Origin: Archangium gephyra
GTDB taxonomy: Bacteria; Myxococcota; Myxococcia; Myxococcales; Myxococcaceae
DNA length: 64,000 nucleotides
Direction: 5' to 3'
Assembly: GCF_001027285.1 (NCBI RefSeq)
Contig: NZ_CP011509.1
Span: 9,448,501 to 9,512,500, forward strand
The notes beneath the pieces were generated by a model. The model saw only the letters and a list, made by a program, of their open reading frames with translations, was not told the origin of the DNA and searched no databases. Position numbers and translations under genes: made by a program. Shown here piece by piece: positions 1-64,000 of the stretch. Each line of letters begins with the position of its first letter. Positions within the stretch are counted from its first letter, which is position 1.

Positions 1-261
1 CACCTCGCCACAGCGGAAGGCCTCGCCGCCTCGCAGCTCGTGGCGCTCGATGCGGGCCTCGTTGACGAACGTGCCGTTCTTGCTGTTCAGGTCGACGAGG
101 AGGATCCGCTCGCCGTCACGCTCGAGCCGCGCGTGCCGCCGCGACAGGCTCTTGTGGAGCACGCAGATGGTGCTCTCCTCCGTACGGCCGATCGTCACGG
201 AGCCTTCGGGAAGCTCGAACACCTGCTCATCCAGCAGGCCCGGATTCATGATGAGCTGCAT
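1..261 (-). CDS. FHA-domain protein, N-terminal part (gene runs off the window)
   Basis: Reading leftward from the ATG at 261 gives an 87-residue N-terminus with the forkhead-associated phosphothreonine-binding signature: an IGR motif (SVTIGRTEEST), then SLSRRHARLE, then LNSKNGTFVNEARI. The frame is open to base 1, so the C-terminus lies outside the window. The start lies 12 bp beyond the stop of the kinase-cyclase gene on the same strand, which suggests one operon. FHA proteins bind phosphothreonine made by Ser/Thr kinases, so this protein is a plausible target or scaffold of that kinase (inference). Other domains may follow outside the window. Confidence 0.85.
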   Translation of the reverse strand, partial: MQLIMNPGLLDEQVFELPEGSVTIGRTEESTICVLHKSLSRRHARLERDGERILLVDLNSKNGTFVNEARIERHELRGGEAFRCGEV

Positions 262-273
262 AGAGTCTGGACG

Positions 274-2298
274 TTAGCACCCGCGAGCTTCGATGGAGAC
301 GGTCCGATCCGAGCTGGACACCCGCTGCTCCCGGCGGGCCACGACCTCATGGACCCCCAGCTCCGTGCCGCCACCGGGCAGGGTCCTCGTTCCCACCGCC
401 AGGCACTCGAAGCCCGTCTCCACCCGCGGCAGCAGATGCGCCCCGATGAGGAGCTGGTCCTTGCCCGCCAGCACGCTCAGCCGGGCCGCGGTATTCACCG
501 TCTCCCCGAGCACCGTGTAGTCCAGCCGGCCCAGCCCCCTGGCGCCGATGCTGCCGCAGATCAGCTCTCCCGAGTCCAGACCGATGCAGAGGCCATGGCC
601 ATACGGGGAGGCGTCCCCGGAACGGAAGGCCACGGCCCCCAGCTGCTGCCGGGCCGCCAGACAGGCCTCCAGGGCCCGGCCCAGGTGCCCCTGGCCCCGG
701 AACACCGCCATCACCGCGTCCCCGACGAACTTGTCCACCACGCCGCCCCGCGAGAGCAGCTCCGGGACGATGACCTCGAAGTTGGCGTTCAACCGGCGCA
801 CGGCCGCCTCGGGCTGCTCCCCGCGCAGCACCGGCGTGAAGTCCTTGAGATCCAGGAAGGCCACCGTGGCCTCCACCCGCTCCCCTTCCACCATGTCCGG
901 GCCGCGCATCAGCGGGGTGGCCCGCTCGAGGATGCCGCCGTGCACGAACATCCGCAGCAGCTGGTTCTCCTCCGCCGAGCGCACCATCTGGCGGAACTCC
1001 TTCACGTGCTTCAGCGCCTTGGCGAGGGTGGCGTCGAGATCCTGGAAGTCGATGGGCTTGACGAGGAAGTCGAAGGCCCCGCGGTTCATCGCCACGCGGA
1101 TGTTGCTCATGTCGCTGTAGGCGGAGACCATGATGACCTTGACGAGCGGATTGACCTCGCCCACCCGGGCCAGGAAGGTGAGCCCGTCCATCCTCGGCAT
1201 GTTGATGTCGGACAGCACGACATCCGTATCCGGGTGCTGGCGCAGCTTCTCCAGCGCGTCCTCGCCATCGCTGGCGAAGATGAACTCGTAGACCTTGTCC
1301 CGGATGTACTTGCGGAAGCGCTGCCGCATCAGCAGCTCCACGTCCGGCTCGTCATCGATGACGAGGATCTTCGAGGCCCGCGAGGGGCGGCTGGCCTCCA
1401 CCAGCGAGGCGAAGGCCGCGGCCAGCTCCCGCGCGGACTGGAAGCGGCGCGTGGGGTCCGCGTCCAGGGCACGGGCGAAGAAGGCATCCACGCCCTGGCC
1501 CAGCTCGGGCACCAGGGTGGAGGGCGGCTCGGCGAACGCGAGGGTGCCGCCGCGGCCCAACTCCCCGAGTGCATCCGCGGAGAAGGGGAAGCGACCGGTG
1601 AGGGCCCGGTAGGCCACCACGCCCAGCGACCAGACATCCGTGCGGTGGTCCACTCCGGCCTCGCCCCGCATCTGCTCGGGGCTCATGTAGCGCGGGGTGC
1701 CCATCACCCGGCCGGGTTGCTCGGAGGCCGCCGCGCTGCCGGCATCCAGCCGCGCCAGCCCGAAGTCGAGCACCTTCACCACCTCGTCGCTGTCGACGCG
1801 GGCCAGGAAGAGGTTGGCCGGTTTGAGATCCCTGTGGATGACGCCCGCGGAGTGGGCCGAGGCCAGCGCCCGGGCGATCTGATTGAGCAGCGAGGCGACC
1901 ACGGCGGGCGCCAGCCGGCCCTGCCGCTCCAGACGCGTCTCGAGATCCTCCCCCTCGAGCAGCTCCATCACGATGAAGGGCGTGTCCCCGTCCACGCCGT
2001 AGTCGTGGATCTGCACCACATGGGGGTTGCGCAGCTGGGCAACCGCCTTGGCCTCCTGCTCGAACTGGTGGCGCGCGGAGGCGGAGGCGATGCGCTCGGG
2101 CGTCATCAACTTGAGCGCCACCCGCCGCTGCAGCTGGGAGTCGAGCGCCACCCAGATGGCACCCATGCCACCGCCAGCGACCCTGCGCTCCACGACATAC
2201 CTGCCGCCAATCCTGCGTCCCGACATATCCGCGATCCACCTCGGGCACTGGCCGGGATTGCCCATCCCGTCGGGGCGGGACGGAGGACTCTCCGCCAC
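274..2298 (-). CDS. Ser/Thr protein kinase - receiver - adenylate/guanylate cyclase fusion
   Basis: A 674-residue soluble protein with three catalytic or signalling modules. Residues about 30-300 are a Hanks-type kinase (glycine loop AGGGMGAIW, HRDLKPAN at 155-162, DFG at 178-180). Residues about 308-430 are a two-component receiver (acidic pair in VIDDE, phospho-acceptor D364, KP near 413). Residues about 470-630 are a class III nucleotide cyclase with metal Asp residues D483 and D527. K523 before the second Asp and a Thr in LDYTVLGET look adenylyl-cyclase-like rather than guanylyl-like. An in-frame ATG at residue 25 (about 2226) could be the true start. The gene is divergent from a Crp/Fnr gene and followed by an FHA gene. 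The simplest reading is cAMP output gated by both phosphorylation systems (inference). Confidence 0.92.
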   Translation of the reverse strand: MAESPPSRPDGMGNPGQCPRWIADMSGRRIGGRYVVERRVAGGGMGAIWVALDSQLQRRVALKLMTPERIASASARHQFEQEAKAVAQLRNPHVVQIHDYGVDGDTPFIVMELLEGEDLETRLERQGRLAPAVVASLLNQIARALASAHSAGVIHRDLKPANLFLARVDSDEVVKVLDFGLARLDAGSAAASEQPGRVMGTPRYMSPEQMRGEAGVDHRTDVWSLGVVAYRALTGRFPFSADALGELGRGGTLAFAEPPSTLVPELGQGVDAFFARALDADPTRRFQSARELAAAFASLVEASRPSRASKILVIDDEPDVELLMRQRFRKYIRDKVYEFIFASDGEDALEKLRQHPDTDVVLSDINMPRMDGLTFLARVGEVNPLVKVIMVSAYSDMSNIRVAMNRGAFDFLVKPIDFQDLDATLAKALKHVKEFRQMVRSAEENQLLRMFVHGGILERATPLMRGPDMVEGERVEATVAFLDLKDFTPVLRGEQPEAAVRRLNANFEVIVPELLSRGGVVDKFVGDAVMAVFRGQGHLGRALEACLAARQQLGAVAFRSGDASPYGHGLCIGLDSGELICGSIGARGLGRLDYTVLGETVNTAARLSVLAGKDQLLIGAHLLPRVETGFECLAVGTRTLPGGGTELGVHEVVARREQRVSSSDRTVSIEARGC

Positions 2299-2339
2299 TC
2301 CCCGTTCTCCACATTTGGAGCATCATCGCACAATGGCCA

Positions 2340-2370
2340 GGGGGGCGTCGTGCGGTGAGGGCCGCCCCCC
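2340..2370. promoter_or_regulatory. Inverted repeat in the divergent kinase-cyclase / crp-like promoter region
   Basis: Perfect 8-bp arms (GGGGGGCG at 2340-2347 and CGCCCCCC at 2363-2370) are separated by 15 bases, in the 204-bp gap between the two divergent genes. It could be an operator or a leader hairpin. It does not resemble the classic TGTGA-N6-TCACA Crp site, and no such site was seen in the gap. Confidence 0.3.
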
Positions 2371-2502
2371 TGCTGTCGCGGGGAGGGAATCCTCGGGCCT
2401 GGACAGGAAGCGTGCAGGGCGACGATCGACCCTGGCCCGGCTGCATGGCTCCGTGCAAGATGACGTCCGGGTGCGCAGGATCCACCAGGAAAGCAGCGAG
2501 CC

Positions 2503-3183
2503 ATGTCCTATTCGGAGCTCCTCTCCCAGGTTCCCCTCTTCTCGTCACTCGGGTCCGACGACCTGGAGCGGCTCTCCGCGAGCCTGCAGCCGAGGCGCTA
2601 CGACCGGGGGGAGATCATCTTCCACCAGGGAGACGTGGGGACGGACCTCTACATCATCCGCAAGGGCGAGGTGACCATCCGCCTCAGCTCGGCCGATGGC
2701 CGGGAGGTCGCCCTGGCCCTGCTCCGGCGGGGAGATGCCTTCGGAGAGCTGGCGCTGCTGGACGAAGCGCCCCGCTCGACGGACGCGGTGGCGCGCGACG
2801 AGGCGGCGCTGCTCACCTTGAGCCGCAAGGACTTCCAGAAATTCCTGGAAGAGAGGCCGCAGGTGATACCGGCCCTGCTGGCCGAGCTGAGCCGTCTGGT
2901 GCGGCGCGTCACGCAGACGGTCCACGACGCCAGCTTCCTGGATGCACGCGCCCGACTGGCGCGCGTGCTGTTGGACCTGGCCCAGAGGCAGGGAGAGGCC
3001 GGCGGCGAGGGGGTGGCCATCACCCCCCGGCTCACCCAGACGGAGCTGGCCAACCTGGCCGGACTCACCCGGGAGAGCACCAACCGGTGGCTGCGCTTCT
3101 ACGCCCGCGAGGGACTGCTGTCCTACGAGGAGGGGCGCATCACCCTGTTGGAGCCCGACAACCTGCGGCTGAACGTGGAGTGA
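2503..3183 (+). CDS. Crp/Fnr-family transcriptional regulator
   Basis: A 226-residue protein with an N-terminal cyclic-nucleotide-binding fold (about 10-125) and a C-terminal winged helix (about 140-222). The phosphate-binding cassette at 80-97 (FGELALLDEAPRSTDAVA) keeps the Glu (E82) and Arg (R91) that contact the cyclic nucleotide in true cAMP/cGMP binders. No Fnr-type cysteine cluster is present. The recognition helix lies in LTQTELANLAGLTRESTNR. The gene is divergent from the kinase-cyclase fusion 204 bp away, so it is a natural candidate receiver for the cAMP made by that enzyme. This is inference from adjacency and the intact pocket. Confidence 0.92.
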   Translation: MSYSELLSQVPLFSSLGSDDLERLSASLQPRRYDRGEIIFHQGDVGTDLYIIRKGEVTIRLSSADGREVALALLRRGDAFGELALLDEAPRSTDAVARDEAALLTLSRKDFQKFLEERPQVIPALLAELSRLVRRVTQTVHDASFLDARARLARVLLDLAQRQGEAGGEGVAITPRLTQTELANLAGLTRESTNRWLRFYAREGLLSYEEGRITLLEPDNLRLNVE

Positions 3184-3184
3184 G

Positions 3185-4498
3185 TCAGCGCACGTAGACG
3201 TTGCGCAGCACGGAGATCATCGCCGCCACGTCCGCCGCGGCGGCCAGCTCGCGGATGGAGTGCATGGACATCATGGGGTTGCCCACGTCCACGGTGCGGA
3301 TGCCCAGCTCACCGGCGGAGATGGGGCCGATGGTGCTGCCACAGCCCAGGTCCGTGCGGGTGATGAAGTTCTGCGGCGTCACGCCCACCTCGCGGCAGCA
3401 GAGGGCGAACCAGGCCCAGGTCTCTCCGTCGGTGGCGTAGGACTGGTTGACGTTGGACTTGATGACGGGGCCGCCGCCCAGCACGGGCGCGTGCTTGGGC
3501 TCGTGCATGGACGCGTAGTTGGGGTGCAGCGCGTGCGCCATGTCCGCGGACACCATGAAGGAGCGCTGGATGGCCCGGTGCAGCGAGTCCCCCCGCCCGT
3601 CCGAGTGCGCCAGGGTGATGCGCTCGAGCAGATCCTTCAGGAAGGGAGAGGCGGCGCCCTGGGCACTGACGCTGCCGCACTCCTCGTGGTCGTACAGGAT
3701 GACACCGCAGGTGGCCTCGCGCGGCCCGCTCATGGCGAGCAGCGCGGACAGGCCGGCGTGGCTGCTGGCCAGGTTGTCCAGACGCGGCGCGTGGAGGAAC
3801 TCGCCAAAGGCGCCGGAGCGGGTGGAGGGCTGCAAGTCGTAGAGGCACAGGTCGAAGCCGAGGATGTCCGCCGGCTCCACCTGGGTGCCGCCCCGGGCGA
3901 GCTCCGCGACGAGCATGGCCTTGAGGTCCACCGGGCCCGAGCGCTCCAGGGCGAGCACCGGCACCAGGTGCTCCTGGGCGTTGAGCTTGAGGCCGTCGGT
4001 GTTGACGGTGCGGTTGAGGTGGATGGCGAGGTTGGGGATGCGCAGCAGGGGGCGGCGGAAGTCCACCAGGTGGTGGGTGAGGCGGCCGTCCTTCGCGCTC
4101 ACCACGCGGCCGGCGAGCGACAGGTCTCGGTCCAGCCAGGTGCTGAAGAGGACGCCGCCGTACACCTCCACGCCCAGCTGGTGGAAGCCGGAGCGCTGCA
4201 CGTGGGCATTGGGCTTGAGGCGCAGGTTGGGCGAGTCGGTGTGGGCGCCCACCAGGCGGAAGCCGGCGCGGTCCACCGGTACGGTACCGAGGTGGAAGGC
4301 GGCGATGCTGGTGTCGCCCCGGGTGACGTACACCTTGTCCCCGGGCTTGAGGTCCCAGGGCTCGCGCTCGTCGAGGGCGCGGTACCCCTGGGCGGTCAGG
4401 CGGCGGATGCTCTCGCGCACCGCGTGGTAGGGCGTGGGCGAGGCGTCGATGAAGGCCAACAGGTCATTGGCGGCGGCGTCGGTGTCGGAGGGAGTCAT
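3185..4498 (-). CDS. apeB: M18-family aspartyl aminopeptidase
   Basis: A 437-residue cytosolic zinc aminopeptidase of the M18 family, which removes N-terminal Asp/Glu from peptides. Visible landmarks are the metal-site stretch VGAHTDSPNLRLKP, the DNLASSHAG segment, the acidic pair in YDHEECGS, and a C-terminal His in MMSMHSIREL. The start at 4498 gives the expected N-terminus (helix then SPTPYHAV) and family length. The frame is open further upstream, but that stretch is antisense to the next gene. It converges on the crp-like gene with a single base between the two stops. Confidence 0.93.
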   Translation of the reverse strand: MTPSDTDAAANDLLAFIDASPTPYHAVRESIRRLTAQGYRALDEREPWDLKPGDKVYVTRGDTSIAAFHLGTVPVDRAGFRLVGAHTDSPNLRLKPNAHVQRSGFHQLGVEVYGGVLFSTWLDRDLSLAGRVVSAKDGRLTHHLVDFRRPLLRIPNLAIHLNRTVNTDGLKLNAQEHLVPVLALERSGPVDLKAMLVAELARGGTQVEPADILGFDLCLYDLQPSTRSGAFGEFLHAPRLDNLASSHAGLSALLAMSGPREATCGVILYDHEECGSVSAQGAASPFLKDLLERITLAHSDGRGDSLHRAIQRSFMVSADMAHALHPNYASMHEPKHAPVLGGGPVIKSNVNQSYATDGETWAWFALCCREVGVTPQNFITRTDLGCGSTIGPISAGELGIRTVDVGNPMMSMHSIRELAAAADVAAMISVLRNVYVR

Positions 4499-4563
4499 CC
4501 CCTCCAGGCTAGCGCCGCCACCGGGCCCCGCCACAGGAAAGGCGAGGCCCTGACAGGTAGCGG

Positions 4564-5979
4564 CTAGTGGGTGCCCGCCGAGCCGGGCACGGTGGCCTGC
4601 TGGCTGCCCGCGGGCTCCGCCCCCTGGTACACGGCCGGCAGCGAGGCCGACACCGCGCCCACGTAGTAGAAGCCGTGGAAGCCATGGCGGTTCTTGCCGC
4701 CGAAGAGCTGCACGAAGTAGCGGTCGCCGTTGTCCTCGCCCTTGGTGCGCGTCACCCCGCAGTCCAGCTCCTCCTTGCGGGTCATGGCGCAGATCCACGC
4801 CGTGCCGCTGTCGTAGGCGATGTCCAGGGAATAGACGTTGGAGAGCTGGTCCGCCAGGCGCAGGCCCATGGGGCGGTAGTCCGGATCCCCGGGCAGGCCC
4901 TTGACCTGGCGCGGGTGGACGTTGGCGCTCAGCACCAGCAGCGCCCGCTTCTGGGACTTGCCGGCCACGTCCCGCACCGTCGCCGCCATGGCCTCCTCGC
5001 GCGCGTCACCCCGCAGCGCCGGGTGATCGAAGGCGAAGACCTTCACGTCCAGCCCCTGGCCGCGCAGCTTGCGCAGGGCCTCGATGAGGTAGACCACGCC
5101 CTCGCTGTTGCGGCCATCCGGGTAGGGGCTGCGCCAGAAGGGGCTCTCCATCAGCTTCGCCCAGTCGTGCTCGGTGCCCGCGCTGGCCACGAAGTTCTCC
5201 AGCCGCTCCTGGTTCATGGCCGGAATCTCCAGGCCCACCGTCACGGGGATGCCCTGGGTGGCCACCTGGCAGGCGCTCTGCGCGAGGAAGTGCGGCACCT
5301 GCTGGGTGCCGTGCAGCTCGCCCAGCAGCACCACGTTGCCGGCCCGCGCCAGCTTGCCCAGGCCCAGGACGGGCACGCCGCACTCGATGTCGGCCTCCTT
5401 CGTCACCACCACGTCGGGGCTCTCGCTGGACTTCTTGGCCTGCTGCTGGAGCACCGGGGTGATGTTCTTGAATACCTTCCACTCCAGCACCATGTCGCGC
5501 GCGGACTGCCCGGACTCGCCCAGAATGGCGTTGTCGCCCGTGACGGTCTGCATCGCCATCTGCCGCGCCACATCGCTGCCCACGCCCAGCGGGTTGTCCT
5601 CGGAGCGCGAGTCGACGCCCCACACCAGCTCGCTGCCCGGGGCCTGCAAGGCCTTGTTCGCGCTGCGCGTCTCGCGGGTGATGATCAGCCTGCAGCGGTT
5701 GGAGCCCTCGGGCTTCGCGACGACCATGTAGCGGTGCCAGTAGGCGGCGATCCGCGAGCCCATGAACTCCTCGCGCCACTCCGTCTCCAGCTGCGCCCCA
5801 CCGGGGACCTCACGGAAGACGAAACCCCGGGACGCGAAGTACGTGCGGACCTGAGGCCACACCTCATCGAGCGGAAACTCGTAGACGGCATCTTCCTCGG
5901 GGGCGAAGTCCACGAAGCGCCCGGAACACCCCGCCAGCGCGGCCAGCAACAGCAGACAACCGAAGGCCATCCGTCTCAT
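4564..5979 (-). CDS. Lipoprotein with ChaN/Tiki-like GExH domain (paralogue 1)
   Basis: 471 residues with a lipoprotein signal (LLLAALAGC). The N-terminal domain (about 25-110) contains AVYEFPLDEVWPQVR and an LETEWREEF block and vaguely recalls BamC-type helix-grip modules. The C-terminal domain (about 205-445) starts with VVLLGELHGTQQVPHF, has VTVGLEIPAMNQER and SPFWRSPYPDGR, and ends with a cysteine-containing aromatic tail. LLGE-H is the hallmark of the ChaN / Tiki / erythromycin-esterase-like superfamily (haem binding or metalloprotease activity in known members). The true activity is unknown. It lies 25 bp downstream of a paralogue on the same strand, so this is a tandem duplication. Confidence 0.8.
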   Translation of the reverse strand: MRRMAFGCLLLLAALAGCSGRFVDFAPEEDAVYEFPLDEVWPQVRTYFASRGFVFREVPGGAQLETEWREEFMGSRIAAYWHRYMVVAKPEGSNRCRLIITRETRSANKALQAPGSELVWGVDSRSEDNPLGVGSDVARQMAMQTVTGDNAILGESGQSARDMVLEWKVFKNITPVLQQQAKKSSESPDVVVTKEADIECGVPVLGLGKLARAGNVVLLGELHGTQQVPHFLAQSACQVATQGIPVTVGLEIPAMNQERLENFVASAGTEHDWAKLMESPFWRSPYPDGRNSEGVVYLIEALRKLRGQGLDVKVFAFDHPALRGDAREEAMAATVRDVAGKSQKRALLVLSANVHPRQVKGLPGDPDYRPMGLRLADQLSNVYSLDIAYDSGTAWICAMTRKEELDCGVTRTKGEDNGDRYFVQLFGGKNRHGFHGFYYVGAVSASLPAVYQGAEPAGSQQATVPGSAGTH

Positions 5980-6004
5980 TCAGTACTTCCTCCTGGGTTC
6001 TCGC

Positions 6005-7465
6005 TCACTTGGAATCGATGGCCTGCGCACTGCCCGAACGCACCGCCGGAGGCGACGCCGAGACCGCGCCCACGTAGAACACCCCGTGGAAGCCGGCCTC
6101 GCTCGGCTGGTCGAAGAAGGAAACGAAGTACCGCGTCCCGTTGTCCTGGCCCTTCGTGGTCCGCTCGCCACACTCGAGCGAGTCTCCCACGGAGCAGATC
6201 CACGCGGTGCCGCTGTCGAACGCCACGTCCAGCGACACCAGCGTGGGCAGGCGGCGGGCGAGCATGTAGCCCATGGGGCGGTAGCCCAGGTCCCACGGCA
6301 CGCCGGGCCGGGTGCGCGGGTGGATGTTGCCGGTGGAGATGAGGAAGAAGCGCTCCGGGCCGGCCTCCACCTGGGACAGGACGCTCCGGGCCATGGCGGC
6401 CTCACGGGCCTCGCCCTGCAGCTCCGGGTGATCGAAGACGAAGACCTCCACGTCCAGGCCCTGGGCGCGCAACCAGCGCAGCTGCTCCAGGAGCTGGGCC
6501 ACCGCCTCGCTGCCGCGGCCGTCCGGGTAGGGGCTGCGCCAGAACGGGCTCTCCATCAGCAGCGCCCGATCCTGCTCGGTGCCCGCGCTGGCGATGAAGC
6601 GCCGCACGCGCTCCTGGTTCTCCACCGGCATCTCCAGACCCACGGTCACCGGGATACCACGCGAAGCCACCTGGCAGGTGCCCAGCGCCACGAAGCGGGG
6701 CACCTCTCGCGTGCCGTGCAGCTCGCCCAGCAACATCACCAGGCCCTTCGTCGCCCGCCCGGACAGCCCGATGATGTCCAGGCCGCACTCGAGCGAGCCG
6801 TTGCCGGGCTCCTGCTTCGTCGCCGCCAGCGCGCGCACCTCCAGGCCCTGCTTGCGCGCGTCCAGCTCCGGGACGATGCGCTCCTTCAGCACCCACTCCA
6901 GGTTGAAGTCCCGCACGCCCTGGAGCGACTCGCCCGACGCCCCCACCGAGTCCGTGGACAGCACGACGCCCGCCACGGACTCCTGCGGCACGAAGCGCAG
7001 CCGGGGCTCGTCGCCGGGCGCGCGCACGTCGTACTCCTCCGGGCGGACCCCCCCACCCGGCAGGCCGTCATTGCCGGAACCCGGGAAGCGGCTCACGTCC
7101 CAGTCCGGCTGCTTCACGTCATAGACGGGGGCCCCGTCCGGGCTGCGGCTGGAGCGGATGATCCACACCCGGCTGCGCGCCGGGCCCTCCCGCTTGCCAA
7201 TGAGGGTGTAGCGGTGCCAGTAACCCGCCACCGTCGAGCCGGCGAACTCCTCGCGCCACTCCGTCTGCACCACGAAGTTGGCCGTGTCCTCCCGGTAGCG
7301 GAACCCGCCGTCCCGTACCCAGGCCTGTACGGCGGGCCAGACCTCTTCCAAGGGGTGCTCGTAGACAGCCTCCTCCTGCTTGTCCAAGCGGAGGATGCCC
7401 TGCCGCGAAGCGCACCCCATCAGCCCCCCCACCAGGAGAACCGAGATGAAGATGGCCGCTCGCAT
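6005..7465 (-). CDS. Lipoprotein with ChaN/Tiki-like GExH domain (paralogue 2)
   Basis: 486 residues, collinear with its downstream neighbour over the whole length: lipobox LLVGGLMGC, AVYEHPLEEVWPAVQ, QTEWREEFAGS, VMLLGELHGTREVPRF, VTVGLEMPVENQER, SPFWRSPYPDGR and VFVFDHPELQG. The start at 7465 has GGAGG seven bases upstream; the open frame continues upstream but without a signal peptide. Conservation of the GELHGT motif and of the SPFWRSPYPDGR block in both copies marks them as functionally important. It is probably the first gene of a two-gene operon. The function is not known; a cofactor-binding or hydrolytic role is inferred from the superfamily only. Confidence 0.82.
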   Translation of the reverse strand: MRAAIFISVLLVGGLMGCASRQGILRLDKQEEAVYEHPLEEVWPAVQAWVRDGGFRYREDTANFVVQTEWREEFAGSTVAGYWHRYTLIGKREGPARSRVWIIRSSRSPDGAPVYDVKQPDWDVSRFPGSGNDGLPGGGVRPEEYDVRAPGDEPRLRFVPQESVAGVVLSTDSVGASGESLQGVRDFNLEWVLKERIVPELDARKQGLEVRALAATKQEPGNGSLECGLDIIGLSGRATKGLVMLLGELHGTREVPRFVALGTCQVASRGIPVTVGLEMPVENQERVRRFIASAGTEQDRALLMESPFWRSPYPDGRGSEAVAQLLEQLRWLRAQGLDVEVFVFDHPELQGEAREAAMARSVLSQVEAGPERFFLISTGNIHPRTRPGVPWDLGYRPMGYMLARRLPTLVSLDVAFDSGTAWICSVGDSLECGERTTKGQDNGTRYFVSFFDQPSEAGFHGVFYVGAVSASPPAVRSGSAQAIDSK

Positions 7466-7613
7466 CCATACCTCCCATCGGGCATGAGGGCCCGCAGACG
7501 TCTTAACGATTGCGTCGCGCGGACATACTGCCTGGATTCGAGCGTATTTTCGCGGGGCCTGTCCTACCCTCTCCCACCCTGCCCCGATTCCTCGCCGGCT
7601 CCGGGCCTCCGCG

Positions 7614-8828
7614 TCAGGCGGGCACGAGGCGCACGAGGAGCACCGCCGCCAGCAACAACAGGCAGGCACCCAGGGCCAGGACGCCATCCCGGCCCTGCGT
7701 CGCGCTCCCCGCGTAGGTGGCGGGGCGAAGGCGGGCCTCCACCACATGCGCCAGTCCCAACCCGAGGCTGAACACCAGCAGCACCCACCACGAGCGCAAT
7801 AGCCCGGAGCGGCTCCCACGCCGCAAATCATTGCACAGGGACGTGTGGCGCGGGCTCGGGGTGACCCCGGCCACCTCGCACCCCACCAGCCGCGTCAATC
7901 GCATGCTCCACTGCGAGGCCAGCCCGACTCCCTCGGGGAGCCCTGGCAAGCGGGTGACCGGCGCGGGCCCCGAGATCTTCTCCACCTCGGCCAGCACCTG
8001 CGCGGGCAGCCCGGGATGGGTGAGCACCAGCTCGGAGACCGGGCGCGCCGCGGTGGCCAGCAGGCCCACCATGCCCGTGGTCGTGGGAATCCAGGAGACC
8101 GGCACCGCGCCGAGCACGGTCAGCAGCAGCATGCACCCCACCCCCACCGGCGGCCCCACCAGGCTGGGCGAGTCCTCCTCGCGCAAGGCGAAGCCGAAGG
8201 CCCCTCCCAACAGCCCCCACCAGACGAAGAGGGCGAGGAGCGCACTCCAGTCCACGCCCTCCCCCGCTCGCGGGAGCGTCCCGAGCACCAGCCCCATCCC
8301 CACCACCGTCATGGCCGCGCAGAGCCCGGCCCAGACACCGTGGAGGAGGTTGGATGGCAGCGAGTGCTCGTGGAAGGCACGCGCGTGCAGCATCCAGGCG
8401 AAGACGGCGCCCACCGGGAAGAAGGTGGCCACGCTGACGAGGAACGGCCGCCACAGCGCGGCGATGCGATCGCCCACCAGGTTCTCGCAAGCCCCGGCGA
8501 GGAAGACGAGGGAGAGCGTTCCGATGGGCCCCAGCACGCGGCGCAGCCGGCCCGGTGCCTCGCCCTCGCCGGACGTGGGCGCGGGGGCCCCGCTCTCCCC
8601 CCGGGCCTCGCGAGCGGAGGCCCGCACGTGCTCGGAGAGGAAGTCCACGACGATGCCCAGCGTGGCCCCCACCGCCGGCGCGCGCACCACGCTCCCCCAA
8701 TCCTGGAGCCAGGCCTGGATGACGACCCATACCGTCCACGCCAGGATGACGCCCGCGCTCCCCAGGAGGCCGCCATACAGCGCCTGACGCAGCCGGACAT
8801 CCCCGGTCACCGAATCCAGCTTCGCCAC
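7614..8828 (-). CDS. Polytopic membrane protein of unknown function
   Basis: About 404 residues. I place the start at a GTG (8828) because GGAGGAG lies just upstream; an ATG 13 codons earlier lacks such a site. Roughly eight hydrophobic segments are visible, for example LLGSAGVILAWTVWVVIQAW, LSLVFLAGACENLVG, FLVSVATFFPVGAVFAWML, LCAAMTVVGMGLVLG and a C-terminal LGACLLLLAAVLLVRL. A soluble loop of about 90 residues precedes the last two. No family was recognised. The cytoplasmic loop after the first helix is rich in Arg, Glu and Gly. It stands alone, transcribed toward the tandem lipoprotein pair. Confidence 0.75.
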   Translation of the reverse strand: MAKLDSVTGDVRLRQALYGGLLGSAGVILAWTVWVVIQAWLQDWGSVVRAPAVGATLGIVVDFLSEHVRASAREARGESGAPAPTSGEGEAPGRLRRVLGPIGTLSLVFLAGACENLVGDRIAALWRPFLVSVATFFPVGAVFAWMLHARAFHEHSLPSNLLHGVWAGLCAAMTVVGMGLVLGTLPRAGEGVDWSALLALFVWWGLLGGAFGFALREEDSPSLVGPPVGVGCMLLLTVLGAVPVSWIPTTTGMVGLLATAARPVSELVLTHPGLPAQVLAEVEKISGPAPVTRLPGLPEGVGLASQWSMRLTRLVGCEVAGVTPSPRHTSLCNDLRRGSRSGLLRSWWVLLVFSLGLGLAHVVEARLRPATYAGSATQGRDGVLALGACLLLLAAVLLVRLVPA

Positions 8829-8952
8829 GGGTGCTCCTCCCAGCCAGCGCGAGCATAGCGGGAGCACGGCGGCCCCGACATGGGGGGCTCGGGAACACTC
8901 CGCGCGCGAAGTACCTCCACATGGACATGCTCAGCGCGATCCGCTCCGGCAG

Positions 8953-10068
8953 ATGACCCCTCCGGGGGGCACATGGATTCGCCGGGCGGGCTGGACGATG
9001 ATGCGGGGACAGCCCCCTCGGAGACTCCCGTTGTCCGCCCTGCCCTCCTTTTCCTCCGCACCGTCCTCCACCCCCGCCGAGCCCACCCAGACGCCCGAGC
9101 CACTGAGCGGAGCCCGCCGGGCCCTGGTGCTCTTCGTCGTCCAGGGACTCCCCCTGCTCGGCTTCTGCGCGGGCGTGTGGCTCTTCCTGCGTGAGGGGGT
9201 CAGCGGCTGGGACCTCGGCCTGATGGGAGCGATGTACCTGCTCACCATGGTGGGCATCGAGGTGGGCTTCCACCGCTACTTCGCGCACCGCACCTTCGAG
9301 ACGACACGCCCCCTGCGTGCCCTCTTCCTCATCCTCGGCTCGATGGCGGGACAGGGCTCGGCCCTGCTGTGGAGCGCCGTGCACCGCACCCACCATGCCC
9401 ATACCGACCAACCGGGAGACCTGCACTCACCGCTGCTCGGCCGGCGAGGCTTCTGGGGCGGGCTCCGCGGCTTCTTCTGGGCCCAGTTCCTCTGGTACCT
9501 CGAGGTGCCCGCCATCGGCCGCTTCGGCCGCCTCCTGGACCGCTACCGCGCCTCACCGGCCGACCTCCTCGCCTCGCGCGAGGAGGACCAGGCCCACCGC
9601 ATCGCGCGCACCCTTCCCGATCTGCTGCGCGACGAGCCGCTCGTGCGCCTCAACCAGCGCTATGGCACTTGGGTGCTGCTCGGCTTCGCGCTGCCCACCC
9701 TCGCCGGAGGCCTCGTCACCGGCTCGTGGGCCGGTGCGCTGCGCGGGCTCGTCTGGGGCGGCCTCGTCCGCTACTACGTCGTCCAGCAGGTGACCTTCGC
9801 CATCAACTCGGTGGGCCACACGATGGGGGTCCGCTCGCTGAACAGCCGCGACACCAGCCGCAACAACGTGGTGATGGCGCTGCTGACGCTCGGCGCGGGC
9901 TGGCACAACAACCACCACGCCTTCCCCGGCTCGGCCCGCGTCGACTTCCGGTGGTGGCAGGTGGACCTCGGCGGCCTGCTCCTCCGCCTGCTCGCTCGGC
10001 TCGGGCTCGTCTGGGATCTGCGCGAGCCCTCTCCGGAGGCCCTCCTGGCCGCCCGGTTGGACCGCTGA
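8953..10068 (+). CDS. Membrane fatty-acid (acyl-CoA) desaturase
   Basis: 371 residues with the three histidine boxes of integral-membrane delta-9-type desaturases: HRYFAH (107-112), HRTHH (144-148) and HNNHH (318-322), plus four hydrophobic helices arranged as in the family. These di-iron enzymes insert a double bond into acyl-CoA or lipid-linked acyl chains to adjust membrane fluidity. The start is uncertain: the first 50 residues are Pro/Ser-rich, and the ATGs at 8998 or 9001 are alternatives. The gene is monocistronic. Confidence 0.92.
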   Translation: MTPPGGTWIRRAGWTMMRGQPPRRLPLSALPSFSSAPSSTPAEPTQTPEPLSGARRALVLFVVQGLPLLGFCAGVWLFLREGVSGWDLGLMGAMYLLTMVGIEVGFHRYFAHRTFETTRPLRALFLILGSMAGQGSALLWSAVHRTHHAHTDQPGDLHSPLLGRRGFWGGLRGFFWAQFLWYLEVPAIGRFGRLLDRYRASPADLLASREEDQAHRIARTLPDLLRDEPLVRLNQRYGTWVLLGFALPTLAGGLVTGSWAGALRGLVWGGLVRYYVVQQVTFAINSVGHTMGVRSLNSRDTSRNNVVMALLTLGAGWHNNHHAFPGSARVDFRWWQVDLGGLLLRLLARLGLVWDLREPSPEALLAARLDR

Positions 10069-10491
10069 ATCCATCAGCCACCCGGCTCACGAAGCGCATC
10101 CGCGCCCCGCGCTGACACGCCTCTCCTCCAATCCCTGACGAAATTGCGCAGGATTTGCGCTTTCCGCCACACCTCTCCGGGCTCCGGCCCGAGAGGCATT
10201 GTGCAGAATTACAGCCTCATGGATTGACATCCATTGCACCGCCTGGCTGCCCAGCGAGCAGGCTTCGCGGTGGAGTGTTGAGCACAAAATAGAATTGATG
10301 GATGCTGATTCCACTCGAACGGCAGCCCGAGCGGGCCGCCGTCGAGCAGGAGCTTCCGAACCACGATCCATTCCATGCCTCTCCGGGCGCCGGGGCGATG
10401 AGCCTCGTCTGGCGCGACGGGAGGGCTGCGTCCCGAAGTCTGTCATGTCTTCCTGCCGCTGTCTGTCTTCATTCCTCGAGAGAATCCACCC
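10069..10491. other. 423-bp intergenic region, lower G+C, no gene supported
   Basis: The base composition is visibly less G+C-rich than the flanking genes, and no open frame with myxobacterial codon use was found. It probably holds the promoter of the secreted lyase gene that follows. One 16-bp palindrome (10220-10235) is listed separately. No tRNA, small-RNA signature or riboswitch was recognised. Confidence 0.6.
10220..10235. promoter_or_regulatory. Short palindrome upstream of the polysaccharide lyase gene
   Basis: ATGGAT and ATCCAT form perfect 6-bp arms around TGAC; the overlapping TTGACA could also serve as a -35 element. It lies about 260 bp upstream of the lyase start. It is a possible operator, with no direct evidence. 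Confidence 0.3.
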
Positions 10492-11670
10492 GTGAAGAAA
10501 CTCCTCGTGTTGGCTGAAACCCTGCTCATCATCGCCGGCGCTGGTTGCGGCGCCCCCGATACCTCCGCCACCGGGGAAGCACTGGAGACTCTCTCGACAG
10601 CGGCCGCCGGACTGACCGTGCAGAACTGCGTGCCCCTCGTCCCGGAATCGGTGGTGGCTTCCGGCCATGACGGCAACGTGCCGCAGAATACGTTCGACGA
10701 CCGGCTCGACACGCGCTGGAGCAACTTCGGCAGGGGCTCGTGGATCGACTACGACCTGGGCTCCGACACAGCCATCTCGGGGGCGGCCATCGCGTGGCAC
10801 GAAGGCAACCTGCGCGCCAACACCTTCACCCTGATGGTGTCCTCGGATGGGATGAACTACACGCAGGTCTACAGCGGCACGAGCAGCGGCACGACGGCGG
10901 CGGCGGAGACGTACACCTTCGCCTCGCGCACCGCGCGCCGCCTGCGCGTCTACTTCAATGGCAACACCCTGAATGACTGGGCCAGCATCTCCGAGACCCG
11001 CGTGTGCGCGGCGCCCACCACCTCCACCGTGGTGTGGCGCGGCGACTTCGAGACGGGAGACCGGACCCAGTGGAGCAGCACGCAGATGGTCAGCTCGGAC
11101 CGGCTGCAGGTGGTGCCCTCGCCGGTGCGGCAGGGCAGCTATGCCCTCAAGGCGACGGTGCGCCAGGGCGATGATCCCATCAACGCCAGCGGCAACCGCA
11201 ACGAGTTGGTGAAGATGACGCGCGAGCCGGTGGGCTCGGAGTACTACTACCGCTTCAACACGATGTTCGCCTCGGACTTTCCCAGCGTGAAGACGTGGCA
11301 GCTCTTCGCCCAGTGGCACCACGAGGGCGGCAGCGGCTCGCCGCCGGTGGAGTTCTATGTGTACGGCGAGGAGATGCGCCTGAACATCGGCGGAGACCCT
11401 GGCGTCATCGTGTGGAAGGCGCCGCTGGTGCGCGGGCAGTGGCAGGACTTCATCCTGCACGTGAAGTGGTCGCCGGACGCCACCGTCGGCTTCGTCGAGC
11501 TGTACCACCAGGGCCAGCTCGTCCTGCCCAAGCGCTCCATCGCCACCCAGTTCCCCGGGATGCTCAACTACCTGAAGGTGGGCCTGTACCGCAGCGACAC
11601 CGTCACGCAAACGGGCGTCGTCTACCACGACGGCTGGACCATGGCCCGCACCCTCGCGGACGTGCTCTGA
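10492..11670 (+). CDS. Secreted discoidin (F5/8 type C) - polysaccharide lyase protein
   Basis: 392 residues with a signal sequence ending near GAGCGAPDTS (probably a lipoprotein, though Gly at -3 is unusual). Residues about 45-170 form a discoidin / CBM32-like carbohydrate-binding module (ESVVASGHDGNVPQNTFDDR, then WIDYDLGS). Residues about 180-390 resemble the heparin-lyase-I-like beta-jelly-roll family (DFETGDRTQWSS, NRNELV, LFAQWHH, WQDFILHVKWSPD, YLKVGLYRSD), which cleaves uronate-containing polysaccharides by beta-elimination. Known family members use a His and a Tyr; the conserved QWHH and late Tyr residues are candidates. It stands alone, not in a polysaccharide-utilisation cluster, and suits a predatory, scavenging bacterium. 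Confidence 0.85.
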   Translation: MKKLLVLAETLLIIAGAGCGAPDTSATGEALETLSTAAAGLTVQNCVPLVPESVVASGHDGNVPQNTFDDRLDTRWSNFGRGSWIDYDLGSDTAISGAAIAWHEGNLRANTFTLMVSSDGMNYTQVYSGTSSGTTAAAETYTFASRTARRLRVYFNGNTLNDWASISETRVCAAPTTSTVVWRGDFETGDRTQWSSTQMVSSDRLQVVPSPVRQGSYALKATVRQGDDPINASGNRNELVKMTREPVGSEYYYRFNTMFASDFPSVKTWQLFAQWHHEGGSGSPPVEFYVYGEEMRLNIGGDPGVIVWKAPLVRGQWQDFILHVKWSPDATVGFVELYHQGQLVLPKRSIATQFPGMLNYLKVGLYRSDTVTQTGVVYHDGWTMARTLADVL

Positions 11671-11689
11671 GCCACCAGGCGTCAGCCCC

Positions 11690-12148
11690 TCATTGCAGTC
11701 GTACCTTCAAGCGCTCCTCCGCGGCGTTGGGCCGCCCCAGGAGGGCATCGAGCAAGCGTGCCTCGATGCCCTCCTTTTCCCAGACCGCTGCCCGCTCGAG
11801 CCCCACACATTCCTGGGGCTCGGCATCTCTCTCATTGCCGACAGTGTCGAAGATGGTGCAGCGGCGGAAATCTCCCAGGTCCTGCATGAACTGAACGACA
11901 GGCTGGGCCAGGTGCTCCTCGAGCGCCCTCTCTCCGATGACTTCCCACGCATCGAGGGCCAGATGGCGGACAGAAATCCTGAAGAGAATGGGTTTTGACG
12001 CAATCCTGTCCAGATCGGAATCCGGACTCGAGGTTCTGTACTTGTAGAAGGCCGCATAGGGCGACTCAAGTAGCCTGCCATAACCAATGGAGCCGTCGGC
12101 GAGGGTCATCCTGACGAATGCTCCTGGGGTATGCTTCTGCTTGCCCAT
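11690..12148 (-). CDS. Immunity protein 26 (Imm26)-like
   Basis: 152 residues, cytosolic. It opens with KQKHTPGAFVRMTLADGSIGYGRLL, which matches the start of the Imm26 family of polymorphic-toxin immunity proteins (Lys-Gln-Lys, then a Gly-rich DG-YGYGR strand). The rest is less conserved. No toxin gene lies beside it: the neighbours are a polysaccharide lyase (convergent, 19 bp away) and a thioredoxin gene (divergent). It may be an orphan immunity gene protecting against kin toxins, or a repurposed Imm26 protein. The family assignment rests on the N-terminal motif only. Confidence 0.7.
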   Translation of the reverse strand: MGKQKHTPGAFVRMTLADGSIGYGRLLESPYAAFYKYRTSSPDSDLDRIASKPILFRISVRHLALDAWEVIGERALEEHLAQPVVQFMQDLGDFRRCTIFDTVGNERDAEPQECVGLERAAVWEKEGIEARLLDALLGRPNAAEERLKVRLQ

Positions 12149-12257
12149 CTCTCAGATTGTCTTTCGCCACGCCGCACTGAAGGTTCTCGGTTCGATTACT
12201 ACGCTCTTCCACAGATCCGCGAGGAGCCGCTGGCGCTCCACGGAGGTCCGTTGGAAG

Positions 12258-12785
12258 ATGCCTCCCATGCGGAGGATGTGGCAACGGGCGCGCGAGCGCT
12301 GGTGGGTGCGCCAGGTGATGGACCTCGCGCTGATGGGGCTCGTCTTCGTGGCGGTGATGGCCTGGCAGACACGCCGCCTCCCCACGGGCGCCCCCGCGCC
12401 GGACTTCACCCTGCGCACCCTCTCCGGCGGACAGGTGCGCCTGTCCGAGCTCCAGGGCAAGCCGGTGGTGCTCGCCTTCTGGGCCCCCTGGTGCGGGGTG
12501 TGCAAGGCCGAGTCCTCCACCCTCTCCGCGCTCCAGGGCACGGTGGGCAGCTCCGCGCACGTGCTGTCCGTCGCGGTGGCCTACGAGGACGAGGAGGACG
12601 TGCGCCGCTTCACCCGTGAGCACTCGGTGGACTACCCCGTGCTGCTCGGAAGCGAGGAGCTCCGGCGCGCCTACGGCGTCGAGCAGTTCCCCACCACCTT
12701 CTTCGTCTCCCCCGAGGGTCGGCTCGAGCGGGCGGCCGTCGGCTACACCACCCGCCTCGGATTGCTCTGGCGGATGTGGTTGTAG
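12258..12785 (+). CDS. TlpA/ResA-like membrane-anchored thioredoxin
   Basis: About 175 residues from the ATG at 12258. An N-terminal helix (about 18-35, LALMGLVFVAVMAW) anchors the protein, and a redoxin domain follows (PAPDFTLRTLSGGQVRLSEL). The active site is WAPWCGVCKAE. The cis-Pro region reads EQFPTTFFVSPEGR. Such proteins reduce disulfides in the periplasm, for example for cytochrome c maturation. A longer upstream frame overlaps the Imm26 gene antisense and lacks a signal peptide, so the shorter start is preferred. GGAGG lies 11 bases upstream. Confidence 0.88.
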   Translation: MPPMRRMWQRARERWWVRQVMDLALMGLVFVAVMAWQTRRLPTGAPAPDFTLRTLSGGQVRLSELQGKPVVLAFWAPWCGVCKAESSTLSALQGTVGSSAHVLSVAVAYEDEEDVRRFTREHSVDYPVLLGSEELRRAYGVEQFPTTFFVSPEGRLERAAVGYTTRLGLLWRMWL

Positions 12786-12795
12786 CCGCACCCGC

Positions 12796-13086
12796 TCACG
12801 TCAGGCGGTCCACCACGTACCAGATCAGCGCGGTCCCCAGGCAGCAGGGGACGAGCAGGCTGCCCGTGTCCGAGGAGAACACCAGGTGTCCTTCTCCCGA
12901 GGGCAGCAACAAGGAGAGAGCAGCCACCAGCCACGTGAGGCCGAGGCCGAACGCCCGCCGCTTGGGCCGCTCGGGCGGGGGCAGGCGCTCGAGGAGCTGC
13001 TCCCGGAAACCGTCATCGGAGGGGCCCGAGGGCAGTTGCCGCTGGAGCAGCGTATCCAGCCAGGCCTCGTCATCGCGGACGTTCAT
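12796..13086 (-). CDS. Putative anti-sigma factor, small membrane protein
   Basis: 96 residues. The N-terminal half is soluble and charged (DDEAWLDTLLQRQLP, then FREQLLERLPPPERPKRR), followed by two predicted membrane helices (LGLTWLVAALSLLLPSG and LLVPCCLGTALIWYVV). Its ATG overlaps the TGA of the ECF sigma gene (ATGA), so the two are translationally coupled. This is the classic position and size of a membrane anti-sigma factor. No zinc-binding HxxxCxxC motif is present, so it would be a non-canonical anti-sigma. Confidence 0.7.
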   Translation of the reverse strand: MNVRDDEAWLDTLLQRQLPSGPSDDGFREQLLERLPPPERPKRRAFGLGLTWLVAALSLLLPSGEGHLVFSSDTGSLLVPCCLGTALIWYVVDRLT

Positions 13087-13631
13087 GGGACCTCCTCGAG
13101 TTGCCGGCGCAGCTTCTCCTTCGCGCGCGCGACATGGGTCTTCAGCGTCCCCACGGGGCAGTCGAGGACGACCGCCGCCTCCTCGTGGGTCAGCTCGTTG
13201 GCGTAGGTGAGGACGAGCGCGGCCCGCTCGCGGGGCTTGAGCAGGGCGAGCGCCTTCTCCAGGTCATGGCGCTCCAGGACCAGGTCCGGCAGGGCCAGCC
13301 CGGCGCTCCCGGCCTCCAGCGCGGGAGGCTCCGGGAGGGCGTCACGGCTGCCCCGGTCCCGGCTGAAGAAGACGTTGCAGGCGATGCGGTAGAGCCAGGA
13401 GGAGAACTTCGCCCCGCCCCGGTATCCCCGCAGCCCCCGGTAGGCGCGCAGGAAGGTCTCCTGCGCCAGATCATCCGCCTGCGCCAGGTCTCCCCCCGTC
13501 AACCGGCGCAGCAGCCCGCGCACCGCGGTCTGGTGCCGTGCCACCAACTCGCCAAAGGCGCGCCGGTCGTCACGCAGGAGCACCCGGGTGATGAGCTCGG
13601 CGTCCGTGGGGGTTTCAGGAAGGGAGGCCAT
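13083..13631 (-). CDS. ECF-type RNA polymerase sigma factor
   Basis: 182 residues from the ATG at 13631. Sigma region 2 is visible as FGELVARHQTAVRGLLRR with ADDLAQETFLRAYRGL and FSSWLYRIACN. Region 4 is visible as LLKPRERAALVLTYANELTH and VVLDCPVGTLKTHVARAKEKLR. There is no region 3, as expected for group 4 sigma factors. It lies 13 bp downstream of a DUF6249 membrane-protein gene and overlaps a putative anti-sigma gene, so the three form an operon. The regulated promoters are unknown. Confidence 0.94.
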   Translation of the reverse strand: MASLPETPTDAELITRVLLRDDRRAFGELVARHQTAVRGLLRRLTGGDLAQADDLAQETFLRAYRGLRGYRGGAKFSSWLYRIACNVFFSRDRGSRDALPEPPALEAGSAGLALPDLVLERHDLEKALALLKPRERAALVLTYANELTHEEAAVVLDCPVGTLKTHVARAKEKLRRQLEEVP

Positions 13632-13644
13632 GGGGCGAGGGGAA

Positions 13645-14358
13645 TCAGTGCTGGGGCTCCGCCGAGAGCGCGGCCGCCACTGCACCCCGTCCCTGCTGCA
13701 GACGCCAGACAATCATGTGTCCCACGCCGATGCACAGCAGCGTCACCCCCGCGCCCCAGGCCCCCGACGCGCCCGGCAGGGCGCCCAGGAAGACGGCCAG
13801 CCCCAGCCCCGAGGTGGACAGGATGATGCCCCGGCGCAGATCCGAGGGCTTGCGGCGCGGAACCGGCGCGAGCATCCCCTGGGGAATCTCCGCCCCCTTC
13901 TCCACCATCAGCCGCACCGTCTCGTGGAGCTGGCGCGCCTTGCGGTAGCTCGCCACCAGCCACGCGAGGAAGCCCGTCAGCATGCTGCCGAAGAAGAAGA
14001 TGCTGACGATGGCGGGAGTGGGATCGAAGTCCGCCTGGGAACGCCGCATCGACTCGCGCTGCTGGAGGAGCTCGTAGAGCTGCTGGGAGGTGAGCCGCCC
14101 GTTCGGGTCGATCTGCCGTGCCTCCGCCTCGAGCTGCTGGATCTCGGACTCCAGTTGCTGCCGCTCGGCCTTGAGCTCGTTCTCGCGGGCCTCCAATTCC
14201 CGGCGCTGGGCCTCCAGCTCCGGAGGCAGCGGGACCTTCACCGCGGGAGACTTGGAAGGGGTGGGAGGGGAAGCGGGGGTCTCGGGCATGGGGGCGGACA
14301 CGGCCCGCCCTCCCGCGAGGGTGGCCAGGAGGCACACCGTGAGCAACCAGGTCTTCAT
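13645..14358 (-). CDS. DUF6249-type membrane protein with coiled coil
   Basis: 237 residues. A signal peptide (MKTWLLTVCLLATLAGG) is followed by a Pro-rich linker, a strongly charged coiled coil (about 47-85, ELEAQRRELEARENELKAE) and three hydrophobic helices (PAIVSIFFFGSMLTGFLAWL, STSGLGLAVFLGALPG and GVTLLCIGVGHMIVW). VRLMVEKGAEIPQGMLAP and RKPSDLRRGI fit DUF6249, a family often found next to ECF sigma genes. It is the first gene of the sigma/anti-sigma operon and may be the envelope sensor or the main regulated product (inference). Confidence 0.8.
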   Translation of the reverse strand: MKTWLLTVCLLATLAGGRAVSAPMPETPASPPTPSKSPAVKVPLPPELEAQRRELEARENELKAERQQLESEIQQLEAEARQIDPNGRLTSQQLYELLQQRESMRRSQADFDPTPAIVSIFFFGSMLTGFLAWLVASYRKARQLHETVRLMVEKGAEIPQGMLAPVPRRKPSDLRRGIILSTSGLGLAVFLGALPGASGAWGAGVTLLCIGVGHMIVWRLQQGRGAVAAALSAEPQH

Positions 14359-14469
14359 GAGGAAATCCTTCCGTCGGTTTTACGGACGTTAGGACTCCCG
14401 GACCCGATTTCTTGGATTCACCCCGTGTTTTTTTTCCGGGTGCCGGCCTGTGGCATGGTGCGGCCCCAC

Positions 14470-15726
14470 ATGAGAACGCGCGCTCGCCTGCTCCTGTTGA
14501 TGCTGGGGACCGTCTGGCTCGGGCTTCCGGGCTGCTCCTCCACCCCCGTGGACCCTCCCGAGGAAGGCCCTCGCTATGACGGAGGCCCGGTCTCGTGGCA
14601 CCGGGACGTGTTGCCCATCGTCCAGGAGCGCTGCCAGGGTTGCCATACCCAGAACGGAGTCGCCCCCTTCGCGCTGGAGACGTACGGCGAGGCGTCCGCG
14701 ATGCACACGGCGCTGGCCAACTCGGTCCAGGCGCGCCGGATGCCTCCCTGGATGCCCGCGGAGGGCCGCCACGGCTTCCGGGACTCGCGGCGGCTGACGC
14801 AGGGCGAGGTGGACATCCTCTCGGCCTGGTCCCAGCAGGGCGCGCCTGAAGGGGACCCGATGGACGCACCTGCACCCCGCGAGCCCACGCCGCCCCTGGC
14901 CTGGACCGACCTGACGATCGGCCCCGAGGAGTCCTACCTGCCCAAGGACGAGGCCTCGGACGACTACCACTGCTTCCTGTTGGATCCCCACCTCGCGCAG
15001 CGGAAGGATCTGATCGGCTTCGAGGTGATGCCGGGGGTGAAGCAGCAGGTGCACCACGTGCTGCTCTTCGCCGCGCCCCGCCAGGCGGCCCTCGAGCGGG
15101 ATGCGCGTGAGGCGGAGCCCGGCTGGACGTGCTTCGGCGACTCGGGCATCGGGGGTGCTTCGCTGCTCGGCGCCTGGGCTCCGGGCTCGCCGCCCACGCG
15201 CTACCCGGAAGGCACGGGCGTGCGCGTGGCCGCGGACGCGGTCTTCGTCATGCAGGTCCACTACAACATCTCCCAGCGGCAGACCGGCACCGTCACCGCG
15301 ATGCATGGCGAGGCCCAGCCGGACCTCACGCGCATGTCGCTGCAGTTCGCGCGAGAGCCCGTCTCCAAGCTCGCCTCGCTCTACGCCCTGGTGGATGGCG
15401 GGTTCTCCATCCCTCCGGGCGCCACCGGGTACGCCCACCACAGCGAGCAGTACGTGCCCTCCGGCACCCTCTGGGGAGTGCTACCGCACATGCACACCAA
15501 GGGCAGGCGCATCCAGGTGGAGCTGGGCGGCGAGAGCCTCATCGAGATTCCCGCGTGGGACTTCCACTGGCAGCAGATGTACGTCTACAAGCAGCCGCTG
15601 CGCGTACCGCTCTTCAGCCAGATGAAGCTCACCTGCGTCTGGGACAACCCCACGCCCCGCACCGTGGAATGGGGCGAGGGCACCGATGACGAGATGTGTC
15701 TGGCCTACCTGTACATGACCGAGTGA
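14470..15726 (+). CDS. PHM/DBM-like copper monooxygenase lipoprotein with CxxCH motif
   Basis: 418 residues with a lipoprotein signal (LGLPGC). The N-terminal part (about 40-125) has a cytochrome-c-like CQGCH (55-59) followed by RRMPPWMP. The rest matches the two-domain ascorbate-dependent type II copper monooxygenases (peptidylglycine or dopamine beta-monooxygenase type). A complete copper set is visible: H195, H196 and H264 for CuH, and H340, H342 and M409 for CuM, with spacings close to rat PHM. It is exported to the periplasm or outer membrane. The substrate is unknown. The only other start candidate is an ATG five codons upstream. Confidence 0.87.
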   Translation: MRTRARLLLLMLGTVWLGLPGCSSTPVDPPEEGPRYDGGPVSWHRDVLPIVQERCQGCHTQNGVAPFALETYGEASAMHTALANSVQARRMPPWMPAEGRHGFRDSRRLTQGEVDILSAWSQQGAPEGDPMDAPAPREPTPPLAWTDLTIGPEESYLPKDEASDDYHCFLLDPHLAQRKDLIGFEVMPGVKQQVHHVLLFAAPRQAALERDAREAEPGWTCFGDSGIGGASLLGAWAPGSPPTRYPEGTGVRVAADAVFVMQVHYNISQRQTGTVTAMHGEAQPDLTRMSLQFAREPVSKLASLYALVDGGFSIPPGATGYAHHSEQYVPSGTLWGVLPHMHTKGRRIQVELGGESLIEIPAWDFHWQQMYVYKQPLRVPLFSQMKLTCVWDNPTPRTVEWGEGTDDEMCLAYLYMTE

Positions 15727-15757
15727 CGCGCTCACGCGCTCACGGCGAGGGACACCG

Positions 15758-16348
15758 ATGACGTGGCAAGGAACATGGAGGGGAGGGAGGTGGCGGGCGG
15801 CGCTCGTGGGCGCCCTGCTCTGCACCGGCCTGCCGGAAGCCCGGGCCGAGGAGCCGGACGCGGGGACGCCGGTGGCGAGCACCGCCCAGCGGCGCGGCAT
15901 CCTCACGCTGCGGGCCTCCTGGAGAACGGGCGTGCCGGATTACATGGGCGGCTCGCTGACGGTGCAGGCCCTTCCGCTGGTGGACGTGGAGCTGGGCGCC
16001 ACGCTCGTCAACCCCGTCGTCGGCTCCCTGTACCTCCGGGCGGGCCCCCGCTGGAGCCTGTACGAGGGCCGCGACGACGCGGGACGGGGCCTGTCGCTGA
16101 GGATGTCGGCGCTCGCGGGCGCTCGCGGCACCAGCGCCTACGTGGTGAGCGAGGGAAGCTTCGGCGCGCAGTGGGGGCTCAATGCCGTGGCGGCGCTCGA
16201 GGGAACGTATTGGCTGGCACGCTACTTCGGTGTCAGCGCGCAGCTCGTCGCCGGAGGCACCACCTACTTCCCCCTGCGGCGGCCCGTGCAGGTGCTGTTG
16301 GGCCCGCTGACGCCCGACGCGCGTTTCTCCCTGGGCCTGTCTTTCTGA
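15758..16348 (+). CDS. Secreted protein, probable small outer-membrane beta-barrel
   Basis: 196 residues. A signal peptide (RAALVGALLCTGLPEARA) precedes a mature protein of alternating hydrophobic strands (LTVQALPLVDVELGATLV, GSLYLRAGPRWSLYEG, VAALEGTYWLARYFGVSAQL) that ends in Phe (FSLGLSF), as outer-membrane barrels do. No family was recognised. It lies 31 bp downstream of the copper monooxygenase on the same strand and may be co-transcribed with it. Confidence 0.7.
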   Translation: MTWQGTWRGGRWRAALVGALLCTGLPEARAEEPDAGTPVASTAQRRGILTLRASWRTGVPDYMGGSLTVQALPLVDVELGATLVNPVVGSLYLRAGPRWSLYEGRDDAGRGLSLRMSALAGARGTSAYVVSEGSFGAQWGLNAVAALEGTYWLARYFGVSAQLVAGGTTYFPLRRPVQVLLGPLTPDARFSLGLSF

Positions 16349-16722
16349 GCCGTCAGGGAGACGCCTTCGACTGCCATCCATCCCCCGGAACTCAATGGTC
16401 GCCGGGGACGGAGCTCCGGGCAGGACGAGGTGATGCGGTGGGCGTGTGACGCCGCTCAGCTCTTCCTGGGTGATCCCGGCGGCTCCCTGGTCGAGGCCCA
16501 GAGCAAACAACGTCTGCATAGCATTCAGCGCTCGTCAGCTTGGAATGAGGGCTGCCGACCGGAAACACGGTTACCAGCAGCCAGGTAAGGAAGTGGTGAG
16601 GCCTGGATTGATGATTTCGTCACCTTGCACCGGCGACGAAGAACATTGAAACTCGCCTCTGCCGCGAACCCACGCTCGATCTGGATCGCGGCGAACTCAC
16701 GCCAAACCTGGACCTCTGCATC
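16349..16722. other. 374-bp intergenic region, no gene supported
   Basis: The composition drops in G+C toward the following lipoprotein gene. Short open frames exist, but none shows myxobacterial codon bias or a ribosome-binding site. No hairpin with a T-tract, tRNA or mobile-element end was seen. It probably holds the promoter of the next gene. Confidence 0.5.
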
Positions 16723-18228
16723 ATGAAGAAGTGCTTGCTGTTCGTCGGTCTCTCGCTGGCCGCATGTTCTCCCAATGCCGTTGAGACCGAGCCAGCTCAG
16801 TCCATCGCTCCACCCGTCAGCAGGGAGCGGCGTGATGAGCTGAAGATTGTATTTGGTAAGGCTTTTGCTACCGCGCTTGCCGACAGCCCGTCGCTGCGAA
16901 AGCTGCTCAAGGACGAAGCGCTGGCGAAGTTCGATAACGACTATGACGTCCTGTACCACCTCATCAAGGATCGCCCCCTCGCTGATGGGCAGACGGTCCG
17001 AGAGTTGCTGCTGGGATATTTCGAGAGCGAGGAGCAGCTGTCGAACGTCGAACGGGAACTCCCGCTGCTGACGATCTTCGTCCCCGAGCTGCCCAGGAAG
17101 TCCTTCTCGGCCCTATCCTGGGACACCGACACCCAGATTCCCGCGGTCGGCATCACCTCCTACAAGACCAATGACGTCACCCTCGTCGACCACAACGGAG
17201 AGGAGCGCATCATCGAGGCGGGCCTCATCCCCGCCTTCCCGGTCGTCGTCATCAAGGAAAACGAACGCGTCATCCAGGTAGCCAACAGCAACCCCAATAC
17301 CCTGGCGAAGGGACGGGTTCCGCAGGCCAGCGGCACTCCGAGCTTTGCCTTCCTGGCGGACTGTTTCGATGGCTCGCGCGCGGCCGACAAGTCCGCGGCC
17401 AGACTCACCAGGTCCCCAGACCTCAAACTGCTGAGGGCCTACAATCTCTACCTCAGCACCGACGGCTGGCACCGGGATTACATCTATTACAACATCTCTC
17501 CAACCCAGCCACGAGGTGCGTTCTCCTACGCCTACCAGGAGCACATCAGGAGCTTCAAGATGGCCGGGGATCCGGCGACCGCCTTTTCCAAGATCGCCGA
17601 CCAGACCGGTGAGCCGAGGCTGGTCAGCATCACCCCCGAACCCAACTCCGGGTGGACGGGCGGAGCATTTGAATTCAAGGTGAGAGTCCTTCTCAACGCC
17701 AAGAATGGACTCGGGCAGGAACTCGTCACCTACTTCAGCGCTCTGCCTGACGAGCTCTTCGATCTGACCTATGACGAGGTCGTCTGGTACTACTACAAGC
17801 CTCGAATCACCGGCCTGAAAACCAAGAGCCTGACGCTGCCGCTGTTCGCATGGGACCTCAATGACTATGCGTCCTCCATCAAGATTGAAGTCGAAGAGGT
17901 GGACATCACCGAGACCATCGTCCAGAGCGAATCGCGGACCGTGAAGTTCGCCACCAATTTCGCCATCGATCCCGCCGTGGGTTTCCTGCAGAAAATTGGC
18001 CTCAAATTCGGTGCGAGCCTCGAGGAGACGCGCACCGAGACAACCCAGCGGACCTATACCCTCGGCAATGACATCCTTGGCGCGGTCATCGTGAACTTCG
18101 CTGATAATGTGCTGGTCGGGCCCGTCACCGTAGACCCCATCTTCCTCCCCCCCATGCTGTACTGGTCGAGCCGCGAGTATTCCACGGGCTGGTACAGCAT
18201 CAGCGTGGAACCCACGCGCGTGCAGTAG
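16723..18228 (+). CDS. Large lipoprotein of unknown function
   Basis: 501 residues with a lipoprotein signal (FVGLSLAAC). The mature part has an N-terminal helical segment (about 35-115, RERRDELKIVFGKAFATALAD), a central region beginning KSFSALSWDTDTQIPAVGI, and a beta-rich C-terminal half (FEFKVRVLLNAKNG, SIKIEVEEVDITETIVQSES, IGLKFGASLEETRTE). No family was recognised. G+C is visibly lower, and Lys/Asn/Ile/Tyr use higher, than in the flanking genes, which suggests recent acquisition. No strong ribosome-binding site was seen. Confidence 0.75.
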   Translation: MKKCLLFVGLSLAACSPNAVETEPAQSIAPPVSRERRDELKIVFGKAFATALADSPSLRKLLKDEALAKFDNDYDVLYHLIKDRPLADGQTVRELLLGYFESEEQLSNVERELPLLTIFVPELPRKSFSALSWDTDTQIPAVGITSYKTNDVTLVDHNGEERIIEAGLIPAFPVVVIKENERVIQVANSNPNTLAKGRVPQASGTPSFAFLADCFDGSRAADKSAARLTRSPDLKLLRAYNLYLSTDGWHRDYIYYNISPTQPRGAFSYAYQEHIRSFKMAGDPATAFSKIADQTGEPRLVSITPEPNSGWTGGAFEFKVRVLLNAKNGLGQELVTYFSALPDELFDLTYDEVVWYYYKPRITGLKTKSLTLPLFAWDLNDYASSIKIEVEEVDITETIVQSESRTVKFATNFAIDPAVGFLQKIGLKFGASLEETRTETTQRTYTLGNDILGAVIVNFADNVLVGPVTVDPIFLPPMLYWSSREYSTGWYSISVEPTRVQ

Positions 18229-18284
18229 CCGCGCGTGAGCAAGGGACGCATGGGGGTGACGTTGGAGGCGTGGGCTTGTCCCGG

Positions 18285-19001
18285 CTACCTGGAGTCCACC
18301 GCCTGGGCCTCGTCCTTGGACTCCTCGCGGCACTTTTCCAGGAGCTTCTTCTTCTCGATGGCGCTGGCCGTCTTCCACTCGGGCAGTTGCGAGGCGACGC
18401 AGGCGGGCTGCGCGGGCTCGGTGGCCTGCGCCTCGGCCGTGACCGCCGGCGAGCCGGGCCCGCTGGAGGCCGCCAGTTCCAACTCCAGCAGCAGGCCGCG
18501 GATGGTCTCCGCCTCCTCACGGCCCGTCATCTGCTCGCGGCCATCCCAGGTGGACTCGGTGTAGACCTCCTCCACGCACTCCGGCACCCAGGCCGGAGAC
18601 CCATCGCTGCACACCTCGCTGCCATTCAGGGTGGGCTTGCCAAACAGCTGCGCCTTCGTGGCGTCTCCCTCGGGCGTCAGCAGGACGTAGAACGTGGAGC
18701 CCACCGTGTCCGTGGTGCCGGACACGATGGTCCTGTTGCCCTTCACCGTCGTCAACGCCGCTCGCTGGCCCTTGAAGACGTAGAGCGTGGCACCGGCCTT
18801 GCGCTTCTGGCGATCCGTCACCTGGAAGCCACGCTTGGAGAACAGCTCCGAGAACCGGCGGGCCGCATCGTCCGCCGTCCCCGTGAGCACGAGGTGTGAC
18901 CGCTTTTCCGAGAGCTGGGTCCGGCTGCTCGAGCGCACCGCCTCGATGCAACCCGTGCTCAACACCATCAGGCCCATCAGGGCCAACTCGTGGGTTTTCA
19001 T
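18285..19001 (-). CDS. Lipoprotein of unknown function
   Basis: 238 residues. A lipoprotein signal (ALMGLMVLSTGC) is followed by a domain (about 35-160) with LVLTGTADDAARRFSELFSK, GFQVTDRQKRK and GTTDTVGSTFYVLLTP, and a C-terminal part with two to three cysteines (CSDGSPAWVPEC) and a charged tail (KKKLLEKCREES). It is unlike any family I can name. It lies 87 bp downstream of the DUF6986 gene on the same strand. Confidence 0.75.
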   Translation of the reverse strand: MKTHELALMGLMVLSTGCIEAVRSSSRTQLSEKRSHLVLTGTADDAARRFSELFSKRGFQVTDRQKRKAGATLYVFKGQRAALTTVKGNRTIVSGTTDTVGSTFYVLLTPEGDATKAQLFGKPTLNGSEVCSDGSPAWVPECVEEVYTESTWDGREQMTGREEAETIRGLLLELELAASSGPGSPAVTAEAQATEPAQPACVASQLPEWKTASAIEKKKLLEKCREESKDEAQAVDSR

Positions 19002-19088
19002 GCGCGTGCATCGTAGCCGCCCTCGGAACGCGCAGGCCAATCGAAGCTGGCTCCAGAGGGGGCGGGCCGGCAAGCCCGCCACTGAGCG

Positions 19089-20441
19089 TCAGCCCTTGCG
19101 GCGCCCCTGGAGGATCTCCAGGAACGAGCGGGTGCGCAGCTCGTCCAGGGTGAGCCCGGCGGCGCGCGCCTCGTCCTCGGTGAGGGCGCCACAGGCGATG
19201 CCGCGCAGGAAGTAGTTGATCAACCCCTGCCCGGTGGCCGCGTCGTCGAAGACATCTCCCAGCCGCGTGGCCTGGGCCGCCTTGTCCATGAAGGCCTTCA
19301 GCCTGCGCGAGGCCGCATCCAGCCCCTCCAGGAAGAAGGCGTACACGGCGGCGTAGCGCACGGGCACCTGCGCCGGGTGCAGATCCCACCCCTGGTAGAA
19401 ACCATCCGTCAGCGACCGGCGCACGTTGTCCGCGTGCAGCCGCCACGCACGGTGCACGGCGGCACGGTTCTCCTCCTGCTGCTCCGGGGTGAGAGACACC
19501 CCCTTGGGCGCCTTGTGCGGCCCCACGGGCATCGTGGTGGTGGCACCGTCGGAGAGATGGATGCCCGTGCCCGCCAGCGACACCTGCATCACGTGCCGGG
19601 CGAAGTCGCAGGAGGGATGGAACAGGTGCTGGTACGCCGCGGTGATGCCGCACGCGGCGGTGTAGTCGTACGCGCCGAAGTGCACGCCCGTGCAGCGGCC
19701 CCGGGCGGCTCCCACCAGCAGCGGCAGCTCCACCCGTCCCTCCGGATCGAAGAGGGATTGCGGCGTCTCCACCATCAGCTCCAGCTTCACCACGCCCCGC
19801 GGCAGGCCCAGGCCCTCCTCCAGGCCGATCAACACCGAGTCGAGCGCGCTCACCTGCTCACGCAGGGTGACCTTGGGCAGGGTGACCACGAAGTGCGGCG
19901 GCAGGCGTCCCCCCGTCTTCTCCAGCAGCGAGGAGAGGAACAGGTCCAGCGTGCGCACCGAGCGGCCGAAGAGCTCGTCGCTGAAGGACTTGATGCGGAT
20001 GCCGATGAAGGGCGGCAGCGAGCCCCGCTCCAGGCCCCGCGCCATCTCCTCCGCCGCGGCCACCGCGTGCCCGTCCTCCTCCGCGTCCGGCCGGTGGCCA
20101 TAGCCGTCCTCGAAGTCGATGCGGTAGTCCTCCACCGCCTCGCGCCGCAGCTTGGCCACCACGCGCGCGTGGACCTTCTCCGCCAGATCCCCCTCCTGCG
20201 TCAGCCCCAGCACGCGGGCCAGGGTGCGCGCATCCGGCGCATGCTCCTCCCACGAGCGCAGCGCCACCTCCGCCAGCTTCGCGGCCGTCTCCGCCTTGAA
20301 GAGGTGCGCCCCTCCATAGACGGAGTGCACGGGCTGCCGCCGGGAGGACTCCCCGGGGTAGCGGTGGTTGAAGGCCTTGTTCGCCGCCTGGAGGGCGGTA
20401 CGGGTGTCCGAGAGGCTCTGGGCGGTCAGGGTCGTCTTCAT
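19089..20441 (-). CDS. DUF6986 aldolase-like protein (CitE/HpcH fold)
   Basis: 450 residues, soluble. Motifs recall the CitE/HpcH/malate-synthase TIM-barrel superfamily: the acidic YRIDFEDGYG, FIGIRIKSF, LPKVTLREQ, LELMVETPQSL (metal-binding Glu) and FGAYDYTAACG. The C-terminal half has HLSDGATTTMPVGPHK and FYQGWDLHPAQVP. Homologues are sometimes labelled phosphoenolpyruvate kinase, which I consider unreliable. A lyase or aldolase acting on a small carbon-carbon-bonded acid is the best inference. The start at 20441 gives a natural N-terminus. Confidence 0.82.
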   Translation of the reverse strand: MKTTLTAQSLSDTRTALQAANKAFNHRYPGESSRRQPVHSVYGGAHLFKAETAAKLAEVALRSWEEHAPDARTLARVLGLTQEGDLAEKVHARVVAKLRREAVEDYRIDFEDGYGHRPDAEEDGHAVAAAEEMARGLERGSLPPFIGIRIKSFSDELFGRSVRTLDLFLSSLLEKTGGRLPPHFVVTLPKVTLREQVSALDSVLIGLEEGLGLPRGVVKLELMVETPQSLFDPEGRVELPLLVGAARGRCTGVHFGAYDYTAACGITAAYQHLFHPSCDFARHVMQVSLAGTGIHLSDGATTTMPVGPHKAPKGVSLTPEQQEENRAAVHRAWRLHADNVRRSLTDGFYQGWDLHPAQVPVRYAAVYAFFLEGLDAASRRLKAFMDKAAQATRLGDVFDDAATGQGLINYFLRGIACGALTEDEARAAGLTLDELRTRSFLEILQGRRKG

Positions 20442-20504
20442 GGCGCGGCCGGAGACTCACCCTGAGTGGGCCCGGGACGCAACTTCACGGGGCAATCGGA
20501 GATA

Positions 20505-21218
20505 ATGCCTCCCATGGATCCCATCGGCCGCCGCCCCGTTGCCCTCCAGACGCCCCCCCAGCCCGCCCGGGCCGAGCCCCGTCCGGCCGCGAACACCGCC
20601 CAGACGGTGAGCACCTCCCAGACGGTGGGACACACCCAGAAGAGCGGCTTCGAAGCACCGGGCGTGAAGGCCGCCCAGGCCCCCGTGGGCACCTGGCGCG
20701 CCCCGGCGGACTCCGAGCTGGGCAAGGTCATCCACGGGATGCTCGAGCGGCTCAAGCAGTGCGACATCAAGATCAAGGGGGATACCCCCGAGAGCCTCTT
20801 CCGCCGGGCCATCCTCGACAACAAGCACGTGACGAACGAGCAGCTCCTGGCCATCTCCCAGGTGTCGCTGGAGCAGCTCGACTCCGGCCCCGAGACGCGC
20901 CAGAAGGTGCTGGCGAAGATTCCCAACGCCCGGGAGCTGCCCGTCCACAAGTTCACCGTGGCCCTGCTGTCGGCCGCCACGGGCATCGACGCCCAGAAGC
21001 TCTCCGAGGCCTGCCCGGACCTGGGGATGACCGGGGCGCCGGGCACCCCGCTGCTCTACGCCGCCAAGACCGAGCGCATGCAGCGCTCCACCGCCCTGCA
21101 CGACTTCACGGACTACCTCCGGGGCGCCGGCATCAAGGGCCTCAACAAGGCCGTCTGGGGGGTGGAAAACCGTGTGCTGTCCGCCGCCGTCAGCGCACTG
21201 GGCGGAGGCCGGTACTAA
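20505..21218 (+). CDS. Hypothetical protein, Pro-rich N-terminus
   Basis: 237 residues with no signal or membrane segment. Residues 1-65 are low complexity (Pro, Ala, Gln, Thr). Residues about 70-237 are helical: LGKVIHGMLERLKQCDIKIKG, RRAILDNKHVTNEQLLAISQ and DFTDYLRGAGIKGLNKAVWG. No family was recognised. The start is chosen at the ATG with GGAG four bases upstream; an ATG three codons later is possible. The gene ends 19 bp before cysE and may be its operon leader. Confidence 0.7.
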   Translation: MPPMDPIGRRPVALQTPPQPARAEPRPAANTAQTVSTSQTVGHTQKSGFEAPGVKAAQAPVGTWRAPADSELGKVIHGMLERLKQCDIKIKGDTPESLFRRAILDNKHVTNEQLLAISQVSLEQLDSGPETRQKVLAKIPNARELPVHKFTVALLSAATGIDAQKLSEACPDLGMTGAPGTPLLYAAKTERMQRSTALHDFTDYLRGAGIKGLNKAVWGVENRVLSAAVSALGGGRY

Positions 21219-21237
21219 CGGGTAACGTGCCCGGCCC

Positions 21238-22083
21238 ATGGACGAACCCAACGGCCGGCTCATCCAGACCCTCATCGAGGCGCGCAGGCACCACTGCTTC
21301 CCGCCTGACGTGCGCGCCGCGGCGCCCGAGCTCATCGAGAGGGTCCTGGCACTGCTCTTCCCCCACTTCGCCGAGCGGATGGACTGTAGCTCGGTCGGCG
21401 TCCGCTCCGAGGTGGCGGTAGTCGAGGCGGTGCTCACGCGCGCCCTGGACACGCTCGCCCCGCGCTACCCGGGCCTGTCCTCGGACATGCCCCAGCGCTT
21501 CATGGAGCAGCTCCCGGAGATCTACGCCTGGCTGCGGCAGGACGCCGAGGCCATCAACGAGGCCGACCCCGCCGCCCGCAACGTGGACGAGGTCATCCTC
21601 ACCTACCCGGGCTTCTACGCCATCGCCATCTACCGGATCGCCCACGCCCTGCACCTGGTGGGCTTCCCGCTCCTGCCCCGTCTCCTCACGGAGCTGGCCC
21701 ACCAGCGCACCGGCGTGGACATCCACCCGGGCGCCACCATCGGCCGGCGCTTCGTCATCGACCATGGCACCGGCGTGGTCATCGGAGAGACGACCCTCAT
21801 CGGCACCGGCGTGAAGATCTACCAGGGCGTGACGCTGGGCGCCCTCCAGGTGCAGAAGAACCTGGCGGACAAGAAGCGCCACCCCACCATCGAGGACGAG
21901 GTGGTGGTGTACGCCAACGCCACCATCCTCGGCGGCGGGACGGTGGTGGGCCGCGGCAGCATCATCGCCGGCAACGCCTTCATCACCCACAGCATCCCGC
22001 CCCAGTCCATGGTCACCCGCCGCAGCGAGGTGCGCCACCGGGAGGCGAACGTCGAGTTCGACGAGCTTGAATACCACATCTGA
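21238..22083 (+). CDS. cysE: Serine O-acetyltransferase
   Basis: 281 residues. It acetylates L-serine with acetyl-CoA, the first step of cysteine synthesis. An N-terminal helical region (1-150) precedes the left-handed beta-helix of hexapeptide repeats (about 155-260: VDIHPGATIGRRFVIDHGTG, VVIGETTLIGTGVKIYQG, ANATILGGGTVVGRGSIIAG). The active-site His lies in IDHGTG. The protein ends in Ile (EYHI); a C-terminal Ile is what docks into the CysK active site in cysteine-synthase complexes. It sits just upstream of cysK. Confidence 0.94.
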   Translation: MDEPNGRLIQTLIEARRHHCFPPDVRAAAPELIERVLALLFPHFAERMDCSSVGVRSEVAVVEAVLTRALDTLAPRYPGLSSDMPQRFMEQLPEIYAWLRQDAEAINEADPAARNVDEVILTYPGFYAIAIYRIAHALHLVGFPLLPRLLTELAHQRTGVDIHPGATIGRRFVIDHGTGVVIGETTLIGTGVKIYQGVTLGALQVQKNLADKKRHPTIEDEVVVYANATILGGGTVVGRGSIIAGNAFITHSIPPQSMVTRRSEVRHREANVEFDELEYHI

Positions 22084-22136
22084 TGTAGCGGATATTCGTC
22101 TTCTGTAACGGACAGCTTCCCAAAGAGGGCATCCCC

Positions 22137-23057
22137 ATGAAGGTGAACAACATCCTGGAGACGATCGGCAACACGCCGCACGTCCGCATCAACCGCCTCT
22201 TCCCCTCGCGCGTCGAGGTGTACATGAAGCTCGAGCGGGCCAACCCGGGCGGGAGCATCAAGGACCGCATCGGCCTGGCGATGATCGAGGACGCGGAGAA
22301 GCGGGGCGTCCTGAAGAAGGACAGCGTCATCATCGAGCCGACGTCGGGCAACACGGGCATTGGCCTGGCGATGGTGGCGGCGGTGAAGGGCTACAAGCTC
22401 ATCCTGGTGATGCCGGAGTCGATGAGCATCGAGCGCCGCCGGCTCATGGCCGCCTACGGGGCCACGTTCGAGCTGACGCCGCGGGCGCAGGGCATGAAGG
22501 GCGCCATCGCCCGGGCGCAGGAGATGGTGTCGCAGACGCCGAACGCGTGGATGCCGCAGCAGTTCGAGAACGAGTCGAACATCGAGGTGCACAAGCGCAC
22601 CACGGCGCAGGAGATCCTCAAGGACTTCCCCGAGGGCCTGGACTACATCATCACGGGCGTGGGCACGGGCGGTCACATCACCGCGTGCGCCGAGGTGCTC
22701 AAGGAGAAGTGGCCCAAGCTGAAGGTGCTCGCGGTGGAGCCGGTCAAGTCGCCAGTCATCAGCGGCGGGCAGCCGGGGCCGCACCCCATCCAGGGAATCG
22801 GCGCGGGCTTCATCCCGAAGAACCTGCACAAGGAGGCGCTGGACGGCGTCATCCAGGTGGCCGAGGAGGAGGCGTTCGACTTCGCGAAGCGCTCCGCGCG
22901 CGAGGAAGGCATCTTCGTGGGCATCTCCTCGGGAGCGGCGCTGGCGGCGGTGAACAAGAAGCTGGCGGAGCTCCCCGACAAGAGCCGGGTCCTGTGCTTC
23001 TGCTACGACACGGGCGAGCGCTACCTGTCGATCGACAACCTCTTCCCGGCGCAGTAA
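22137..23057 (+). CDS. cysK: Cysteine synthase A (O-acetylserine sulfhydrylase)
   Basis: 306 residues, close to the usual family length. It makes L-cysteine from O-acetylserine and sulfide with PLP. The PLP lysine is K42 in NPGGSIKDR; the substrate loop is PTSGNTGIG; the phosphate-binding glycine loop is [10 protein letters not shown]; and the C-terminal SSGAALAAV segment is present. The start at 22137 follows AGAGGG a few bases upstream. It forms a cysE-cysK operon with 53 bp between the genes. A hairpin 14 bp downstream is a likely terminator. Confidence 0.96.
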
Positions 23058-23070
23058 CCGCGCTCCCCCA

Positions 23071-23101
23071 CCCCGCCCTCTCCTCCCGGGAGAGAGCGGG
23101 G
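23071..23101. terminator. Hairpin between convergent cysK and lipoprotein genes
   Basis: A 13-bp stem with one mismatch (left arm from CCCCGC, right arm ending GCGGGG). There is no T-tract on either strand. It is placed 14 bp after cysK and 13 bp after the convergent lipoprotein stop, so it is probably bidirectional. It shares its CCTCTC/GAGAGG core with the hairpin at 40031-40053. Confidence 0.55.
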
Positions 23102-23113
23102 AGAGGCGAGGGG

Positions 23114-24052
23114 CTACGGCGTGGTCGTCAGGTTGGGCAGGGCGATCCAACCGAAGTGGCCGGAGTCCACGTAGCCGTACACGAAGTCGAGCGTGGCCGA
23201 GACGCGCACCGCCGAGCCGCTGCTGCAGTTGTAGAGGGGCATCGAGACGGAGTGCTGGACCTGGGCGCGCTTGAAGTTGAGCCGCGTGGTGTTCGGGTAG
23301 ACGGCCTTCGTCGGCGAGCCCTTCCCGGGCAGGTTGGTGATGAGGTTGATGCGGCCATTGCGCCCCAGGTAGTGCTCGGCCATGTTGCCGGCGGGGCAGT
23401 CATTGGTCACGTGCAGCCCCGCGTAGGGCGTGTTGTTGGAGGGGATGATGTACCAGTTGCTGTACGTCCCGCCCGGATCCGGCGCCGGCCGGTAGTTGGA
23501 GCCGATCCAGTTGAGGATGTTGGTGGCGCCCGCGTCCAGCAGGTCGGGACGCACCCAGCCGCTGATGGCGCCATTGCTGGTCGGCACCGAGAAGCCCATC
23601 ACCATGTAGTTCGAGTAGACGGAGGAGAGGGTCCGGCGCGTCCCCAGGTTGATGCGCAGCTTCGTCCCGGTGGTCACGTTGCCGAGCACGGCGCCATGGT
23701 TGTCGTAGACGGACAGGGGCGCCATGGCCGTGAACCAGTACGTCTTGGTGTTCCGGTTGCACAGGCGCGGCCGGGGATCGCACTTCATTCCCCCGAGCTC
23801 ACAGTTGTTGGGGCTGTTGTACGTGTCCACGCCGGGGTCGCCGGTGCCGCACGCGGCGGAGTCCGCCACGGTGCACGGATTGGCGCTCCAGTCCGCCGTA
23901 CATTCCCCGTCCAACTCCTGTTCAGCGACCGAAAGTTCACCCTCCTCCACCGGCGGCGCCACCGTGGTGCCACAGGCGGCGAGCGTGACGGCCAGGAGAC
24001 CCCAGCCCCAACGGCGCGAGGAATTCATCAGTTTTCGAGCAATGGATGACAT
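23114..24052 (-). CDS. Secreted lipoprotein, cysteine-containing, unknown function
   Basis: 312 residues. A lipoprotein signal (LLAVTLAAC) is followed by an acidic linker and a cysteine-rich segment (about 48-100: ECTADWSANPCTVADSAAC, then NNCELGGMKCDPRPRLC). A beta-rich domain follows (YWFTAMAPLSVYDNHGAVLG, TKLRINLGTRRTL), reminiscent of SH3-like envelope domains, with ISGWVRP; another Cys pair lies near the C-terminus. No enzyme motif was found. It is divergent from the glycan-binding protein gene with a 76-bp AT-rich promoter region between them. Confidence 0.75.
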   Translation of the reverse strand: MSSIARKLMNSSRRWGWGLLAVTLAACGTTVAPPVEEGELSVAEQELDGECTADWSANPCTVADSAACGTGDPGVDTYNSPNNCELGGMKCDPRPRLCNRNTKTYWFTAMAPLSVYDNHGAVLGNVTTGTKLRINLGTRRTLSSVYSNYMVMGFSVPTSNGAISGWVRPDLLDAGATNILNWIGSNYRPAPDPGGTYSNWYIIPSNNTPYAGLHVTNDCPAGNMAEHYLGRNGRINLITNLPGKGSPTKAVYPNTTRLNFKRAQVQHSVSMPLYNCSSGSAVRVSATLDFVYGYVDSGHFGWIALPNLTTTP

Positions 24053-24081
24053 GGTGTTGAGTCCTTTCTTCTCGACTTTTA

Positions 24082-24110
24082 ATCATGTAATAACGGACTT
24101 CCATTCGCAA
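24082..24110 (-). promoter_or_regulatory. Candidate promoter of the 23.1-24.1 kb lipoprotein gene
   Basis: On the minus strand TTGCGA (24110-24105) and CATGAT (24087-24082) are spaced 17 bp, 30 bp upstream of the start, inside the AT-rich gap shared with the divergent gene. Each hexamer matches the sigma-70 consensus at four of six positions. Confidence 0.3.
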
Positions 24111-24128
24111 CCGGTTTAAAAGGAATTC

Positions 24129-25520
24129 ATGCGTCCCCTCCTGCTGACCGTCCTGCTGCCCTCACTCGCCGCCGCGGGCGGCTTTCAGCGCCTGCACGCC
24201 GAACAGGCCTCGGCCACCAGCTTCCTGAAGAGCAACTGGAACAAGTACGAGGAGAACTACCACCCCAGCTACGTGCTCGATGACGATGTGAAGACAGCCT
24301 GGGTGGAGGGCGCCGAGGGAGACGGCCTCGGAGAGTCGCTGACGATTCCCGTGTCGGATCTCAAGTCGGCGCGAGCCATCCGCCTCGTGCTCTTCAATGG
24401 CTATCAGAAGTCCAAGGCGCTGCTGAGCGCCAACTCCGCGCCCAGGCAGCTCACCGTCACCGTGCGCGGCCCCGGCGGCCAGGAGTCCGCGAAGACGCAA
24501 CTCACGCTCGAGCGGAAGATGGGGCCTCAGTCCTTCGACCTCCCCGTGACGGGGGCCGTGGCGGAGGTGGTGCTCACCATCGACAGCGTGCACCCGGGCT
24601 CGAAGTACAAGGACACCTGCGTGTCGGACGTCCAGGTCTTCGTCGACAGCGAGGTGCCGTACAACGCCGCCGTCGAGAAGGGAAAGCGCGAGGCCCTGCT
24701 CCAGTGGAAGAAGGAGCGCCTGGAGGCCGCGAAGTACTTCGCCCGCCTGCCCAAGACGTACCCGTTCGCGTCCACGCGCTTCGAGGAGAAGGTGGACCAG
24801 AAGGTGCTCTCCAAGCGCTACGCCCGGGTGATCGACGAGAACAAGGACGGCTATGCCGACAAGGGCGTGCCCGCCAAGGACTTCGTCCCGCTGATGACCC
24901 AGATCAAGAAGGGACAGCTCGCCGGCCCCCTGGCCGAGCCGGACAAGGCCCTGCTCCAGGAGCTCGACACGCTCGCCGCCGCTCCGCCCCAGGACGGCAA
25001 GTGGTACTCGCTCACCCAGCAGGGACGCGTGCTCCTCCCGGAGAACGTCTCCTTCTCCCCGCTGATGGTGCCCTTGTTCAACCTGTCCGAGGCGACCCTC
25101 TTCGAGGCGAAGGGGCGGGGCTCCCTCAAGCCCAGGTTGAGCGACGAGGATGGATACCAGCAGGGCACGGTGCTCTCGAATCTGCTGGTACTCGAGGGCT
25201 CGGCCACCGACGTGAAGAAGGTGTACTTCACGCAGACGCGCGTCATCGTCGAGCGCACCACCGACACCACCACCACGCATGCCCTCGCGCTCCTGGAGGG
25301 CGGACGGCTCACGCGCCTGGTGACGCTGGAGACCAGCATGGATGTCGTCGGGGACCCGGTCGTGTCCGCGGGCGTGACGGCCGTGACGTACACGGAGGGA
25401 AAGATGTCTCGGCTGGAGAAGACCGAGCTGGTGGACAGCAATCCCGAGTACGACGGCGTGGACCCCCAATCGGGCATCCTGGTGCGGACGACGACGAGCG
25501 AGGCCGTGACGCGCTCATGA
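24129..25520 (+). CDS. Exported protein with NADase-type glycan-binding (discoidin-like) domain
   Basis: 463 residues. The signal peptide is LLTVLLPSLAAAG. Residues about 25-175 match the discoidin-like module called NADase-type glycan-binding (NYHPSYVLDDDVKTAWVEGA, SARAIRLVLFNGYQKSK, CVSDVQVFVDSE). Residues 180-463 are charged and uncharacterised, with WKKERLEAAKYFARLPKTYP and a DENKDGYADKG stretch that resembles a calcium-binding loop. Its stop overlaps the start of the cytochrome gene (ATGA), so the two are translationally coupled. The role is unknown; surface glycan or polymer recognition is inferred. Confidence 0.8.
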   Translation: MRPLLLTVLLPSLAAAGGFQRLHAEQASATSFLKSNWNKYEENYHPSYVLDDDVKTAWVEGAEGDGLGESLTIPVSDLKSARAIRLVLFNGYQKSKALLSANSAPRQLTVTVRGPGGQESAKTQLTLERKMGPQSFDLPVTGAVAEVVLTIDSVHPGSKYKDTCVSDVQVFVDSEVPYNAAVEKGKREALLQWKKERLEAAKYFARLPKTYPFASTRFEEKVDQKVLSKRYARVIDENKDGYADKGVPAKDFVPLMTQIKKGQLAGPLAEPDKALLQELDTLAAAPPQDGKWYSLTQQGRVLLPENVSFSPLMVPLFNLSEATLFEAKGRGSLKPRLSDEDGYQQGTVLSNLLVLEGSATDVKKVYFTQTRVIVERTTDTTTTHALALLEGGRLTRLVTLETSMDVVGDPVVSAGVTAVTYTEGKMSRLEKTELVDSNPEYDGVDPQSGILVRTTTSEAVTRS

Positions 25521-26554
25521 AGGAGATGGCGCTCCTCGCCCTCCTCCTGGCCACGGCGGCGGGCGCCGAATCCCCCTCGCCCTGGGACTTCGGGAGCTTC
25601 CTGGAGCCCGTCCGCGTCCCGGGCGCCTCGGCGGAGACGTGCGAGTCATGCCACCCGGAGGTGTACGAGGCGTGGACGCGCTCACGCCACCGGCGGAGCC
25701 TCGACAACGCCGTGTTCCTCGATGGTTTCGCGGCGGAGCCGCACCCCCGCTGTGTGTACTGCCATGCCCCGCTCGAGGAGCAGGCGAAGGCGGTCCTGCG
25801 GCGGCGTCCGGCCCTGCTCCGGGAGCGCACCCTCGCCTCGGTTCCCCGGGAGTCGCTGGCCCATGAGGGCATCACCTGTGTGACATGCCACGTCCGCGAG
25901 GGCGTGGTGCTGACGGCGAACCCCCACCCCCCGGAGGCCGATCACCCCCTGCGCTCCGAGCCGAAGCTGGCCGAGCCCTCCTTCTGCGCGAGCTGTCACG
26001 AGTTCCTCGGCCACGAGGTGGTGGACGGGCGGTCCGTGCTCACCGGCGAGAAGATGCAGACGACCTGGAGCGAGTGGCGCGCCTGGCGGGAGCGCGGCGG
26101 CCAGGGCACGTGCCAGAGCTGCCACATGCCCGGCAAGTCGCACGCGTTCCGGGGAGCGTATGACCGGGACTTCCTTCGCGGCGCATTGTCTCTCCGGGTC
26201 GAGCGGACGCGGGGGCAGCTCGTCGCGGTGCTCGAATCCCGAGATGTGGGCCACGCCTTTCCCACCGGAGACGTGTTCCGCCACCTGACGCTGTGGGCCG
26301 ATGACAAACCCGTGGCGCGCCTCGGACAGACCTTCGAGCTCACCGCCACGGAAGCGGGCGGCCTGCACGTGCGCCGGACCGGGAACACGGCGCTCCAGCC
26401 CCTCGAGCCCACGCGCGTGGTGCTTCCCTCGGGCACCCGGCGCGTTCGCGTCACGTATCACTACGCCGAGGACCGGCACGAGCGGCGGGGCACGGTACCT
26501 CGGGACCAGCTCGTCCTCGAGCTGGCCGCCCAGGACGTTCCCGCCCGCCGGTGA
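25517..26554 (+). CDS. Periplasmic multihaem cytochrome c (five CxxCH)
   Basis: 345 residues with a signal peptide (MALLALLLATAAGAES). Five haem-attachment motifs are visible: CESCH, CVYCH, CVTCH, CASCH and CQSCH, all in the first two-thirds. Spare His residues (for example in SRHRRS and SHAFRG) could be distal ligands. The last 120 residues form a beta-rich domain (LRVERTRGQLVAVLESRDVGH, VRVTYHYAEDRHE). Such proteins transfer electrons in the periplasm or reduce small N or S oxyanions. The start overlaps the previous stop by four bases (ATGA). Confidence 0.9.
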   Translation: MKEMALLALLLATAAGAESPSPWDFGSFLEPVRVPGASAETCESCHPEVYEAWTRSRHRRSLDNAVFLDGFAAEPHPRCVYCHAPLEEQAKAVLRRRPALLRERTLASVPRESLAHEGITCVTCHVREGVVLTANPHPPEADHPLRSEPKLAEPSFCASCHEFLGHEVVDGRSVLTGEKMQTTWSEWRAWRERGGQGTCQSCHMPGKSHAFRGAYDRDFLRGALSLRVERTRGQLVAVLESRDVGHAFPTGDVFRHLTLWADDKPVARLGQTFELTATEAGGLHVRRTGNTALQPLEPTRVVLPSGTRRVRVTYHYAEDRHERRGTVPRDQLVLELAAQDVPARR

Positions 26555-26560
26555 CGGGCC

Positions 26561-26866
26561 CTACTTCGGAGCCGGACGGGCGGAGGCCGCGGCCATGGGC
26601 AGCACCTCATAGCGCCCGAGGGCCCTGGCGGGATCCCGCTCGAGCAGGGCGTTGAGCGCGTCCATCGACTCCGCCTCGAACACCGCGATGCCAAAGACGC
26701 CCTTGGGGTCGAGCACCGGCCCCGCCACCACCAGCGCGCCGGCCGTGAGCTGGCCCTGGAGGAACTCGCCATGCGCCCGCATCGTGGCCTGCTCCTCGGG
26801 CGTCATGGACATGGGGAAGTCGGGACGATTCGGCACGAGACGGGCGAAGAAGAAGCTGGAGGGCAT
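26561..26866 (-). CDS. YCII-related protein
   Basis: 101 residues from the ATG at 26866. FFFARLVPNRPDFP, TMRAHGEFLQGQLTAGALVV, AGPVLDPKGVFGI and LLERDPARALGRYEVLP match the ferredoxin-like YCII fold; the His in AHGEF and the Asp in ERDP are the conserved pair. Members include small dehalogenase-like or unknown enzymes. It converges on the cytochrome gene with 6 bp between stops and is divergent from the membrane-kinase gene. Confidence 0.85.
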   Translation of the reverse strand: MPSSFFFARLVPNRPDFPMSMTPEEQATMRAHGEFLQGQLTAGALVVAGPVLDPKGVFGIAVFEAESMDALNALLERDPARALGRYEVLPMAAASARPAPK

Positions 26867-26919
26867 GCGACGGTTCCTGGTTTGGATGGCGCGGGCTCCA
26901 TCAACTACGATCCCGGCCC

Positions 26920-28695
26920 GTGACGCCATATACCATGCTGCACCTCGCGCTCGCGGGCGCGTTCCTCGTCCTCGCGCTGGTGCATTCCGTGACCTGGGCC
27001 GCCGTGCGCACCCAGCGGGTCCAGCTCTGGCTCGCCTCGAGCTTCCTCGGCTTCGCGGTGCTCACCTTCACCATCGGGCTCACCAGCCGCGAAGCCAGCG
27101 CGATGATCGCCGATACGCGGCCGTGGCTCATCCTCGGCGTCCTCCCCTCGATTCCCCTCCCCTACACCCTCCTTCGCGTCGTGTGGTCGCTGCTGGATCT
27201 GCCGCTCACCCTCTGGCGGCGGGTGATGTTGGGCGTGGCCCTCGCGTTCGGTACGGTGCGCGTCGTCGACGTCTCCTGGTCCGTCCTCTCGCTGCCCGCG
27301 GCCGGGTTGACCTCGGAGCAGCTCACACACGCGACCGCGGGCCTGAGCCTCCCGCTCTTCTGGCTCCTGGCGACGTGCGTGGCCGGGACCTGGGCCGTGG
27401 AAGCGGCACGGCTCCTGAAGCGCCGGGGTGCCATGGCGGTCGCCGTGCTCGCCGCCGCCCTGGTCGCGCTCGTGCTGCTCAGCCGCGAGCTCGCCATCGA
27501 CGCGGGCTGGCTCCCGGGCCCTTCGCTCTTCGCGCTCGTGGGACTCCCCTTCCTGCTCTTCGCTTCCACCGCGCTCGCCATCCTCACCGCCCGCTCGCTC
27601 CGAGGCGCGGACCTGGGGACTGGCATCCACCGCTACCGCCGGCTCACCCGGCTCGGACGCGGCGGCATGGGCGAGGTGTGGCTCGCGGTGAGGACCGGCC
27701 GCGCGGGTTTCCACCGGCTCGTCGTCCTCAAGCGCATGCTGGATGAGAAGCACGAGGAGCCCGAGGTCATGCTCCACCGTTTCATCGGCGAAGCGCGGAC
27801 CGCCGCGCGTCTCCATCACCCGAACATCGTGTCCGTCTACGATCTCGGCCAGATCGATGGCGGGTGGTTCATCGTCATGGAGTACCTGAGCGGCGTGAAC
27901 GTGCTCGAGCTCGTCCGGCGCGTCCAGAAGGGGGGCACGCTGCCGCTCGAGGTGATCGTGGAGCTCTGCCAGCAGGCCCTGCGGGGGCTCGACTACGCGC
28001 ACGAGCACGGCGTCATCCATCGCGACATCAGCGCGGACAACCTCGTCGTGTCCTTCGATGGCGTGGTGAAGGTCGTCGATTTCGGCATCGCGCATGGCTC
28101 GGGTGAAGCCCAGGAGCGGGTCACCCCGAGCGCCGCCTCGCTGCCCACGACACGGCTCACGCAGGTGGGCGGCATCATCGGGAAGGTCCCGTACATGCCG
28201 CCCGAGCGGCTGGAGGGCGCCGAGGCGACGATCTCGGGAGATCTCTTCGCGCTCGGCTGCGTGCTTCATGAGCTGCTGTTCGGCAGGCTCCCCGACCTCT
28301 CCACGGGCCGCCTCCAGCTTCCGCAAGGGGAGCGGCCCGACGCCCCCGCCGCGTATGCGCTGCTCCGGAACGTCCTCGCCACCGCGCTTCACCCGGCGCA
28401 GGCGCGGCGTTACGCCGACGCGAGGGCCTTCCAGCGCGGGCTCGAGCCGGTGCGGCAGGCGCTCCCGGCGGCCGAGCTCACGGGCTGGCTGCGGGAGAAC
28501 TTCGCGGAGCGGTGGACGCGCGAGCGCCAGCTCTCCGAGCTGGGCGATCCCACGCCCGCCGAGGTCGAAGCACTGCTCACGCGCGAGCTCGCCGCGGCCC
28601 CCGGCGTGGATTCGGGGACCACGCGGATCATCGGTGCGAAAGCCGCACCCCCCATCGAAGAACAGACGACGCGACTCATCCAGCGTCCCCGCTGA
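26920..28695 (+). CDS. Membrane-sensor Ser/Thr kinase, about seven helices then C-terminal kinase
   Basis: 591 residues from a GTG at 26920 (an ATG five codons later is possible). Residues 1-225 contain about seven hydrophobic helices. Residues about 238-505 are a Hanks kinase (GRGGMGEVW, VVLKRM, D387 in DFG). The catalytic loop reads HRDISADN (367-374), so the usual Lys after HRDx is Ser, a variant common in myxobacterial kinases. The activation segment is VGGIIGKVPYMPPERL. The C-terminal tail ends in two Thr-Thr-Arg motifs that could be autophosphorylation sites. Unlike typical bacterial receptor kinases, the sensor precedes the kinase. Confidence 0.9.
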   Translation: MTPYTMLHLALAGAFLVLALVHSVTWAAVRTQRVQLWLASSFLGFAVLTFTIGLTSREASAMIADTRPWLILGVLPSIPLPYTLLRVVWSLLDLPLTLWRRVMLGVALAFGTVRVVDVSWSVLSLPAAGLTSEQLTHATAGLSLPLFWLLATCVAGTWAVEAARLLKRRGAMAVAVLAAALVALVLLSRELAIDAGWLPGPSLFALVGLPFLLFASTALAILTARSLRGADLGTGIHRYRRLTRLGRGGMGEVWLAVRTGRAGFHRLVVLKRMLDEKHEEPEVMLHRFIGEARTAARLHHPNIVSVYDLGQIDGGWFIVMEYLSGVNVLELVRRVQKGGTLPLEVIVELCQQALRGLDYAHEHGVIHRDISADNLVVSFDGVVKVVDFGIAHGSGEAQERVTPSAASLPTTRLTQVGGIIGKVPYMPPERLEGAEATISGDLFALGCVLHELLFGRLPDLSTGRLQLPQGERPDAPAAYALLRNVLATALHPAQARRYADARAFQRGLEPVRQALPAAELTGWLRENFAERWTRERQLSELGDPTPAEVEALLTRELAAAPGVDSGTTRIIGAKAAPPIEEQTTRLIQRPR

Positions 28696-28712
28696 ATCCC
28701 AGGGAGTGTGAC

Positions 28713-29138
28713 GTGGCCACGAAAGCCGCCAGCAAGAAACCCGCGAAGCGCAGTGCGTCCGAGCCCGAGAGCGTCGAGGCCTTCCTCGCGTCGCTCGAGC
28801 ACCCGTACAAGCAGGAGATCCTCGCCCTCCGGCAGCTCATCCTCGGTGCCGATCCGAAGATCGCCGAGGGCATCAAGTGGAACGCGCCGAGCTTCCACAC
28901 CTCGGAGTACTTCGCGACCTTCCAGCTTCGAGCGAAGGACGGGGTGCAGATCATCCTGCACCTGGGTGCGAAGACGCGGGACACCGCGGTCACGGGCATC
29001 CAGGTCGCCGACCCGGAGTCGTTGCTCGAGTGGCTCGCCAAGGACCGGGCGTCGGTGAAGTTCCGCGATGCGAAGGACATCGGAGCCAAGCGCTCGGCCT
29101 TCACGAACGTCCTTCGCGAGTGGATCAAGCATGTGTGA
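28713..29138 (+). CDS. DUF1801-family protein
   Basis: 141 residues from a GTG with GGGAG upstream. After a basic N-terminus (KAASKKPAKRS), VEAFLASLEHPYKQEILALR, IAEGIKWNAPSFHT and YFATFQLRAKDGVQIILHLG match the DUF1801 (YdhG-like) fold, which includes intracellular iron-chaperone frataxin-like proteins. The function is unknown. It starts 18 bp after the membrane-kinase stop, so it may be co-transcribed with it. Confidence 0.88.
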   Translation: MATKAASKKPAKRSASEPESVEAFLASLEHPYKQEILALRQLILGADPKIAEGIKWNAPSFHTSEYFATFQLRAKDGVQIILHLGAKTRDTAVTGIQVADPESLLEWLAKDRASVKFRDAKDIGAKRSAFTNVLREWIKHV

Positions 29139-29166
29139 CGCGGAGGCTTGAACCGTCCAAACGACA

Positions 29167-29196
29167 CCGCCGCCCGCGAGCCCACGCGGACGGCGG
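29167..29196. terminator. Hairpin between convergent DUF1801 and CHAP genes
   Basis: 12-bp arms (29167-29178 and 29185-29196) with one mismatch and a six-base loop, followed by a smaller hairpin (GCACC/GGTGC, 29201-29214). It lies between two convergent stops and has no T-tract. It is likely a bidirectional terminator. Confidence 0.55.
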
Positions 29197-29219
29197 AGGA
29201 GCACCGAAGGGTGCGGGCC

Positions 29220-29738
29220 TTACAGCGGGCCAGAGCAGTTCGACGTGTGCGAGCCGGCGGGGCACCAGTAGTTGCGGATGTTCAACCCGTCCTTCGTGCC
29301 CGTGCGCGAGCTGCAGGTGTTACCCACCCAGTTGGCCTCCCGCAGGGTGATCCGGTTCGGGCTCGGCGCCGTGTCCACGTCCGCGACGTACGCGACGTGG
29401 CCGTACACACTCGACGTCGGGATCATCGCCACGCAACCCCTGTGGGCATGGTTGCTGTTGATGATCGCCACCTTGTCGCTCCAGTAGGTCAGGCCATACG
29501 GAAGGTTGGGCTGCAGGCACCGCGCGTGCAGCACGCAGTTGTCGCAGTAGCCACACACCGCCGACTCCGTGGTGCCGATCTCCTGCTCATCCGCGTGGTC
29601 CGCGTGGTCCGCGTGGTCCACCGAGCTCGCCTGCTCCTCGGGAGCCAGGTCCTCCGCCTCGACACCACCACAGCCCGTCACGGCGAGAGAGAGGGAGAGA
29701 AGGGACAGCGCCACGATCCTGGTCTGGAATCGAAACAT
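29220..29738 (-). CDS. CHAP-domain-like lipoprotein (candidate peptidoglycan amidase)
   Basis: 172 residues with a lipoprotein signal (SLSLAVTGC) and an acidic linker holding three tandem His-Ala-Asp repeats. The C-terminal domain has CVLHARCLQPNLP, SDKVAIINSN, GHVAYVADVD and ITLREANW. This fits the CHAP amidase order: nucleophile Cys, then His in a GHVAYV strand, then Glu-x-Asn-Trp. CHAP enzymes cleave peptidoglycan cross-links. The domain is compact and has extra cysteines (CGYCDNC, NTCSSR, WCPAGS), so stabilising disulfides are likely. It could also be a catalytically inactive binder. The upstream region carries a 19-bp dyad. Confidence 0.75.
   Translation of the reverse strand: MFRFQTRIVALSLLSLSLAVTGCGGVEAEDLAPEEQASSVDHADHADHADEQEIGTTESAVCGYCDNCVLHARCLQPNLPYGLTYWSDKVAIINSNHAHRGCVAMIPTSSVYGHVAYVADVDTAPSPNRITLREANWVGNTCSSRTGTKDGLNIRNYWCPAGSHTSNCSGPL
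29593..29619. repeat. Three perfect 9-bp tandem repeats inside the CHAP gene
   Basis: The unit GCGTGGTCC (plus strand) occurs three times in a row, encoding a DHADHADHAD run in the linker after the lipobox. Slippage here would change linker length in steps of three residues without a frameshift. Confidence 0.8.
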
Positions 29739-29771
29739 GGGGGGAGTGCCTCCGTCGGCTGCGGTGGTGAC

Positions 29772-29790
29772 AATCCAGGAATACTGGATT
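29772..29790. promoter_or_regulatory. 19-bp perfect dyad, candidate operator
   Basis: AATCCAG (29772-29778) and CTGGATT (29784-29790) are perfect 7-bp arms around GAATA. It lies 34 bp upstream of the CHAP-lipoprotein start and 92 bp upstream of the divergent Crp-like regulator gene. Its place and size suit a homodimeric regulator. Autoregulation by the neighbour is inference. Confidence 0.45.
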
Positions 29791-29881
29791 AATCAGCCAG
29801 AGCAAAGAGCCCCCCAAAACAGGTTGTGACAATTGGCGCGGTGCGAGCGCGCGAAAATCCCGCCGAAATTCGATTTCTGGG

Positions 29882-30604
29882 ATGAGGGCAGGCCCGGGCC
29901 CTCCTCCAGGTATGGACGTGTGTCGCTCGCTGCCAGCCTGGAGCCCGCTGGGCGCATGCACCCGGACGACACGGGCCCGCCTGGAGGCCGCGTCCCTTCC
30001 GCTCGAGCTTCCCGCCGGAGCGACCTTCCACACCGCTGGAGAAGGCGTCGCGGGGCTCACGCTCCTGTCCCAGGGCGTGGTGCGGATCTTCCACGCCCTC
30101 TCTCCGGACTGCCAGTTCACCGTGAAGCTGCTCCGGGCCCCGCACATCCTCGGTGTCATCGAGGTGATGCAGGCACGCCCCTGGGTGGCCTCCGCGGAGG
30201 CGCTCACGCCCCTGGAGGGGTACGTCATCCCGGCCCCCGTGTTCCGCGAGGCGCTCGCGATGGACCACGGCTTCACCACCGCGGTGCTGACGGATCTGGC
30301 GGCCAGCTTCGAGGGCACCATCCGGGTCAGCCGCGCCATGGGCTTCGATGGGTGCGAGCAGCGGCTGATCCGCGTGTTGCTGGAGTACGCGGAGCACTTT
30401 GGCCGCCCGGGGGAGGAAGGGCTCGTCATCCGCTACCCGCTCTCCCGGCAGCGGCTGGCCCTGGAGATCGGAGCGGCGCGGCGCAGTGTGGACCGGGCCC
30501 TGGCGTCGCTGGCCGCCAGCAAGCTGCTCTCGCTCTCCCCCAAGGGCTGGCAGGTGCTCCACGCGCCCGACGCGCTCCGCGCCCGGTTGCTCTCCCCGGG
30601 TTGA
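29882..30604 (+). CDS. Crp/Fnr-like transcriptional regulator
   Basis: 240 residues (an ATG at residue 11, nt 29912, is an equally good start). The N-terminal domain is a degenerate cyclic-nucleotide-binding fold (LPAGATFHTAGEGVAGLTLL, GVVRIFHALSPDCQFTVKLL). The phosphate-binding cassette lacks the Glu and Arg of true cAMP binders. The C-terminal winged helix is YPLSRQRLALEIGAARRSVDRALASL. It therefore probably responds to something other than cAMP. It is divergent from the CHAP lipoprotein gene. Confidence 0.8.
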   Translation: MRAGPGPPPGMDVCRSLPAWSPLGACTRTTRARLEAASLPLELPAGATFHTAGEGVAGLTLLSQGVVRIFHALSPDCQFTVKLLRAPHILGVIEVMQARPWVASAEALTPLEGYVIPAPVFREALAMDHGFTTAVLTDLAASFEGTIRVSRAMGFDGCEQRLIRVLLEYAEHFGRPGEEGLVIRYPLSRQRLALEIGAARRSVDRALASLAASKLLSLSPKGWQVLHAPDALRARLLSPG

Positions 30605-30682
30605 GCACGCCGCCCGCACCAGGTCTTGGGACCGCCCGGCCTTCGGGTAGAGTCCGCCCGGACCGAAGTCCCGGAGGTGCCC

Positions 30683-31324
30683 ATGCCCGCTGACTCCACT
30701 GCCCTGGCCCCGCTGCTCCACCAGAACGCGCTGCGCGTGCGTCAGAAGAAGGAGTGGGGGGAAATCCTCACCGGCTTCGAGGGGCGCAACACGTACGAGG
30801 TGGTGGGCGACAACGGGCAGACGCTCTTCTACGCGGGGGAGGTGGGCAGCGGACTGGGTCTCTGGCTGCTGCGCAGCTTCCTCAAGGCGAAGCGGCCCTT
30901 CACCATGGAATTGAAGACGCCCTCGGGCGCCACCCTGTTGCGGCTGCGGCGGCCCTGGCGGTTCTGGTTCTCCACCCTGGAGGTGGAGGATGGGGACGGC
31001 CGGCTCCTGGGCTCCATCCAGCAGCGCTTCCGCTTCTTCACCCGCGCCTATGACGTGCTCGGCCCCAATGGCGAGGAGCTGGCCCACCTGAACGGGCCCT
31101 TCTTCCGCCCGTGGACGTTCGTCATCGAGGAGGGAGGCCGCGAGGTGGGCACCATCGCCAAGCGCTGGAGCGGCTTTGGCAAGGAGCTGTTCACGGACGC
31201 GGACAACTTCGGCGTCCAGTTCGATGGCCCCCTGCGGGACGCGCGCCTGCGCCCCCTGGTGGTGGCCGCCACCTTCCTCATCGACTTCGTCCACTTCGAG
31301 AACCGGCGCGAGAGCAACGGCTGA
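30683..31324 (+). CDS. Phospholipid scramblase / LURP-one-like protein
   Basis: 213 residues from an ATG with GGAGG five bases upstream. After a short N-terminus, a repetitive beta-sheet fold is visible: WGEILTGFEGRNTYEVVGDN, GSGLGLWLLRSFLKAKRPFT, LLRLRRPWRFWFSTLEVED and RFFTRAYDVLGPNGEELAHL, ending with FLIDFVHFENR. This matches the Tubby-like C-terminal / scramblase family. Bacterial members have no proven activity; lipid binding is inferred. Confidence 0.85.
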   Translation: MPADSTALAPLLHQNALRVRQKKEWGEILTGFEGRNTYEVVGDNGQTLFYAGEVGSGLGLWLLRSFLKAKRPFTMELKTPSGATLLRLRRPWRFWFSTLEVEDGDGRLLGSIQQRFRFFTRAYDVLGPNGEELAHLNGPFFRPWTFVIEEGGREVGTIAKRWSGFGKELFTDADNFGVQFDGPLRDARLRPLVVAATFLIDFVHFENRRESNG

Positions 31325-31438
31325 GCGGGCCGCGCTGGCGCCCCTACATACCGGCTCCTCTTCCACCCGCCCAACCCATCACGTCAGGGGTTTCCGCCCA
31401 CCTCCCTGGTAACTTCCAAGGTTTTTGGAGGCCACGAG

Positions 31439-33127
31439 ATGCCCGAGGAGCGTGGTGGACAGGCATGGGAGGAAGTTCCCGGACCCCGCTTCGCTCCGGG
31501 GACGGAGGTGGCGGGTTTCACCGTTGAAGGGACGATCGCCTCCGGCAGCTTCGGCACCGTGTACCGCGCGAGGCGGAGCGGACGGCCCTACGCCATCAAG
31601 CTGGTGCCCATCCACCCGCGAGGTGACCGGGAGGCGGCCGCACTGCGGTTGATGCGGCACCCCAACGTGGTGTCCTTCCACGGGTATGGCCTCTGGCCCG
31701 AGGAGGAGCCACGCTTCCTTGTCCTGGCCCTGGAGCTCGTCGAGGGCCTCACGCTCGACGCCTGGGCGGCCCGGGAGAATCCCTCCGCGCTCGAGCTGGT
31801 GATGCGGGTGTTGCTGCCCTTCGCGCTCACCCTGGCGGACGTGCATGCCTCGGGCGTGGTGCACCGGGACATCAAGGAAGCCAACATCGTCATGCGCGAG
31901 GCGGACGGTCAACCGGTGCTGGTGGACTTCGGCGCGGCGGGCCTCAAGGAGGGAGCCCTGCGTCTGACCCTGCGGCTGCCACCGGGCACCGCGGAGTACC
32001 GCAGCCCGGAGGCGTTGCGCTTCGCCCGGCAGTGGGAGGGCGAGCCCTACCCCTTCGCACCGGGAGATGACTTGTGGGCCCTGGGCGTCGTCCTCTACGC
32101 CCTGCTGACGCGCACGCTGCCCTTCGGAGACAGGAGCGAACCCGGGTTGAACCGGGCCATCCTCGAGAAGACACCGCCGGCTCCGCATGCGCTCAACCCG
32201 CGCGTGCCCCTCGCCCTGAGCGAGTTGTGCATGGGGATGCTGGAGAAGGATCCAGAGGATCGGTATCCGGATGCGAAGGCTCTCGCGGAGGACCTGGTGG
32301 AACTGTGCACCCAGGCGGACGGGGACTGGCGTACACCGCTGTTTCCTGGGGGCAGGCGCGAAAAGAACGCCGCGGCCCCTGCTCCGGCGGTGCCCGGACA
32401 CCCGGAGCGCTGGAGGTGGCGGATCGCCGGGCCCGTTGCCGCCGCGGTGCTGGTGCTGGGGGTGTTCCTCCTGCTCGTCCAACGCTCGGGGTCGCCTCCC
32501 GCCTTGCCGCCGCAACACGCCAGTCCTCGCCAGGAATTGGCGCCCGCCCAGGTGACGGGAGAAGTTGGGCGTGGCGCGGGACCCGAGACGTCACCCCTCC
32601 CCGCGCCCGTCGCCAGCGCGACGAACAGCGAGGAGCCCAAGATGAAGAAATCCCAGACGGTCCGTACCCTGGTTGCCGCCGGTTGCGTTGCCAGCTCCGG
32701 ATGCGTGAGCGGTCCGCGGCAGCGTCCGCCTCCGGAGCCGGCGGAGTGCCCGCCCGGAGCCGCCCTCACCCACGAGCGCTTCGGCTTGCTGAAGGAAGAC
32801 TATTTCCACGGCGTGCTCTTCGCCCCCAGGGGTCAAGGCCCCTTGGTCGTGCCCGTGAAGGAAGGGGACGTGACGGTGGAAATCATCGGCCCTTGGGGAA
32901 AGATTCCGGATCGCACCACTTTTTCCGGACGTCTCTACTTCGGGACGGATCGTGTCTACGGCCGCTTCACCAAGGCCACACTGCCTGGCGGGGAAGTCGT
33001 GCCGGTGTGTCTCCAGTTGCGGCGCCAGCACTGGGAGTTTGGCGTTCCGCTGGAGCCTGAGAGCACGCGCAACAAGTTCATCATCAGATCCTCCGTGACT
33101 GTCGAGCGCGTGGACAGTTTCGACTAG
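31439..33127 (+). CDS. Transmembrane Ser/Thr kinase with lipoprotein-like C-terminal domain
   Basis: 562 residues. Kinase about 25-295: Gly-loop IASGSFGTVY, VAIK-type Lys in YAIKLV, HRDIKEAN at 142-149, D163 in DFG, and PGTAEYRSPEAL. A single membrane helix (about 327-347) is followed by a Pro/Ala-rich linker and an extracytoplasmic domain (about 430-562: GVLFAPRGQGPLVVPVKEGD, GRLYFGTDRVYGRFTKA). M402 begins an internal signal-like segment with two possible lipoboxes (VAAGC, ASSGC), preceded by GAGGAG at six bases (see nested feature). It is a member of a myxobacterial kinase group often found with DUF2381 genes; its DUF2381 partner follows directly. Confidence 0.9.
   Translation: MPEERGGQAWEEVPGPRFAPGTEVAGFTVEGTIASGSFGTVYRARRSGRPYAIKLVPIHPRGDREAAALRLMRHPNVVSFHGYGLWPEEEPRFLVLALELVEGLTLDAWAARENPSALELVMRVLLPFALTLADVHASGVVHRDIKEANIVMREADGQPVLVDFGAAGLKEGALRLTLRLPPGTAEYRSPEALRFARQWEGEPYPFAPGDDLWALGVVLYALLTRTLPFGDRSEPGLNRAILEKTPPAPHALNPRVPLALSELCMGMLEKDPEDRYPDAKALAEDLVELCTQADGDWRTPLFPGGRREKNAAAPAPAVPGHPERWRWRIAGPVAAAVLVLGVFLLLVQRSGSPPALPPQHASPRQELAPAQVTGEVGRGAGPETSPLPAPVASATNSEEPKMKKSQTVRTLVAAGCVASSGCVSGPRQRPPPEPAECPPGAALTHERFGLLKEDYFHGVLFAPRGQGPLVVPVKEGDVTVEIIGPWGKIPDRTTFSGRLYFGTDRVYGRFTKATLPGGEVVPVCLQLRRQHWEFGVPLEPESTRNKFIIRSSVTVERVDSFD
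32642..33127 (+). CDS. Nested lipoprotein reading frame inside the kinase gene (candidate internal start)
   Basis: The in-frame ATG at kinase codon 402 (nt 32642) is preceded by GAGGAG (32630-32635) with a six-base spacer. It opens with MKK, a hydrophobic stretch and a lipobox (VAAGCVASSGC). Translation from here would give a 161-residue lipoprotein consisting of the kinase's extracytoplasmic domain alone. The kinase frame also runs straight through. Either the gene arose by fusion of a kinase and a lipoprotein gene, or both products are made. Evidence is sequence only. Confidence 0.45.
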   Translation: MKKSQTVRTLVAAGCVASSGCVSGPRQRPPPEPAECPPGAALTHERFGLLKEDYFHGVLFAPRGQGPLVVPVKEGDVTVEIIGPWGKIPDRTTFSGRLYFGTDRVYGRFTKATLPGGEVVPVCLQLRRQHWEFGVPLEPESTRNKFIIRSSVTVERVDSFD

Positions 33128-33150
33128 TCCGGCCTTTGGAGGCCGTTCCC

Positions 33151-34062
33151 ATGCTCCCAACCCCCCCCTCCATCCTGGTACTGGTGCTTCTTCAAGCCCC
33201 CGTTGCGGCGGAATCGCCGCCCCCTGTCGCCGACTGCGAGGACGTGCAGCGCATCGAGTTATCGTTCGTGTCCACAGCGGCGATTGAGGTGTGCGTCAGT
33301 CCTGGACTCATGACGGGCTTGCGCTTCGACGCTCCGGTCACAGTGGACTTGCAGGACGACGTGCGTTTCGAGGAGGTGGTGCGGGCCCGTCAACTCCTCA
33401 CACTGGTGCCTCCTCCTGACATGATGCCAGGGGATCGAATACGCCTCACGGTGCGCTTCGAGGATGCAGTGCCGCAGCAGAGAGCCACTCTCGTGCTGGT
33501 GGGGCACCGGGGGCAGGCGACACACCAGGTCGAGGTATACCGCGACAAACGGACCCGGGAATCCTACCAGCAGGAGATAGAGCAGGAGCACGCGAGGAAC
33601 CAGCAGCTCCGTGAAGAAAACCAGCGACTCAGCGGGGAACTCGAGCACCTGCGAGCACGGCTCAACCAGTCCGTTGGGTTGCTGGGCCTCTACATCAACG
33701 GGGTACTCGGGCTCTCTGGCATCCAATCCACGCTGCTCAGCGAGGGGCCGCCGGTAGTGGGCGGCCTGTCGATGTCGAGAGGCACCAGTTACCGCGCCAA
33801 CGACAGCGTCGCGGTGGAGTTGTGGTTGTTGAACTCCAGTGCCGAGCCCTGGACTGCCGAGGGGGCGTCCCTGGTCACCGCCAAGGGCGAGAAGCTGGAG
33901 AGGATAAGGATCTATCAGCCCGAAGCCATACCGCCCAACGAGATGCGCAGGGTATTCATTGAGGTCCCAGCGACTCGCAAAGAACTACAAGGCCAGGTCA
34001 CGCTGAACCTGTGGGAAGCAGGTCCACGGACCCTCTCCATCCCCGAGTTGATGTTCCCGTAG
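33151..34062 (+). CDS. DUF2381-family exported protein
   Basis: 303 residues from an ATG with GGAGG eight bases upstream; the signal peptide is SILVLVLLQAPVAAES. The order SFVSTAAIEVCVSPGLMTGL, GDRIRLTVRFEDAVPQ, ATLVLVGHRGQATHQVEVYR, then a coiled coil (about 133-175, KRTRESYQQEIEQEHARN), then VVGGLSMSRG, matches the myxobacterial DUF2381 family (TIGR02268). It follows the kinase by 23 bp, a pairing seen repeatedly in this group. The periplasmic partner of the kinase's extracytoplasmic domain is a plausible role (inference). Confidence 0.88.
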   Translation: MLPTPPSILVLVLLQAPVAAESPPPVADCEDVQRIELSFVSTAAIEVCVSPGLMTGLRFDAPVTVDLQDDVRFEEVVRARQLLTLVPPPDMMPGDRIRLTVRFEDAVPQQRATLVLVGHRGQATHQVEVYRDKRTRESYQQEIEQEHARNQQLREENQRLSGELEHLRARLNQSVGLLGLYINGVLGLSGIQSTLLSEGPPVVGGLSMSRGTSYRANDSVAVELWLLNSSAEPWTAEGASLVTAKGEKLERIRIYQPEAIPPNEMRRVFIEVPATRKELQGQVTLNLWEAGPRTLSIPELMFP

Positions 34063-34085
34063 AGCGCAGTTCCCAAGCTTGAACA

Positions 34086-34105
34086 CGGCATGTCGAGCCA
34101 TGCCG
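34086..34105. terminator. Hairpin between convergent DUF2381 and DUF5953 genes
   Basis: Perfect 7-bp arms CGGCATG / CATGCCG with a six-base loop, 23 bp after one stop and 3 bp beyond the other. No T-tract is present. It is likely a bidirectional terminator. Confidence 0.55.
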
Positions 34106-34108
34106 GCC

Positions 34109-34870
34109 TCAAGGGGTCGAGCGCCCGCCGATCTCCGGGAAGCGCTCGTAGGCCCGCTTGAGTGCGTCGAGGTGGGCGGGATTGTCGAGGTCGAGCGGCG
34201 CATCGGTGAGCCGGACAACCCACCCCCCCGTCGCGGTACGCCGTGAGCGCGAGAGCAGGTCCGCGTCGCGGGCGGGGTCCGGGAACCCGATGGTCCGTGC
34301 GGTCGCGGCCGACCAATAGTTCAGCCACCCGAGGCGAGCCGGAATCTCAGATGAACGGATTTGCTCTGAGAGTTTAAGCGTCGGCAATCCCCGTGGTGGA
34401 ACATGCGGCTCATGCACGGAATGGCGTATCTGCTGCGCCATCTCCGCCGCCACGCCCTCCGGCGTCGCACGCCCCCAGAAGGCGCGAGCGCCCTCCCCTA
34501 CAGCCTCCAACACATCCACTGCCGCCGCCATGCCGGCTGCGTCGAGCGGCAGGTCCGCATGGACTTCAAACTGTGGCTGGCGGCCCGAGGAAACGCCCGC
34601 GGGTCTTGCCCACCCGTAAATCGTCACGGGGTAGCTCTCGTCACCGTTGCAGAGGAGCGGAATACCCGGCCCGTCAGCCCGCCCTCGAGAGACCCATGCA
34701 TCGCGTTGCGGCAATGGGACGGGCCGCCCCTCATCGGAAATCTTCCACTCCAGACGCAATCCAGGAAACGCACGCTCCATGCCATGAACAACAGCCAAAG
34801 GACGGCTGTCGTCACCCGCGAGAGCAGGTGCGTAAACGGTGAAGATGAGGGACCTGTGCAGGTTTTCCAT
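34109..34870 (-). CDS. DUF5953-family protein, possible partner/immunity of DUF6310
   Basis: 253 residues from the ATG one base after the DUF6310 stop (TGA A ATG). Cytosolic; LIFTVYAPALAGDDSRPLAV, PGLRLEWKISDEGRP, VTIYGWARPAG and GWLNYWSAATARTIGFPD are the conserved stretches. C-terminally RTATGGWVVRLTDAPLDLD is present. It matches DUF5953, a myxobacterial family that follows DUF6310 genes. Gene order (putative REase-fold protein, then this) is that of effector-immunity pairs, but no biochemistry is known to me. A longer start at 34909 overlaps the preceding gene. Confidence 0.8.
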   Translation of the reverse strand: MENLHRSLIFTVYAPALAGDDSRPLAVVHGMERAFPGLRLEWKISDEGRPVPLPQRDAWVSRGRADGPGIPLLCNGDESYPVTIYGWARPAGVSSGRQPQFEVHADLPLDAAGMAAAVDVLEAVGEGARAFWGRATPEGVAAEMAQQIRHSVHEPHVPPRGLPTLKLSEQIRSSEIPARLGWLNYWSAATARTIGFPDPARDADLLSRSRRTATGGWVVRLTDAPLDLDNPAHLDALKRAYERFPEIGGRSTP

Positions 34871-34871
34871 T

Positions 34872-35777
34872 TCAGCACCAATCCATGACGACGACATCGA
34901 GGGAGTCATCCCGGGCGATCAACGCGGCTTTGTGCGCGGCGCTGCGCACGCCAACCTTGAAGTCAAATCCGCAGGCCCTGGCGAGTTCTCGTTCGTACAA
35001 CAAACCGGGTAGTTGATTCTCGACCGCCTGCTTTCGAAGGAAGGGCGAGTATGTATCGAAGTTGTCGGTCTTGACTTCCCACAGCGTGCGCGTGGCCAGT
35101 TGCAGCGCGTCGAAGTTCTTCCCATTCACGAGCACATCCCAGCCAGGGAAGCTGTTGTTCGGAATCTTGTCGGCGCACTTGTTGTGTGGGTCATTACCAC
35201 CCAGGTGTGGCACCGGGATGGGCTTGCACTCCGGGCGGCGCTCTCGTTCCTGAGTCTCGATTGGCCCCAACGGAGGGAAGTCCGGCCCTTCTGGCTTCGG
35301 CCTGGGCCTTCGTTTCGCCAGGGATTCCCGCGGAACGGGCTTCGTTTCAGGCACGGGCCTGACCTCGGGATGGCCCATATCCAGCTCGTACGCATCCAAG
35401 GCTTCTTGGATGGCAACCGCCACCACCACCACGCCCGCGACGATCACCGCACCCGCGATGAGCTCCGGTGCCGCCAGGACGCAGAGGCCGAGTCCCACGG
35501 CGGCCGTACCCGCGGAGGCGACCGCGCATCTTCCCGTGGGGTCATTGAACCGGATGCGTTCATGGTCGAGGGCCTGAAAGCACCGCTCCACCAGCACGGG
35601 CCAGGGACGGGAAGCCTCTTCGACGACGCACCGCCCCCCGTCTTTCCAGGGCAGTGCCCCCGCTCTCTGGAGATTGTCGATCCTCGGACTCAGGACCACC
35701 GGCGCTCCAGGGCTCGGCTCTGTCGTCACGCAGGCCGAAATCAGGAGCAGAAGAGAGATGCAGGCGTGAAAACGCAT
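34872..35777 (-). CDS. DUF6310 lipoprotein with PD-(D/E)xK-like C-terminal domain
   Basis: 301 residues. A lipoprotein signal (LLLISAC, Cys16) is followed by a hydrophobic Gly/Ala/Val segment (about 86-125), a Pro/Arg-rich linker and a C-terminal domain (about 190-301). That domain has PHLGGNDPHNKCAD, FPGWDVLVNGKNFDAL and LWEVKTDNFDTYSP. D223, E234 and K236 fit the D-xn-ExK core of restriction-endonuclease-fold nucleases (Tox-REase-like). It could be a surface-attached toxin delivered to neighbours. Its stop nearly abuts the DUF5953 start. G+C looks lower than in the flanking housekeeping genes. Confidence 0.8.
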   Translation of the reverse strand: MRFHACISLLLLISACVTTEPSPGAPVVLSPRIDNLQRAGALPWKDGGRCVVEEASRPWPVLVERCFQALDHERIRFNDPTGRCAVASAGTAAVGLGLCVLAAPELIAGAVIVAGVVVVAVAIQEALDAYELDMGHPEVRPVPETKPVPRESLAKRRPRPKPEGPDFPPLGPIETQERERRPECKPIPVPHLGGNDPHNKCADKIPNNSFPGWDVLVNGKNFDALQLATRTLWEVKTDNFDTYSPFLRKQAVENQLPGLLYERELARACGFDFKVGVRSAAHKAALIARDDSLDVVVMDWC

Positions 35778-35794
35778 GGCCACGTCCTGACCAT

Positions 35795-36940
35795 TCACTT
35801 CCCCGAGAACTCCCGGACCATCTCCACCAGCCGGTCCAGCTCCGCGGGCTGGTTGTAGAAGTGGGGCGAGATACGGATACGCCCCCGGCGCAGCGAGAAG
35901 CTGACCTGGCGCTCGGAGAGAAACGAGGCCAGTGCCTTCACATCCCCACGCGGCGGCAGGAAGGTGAGGATTCCCGCGCGGTGGGCGGGAGAGGGCCCGG
36001 TCTCGCAGCCGATGGCGCGCAGCTCCCGGTCCAGGTGGGTGAGCAGCTCCCGGATGCGGGCCTCGACGTTCTCCAGGCCCACCTCCAGCAGCAACCCCAG
36101 CGCGGCGCCCAGGGCATAGGTGCCGGCGTAGTTCTGGCTCCCCTCCTCGAACTTCAAGGCGTCCGGACGCAGCTCGAAGTGGGCGCGGTTGAAATTCCAG
36201 GCATCCGTGGTGGAGCGCCAGCCGACAATCACCGGCCGCACGCGCGGCAGCACGTCCTTGTCCACGTAGAGGAAGCCGATGCCGGACACGCCGATCATCC
36301 ACTTGTGGCTGTCCGCACTGAGGAAGTGGATGCGGCTCTTCTTCACGTCCACGGGCAGGCAGCCCACGCTCTGGATGCCATCCACACAGAAGAGCACGCC
36401 CGAGCGCTCACAGAGCGCGCCAATCGCGTCCAGGTCCGTGCGGTAGCCCGAGGCGAACTGCACGGAGCTGAGGGCCACGAGCCGCGTGCGCGGGGTGATC
36501 GCCGCGGCCACGGCCTCGGGGGTGATGCCGCCCTCCACGGTCTCTATCTCCCGGACGGACACACCCCGGTCGCGCAGGTGCAGCCACGGATAGACGTTGG
36601 AGGGGTACTCGATGGACGAGGCCACCGCCACCTCGTCCCCGGGCCGCCAGTCGAGCCCCTCGGCGACGAGGCCCAGGCCATGGCCCGTGTTGCGCACGAA
36701 GGCGAGCTCCTCCGGCGCCGCGCCCACCATCCGCGCCGCCAACCGGCGGGTGTTCTCCGTCCGCGCCTCCCAGCCCCGCTCGTAGCGCACACCGTGCTGG
36801 AGCAGATCCTCCACCCACTCGCGCATGGCCGTGGCCACCCGCTGGCTCGTGGGCGCCACCCCCGCGTGGTTGAAGTACAGCTGCTCCTTCACGACGGGGA
36901 ACTCGGAGCGGTATGCGTCGAAGTCGGGAGACGAGGTCAT
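35795..36940 (-). CDS. Class V aminotransferase (PLP-dependent)
   Basis: 381 residues. LYFNHAGVAPTSQRV at the N-terminus, VRNTGHGLGLVAEGL, VALSSVQFASGYRTDL, D187 in CVDGIQSVG and the Schiff-base lysine K213 in SADSHKWM are typical of fold-type I class V enzymes. The Cys-containing loop needed for IscS/SufS desulfurases was not found, so an epimerase, kynureninase-like or isopenicillin-N-epimerase-like role is as likely as cysteine desulfuration. DUF6310 starts 17 bp downstream on the same strand. Confidence 0.9.
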   Translation of the reverse strand: MTSSPDFDAYRSEFPVVKEQLYFNHAGVAPTSQRVATAMREWVEDLLQHGVRYERGWEARTENTRRLAARMVGAAPEELAFVRNTGHGLGLVAEGLDWRPGDEVAVASSIEYPSNVYPWLHLRDRGVSVREIETVEGGITPEAVAAAITPRTRLVALSSVQFASGYRTDLDAIGALCERSGVLFCVDGIQSVGCLPVDVKKSRIHFLSADSHKWMIGVSGIGFLYVDKDVLPRVRPVIVGWRSTTDAWNFNRAHFELRPDALKFEEGSQNYAGTYALGAALGLLLEVGLENVEARIRELLTHLDRELRAIGCETGPSPAHRAGILTFLPPRGDVKALASFLSERQVSFSLRRGRIRISPHFYNQPAELDRLVEMVREFSGK

Positions 36941-37005
36941 GACGGGCGCATCATGCCAGGACGGCGCGCCCGTGCAGCCCCTGGCGCGCCGCCTTCGTCA
37001 CGGAC

Positions 37006-37650
37006 TCAGCGGCCCGGGCAGGCCAGCGCGAGCCCCTGCTGCATGGACATCCGCGGCGTCACGCTGTGCGCCAGCCCCGCCACGCCCTCCTGCTCGAAGG
37101 CCGCGTTGGCCTCGGCCACCGCCTCGCGCGAGTGCACCGTCATCGTCGCACCCGAGGCATCCAGCACCTCCACCCCACCGTCCACGCGCTCGCGCGCATG
37201 CACCAGCAGCACGCCCGCCTCGTCCCGCACCGCCATGCCGTCCTCGAGCGGCTCGAAGTAGCGCACCACGGGCTGCTCACCCGCGCGCTCCAGCTCCACC
37301 CGCATCACCCCCGCCTGCTCGTCACGCGACAGCTTCAGCGTGTCCGTGGGGCTCAGCTTCACCACCCGCGTCCCGTCCTCCTGCGTCCCCGCGTTCGCCA
37401 GCGGGTTGCTCCCCGTCCAGAACTCCAGCGTGTTGAAGACGAGCGCGTCCACCAGCGTCCCCACCCCGTACACCGGGATGATGGTGAAGCCGAGGAACAC
37501 CAGCCACCGGACGAACTTGTTGTCCGAGATGCGCTCGTTGAGACCGTAGATGTTGCGCGTCAGGGCGAACGAGCCGAAGCACCCGGACACGTGCAGCGAC
37601 AGCACAGAGGCGAACAGCGCTGCGACCAGGCGAGACGAACGCGACTTCAT
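37006..37650 (-). CDS. DUF3332-family lipoprotein
   Basis: 214 residues. A lipoprotein signal (LFASVLSLHVSGC) is followed by SFALTRNIYGLNERISDNKF and a membrane helix (RWLVFLGFTIIPVYGVGTLV). A beta-rich domain follows (VVKLSPTDTLKLSRDEQAGV, RVELERAGEQPVVRYFEPL), then ATMTVHSREAVAEA. It matches DUF3332, whose function is unknown. The start at 37650 is preceded by GGAGG (revcomp of cctcc at 37655-37659). Confidence 0.88.
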   Translation of the reverse strand: MKSRSSRLVAALFASVLSLHVSGCFGSFALTRNIYGLNERISDNKFVRWLVFLGFTIIPVYGVGTLVDALVFNTLEFWTGSNPLANAGTQEDGTRVVKLSPTDTLKLSRDEQAGVMRVELERAGEQPVVRYFEPLEDGMAVRDEAGVLLVHARERVDGGVEVLDASGATMTVHSREAVAEANAAFEQEGVAGLAHSVTPRMSMQQGLALACPGR

Positions 37651-37750
37651 GCATCCTCCTTGGAGCGGAGACCGGGAACTCCGGCCCGCGCTGAGGGCAG
37701 ACGCTAGCCTCACTCGCCGTGCGTGTCCGCTGTCGCGTGAAGGGAAATGG

Positions 37751-37788
37751 GCCACGGTCCTCCCATGGGTTGACTCGAGGACCGTGGC
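37751..37788 (-). terminator. Strong hairpin downstream of the S9 peptidase gene
   Basis: Perfect 12-bp arms (GCCACGGTCCTC at 37751-37762, GAGGACCGTGGC at 37777-37788) with a 14-base loop, 22 bp beyond the peptidase stop. There is no T-tract. It is the longest perfect stem noticed in the window. Confidence 0.6.
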
Positions 37789-37809
37789 ACCGTGGCTACG
37801 GCGGCGCCT

Positions 37810-39885
<2,076 letters not shown>

Positions 39886-40030
39886 GCGAGTCAACCGCTC
39901 ACACCCCGAGGACAACCCCGGGGCGCGAGGCGGTGGGACGGTGCCCGTTTCAACCCCGGGTGTCCACCGTTCATCCCCACCGGCGGCACCCCGAGCGCCC
40001 CCCTGCCCCCCGACCCATACCCTCCGTCAA

Positions 40031-40053
40031 CCCTCCCTCTCCCAGAGGGAGGG
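40031..40053 (-). terminator. Hairpin downstream of the SET gene
   Basis: Perfect 10-bp stem (CCCTCCCTCT / AGAGGGAGGG) with a CCC loop, about 15 bp beyond the stop of the minus-strand SET gene. It shares its core with the hairpin at 23071-23101, so it may belong to a dispersed intergenic palindrome family. Confidence 0.55.
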
Positions 40054-40067
40054 GGAGCCGGCACGAC

Positions 40068-40736
40068 TCAGCCGCGCGCCGAGCGGGTCCGGGCGCGGTT
40101 CTTCGTCCCCGAAGCGGAGCGGCCGGTCTTCGCCGTGGACTTCTGCTTGCGGCTCACTGGCGGCTTGCGGGCCGAGCCGGAGGACTTCTTCTTCGACGCC
40201 TTCACCGGGGCCTTCTTCCGGGGCGCCTTCTCCTCCTCCTGCTCCTGCGGGGCGAGGATGGTGCCGCGGCAGGTGGGAGCGCCACAGCGGCAGACGTAGA
40301 GCGCCTCCTCCTCGGGGCCCATGTCCTCGGTGCGGTCGTACGCGTAGTCGTAGCTGAGCTCCTCGCCCACGCCGATGTCGCGCAGGGCGTAGATGAAGAT
40401 GCGGTCCCCCTCGAGGAAGGCCTGGCAGTTGGGGGCGCACGAGTGGTTGATGAAGCGGGCGTCGTTGCCCTCGTGCGCCGCGTCGATGACCGTGTCCTCG
40501 TCCACGTTGAAGAGGAAGGTGTGGTGGCGCGACATGGCCGTGTCGTCGTAGCGCTCATCCGCCACGGCCTGGGAGATGCGCTCCCCGAGGTACTCGATGA
40601 TGCGCGCGCCCTTGCGGATGGCGCGCGTGGCGAAGGCGCCACGTCCCTGGATGGACGAGGGCCTCAGCTCGAAAGGCTGGGGCGTGAGGGTGGGCATCTT
40701 GCGGGAAGAGGGCTTCTTGTGGGTGGGAGCGGGCAT
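40068..40736 (-). CDS. SET-domain lysine methyltransferase with post-SET and basic tail
   Basis: 222 residues from the ATG at 40736. SET domain about 20-135: RPSSIQGRGAFATRAIRKG, IEYLGERIS, RFINHSCAPNC (NHSC at 97-100) and EELSYDY. The post-SET motif CRCGAPTCRG (C149, C151, C156) normally binds zinc with the SET Cys. Residues about 171-222 are a Lys/Arg/Ser/Ala/Pro tail like histone H1 or bacterial HU tails. AdoMet-dependent methylation of a Lys in a protein is the family reaction; the target is unknown. The basic tail suggests DNA association or self-methylation (inference). Confidence 0.92.
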   Translation of the reverse strand: MPAPTHKKPSSRKMPTLTPQPFELRPSSIQGRGAFATRAIRKGARIIEYLGERISQAVADERYDDTAMSRHHTFLFNVDEDTVIDAAHEGNDARFINHSCAPNCQAFLEGDRIFIYALRDIGVGEELSYDYAYDRTEDMGPEEEALYVCRCGAPTCRGTILAPQEQEEEKAPRKKAPVKASKKKSSGSARKPPVSRKQKSTAKTGRSASGTKNRARTRSARG

Positions 40737-40818
40737 CGGAAGAGGAAGTAGAGACGCGCCAGGAAAGGCGCGGTAGGGTGCCTCAGTCTGACCTTTGAAG
40801 AAAGAAAGGCGCTCGACG

Positions 40819-41190
40819 ATGCGGCTGTGGCTCATTCTCGGCGCGGCAAGCGCATTCCTGTCCGTGGCGGCGGGAGCGTTCGGCGCGCACGCGCTCCGTG
40901 CAAGGCTCACCCCGGACCTCCTGACCATCTTTGAAACCGGCGCGCGCTACCACATGTACCACTCGCTGGGGCTGATCGCGATCGGCCTGCTGATGCAGGT
41001 GCGTCCCAGTCCCCTGTTGAACGGAGCCGGGTGGGCCATGACGGTGGGCATCCTCCTCTTCTCCGGCAGCCTGTACGCGCTGGCGCTCTCCGGCGTGCGG
41101 GCCCTGGGCGCCATCACCCCGCTCGGCGGCCTGGGCTTCCTCGCGGGCTGGCTGCTGCTCGCCATCGCCGCCTGGCGGCAGACGGGCTGA
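40819..41190 (+). CDS. DUF423 membrane protein
   Basis: 123 residues and four predicted helices. The N-terminal LILGAASAFLSVAAGAFGAH and YHMYHSLGLIAIGLL, with SLYALALSGVRALGAITPLG, match DUF423 (YgdD-like), a small inner-membrane family of unknown function. AAAGG lies nine bases before the ATG. Seven bases separate it from the XRE-regulator gene. Confidence 0.92.
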   Translation: MRLWLILGAASAFLSVAAGAFGAHALRARLTPDLLTIFETGARYHMYHSLGLIAIGLLMQVRPSPLLNGAGWAMTVGILLFSGSLYALALSGVRALGAITPLGGLGFLAGWLLLAIAAWRQTG

Positions 41191-41197
41191 GCGGCAC

Positions 41198-41581
41198 GTG
41201 CACCCCAAGGACGAGAAGCTACAACCCAGGTTGGGCACGGAGCTGCGCATGGCCCGCATGCGCATGGAGCTCACCCAGGAGCAGGTGGCCAGGGCCGTGG
41301 GCTTCGTCCCCACCGTCTACGGCCGCATCGAGCGCGGGGACATGGTGCCCAGCACCCCCAAGCTCAAGGCCCTCTGCGTGCTGCTGGGCATCTCCGCCGA
41401 TGTGCTCCTGGGGGTGAACCCCTCGGAAGAGCCGCCCGCGCGAGAGCCCCCCTCTCCCCCTCCCGGAGATCCTCCCGAGCTGCGGCGCCTCGCCATGCTC
41501 GTGCGCGAGCTGCCCCCCGACCGGCTCCGGTTGTTCCGCGTGGCCCTGCGCTCCATCGCCCACCCGGACGAGGAGGAATGA
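41198..41581 (+). CDS. XRE-family helix-turn-helix regulator
   Basis: 127 residues from a GTG. Residues about 10-68 are a lambda-Cro/C1-type HTH (LGTELRMARMRMELTQEQVA, GFVPTVYGRIERGDMVPST, LKALCVLLGISADVLLG). A Pro-rich linker and a short helix (RLAMLVRELPPDRLRLFRVA) follow. The target is unknown; the gene is close to DUF423 and upstream of the signalling cluster. Confidence 0.9.
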   Translation: MHPKDEKLQPRLGTELRMARMRMELTQEQVARAVGFVPTVYGRIERGDMVPSTPKLKALCVLLGISADVLLGVNPSEEPPAREPPSPPPGDPPELRRLAMLVRELPPDRLRLFRVALRSIAHPDEEE

Positions 41582-41591
41582 GCACGCCCCC

Positions 41592-41611
41592 TTGACATTC
41601 GATGGGGTCAA
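41592..41611. promoter_or_regulatory. Short inverted repeat upstream of the hybrid-kinase operon
   Basis: TTGAC (41592-41596) and GTCAA (41607-41611) lie 20 bp end to end, 11 bp past the XRE stop and about 155 bp upstream of the next gene. The arms are short, so the call is weak. Confidence 0.25.
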
Positions 41612-41766
41612 ACTGTTGGAAACCGGTCATTCGTACGGGTTTTCCCCTTCCGGATGTCCTTCGGCTGACACTTTTTGGCCCGCCCGTCTGCCTGGGCGTC
41701 AGTCAGCCGACAGCGTGTCCAACGTTCGCCCTGGGTAGAAGAGAAGAGTGGGGGTAAACAAGCACG

Positions 41767-44055
41767 GTGTCTGATCCCCGGACGGCCCGCGCGCTCCCCG
41801 CTTCGCCCATCATGTCCCCGCCCCCCGCGCTCTCGCGTGTAGACGTGCTGACCGTTGATGACACCCCGGCCAACCTCCGCGCCCTGGAGGTGCTCATGGC
41901 CGACATGGGTGCCAACATCGTCACCGCCTCCTCGGGTGACGAGGCGCTGCGGCTGCTGTTGGATCGCGACTTCGCGCTCATCCTCCTGGACGTGCAGATG
42001 CCGGGGATGGATGGCTACGAGACGGCGAGCCTCATCCGGATGCGCGAGCGCACGCGGCACATCCCCATCATCTTCATCACCGCCTACAACCGCAGCGAGG
42101 TGAACGTCACGCGCGGCTACGAGCTGGGCGCGGTGGACTACCTCTTCAAGCCCATCGTCCCGGAGATCTTCCGCACGAAGGTGACGGTCTTCCTGGACCT
42201 GCACCGCAAGACGGAGGAGGTGCGCCGGCAGGCGGAGCTGCTGCGGCAGGCGGAGAACCGCGAGCACGAGCGCGAGCTGGCCGAGGCGCGCGCGCACTAC
42301 GAGCGCTCCCTGCTGGAGCAGGAGATGGAGCGCGAGCGCAAGGTGTCCGAGGCCCGCGAGCAGCGCGCCCAGGAGCTGGTGCGGCTGGTCAACGAGAAGG
42401 AGCAGGCCCAGGCGGCCCTGCACGAGAGCAATGCCCGGCTGCGGCTGCTCGCGGACGTCGCCAGCCGCCTGCTCAAGGGCCCCGACGGGCGCACCCTCCT
42501 CAACAGCGTCCACCACCAGATCGTCGAGCACCTGGGGCTCGAGGTCTGCCTGGGCTACCTCTTCCAGGAGGGCAATGCCGCCCTGCAGCTGGCGGCCCAC
42601 GCGGGCATCCCCGAGGGCCTCCTGCCCCGGATGGAGCTGCTGACGCCCGGACAGGGTGTCGCGGGCCGGGTGGCCGCCGAGAACCAGCGCTGGGTGCTCG
42701 ACGCTGGCGCCGCCGCCAACGGGCCCGCCCCGGATGCCGCGCCGGAGCTGGGCCTGGCCGCGCTGGCCTGCTACCCGCTGCTCAGCCAGGGCCGCGTCCT
42801 GGGCACGCTGGCCTTCGGCACGCGCGCCATGCGCGCCTTCTCCGCCGACGAGCTGTCCCTCATGCAGGGCGTGTGCGATCAGGTCGCCGTGGCCCTGGAG
42901 CGCGAGCGCCTCATCGGCGCGCTGCGCGAGGCGGACCGGCGCAAGGACGAGTTCCTCGCCATGCTCGCCCACGAGCTGCGCAACCCCCTGGCCCCCGTCC
43001 GTCACGCGCTCGAGGTCTTCCGCATGCGCATGTGGCAGGACGACATCATCCAGCGCACCATCGCCAGCGCGGACCGCCAGGTGGCGCACATGACGCGGCT
43101 GGTGGATGACCTGCTGGACGTCAGCCGCATCACCCGCGGCAAGGTGGAGCTCAAGCCCATCCTCGTGGCCCTCTCGGACGTGGTGGAGGGCGCGGTGCAG
43201 GCCTGCGAGCCCATCGTCACCCAGCGCCGCCACGAGCTGAGCGTCTCGCTGCCCTCCGAGACGGTGATGCTCAACGTGGACCCCACCCGCATGACGCAGG
43301 TGGTGGCCAACCTGCTGCACAACGCGGCCAAGTACACGCCCTCGGGCGGCCGCATCCAGCTCAAGGCCGAGCGCCAGGGCGACGAGCTGGTGCTGAGCGT
43401 GCGCGACAACGGCATCGGCCTGCGGCCGGAGATGCTCCACCGCGTCTTCGATCTCTTCGTGCAGGTGGACCCCGGCAGTGACCGCGCCCAGGGCGGGCTC
43501 GGCCTGGGCCTCACCCTGGTGCGCAGCCTGGTGGAGATGCACGGCGGCAAGGTGTCCGCCCGCAGCGAGGGCCTCTCCCAGGGCAGCGAGTTCACCGTCC
43601 GCCTCCCCCTGCCCGCCGAGACCCCCGCCGCGCTGGCGCTGCCCAACATGTTGAAGGCCGCCGCCGCCGCCGCCCAGAAGCTGCAGCCGCTCCACATCCT
43701 CCTCGTGGAGGACAACCCGGACATCCGCGAGACGCTGAAGGACTTGCTGGAGCTCCACGGCCACCGCGTGCAGGAGGCCAGCGACGGCCGCTCGGCCGTG
43801 GACCTGGTGCTCTCCGAGCATCCCCAGGTGGCCCTGGTGGACATCGGCCTGCCCGAGCTGGACGGCTACAAGGTGGCCGAGCTCGTCCGCGCCTCCGCTG
43901 GCGGCGCCACCACCCGGCTCGTGGCCCTCACCGGCTACGGCCACCCCGAGGACCGCAAACGCGCGCTCGAGGCGGGCTTCGACGCCCACCTCGTCAAGCC
44001 GGTGTCCTCCGACGATCTGTCTCAAGTCTTGAAGAAGCTCTGTACAGCGGCCTGA
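41767..44055 (+). CDS. Hybrid histidine kinase, REC-coiled coil-GAF-HisKA-HATPase-REC
   Basis: 762 residues, soluble. REC1 about 24-145 (D75 in LLDVQMPGMDGY), a long coiled coil about 145-220, GAF about 220-385, HisKA with H402 in MLAHELRNPLAP, HATPase about 500-625 (NLLHNAAKY, DNGIGL, GLGLGL), and REC2 about 645-762 (D692 in LVDIGLPELDGY). The N-terminal receiver makes it an input-receiver kinase controlled by another kinase. The start is a GTG; an ATG 15 codons later lacks a ribosome-binding site. It stands upstream of the poly-HAMP kinase with an 88-bp gap. Confidence 0.93.
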   Translation: MSDPRTARALPASPIMSPPPALSRVDVLTVDDTPANLRALEVLMADMGANIVTASSGDEALRLLLDRDFALILLDVQMPGMDGYETASLIRMRERTRHIPIIFITAYNRSEVNVTRGYELGAVDYLFKPIVPEIFRTKVTVFLDLHRKTEEVRRQAELLRQAENREHERELAEARAHYERSLLEQEMERERKVSEAREQRAQELVRLVNEKEQAQAALHESNARLRLLADVASRLLKGPDGRTLLNSVHHQIVEHLGLEVCLGYLFQEGNAALQLAAHAGIPEGLLPRMELLTPGQGVAGRVAAENQRWVLDAGAAANGPAPDAAPELGLAALACYPLLSQGRVLGTLAFGTRAMRAFSADELSLMQGVCDQVAVALERERLIGALREADRRKDEFLAMLAHELRNPLAPVRHALEVFRMRMWQDDIIQRTIASADRQVAHMTRLVDDLLDVSRITRGKVELKPILVALSDVVEGAVQACEPIVTQRRHELSVSLPSETVMLNVDPTRMTQVVANLLHNAAKYTPSGGRIQLKAERQGDELVLSVRDNGIGLRPEMLHRVFDLFVQVDPGSDRAQGGLGLGLTLVRSLVEMHGGKVSARSEGLSQGSEFTVRLPLPAETPAALALPNMLKAAAAAAQKLQPLHILLVEDNPDIRETLKDLLELHGHRVQEASDGRSAVDLVLSEHPQVALVDIGLPELDGYKVAELVRASAGGATTRLVALTGYGHPEDRKRALEAGFDAHLVKPVSSDDLSQVLKKLCTAA

Positions 44056-44143
44056 GGCCGCATCCCCCTCCCCCAGGTGACGGTGGGCGGCCCCTCCCGG
44101 GGTCCGTCCCGCCGAGCAAGCAGCACAGGAGAAGCCCCACACC

Positions 44144-50575
<6,432 letters not shown>

Positions 50576-50612
50576 CCACCGCCTCGAGTGAGCGGGCAGC
50601 GGGTAAAGGGTG

Positions 50613-51467
50613 ATGAAGGAAGCGCCGGTGCGTGAAGCGGTCGAGGGCGAGGATGCCCTCGAGGACATCGAGCTGGATCTGCTCCTCGAGGGCATCATGC
50701 GGCGCTACGGCCTGGACTTCCGGGGCTACGCCCGCATGTCCCTGCGGCGGCGGGTGTGGAACATGGTCCACGCCCAGAAGCTGGGGACGCTCTCCGCGCT
50801 CCAGGCCAAGGTGCTGCACGACCCCTCCACCATGGAGGAGCTGCTGCAGCACCTGTCCGTCAACACCACCACCATGTTCCGGGACCCGAGCTTCTTCGTG
50901 GCGTTCCGGGAGAAGGTGGTCCCCCACCTGTTCTCGGCCCCCTTCGTGCGCATCTGGCACGCGGGGTGCTCCACGGGTGAGGAGGTGTACTCGCTGGCCA
51001 TCCTCCTCACGGAGGCGGGCCTGTACGAGCGCAGCCGCATCTACGCCACGGACATGAACGCGGCCGTGGTGGAGCGGGCCAAGTCCGGCATCTTCCCCAT
51101 GGAGCACATGCGGGAGTACACGGCCAACTACCTGCGCGCCGGGGGCACCTCGGCCTTCAGCGACTACTACACGGCCAACTACGACCACGCCATCTTCAAG
51201 GCCTCGCTGCGCAAGAACATCGTCTTCGCGCAGCACAACCTGGTGAGCGACGGCACCTTCAACGAGTTCAACGTCATCCTCTGCCGCAACGTGCTCATCT
51301 ACTTCGGCACGGAGCTGCAGGGGCGGGTGTACCGGCTGTTGAACCAGTCCCTGCGGCGCTTCGGTGTGCTCGCGCTCGGACGGGGCGAGACGCTGCGCCA
51401 CACCGTCATCGAGAACGAGTACGACGAGGTGGATGTGCAGGAGCGCCTCTACCGCCGCCGCGCCTGA
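50613..51467 (+). CDS. cheR: CheR-type protein-glutamate methyltransferase
   Basis: 284 residues from the ATG at 50613 (a GTG one codon upstream is possible). The N-terminal helical domain (about 15-85) has GYARMSLRRRVWNMVHAQ and LLQHLSVNTTTMFRDPSFF. The AdoMet motif is HAGCSTGEEVYSLAILL, then ATDMNAAVVERAKSGIF and NVILCRNVLIYF. CheR methylates glutamates in the signalling tips of chemoreceptors. No receptor or CheB gene lies in the window. It lies 37 bp after the poly-HAMP kinase. Confidence 0.93.
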   Translation: MKEAPVREAVEGEDALEDIELDLLLEGIMRRYGLDFRGYARMSLRRRVWNMVHAQKLGTLSALQAKVLHDPSTMEELLQHLSVNTTTMFRDPSFFVAFREKVVPHLFSAPFVRIWHAGCSTGEEVYSLAILLTEAGLYERSRIYATDMNAAVVERAKSGIFPMEHMREYTANYLRAGGTSAFSDYYTANYDHAIFKASLRKNIVFAQHNLVSDGTFNEFNVILCRNVLIYFGTELQGRVYRLLNQSLRRFGVLALGRGETLRHTVIENEYDEVDVQERLYRRRA

Positions 51468-51471
51468 AGCG

Positions 51472-51921
51472 TCAGTGGGGGGCGGGGGGAAGCGGCTCCT
51501 CCGGCTCCTCGGGAGCGAGCTCCTGCTCCACCTTCTTGCGCACCACCCGCTTGGTGGCGATCTCCTCCTCCTCGGTCCGCTGGCGCCGGCGCACCAGGCC
51601 CTGCGCCTCATCCACGAACCAGAAGAGCACCCGGAAGAAGGCGGCGATGACGGTGACGAGGATGGAGGAGAGGAACCAGCTCAGCACCGTGCCCACCCAG
51701 CCCCCCACCACCACGTGGATGGGATAGGTGCCCGTGAGCGGCACCAGCACGAAGGCCACGTAGTGCGAGGCGCAATACGGACAGGACACCAGGTAGCCGC
51801 ACCAGGTCTCCTTGCCTCCGAGCCGCTCGCGCAAGGACGCGAAGATGCGTTCCCTGGTGAGGGTCTGGGCGATGCCCATCACCACCGCGGATACGGCGAA
51901 GAGCTGGAACAGGTCCGTCAT
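51472..51921 (-). CDS. DUF1360-like small membrane protein
   Basis: 149 residues. Hydrophobic stretches are MTDLFQLFAVSAVVMGIAQT, VAFVLVPLTGTYPIHVVVGG and WFLSSILVTVIAAFFRVLFW. A CPYCASH motif sits in the conserved loop typical of the DUF1360 family, and a charged tail (VVRKKVEQELAPEEPEEP) follows. The function is unknown. The gene converges on cheR with four bases between. Confidence 0.75.
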   Translation of the reverse strand: MTDLFQLFAVSAVVMGIAQTLTRERIFASLRERLGGKETWCGYLVSCPYCASHYVAFVLVPLTGTYPIHVVVGGWVGTVLSWFLSSILVTVIAAFFRVLFWFVDEAQGLVRRRQRTEEEEIATKRVVRKKVEQELAPEEPEEPLPPAPH

Positions 51922-52011
51922 GCCGCCAAAGGTGGCAACGGACCCGGGCAGACGCCGTAGGCCCACGGACCCCCCGACCGAAGTACAGGGAGGCGAGCAG
52001 GCTGGCGCTGC

Positions 52012-53940
52012 TCAGCGAGCCCGGCGCTCTTGCCGCTCGCGGGCCTCGGCCTGCTTGCGGCGCGAGGCCTCGGCGGCGGTCTCCGGGGGCACCAGCGCGT
52101 GGGGCCCACGGCCGATGAGATCCTCCCGGCCGGCCTGCTGCAGCGCCTCGCGGGCCAGGGGCCAGTGCTCGGGGTTCCAGAAGAGCAGCAGCGCCTTCTG
52201 CAGCCGCTTCTCCCGCAGACCCTTGGCCGTGTAGACGGGCTCCATCTTCAGGGGATCCATCCCCGTGTAGTACATGGCCGTGGCCACGGACATGGGCGTG
52301 GGGATGAAGTCCTGCACCTGGCGGGGGCGCTTGCCGTTGTGCTTCAGCCACAGCGCCAGCTCCACCATGTCCTCCAGCGCCGAGCCCGGGTGTCCGCTGA
52401 TGAAGTAGGGGATGTCGTACTGCTCCTTGCCGGCCTCCTCGCTGGCACAGGCGAACATGTGCTGGAAGCGCTCGAAGCTCTCGATGCCGGGCTTCTTCAT
52501 CTTCTCCAGCACCCGAGGCGACACGTGCTCGGGTGCCACCGAGAGCTGGCCGCCCACGTGGTGCGCGGCGAGCTCCTTCACGTACTCGGGCGAGCGCTCG
52601 GCCAGGTCGTAGCGCACCCCGCTGGCGATGAAGACGTGCTTGACGCCCTCCTCCGCGCGCACCTGCTTCATCACGTCGATGAGGGGCCCGTGGTCCGTCC
52701 GCAGGTTCTCGCAGACACCGGGGTGCACACAGGACAGCTTGCGGCAGCTCCGCTCGATGTCCTCGCTCTTGCACTTGAGCTTGTACATGTTGGCCGTGGG
52801 GCCACCCAGGTCGGTGATGGTGCCGCGGAAGTCCCCCATGCGCCGCAGGGCCCGCACCTCGCGCAGCACGCTCTCGGCGCTGCGGCTCTGGATGACGCGG
52901 CCCTCGTGCTCGGTGATGGAGCAGAAGGTGCACCCGCCGAAGCAGCCGCGCATCAGCACGATGGAGTGCTTCACCGTCTCGTAGGCGGGGATGCGCTCCT
53001 TGTACATGGGGTGCGGGACGCGGTTGAAGCTCAGGTCGTACAACTCGTCCATGGCCACCGACGCGTTGTCGCCCTGGCCCTCCCCGTCCTCCAGGGGCCG
53101 CGCCGGAGGGTTGAAGTAGACGGCGCGGTTGCCGTGCCGCTGCGCCAGGGGCCGCCCGTTGCCGGGGTTGGTCTCCATCTGGAAATCGCGCGACATGCGG
53201 GCGAACGCCAGCTTGTCCGCCACCGCCTCCTCGTAGGAGGGCAGCACCACCACCTTCTTGTCCGCGGCCCGCTTCGCCGGGTCCGCCTCGTGGGCCTTCA
53301 TCTCCGCGTCGTTGATGATGTACGCGGTGCCACGCACGTCGCGGATGTCCTCGATCTTCTCGCCCCGGCGCAGGCGGTCGGCCACCTCCCAGACGGGACG
53401 CTCGCCCATGCCGAAGACGAGCAGGTCCGCCTTGGCGTCCATGAGGATGGAGCGGCGCACCTTGTCGCTCCAATAGTCGTAGTGGGCGATGCGGCGCAGC
53501 GAGGCCTCGATGCCACCGAGGACGATGGGCACGTCCGGGTAGGCCTCGCGGCAGCGCTGGGCGTAGACGATGGAGGCACGGTCCGGCCGGCAGTTGGTGC
53601 GCCCGCCCGGGCTGTACTGGTCCTCGGAGCGGTTCTTCTTCTGCGCGGTGAGCCGGTTGAGCATCGAATCGAGGTTGCCGGCGGCCACCCCGAAGAAGAG
53701 CCGGGGCTTGCCCAGCGCCTTGAAGGGCTCGGCGGAGTGCCAGTCCGGCTGGGAGATGATGCCCACCTTGAAGCCCCGGCCCTCGAGGAAGCGGGCGATG
53801 AGGACGGGGCCAAACGCGGGATGGTCCACGTACGCGTCGCCAGAGACGATGATGATGTCGAGCTGCTCCCAGCCCCGGGCCTGCATGTCGGCACGGGTGA
53901 CGGGGAGGAAGGGATGCGCGTAGCGAGTCTGTGTGGCCAT
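52012..53940 (-). CDS. ygiQ: YgiQ-family radical SAM protein
   Basis: 642 residues. An N-terminal B12-binding-like region (about 1-200) has [18 protein letters not shown] and [20 protein letters not shown]. The radical SAM core has [10 protein letters not shown] (CxxxCxxC binding a 4Fe-4S cluster), then [18 protein letters not shown] and [14 protein letters not shown]. The C-terminus is DUF3362-like ([20 protein letters not shown]). The reaction is unknown. The ATG at 53940 is preferred because the one at 53952 sits directly on the GGAGG. Confidence 0.94.
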
Positions 53941-54056
53941 GGGGGTACCCATCCCTCCCCTAACCCCTGAAGACCCCCGGATGCAAACGGATGCTCTCCG
54001 GGGAGGACGGTGGGCCTCCGCCTGGATGGCCGGTCAGCGTCCTCCCCAGCCGGGCA

Positions 54057-55208
54057 TCAACCCCGGCTCGGCTGCTCGCCACCCGCCGCGCGCCGCCGCA
54101 GCACGGAGGCCGCGAGCCCGTACAGCGTGCTCACCCCCATGCCGGCACAGACGCAGAGCGGGGGCAGGACGAGCAGCAGGTACTGGGCCCACTTGGTGGA
54201 CCAGAGCACCAGGAACACCAGACCCACCACGGCCCAGACGGCCCACACGGGGCGCTGGCGCCACGTGGCCGGCAAGCCGATGGCGGCCAGGGGCAGCAGC
54301 ACCCAGACCGTGGCGCCGGTGGCGAAGACGCCCTTGTGCCACTGGGTAGGGGTGGCGTGCGTCAGGTGGTAGAGCGGCTGGTACCAGGGCAGCGCCGAGC
54401 GCACCACGTGCTCGCTGTGCGAGTAATTCCAGTGGAACGTGACGGACGCCCACAGGCGCCCCAGCGGATCCGGCCAGAGGGCGGGGTCCGCGAGCACGAA
54501 TACGGCCAGCGCCGGGAGGACGAAGGCGGCCCACACGCGGCCCCGGGCCCGGGCGTAGCCGAGCAGGAAGGGCAGGAAGGCCAGGCCGATCACCATCGCG
54601 TACGGGTACTTGCCCGCGGCCGTGAAGCCCAACAGGGCCCCGGAGAGCGCGAGCGGCGCGAGCTGGAAGGGCGCGCCCTGCCCCGTCTCACGGGCACCCC
54701 GCCGGGCCCGCTCGAAAGCGAGCACGGCGAGGATGGCGAAGAGGCCGGGGACAGCCTCCAGGTAGGCCTGCGAGGTGTACTTCACATGGTAGGAGTCGAA
54801 CGCGAGCAGGAGCGCGCCCACCGGGTGGACCAGGCCGGTGAGGCCCACCTGGAGGATGCCCATCACCCCGGACAGCCAGCGCGTCTGCCGGAAGACGGGC
54901 ACGGCGGGCTCCGGGATGGGGCGGCCCACGCGCACCGTCCTCCACTCCGGCTCGGGCGTCCCGGACACCAGCAGCTCCGAGGCGTACAGGAGCTTCACCA
55001 GCGGCGGGTGCTCGAAGTTCTCCTGGTACGCCATGAGCTCGCCCCAGCGGCCTCCCGCCACCATCTCCGCGTAGCGGTACGCCAGGGGCAGGTAGATGCC
55101 CTCGTCGAAGTCCGGGGGCAGCTTCTCGATGGCCCGGGCGCGCTGCCAGGTGGCCGCCAGCAGGGCGAGGAGCAAGGTGACGAGAGCCAGGATGCGTTTG
55201 CGCGCCAT
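54057..55208 (-). CDS. GT-C-type membrane glycosyltransferase
   Basis: 383 residues with about nine helices. After the first helix, KLPPDFDEGIYLPLAYRYAE carries the DE motif near the first periplasmic loop that is diagnostic of lipid-phosphosugar-dependent GT-C enzymes (ArnT/PMT type). FEHPPLVKLLYASELL and TAAGKYPYAMVIGLAFLPF follow. It probably moves a sugar from a polyprenyl-phosphate donor to an envelope acceptor. It is divergent from the HAD phosphatase with 37 bp between. Start at 55208. Confidence 0.85.
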   Translation of the reverse strand: MARKRILALVTLLLALLAATWQRARAIEKLPPDFDEGIYLPLAYRYAEMVAGGRWGELMAYQENFEHPPLVKLLYASELLVSGTPEPEWRTVRVGRPIPEPAVPVFRQTRWLSGVMGILQVGLTGLVHPVGALLLAFDSYHVKYTSQAYLEAVPGLFAILAVLAFERARRGARETGQGAPFQLAPLALSGALLGFTAAGKYPYAMVIGLAFLPFLLGYARARGRVWAAFVLPALAVFVLADPALWPDPLGRLWASVTFHWNYSHSEHVVRSALPWYQPLYHLTHATPTQWHKGVFATGATVWVLLPLAAIGLPATWRQRPVWAVWAVVGLVFLVLWSTKWAQYLLLVLPPLCVCAGMGVSTLYGLAASVLRRRAAGGEQPSRG

Positions 55209-55245
55209 CGCCGCCGCGAATAGCACAGAATGGCACCGGCCCCCC

Positions 55246-55896
55246 ATGACGCACCCGCACAAGACGATCGTCTTCGACCTCGACGGCACGCTGGTGGACT
55301 CGCTGCCGGACATCATCTCCAGCTTCCAATACGGCTTCACGAGCCTGGGGCTGCCAGCGCCCACCGACGCGGAGGTGCGCCCGCTCATCGGCCATCCGCT
55401 GGAGGCCATGTACGCGCACTTCGCGCCCGCGCACGCGGCCTCGCTGTGCACCGTCTACCGCGAGCACTACGCCCGCAACTTCGTCAACCGCTCGCGCCCC
55501 TACCCCGGCGTCGTCGAGCTGCTGCGGACGCTCCGGGAGCGGGGCTACCGGCTGGCCATCGCCACCACCAAGCGCACGGACATGGCCCGGCGCTTCGTCG
55601 AGGCGCTCGGGCTGACGCCCGCCCTGGACCACGTGCAGGGCACCGACGGCTTCCCGCACAAGCCCGCCCCGGACGTCATCCACCGGGCCCTGGCCGCGCT
55701 GGGCACGGCCGAGGGCCTCTGGATGGTGGGCGACACCACCCATGACGTCCACGCCGGGAAGGCGGCGGGACTGCGCACCTACGCCGTCACCTGGGGCAAC
55801 CACGACGCCGGGACGCTCGCCACCGCCGCTCCGGACGAGCTCCAGCCAGACCTGGGGCGCCTGCTGGAGCACCTGCCTCCGCTGCCGCGCGCCTAG
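55246..55896 (+). CDS. HAD-family phosphatase, phosphoglycolate phosphatase-like
   Basis: 216 residues. The four HAD motifs are visible: FDLDGTLVDS (nucleophile Asp), ATTKRTDMA, KPAPDVIHRAL (motif III Lys) and GDTTHDVHAGKAAGL. The helical cap between motifs I and II fits Gph/PpaX-like enzymes, which hydrolyse small phosphate esters such as 2-phosphoglycolate or pyrophosphate. The substrate is not proven. Its stop codon TAG shares the palindrome CTAG with the convergent gene's stop. Confidence 0.9.
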   Translation: MTHPHKTIVFDLDGTLVDSLPDIISSFQYGFTSLGLPAPTDAEVRPLIGHPLEAMYAHFAPAHAASLCTVYREHYARNFVNRSRPYPGVVELLRTLRERGYRLAIATTKRTDMARRFVEALGLTPALDHVQGTDGFPHKPAPDVIHRALAALGTAEGLWMVGDTTHDVHAGKAAGLRTYAVTWGNHDAGTLATAAPDELQPDLGRLLEHLPPLPRA

Positions 55897-56345
55897 GGGC
55901 TCCCCGCCGCCTGGGAGTCCTCGTCGTGCGTGTGGGCCTTCTGCTCCCGGTACTCGCTGATGTGCTCGTAGACACTCTCCGGGAACTGGAGGTCCTTGTA
56001 GACGTTGCAGGCGTCCGGATCCTCCGCGTTGGGGCAGATGGGGAACTCCTGCTGCGCCTGGAACTGGAGCACCTTCTCGCGCCGGGGCGGGCTGTAGTCC
56101 CGGGCCTTCACCTGCTCGAGGAGCGAGAGCGCCTGCCCCTCGTCGAAGGCCGGATCCTGCAGGAGCGTGTCCCGCAGCTCCTCGTCGTCCATGAAGTGCC
56201 GCGCCACCATGGCGAAGACGAGCCGGCCGTAGTGGCCGATGTCCTGACCCGCGTCGAGCGAGTCCAGCAGGTGCGCCATCATCCCGTTCTTCCGGAGCGC
56301 CTCGCGTCCGCTGCTGCTCCGGGTCTGCTTGCGTGCACGTGCCAT
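55893..56345 (-). CDS. Hypothetical charged protein
   Basis: 150 residues from the ATG at 56345. The N-terminus is basic (ARARKQTRSSSGREALRK). A helical region follows (GMMAHLLDSLDAGQDIGHYG, RHFMDDEELRDTLLQDPAFD). Then comes EFPICPNAEDPDACNVYKDL, whose cysteines could bind metal. No membrane segment. The family was not recognised. The stop shares CTAG with the HAD gene. Confidence 0.75.
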   Translation of the reverse strand: MARARKQTRSSSGREALRKNGMMAHLLDSLDAGQDIGHYGRLVFAMVARHFMDDEELRDTLLQDPAFDEGQALSLLEQVKARDYSPPRREKVLQFQAQQEFPICPNAEDPDACNVYKDLQFPESVYEHISEYREQKAHTHDEDSQAAGSP

Positions 56346-56503
56346 CGCTGAAGTCCTCTCGTGGAAGCCGTCCAAACCGCGTCAGCTGAAAACGCGTTCA
56401 GGTCGTTCTCTCGAAAGTAGGCACCGTGGAAGGCACGGCCAGGGGTGTCTCACCGCCCTTCATGGCCGTCCGGCCAGCAGGCACCCGGGCCGCCGCGAGC
56501 ACC

Positions 56504-57337
56504 TCAGCGGGGAGAGGAAGGCGTGAGCGCGTCCGGCGACTGCCCGCTCCGGAGGGCGTCCTGGGAGCCCGTCCCCTCGGTGGCCGCCTCGTAGGCCGCG
56601 GCATAGCCGGGGTGATTGGTGCCCATGAGCCGGTCCCACACGTTGAAGTAGAGGCCGAAGTTCCAGTTCGTCTTCTGGTGGTGCTGGTGGTGGTGGGTCG
56701 TCGTGTTGAAGATCCACCCCAGCGGCGAGCGCAGGAAGCCGCGCGGGTACATCTCGAAGCCGAGGTGTCCCGTGACGTTGATGAGCAGCTGGATGGTGAG
56801 GAAGATGACGAACGCGTCGCGGTGCACCGGCAAGGTGAGCGCGATGAGCGGAGCGATGCCCGTCTCGATGACGGCCTCCAACGGGTGGAAGGCGTAGGCG
56901 GCGAGCGGCGAGGGATTGTTCGACAGGTGGTGCACCCGGTGGACGTACTTGAAGATGCGCTTCCAGTGCATGAAGCGGTGCGTCCAGTAGAAGTACGTGT
57001 CGTGGAGGATGAGCATCACCGGAATGGACAGGATGAACCACGCCGTCCCATACCGGCCGTCGTTGTAGATGCGGGACAGCCCGGCCCGGGCGAGCGCGTA
57101 CATCAGCACGCCCGTGAGCCCGAAGATGCCCAGGCTCACCACCGAGTAGAACACCTCCCTGCGCACCTGCGCCGTGCCGACGGGCCCCGGGCCGAGCCGC
57201 CGTGACAGCGCTCCCTTCGGCGTCCACCGGTGGAAGACGAGGAATGCCGGGACGGAGAAGAGCACGTAGCGCAGCAGGTTGATGCCGAAGACGAAGAGTG
57301 CGACCTCGACCGGCGAACGCGTGAGCATGACGGGCAT
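56504..57337 (-). CDS. Sterol desaturase / fatty-acid hydroxylase superfamily protein
   Basis: 277 residues from the ATG at 57337, which has GGAGG five bases upstream; an ATG 13 codons earlier lacks it. Four or more helices. The His boxes are HDTYFYWTHRFMHW, HRVHH and THHHQHH, which form the di-iron site. Members hydroxylate or desaturate sterols, fatty acids or carotenoids. The substrate is unknown; myxobacteria are known to make sterols and hydroxy fatty acids (established knowledge). Confidence 0.9.
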   Translation of the reverse strand: MPVMLTRSPVEVALFVFGINLLRYVLFSVPAFLVFHRWTPKGALSRRLGPGPVGTAQVRREVFYSVVSLGIFGLTGVLMYALARAGLSRIYNDGRYGTAWFILSIPVMLILHDTYFYWTHRFMHWKRIFKYVHRVHHLSNNPSPLAAYAFHPLEAVIETGIAPLIALTLPVHRDAFVIFLTIQLLINVTGHLGFEMYPRGFLRSPLGWIFNTTTHHHQHHQKTNWNFGLYFNVWDRLMGTNHPGYAAAYEAATEGTGSQDALRSGQSPDALTPSSPR

Positions 57338-57452
57338 ACGGGCCTCCAGACGGTCCGGCAGCCTACTGCTTTCCATTCGAACAAGGTGCTTGGGCGTGCC
57401 CCTCCGCCCCTCCTAATGTCCGCGCTTCCCTACCCTCCGAGGAGGCACTCCC

Positions 57453-58247
57453 ATGGACTTCGAGCTTCGCAACCGCCGTGCCCTCGTCACCGGCTCCACC
57501 TTCGGCATCGGCTTCGCCATCGCGCGGGGCCTGGCCGCCGAGGGCGCCAGCGTGGTGATCAACGGCCGTAAGGCCGAGTCGGTCGACAACGCCATCGCCC
57601 GCATCCGCCAGGAGGTTCCTGGCGCCCAGGTGGAGGGCGTGGTCTCCGATGCCAGCACCGCCGAGGGGGCCCAGGCGGTGTTCGCCCGCGTCCCCTCCGT
57701 GGACATCCTCGTGAACAACCTGGGCATCTTCGAGCCCAAGCCCTTCTTCGAGATTCCGGACTCCGACTGGATGCGCTTCTTCGAGACCAACGTGCTCAGC
57801 GGGGTGCGCTTCTCACGCCACTACGCGCCCGGCATGCGCGAGCGCCTCTGGGGCCGCATCCTCTTCGTCTCCAGCGAGTCCGCCCTCAATATCCCCAAGG
57901 AGATGATCCACTACGGGATGACGAAGACGGCCCAGCTCAGCGTCTCGCGCGGACTGGCCATCGAGCTGGCGGGCACCGGAGTGACGGTGAACGCCCTGCT
58001 GCCCGGCCCCACGAAGACCGAGGGCGTGCAGGACTTCGTGCAGAACCTCGCCACCGGCAGCGGCAGGACGCTCCAGCAGACGGAGGCCGACTTCTTCAAG
58101 AACGAGCGCCCCACCTCGCTGCTGCGCCGCTTCGCCACGCCCGAGGAGGTGGCCCACCTGGCCGTCTACCTCTGCAGCCCGCGCGCCTCGGCCACCACCG
58201 GCTCCGCGCTGCGCGTGGACGGGGGTACCGCCAACTACATCCTCTAA
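57453..58247 (+). CDS. Short-chain dehydrogenase/reductase
   Basis: 264 residues. N-terminal Rossmann motif VTGSTFGIGFAIARGL; NNLG in ILVNNLGIF; catalytic Ser in FVSSES; Y154 and K158 of YxxxK; and a C-terminal TTGSALRVDGG. NADP(H) preference is suggested by NGRKAES after strand 2 (Arg-Lys). The substrate is unknown. GAGGAGG-type Shine-Dalgarno (57439-57445) precedes the start. Confidence 0.93.
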   Translation: MDFELRNRRALVTGSTFGIGFAIARGLAAEGASVVINGRKAESVDNAIARIRQEVPGAQVEGVVSDASTAEGAQAVFARVPSVDILVNNLGIFEPKPFFEIPDSDWMRFFETNVLSGVRFSRHYAPGMRERLWGRILFVSSESALNIPKEMIHYGMTKTAQLSVSRGLAIELAGTGVTVNALLPGPTKTEGVQDFVQNLATGSGRTLQQTEADFFKNERPTSLLRRFATPEEVAHLAVYLCSPRASATTGSALRVDGGTANYIL

Positions 58248-58252
58248 ACGAA

Positions 58253-58280
58253 GCCCTCCCCGAGCGCCTCCCCGGAGGGC
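58253..58280 (+). terminator. Weak hairpin downstream of the SDR gene
   Basis: GCCCTCC (58253-58259) and GGAGGGC (58274-58280) form a 7-bp stem with a 14-base loop, just beyond the SDR stop. There is no T-tract. Confidence 0.35.
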
Positions 58281-58304
58281 ATGGGAGTGCTATGTCCTCG
58301 TCCC

Positions 58305-58814
58305 ATGTCCCCTCTCTCCAGCCTGACCCGGTCCCTCACCAGCCTCGCCTCGGCCGAGACCCTGCGCCGCGCATGGAGCCTGCTGCGCCATGCCCCCGGT
58401 GGGGGCATCGTCATGGGGCAGCTCCTCGGCAACCTCGCGCCCTATACCGGCACCATCCGCCCGGAAGTGCTCACCCTGGAGGAGGGCTACGCCCGGGTGC
58501 GGATGCGGGACCGGCGCGCCGTGCGCAACCACCTGCGCTCGGTGCACGCCATCGCGTTGATGAACCTGGGCGAGGTGGCCACCGGGGTGGCGATGATGTC
58601 CGCCCTGCCCGAGGGCATGCGCGGCATCATCACCCACCTGGAGATGGACTACCTGCGCAAGGCCCGGGGCTCCATCACCGCCGAGTGCCGGGCCCCCGTC
58701 GCCGCCGCGGGCGAGCGGCACGAGTACGACGTCCAGGCCGACCTCACCGACGAGGCCGGCGAGGTGGTGGCCCGGGCCCGCGCGCGCTGGCTGATCGGCC
58801 CCGCCACGCACTGA
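58305..58814 (+). CDS. DUF4442 hotdog-fold protein
   Basis: 169 residues from the ATG at 58305. LLRHAPGGGIVMGQLLGNLA, PYTGTIRPEVLTLEEGYARV and DRRAVRNHLRSVHAIALMNL fit DUF4442, a thioesterase-like hotdog domain. The N-H-V/S-H stretch in the middle sits where thioesterases keep their catalytic residues. Probable acyl-CoA or acyl-carrier chemistry; the substrate is unknown. It follows the SDR gene by 57 bp. Confidence 0.87.
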   Translation: MSPLSSLTRSLTSLASAETLRRAWSLLRHAPGGGIVMGQLLGNLAPYTGTIRPEVLTLEEGYARVRMRDRRAVRNHLRSVHAIALMNLGEVATGVAMMSALPEGMRGIITHLEMDYLRKARGSITAECRAPVAAAGERHEYDVQADLTDEAGEVVARARARWLIGPATH

Positions 58815-58919
58815 GCCGCGCCCCGAGCGTTGGTGAAGCGACGAAAGTGGCCGGAGGCTGGGACACCTTGAATCATCCGGGGCATGCTGGCGCTTTCCGC
58901 AGCCGGCCCGGAGGTTCTC

Positions 58920-60653
58920 ATGGCGTCCCCCGTGTTCGGATTCGCCGATCTGCACTGCCACCTCATGGCGCACCTGGGCTTTGGCGGGCACCTGCTCGCC
59001 GGACGTCCGGATGGAGACATCGAGCAGGCGCTCGCCCGCTGTGACCTCCACCTCCACGGCAAGTGGGGCATCGGCAACTTCGGCAAGGACTGGCCGCTGG
59101 TGCAGGCCTTCATCGAGGGCGGCCTGGGCCACGGCCCCTGTGGCCATGGCACCTATGCCGACTGGCCCACCTTCAACACCCTCATCCACCAGCAGCTGTT
59201 CGTGGACTGGCTGCGGCGGGCCCATGACGGGGGGCTGCGGCTGCTGTGCAGCGTGGCCGTCAACAACGAGCTGCTGGCCGAGGAGTGCCGCCACCCCGAC
59301 AAGGACGAGAGCTCCATCGAGAAGCAGATGCGCGAGTTGCGCCGCTTCGTCGAGCGGCACGCGGACTGGATGGGACTGGCCCTGAGCGCTTCACAGGCCC
59401 GCCAACTCATCACCGCGGGCAAGCTCGCCGTGGTGGCCGGCGTGGAGGTGGACTCGTTGGACAGCCTCCTGGGAGACCGCGAGGCGCTCAACAAGCAGCC
59501 CCTCTCGCTGGAGCAGCTGCCCCGCATCCTGCGCTGGCTGCGGGACCTGGGCTTCCGGATGATGACGCCGCTGCACCTGGCCAACAACAGCTTCGGCGGC
59601 GCCGCTGTCTATGACGACAAGTTCAACCTGCTCAACCACTTCCTGCGCGGGCGCTTCTTCGACGTGCAGGGAGCCTCCGACGTGGGCTTCCGGCTCGGTC
59701 AGGACATGGAGACGCAGACGAAGGCGGCCGTCATGCTCTACGAGCTGACGCGCCGGGCGCACTACCCCAAGGGCTATGCCCTCAACGCCCCGGGCCAGGG
59801 CCACGTCAACCAGCTCGGGCTCACGCCCACGGGCCACGCCTTCCTGCGCGAGGCCATGCGCCAGGGCTTCATCCTCGACGTGGAGCACATGTCCGAGCGC
59901 TGCACCAACGACGTGCTCTCCCTGGCCGAGCAGTCCCGCTACCCCGTCGTCGCCTCGCACTGCGCCTTCCGCGAGCAGGGCCTCGAGCCCCAGGAGACGA
60001 GCCGCAAGGCCAAGCGCGCGAGCGAGTACATGAAGACGCGCGGCCAGGCGCGGCGCATCCTCGAGCTGGGCGGGCTGCTGGGCCCCATCACCAACCAGCA
60101 CGAGCTGAAGGACTTCCCCGGCGGCACGGTGGACAACGACTGCGCACGCTCGTCCAAGACGTGGGCCCAGTCCTACCAGTACGCGCTCTCGCTGCTGCGC
60201 GAGGTGGGCTCCGGCGGCGTGGCGATGGGCACCGACTTCAACGGCCTCAACCAGCAACCGGGGCCCCGCTACGGACCCAACGCCGCCGCCGGGCTGAAGG
60301 ACGACCCGCTGCGCGAGAAACGGCGGCCCGTGCAGCAGAGGCTCCAGCGCAACAAGCCGCCCCTGCCCTATTCGGGCACCCTGTACCGCACGGACGTGCC
60401 CTTCGTGAAGTCACGCGCAGGCTCGCGCGAGTTCGACTTCAACACCGATGGACTGGCCCACGTCGGCCTGCTGCCGGACTTCATCCGGGATCTCCTCCAC
60501 GTGGGCATGACGGACGCGCAGATGGATCCGCTCTTCTCCTCGGCCGAGGCCTTCCTCCGCATGTGGGAGTCCTGCGAGGGCCGGGGCGCGGCGCTCGTCG
60601 CGGGCGAGCTGGTGGACGCGGCGATTCCCCGGCTCACCTCCCCCACCGGTTGA
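58920..60653 (+). CDS. M19-like membrane-dipeptidase / amidohydrolase family protein
   Basis: 577 residues from an ATG with GGAGG five bases upstream. Metal-site motifs of the renal-dipeptidase/amidohydrolase type are seen in order: FADLHCHL, VAGVEVDSLDSL (bridging Glu), PLHLANNSFGG, FILDVEHMSE, VVASHCAF and VAMGTDFNGL (late Asp). There is no signal peptide, and the protein is longer than typical M19 members because of C-terminal insertions. It could cleave dipeptides or D-amino-acid-containing compounds; specificity is unknown. Confidence 0.82.
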   Translation: MASPVFGFADLHCHLMAHLGFGGHLLAGRPDGDIEQALARCDLHLHGKWGIGNFGKDWPLVQAFIEGGLGHGPCGHGTYADWPTFNTLIHQQLFVDWLRRAHDGGLRLLCSVAVNNELLAEECRHPDKDESSIEKQMRELRRFVERHADWMGLALSASQARQLITAGKLAVVAGVEVDSLDSLLGDREALNKQPLSLEQLPRILRWLRDLGFRMMTPLHLANNSFGGAAVYDDKFNLLNHFLRGRFFDVQGASDVGFRLGQDMETQTKAAVMLYELTRRAHYPKGYALNAPGQGHVNQLGLTPTGHAFLREAMRQGFILDVEHMSERCTNDVLSLAEQSRYPVVASHCAFREQGLEPQETSRKAKRASEYMKTRGQARRILELGGLLGPITNQHELKDFPGGTVDNDCARSSKTWAQSYQYALSLLREVGSGGVAMGTDFNGLNQQPGPRYGPNAAAGLKDDPLREKRRPVQQRLQRNKPPLPYSGTLYRTDVPFVKSRAGSREFDFNTDGLAHVGLLPDFIRDLLHVGMTDAQMDPLFSSAEAFLRMWESCEGRGAALVAGELVDAAIPRLTSPTG

Positions 60654-60761
60654 GCGCGGCCGGGCCGTTGCTGTCTCCTGCGAGTCCCTTGCCTCGTGCC
60701 CGGGGGTGATTTCGCCCCTCCGGAGCCGCCGGTATGAATCGCCGCAGCAAAGGAGACGGCC

Positions 60762-61700
60762 ATGGGGGAGAGAATCGCCACGCTCGTGCTGTCCGGCGGT
60801 GGGGCCAAGGGGGCCTTCCAGGTGGGGGCCGAGCGCGTCCTGCGCGAGGAGTTCGGTTTCCGCTGGGAGCGCATCTTCGGAGTGTCCGTGGGCGCCCTCA
60901 ATGCCACGCTCCTCGCCCAGCAGGAGTATGCACGGCTGATGGAGCTCTGGCTGAACATCCGCGAGGAGGACATCTACCGGAAGTTCCCCTGGCCCGTCGT
61001 GGCCCTCCGGCTCGGCCTCCAGCGCAAGCTCGGGTTCTACGACGACACGCCGATGCGCAAGCTCCTCCAGAAGTACGCCGGGGGGCGGCCCTTCCGCACC
61101 CCCGCCCATGTCGGCCGGGTCTCGCTCGTATCGGGAGAGTACGAGTTGGTTCCCAGCGAGGCGCCGGACTTCCTGGACGCGGTATGGCACAGCGCGACAA
61201 TGCCCGTCATCTGGGAGGCCATCGGCCCCCAGGCGCACGTGGACGGGGGCCTGCGCAACGTCACCCCTCTCGGGGACGCGCTGGGCTTCAAGCCCACCGA
61301 GCTCGTCGTCATCCCCTGCGGCTCGGCGGGCATCGACACGATGAAGCCCCCCACCAACATCCTGGACGTGGCCAAGCGGAGCCTCACCGACATCACCTTC
61401 AATGAGATCCTCCGCAATGACATGGACGAGTTCGTCCGCATCAACGACATCGTGAAGCAGGCGCACGAGGCCGGGCTGACGCTCAAGAAGCCGGACGGGT
61501 CGCCCTACGTCTACTGTCCCATCACCATCATCGAACCGACCCGGCCCATGGGGGATACCCTCGACTTCGGCAAGGAGACGATCCGGCTGCGCATGCGCCA
61601 TGGAGAGGAGGCCGCGCGGGCCGTCCTCCAGCGGACCGGGGTGCGCCCGCCACAGCCCGACGCGTCCCTCCCCACCCCCGAGCACCCCTTCCCCGCCTGA
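60762..61700 (+). CDS. Patatin-like phospholipase
   Basis: 312 residues. LVLSGGGAKGAFQVG is the oxyanion-hole motif, S42 in GVSVGA the nucleophile and D161 in VDGG the catalytic Asp. This is a Ser-Asp dyad lipid acyl hydrolase. No signal peptide is present, so it acts in the cytosol or at the inner leaflet unless exported by a special system. GGAGA lies five bases before the start (aaaggagacggcc). Confidence 0.93.
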   Translation: MGERIATLVLSGGGAKGAFQVGAERVLREEFGFRWERIFGVSVGALNATLLAQQEYARLMELWLNIREEDIYRKFPWPVVALRLGLQRKLGFYDDTPMRKLLQKYAGGRPFRTPAHVGRVSLVSGEYELVPSEAPDFLDAVWHSATMPVIWEAIGPQAHVDGGLRNVTPLGDALGFKPTELVVIPCGSAGIDTMKPPTNILDVAKRSLTDITFNEILRNDMDEFVRINDIVKQAHEAGLTLKKPDGSPYVYCPITIIEPTRPMGDTLDFGKETIRLRMRHGEEAARAVLQRTGVRPPQPDASLPTPEHPFPA

Positions 61701-61813
61701 GTCACGGACCGGGAATAGAAAAAACCGCCGGGTGTCGTGGGCAGCAGCCAGGGAACCGGGCAATCATGTGCCCGGCCGCTCTTCCTGGGCCTGTTTCCCC
61801 CCGATACCCAACC

Positions 61814-62980
61814 ATGACCACTTCCCGAAGGCAGTTCCTCCAGTTCACCCTGGCCGCGGCCGCTCTGACGGCGTGCGCCCCGGGCATGCGCGCCGCGTCC
61901 GGAGATGGCCGCGCCGCCTCCAAGAAGAAGATCCTCGTCCTCGGTGGCACGGGCTTCCTCGGCCCGGCCGTTGTCGCCGCGGCCCAGGCTCGCGGACACA
62001 CCCTGACCCTCTTCAACCGCGGCAAGACCCGGCCGGAGCTCTTCCCGGACGTGGAGAAGCTGCAGGGCGATAGAGACCCGAACAAGGGCGAGGGCCTCAA
62101 GGCGCTCGAGGGCCGCTCGTTCGACGCCGTCATCGACAACTCGGGCTACTACCCGCGCATGGTCGGAGCCTCGGCCTCACTGCTGGCGCCCAACGTCGGA
62201 CAGTACATCTTCATCTCCAGCGGCTCGGCCTACGCGAAGAACGACACGCCCGGAGCGGACGAGACCGCCGCCACCGCCACGCTCGCCGATCCGACCGTCG
62301 AGTCGATGGGCAAGAACTTCGAGAACTACGGCGGGCTGAAGCGCGCGTGCGAGGTGGCCGTGGAGAAGGCCCTGCCAGGCCGCACCACCATCATCCGCCC
62401 CGGCTACATCGTGGGCCCGGAGGATCGCACGGACCGCTTCACGTACTTCCCCTGGCGCTACGATCAGGGCGGAGAGATGCTCGCGCCGGGCAGCCCGTCG
62501 GATCCGCTGCAGATCATCGACGTGCGCGACCTGGCCGAGTGGCTCGTGCTGCTGGTGGAGGGCAACACCACGGGCGTCTTCAACGCCGTGGGGCCGGACA
62601 AGCCCTGGAGCATGGGGGAGCTGTTCACGGCCTGTAAGGAGATCACCGGCAAGGACACGAAGCTCATCTGGGTGTCCGGAGAGTTCCTCCAGAAGAACGG
62701 CGAGGACGGCGAGGGCGCGCTCCCCATCTGGGCGCCGGCCTTCGGGGCCTACGCGGGCATGCACCGGCGCAGCAACGCGCGGGCGGTGCAGGCCGGGCTG
62801 AAGTTCCGCTCGCCGGCCGTCACCACCCGGGACACGCTCGAGTGGTTCAAGAGCCAGCCCGAGGAGCGCCGCAGCAAGCTGCGCGGAGGGCTGCCCCCCG
62901 AGCGCGAGGCGGAGCTGCTCTCGCTCTGGGCCAAGGCCCAGCAGGGCACTCCCGTCGCCCCGGCCACCCAGGGCGGCTGA
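61814..62980 (+). CDS. Tat-exported NAD-dependent epimerase/reductase-like protein
   Basis: 388 residues from the ATG at 61814. The twin-arginine signal TTSRRQFLQFTL is followed by a hydrophobic run and a lipobox-like LTAC. The mature part is an extended-SDR Rossmann fold: ILVLGGTGFLGPAVV, FDAVIDNSGYYP, FISSGSAYAKN, RPGYIVGPED and VRDLAEWLVLLVEG. The classical YxxxK reads YGGLK. A Tat-exported, cofactor-containing epimerase fold is unusual but recurrent in myxobacteria and actinobacteria. The substrate is unknown. Confidence 0.88.
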   Translation: MTTSRRQFLQFTLAAAALTACAPGMRAASGDGRAASKKKILVLGGTGFLGPAVVAAAQARGHTLTLFNRGKTRPELFPDVEKLQGDRDPNKGEGLKALEGRSFDAVIDNSGYYPRMVGASASLLAPNVGQYIFISSGSAYAKNDTPGADETAATATLADPTVESMGKNFENYGGLKRACEVAVEKALPGRTTIIRPGYIVGPEDRTDRFTYFPWRYDQGGEMLAPGSPSDPLQIIDVRDLAEWLVLLVEGNTTGVFNAVGPDKPWSMGELFTACKEITGKDTKLIWVSGEFLQKNGEDGEGALPIWAPAFGAYAGMHRRSNARAVQAGLKFRSPAVTTRDTLEWFKSQPEERRSKLRGGLPPEREAELLSLWAKAQQGTPVAPATQGG

Positions 62981-62991
62981 GCCCATGGGCC

Positions 62992-63019
62992 CACGGGGAG
63001 GGCGGCGTCTCCCTCCCCG
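62992..63019 (+). terminator. Hairpin downstream of the Tat-epimerase gene
   Basis: A perfect 10-bp stem (ACGGGGAGGG / CCCTCCCCGT) with an eight-base loop, 12 bp after the stop. No T-tract is present. Confidence 0.55.
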
Positions 63020-63183
63020 TACCGTGCACCAGTCCACGGCGGGGTCATCCCTTCGTCTTGCCCTGGCGGGCAGGCAACCTCCCGGCTGACCTCCTGGAGT
63101 GGGGCGATGCCGTGGAGCGCTCGTTGCCGCTCCGCGAGGGAGCATCACCTTTGCGCGAGTCATCTCCTGCAGGAGGCAAGCGC

Positions 63184-63618
63184 ATGGCGAACACCAGCGA
63201 TGTCGAGACGCTCAACTCATTCCTTCGCGGTGAAATCTCGGCGGTGGAGACCTACCGCCAGGCCATTGGCCATGTGTCGGATGAGCGGATTCGCAGCCAG
63301 CTCGAGGACTGCCTGCACGACCACGAGCACCGCGTGGAGGCCATCCGCGAGCGCGTCGAGAAGCTCGGAGGCAAGCCGGCGGAGGGCTCCGGCATCTGGG
63401 GCACCTTCGCGAAGCTGGTGCAGGGCGGCGCGGATCTCCTCGGCGAGAAGACCGCCATCCAGGCGCTCGAGGAAGGGGAGGACCACGGCCTCGCGGACTA
63501 CCAGCGCGACATGGACAAGACGCACGGCGAGGCCCGCCGCTTCGTCCGGATGGAGCTGCTGCCCTCGCAGAAGCGCACCCACGAGCGGCTGAGCCGCCTC
63601 AAGAAGACCCTGCACTGA
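63184..63618 (+). CDS. Ferritin-like DUF2383 protein
   Basis: 144 residues, four-helix. AGGAGG is seven bases upstream of the start. VETLNSFLRGEISAVETYRQ, CLHDHEHRVEAIRERVEKLG and ALEEGEDHGLADYQRDMDK match the PA2169/DUF2383 ferritin-like group; the E-ET and D-H-E-H pattern could bind a di-metal site. Its role may be oxidative or metal-stress related (inference). Its 3' end overlaps the next gene's stop by 20 bp. Confidence 0.88.
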   Translation: MANTSDVETLNSFLRGEISAVETYRQAIGHVSDERIRSQLEDCLHDHEHRVEAIRERVEKLGGKPAEGSGIWGTFAKLVQGGADLLGEKTAIQALEEGEDHGLADYQRDMDKTHGEARRFVRMELLPSQKRTHERLSRLKKTLH

Positions 63619-64000
63619 CAGCGGGCCGGCGTGGACGGGACACCGCCGCCCACGCCACCGCCAGCACGGTGAGCACCGAGAGGAGCGCCGCCGGACGCGC
63701 CCCTCTCGAGGCCCCGAAGCGCAGCACCACCTCGCCGGGTTCCGCGTGCAGCGTCATCAGCCGCGCGCCCTCGACGAGCGCTGGCTCGAGCGGCACCCCC
63801 TGGCCCTCGCGCGTGGCCTCCCACTCGGGAGCCCAGCCCATCCACAGCAGCACCCCGGTGGACCCGGGCCCGGAGAGACGCAGGCGCACCGCCTCCTCTT
63901 CCCAGGACAGCACCTGCGCGGCCGCGCCCGGCGTCGAGGCGCTCACCCGGGGCAGCGGCCGCACCTCGCGAACCTCGAATCGCCCCCACCGCGCGAGCAC
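63599..64000 (-). CDS. Membrane protein, C-terminal part (gene runs off the window)
   Basis: 133 residues are visible, open to the window edge, so the start is missing. A beta-rich region (SASTPGAAAQVLSWEEEAVR, LLWMGWAPEWEATREGQG, TLHAEPGEVVLRFGASRG) is followed by one membrane helix (LLSVLTVLAVAWAAV). The ending resembles the C-terminus of large YfhO-type membrane proteins, but the assignment is uncertain. It converges on the DUF2383 gene with a 20-bp overlap. Confidence 0.6.
   Translation of the reverse strand: MLARWGRFEVREVRPLPRVSASTPGAAAQVLSWEEEAVRLRLSGPGSTGVLLWMGWAPEWEATREGQGVPLEPALVEGARLMTLHAEPGEVVLRFGASRGARPAALLSVLTVLAVAWAAVSRPRRPAVSAGSS

Follow-up and report, generated by a model that had tools for sequence, protein, structure and literature searches.

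A lipoprotein family of Myxococcota that joins a c-type cytochrome domain to a PHM/DBH-type copper monooxygenase

Peptidylglycine hydroxylase (PHM) and dopamine beta-hydroxylase (DBH) are the standard models for O2 activation by two distant coppers, CuH and CuM, which lie about 11 Å apart. Their superfamily is known mainly from eukaryotes; in animals, enzymes of the PHM kind make hormones and neurotransmitters, and ascorbate is better known as vitamin C. In PHM, the CuH histidines are the site of electron entry, and in DBH the DOMON domain sits N-terminal. The electrons of both enzymes come from ascorbate, according to two papers (PMC6123673, PMC3197665), the first of which describes one reducing equivalent being delivered to each copper of PHM (PMC6123673). 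In the three-domain copper nitrite reductase, a tethered cytochrome c is a fused redox partner that also controls substrate access (PMC13324648).

The gene analyzed here lies in a window of 64,000 nucleotides, the whole stretch of DNA that was examined, within a 12.49 Mb contig of Archangium gephyra. It encodes a lipoprotein in which a c-type cytochrome domain precedes the two subdomains of a type II copper monooxygenase (Table 1). Read from 14455, the protein comprises 423 residues, and residues are counted from this position throughout. The start at 14470, on which the original prediction was based, corresponds to Met6 of this reading and is equally possible. Two orthologues share 91 and 89% identity with the window protein, and the alignment with the former (L007) begins at query residue 6, i.e., at 14470; of the matches that carry a species name, those to Archangium lansinium and A. 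violaceum are the closest. Comparison with two Archangium orthologues gives dN/dS values of 0.25 and 0.27, and comparison with a more distant orthologue gives 0.55, so that the gene is under purifying selection. No family was matched in an NCBIfam scan of the window protein alone (E≤1) or by PADLOC.

Table 1. Features of the fused gene and of the gene that follows it, with positions in the window
Feature	Position	Strand	Basis
Whole gene: lipoprotein, c-type cytochrome domain and two-domain copper monooxygenase	14455..15726	+	ORF list, Pfam, orthologues
Lipoprotein signal peptide, lipobox LPGC; presumed lipid anchor Cys27	14470..14535	+	sequence
c-type cytochrome domain, residues 44-142; C60-x-x-C63-H64, Met96 in MPPW	14584..14880	+	conservation, PF13442
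Copper monooxygenase N-subdomain, residues 167-274; H200, H201, H269; C173, C226	14953..15276	+	PF01082
Copper monooxygenase C-subdomain, residues 341-420; H345, H347, M414; C394, C415; family motif WDFHWQ, residues 368-373	15475..15714	+	PF03712
Possible co-transcribed gene, exported, apparently beta-rich, no Pfam match	15758..16348	+	31 bases downstream of gene

Two sets of relatives were used for comparison, both including the window protein. The first holds 55 sequences whose matches cover at least 330 residues of the query, with duplicates and shorter matches dropped, among them L010, which is truncated by the end of its contig. The second holds 83 distinct sequences, for which the copper region was the sole criterion (at least 200 model positions). 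The lipobox-like LPGC and its Cys27 support the expected export as a lipoprotein: this cysteine aligns in 54 of the 55 sequences, and of the 81 fused proteins in the wider set, 67 have a loose lipobox pattern upstream. A C..CH arrangement, here CQGCH at residues 60-64, arises in 0.33% of shuffles of the same residues. Conservation is more telling than this rarity: across 55/55 sequences, none of C60, C63, H64, M96, and the six copper ligands varies. The observation from which the analysis started, a CxxCH-containing lipoprotein fused to a type II copper monooxygenase in a reading frame at this site, is thus confirmed and its architecture right, and the interpretation attached to it is partly supported overall.

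On the strength of its Pfam domains, ligands, and predicted fold, the C-terminal half can be assigned to the type II copper monooxygenase superfamily (PHM/DBH/MOXD). Both subdomain models score above their cut-offs in the window protein (PF01082, 33.1 bits against 30; PF03712, 29 bits against 23), and at E≤0.01 the latter is found in 55/55 and the former in 51/55 members. A search of the PDB with the single sequence retrieved rat PHM (3e-12, residues 162-419), and with a 55-member profile PHM (5.5e-21) and DBH (1.2e-16) were retrieved. An AlphaFold model computed from a 10-sequence alignment (pLDDT 80.1, pTM 0.78) superposes on PHM in VIA-align with a Z score of 23.5 and an rmsd of 2.7 Å over 253 residues; DBH follows at 21.9, and the next fold, PNGase F, reaches only 8.6. 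The model thus shows the two-subdomain fold of PHM. The predicted CuH ligands are H200, H201, and H269 and the predicted CuM ligands H345, H347, and M414, previously listed as H195 to M409 from the later start, and their spacings (1/68/76/2/67) are near those of rat PHM (1/64/70/2/70), as had been proposed. The six are invariant in the aligned set and in all 83 copper regions. Cysteines at the positions of PHM Cys81, 126, 293, and 315 are kept in 55/55 sequences, the equivalent of 126 being missing in one of the 83, and the window protein has A, G, and Q where PHM has Cys114, 131, and 227.

Such a protein might bind or store copper at the envelope without acting on oxygen, a reading for which one could cite its lipoprotein nature and the fact that the literature searched yielded no enzyme activity for the family. 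However, both of the dissimilar copper sites are kept in 83/83 sequences, including the CuM methionine, and a redox domain is fused to them; the glutamine of the QVHY motif, retained in 54/55 members, goes beyond what metal binding entails. We consider a storage role very unlikely and treat the copper half as a putative oxygenase.

Which oxygenase it resembles most depends on the subdomain. A profile of ten N-subdomain sequences prefers PHM (2.7e-11 versus 0.0046 for DBH), whereas a profile of six C-subdomain sequences prefers DBH (4.9e-6 versus 0.13 for PHM). Two PHM residues, Arg240 and Asn316, we take to hold the peptide carboxylate, a role on which our literature search found no paper. The position of Arg240 is arginine in 0/83 sequences and L, M, A, F, T, G, I, or S in 76/83 (Leu343 in the window protein); that of Asn316 is asparagine in 0/83, being L, F, V, I, M, or Y (Leu416 in the window protein). 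Together with a C-subdomain nearer to DBH, the absence of both residues from all 83 sequences indicates that the protein is not specifically PHM-like; its PHM-type fold and copper ligands are supported. A true bacterial peptidylglycine hydroxylase, acting on peptides with a C-terminal glycine, would account for PHM being the best solved relative and for the preference of the N-subdomain, and a gene read as dipeptidyl-peptidase-IV-like divergently adjoins the gene in 6/20 relatives' loci. The missing Arg240 and Asn316 equivalents speak against it, as does a Pfam scan of the ten nearby ORFs, in which no PAL-like gene was recognized. This possibility is slight in the extreme, and glycine-extended peptides, one of the substrates originally suggested, are an unlikely choice.

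The second suggested class, dopamine-like compounds, fares little better. In a structural model of DBH, Glu265, Glu366, Gln410, and, doubtfully, Tyr491 are proposed dopamine contacts (PMC3197665). In our alignment, Gln410 falls at Leu343, and the DBH tyrosine taken as Tyr491 falls at Tyr418. Residue 203 is I, L, V, or A in 54/55 sequences. Glu265 would presumably correspond to Leu203 and Glu366 to approximately Ser308, so that three of the four modeled contacts seem to be replaced, the two glutamates presumably so. A bacterial dopamine or phenethylamine beta-hydroxylase would be in keeping with the C-subdomain profile, with the retained Tyr418, and with position 416, which is mostly L, F, or V where DBH has Val; it is at odds with the apparently substituted contacts and with a Pfam scan in which no DOMON domain was found. 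We judge this identity improbable, and dopamine is not favored as a substrate. The apparent loss of the charged contacts of both enzymes points instead to a neutral or hydrophobic substrate. From these sequence comparisons, we regard the fused proteins as a separate, sister branch with a probably more hydrophobic pocket rather than as PHM.

The N-terminal half was originally described as a cytochrome c-like CxxCH segment. Its c-type character is supported, and more than a motif is involved: a whole domain is conserved, with an invariant candidate ligand, Met96, in addition to the attachment site. Met96 lies in an MPP(W) motif, 32 residues after the haem histidine in 52/55 sequences, and in the wider set each of the 81 fused proteins has an MPP methionine 32-47 residues after that histidine. 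Because it is the sole Met, His, Cys, Tyr, or Lys outside CxxCH that is invariant across residues 44-142 (55/55), Met96 is the best candidate for the sixth, distal ligand. The match of the window sequence to PF13442 reaches 17.2 bits (E 0.0066), below the cut-off of 27, and 32/55 members match at E≤0.01; NF052339 matches three of the 55, at best with 5.1e-6. When a profile of the domain was compared with the PDB, the best matches were a cytochrome with a single haem, at E 0.00045, and the alpha subunit of hydrazine synthase (5C2V), at 0.002; both are partial, and their weakness is shown by the appearance of antitermination protein Q at similar E-values. Modeled alone, the domain reached a pLDDT of 72.7; Foldseek returned no significant match for this isolated model, and the top row in VIA-align was hydrazine synthase 5C2V with a Z score of only 2.9, a lack of match that says nothing about the fold of the domain. 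The protein combines CxxCH with a signal for export, and PF01578, a widespread cytochrome c assembly family (9/14 control genomes), is matched three times in its genome; on these grounds the domain can be classed as a probable c-type cytochrome with putative haem attachment.

The fusion, first noticed as a single case, is real and is a recurrent feature of a Myxococcota family. With the full-length query (E≤1e-5), matches, some of them partial, were found in 44/96 genomes of the bacterial family and in 67/195 genomes of the phylum sample. PF03712 alone matched in 65/189 phylum-sample genomes, 64 of them above the cut-off. The A. gephyra genome itself holds three copies of the fused enzyme, the other two being diverged paralogues at C1:285615-286856 (L002, L005) and C1:8922318-8923661 (L001, L004). 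A CxxCH occurs within 160 residues upstream of the copper region in 81/83 sequences, a fraction that is biased upwards, since it was the full-length fused query that had retrieved many of these loci. It is also important to note that nine short matches were left out of this set; one is fused (the truncated L010) and the other eight have no CxxCH in view (L122-L128 and L132), so that unfused forms are under-counted among the 83.

A counter-sample of 20 places matching PF03712, most of which are absent among the full-length-query matches listed, was taken to offset this bias; six of them (L116, L117, L119, L120, L131, and L133) duplicate places of earlier PF03712 loci. Seven are fused by motif scan (L116-L120, L134, and L135), and two more are fused on reading, namely L130, which comprises two genes, and L131, the same gene as L086. 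Seven with the N-terminus in view are unfused (L121, L122, L123, L125, L126, L127, and L132). The remainder start inside the protein (L124 and L128) or are fragments (L129 and L133). At L130 (approximately 368-3848, genome G191), the two fused copies are adjacent, and in both of them a long insertion separates the HH motif from the third CuH histidine. The reverse comparison, in which a haem-domain profile was run against 117 genomes, gave 56 matches of at least 69 bits, all of which, among the matches listed and compared by eye, lie at places found in the monooxygenase searches; most weaker matches (<69 bits) fall outside such places. This profile favors fused proteins because it was built from them.

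Relatives without the haem domain extend beyond the phylum. A search of plasmid records returned one match, from Nonomuraea (Actinomycetota), which lacks the haem domain; the protein (L085) is lipoprotein-like and carries a related copper domain without CxxCH. Its record, NZ_LT559118.1, is labeled a plasmid and is more likely a chromosome, since it is 11.85 Mb long. That haem-free relatives exist (L085, L121, L122, L123, L125, L126, L127, and L132) indicates that the haem is dispensable for this kind of protein, and they constitute a natural contrast set. Among the unfused Myxococcota proteins, L122, L127, and the truncated L128 have an asparagine after the MetCys pair, at the position of PHM Asn316, unlike all 83 sequences of the copper-region set. 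In a tree of the 83 copper regions and rat PHM, several deep nodes are poorly supported and fused lineages flank the unfused L085 and L121 on both sides, so that no conclusion on gain versus loss of the haem domain can be drawn from it.

The haem-free relatives bear on the role of the haem in the fused enzyme. Conceivably it is not an electron donor at all: the coppers would be served by a diffusible reductant or would use H2O2 as co-substrate, and the haem would function in docking or as a sensor, gate, or electron sink. The haem-free proteins L085 and L121 have the complete set of six copper ligands, further relatives also lack the haem, and in the nitrite reductase the tethered haem domain also controls substrate access (PMC13324648). 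Yet CxxCH and the MPP methionine are retained together in 81/83 divergent copies, the spacing of haem histidine and methionine is nearly constant, and the CuH histidines are just as invariant (55/55). We regard a haem that does not donate electrons as rather unlikely and retain the haem as the putative electron feed of the copper half, a role that is consistent with the data.

The surroundings of the gene were compared across 20 relatives' loci, the two own paralogues, and the window. The gene at 15758-16348 and neighbors encoding AhpC/TSA and a sigma factor recur in three Archangium loci only among those compared, so that the downstream gene is not a shared part of the system. Genes read as dnaX-, ybaB-, and recR-like lie near the gene in 6/20 relatives' loci; like the dipeptidyl-peptidase-IV-like neighbor, they look like an inherited position. 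Some paralogue neighbors were classified by Pfam as ceramidase-like, 5'-nucleotidase-like, and peptidase genes, which suggest no shared function; one paralogue is flanked on one side by a neutral ceramidase-like gene (PF04734) and on the other by an ORF that reads as outer-membrane-protein-like and has no Pfam match. The neighborhood was rejected as a functional clue, as the loci compared have no common neighbor that would hint at a substrate or redox partner. Within 14300-16800, no promoter-like sites were found, and the one terminator-like site is at chance level and on the opposite strand. A search of the genome for PF10029 gave no match and is uninformative. Elsewhere, the window encodes a fusion of protein kinase, receiver, and guanylate/adenylate cyclase domains (274-2298, minus strand; PF00069, PF00072, and PF00211), a protein with an NADase_transloc F5/8 type C domain (24129-25520; PF25302), and a 2143-residue hybrid histidine kinase with 11 HAMP stretches, a GAF domain, and three receiver domains (44144-50575), which is adjoined by a CheR methyltransferase (50610-51467).

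Taken together, the simplest model would be a lipid-anchored envelope enzyme with two functional halves. The C-terminal half would be a dicopper C-H hydroxylase of the PHM/DBH superfamily, with O2 and substrate binding at CuM; the N-terminal half would be a mono-haem c-type cytochrome ligated by His64 and Met96. The cytochrome would accept single electrons from a periplasmic electron-transfer chain and pass them to CuH and on to CuM. Two electrons, one per copper, would stand in for the two ascorbates of PHM and DBH, after which one O2 would hydroxylate a C-H bond of the substrate, probably a neutral or hydrophobic one. We consider it likely that this is the best explanation as a whole, namely a cytochrome c-fused dicopper hydroxylase whose haem feeds CuH in place of ascorbate. 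A broader proposition, to which we give an even chance, is that these proteins represent a large, ascorbate-independent branch of the PHM/DBH superfamily that is lipid-anchored, wired through the cytochrome to the respiratory chain, and directed at hydrophobic, non-peptide, and non-catecholamine substrates at the envelope.

Among the papers listed in searches of open-licence literature, none describes the fusion of a PHM/DBH-type enzyme with a cytochrome c, and domain databases may already list the architecture. As a name, 'cytochrome c-fused type II copper monooxygenase' should be apt, denoting a variant of the PHM/DBH kind. With a covalent haem beside the same copper pair, the enzyme could be read out optically and supplied with single electrons under control, so that the path and timing of CuH-to-CuM transfer could be followed directly. 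More generally, a superfamily associated with eukaryotes is common in one bacterial phylum, where about a third of the sampled genomes match PF03712, and may take part there in the chemistry of the cell envelope.

Several described systems share features with the window protein. The haem domain of hydrazine synthase alpha and the single-haem cytochromes c of the PF13442 type have a similar haem-motif region, to the extent that the weak and partial matches allow; to our knowledge, none of these contains a copper monooxygenase. The three-domain haem-copper nitrite reductases have an enzyme fold unrelated to the PHM-type fold; they carry the cytochrome at the C-terminus and reduce nitrite rather than activating O2. 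The likeness, in nitrite reductases of the Ralstonia pickettii type, is that a cytochrome c is tethered to a copper enzyme as its built-in redox partner (PMC13324648). Human DBH (4ZEL) shares the fold and copper ligands and a C-subdomain sequence nearer to the window protein than that of PHM, and in both proteins an extra domain is N-terminal to the copper half. This is a DOMON domain in DBH (PMC3197665) and a c-type cytochrome domain in the window protein, in which a Pfam scan gave no DOMON match at E≤1; the modeled dopamine contact Gln410 is not kept, and Glu265 and Glu366 are probably not. With rat PHM (1OPM/1PHM), the window protein has in common the fold, the spacing of the six ligands, the positions of Tyr79 and Gln170, and those of Cys81, 126, 293, and 315. 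Equivalents of Arg240, Asn316, Cys114, Cys131, and Cys227 are absent, and, given the pairings that we assume for PHM, presumably not all five disulfides form. In comparison with PHM, the window protein adds an N-terminal c-type cytochrome domain and a lipid anchor.
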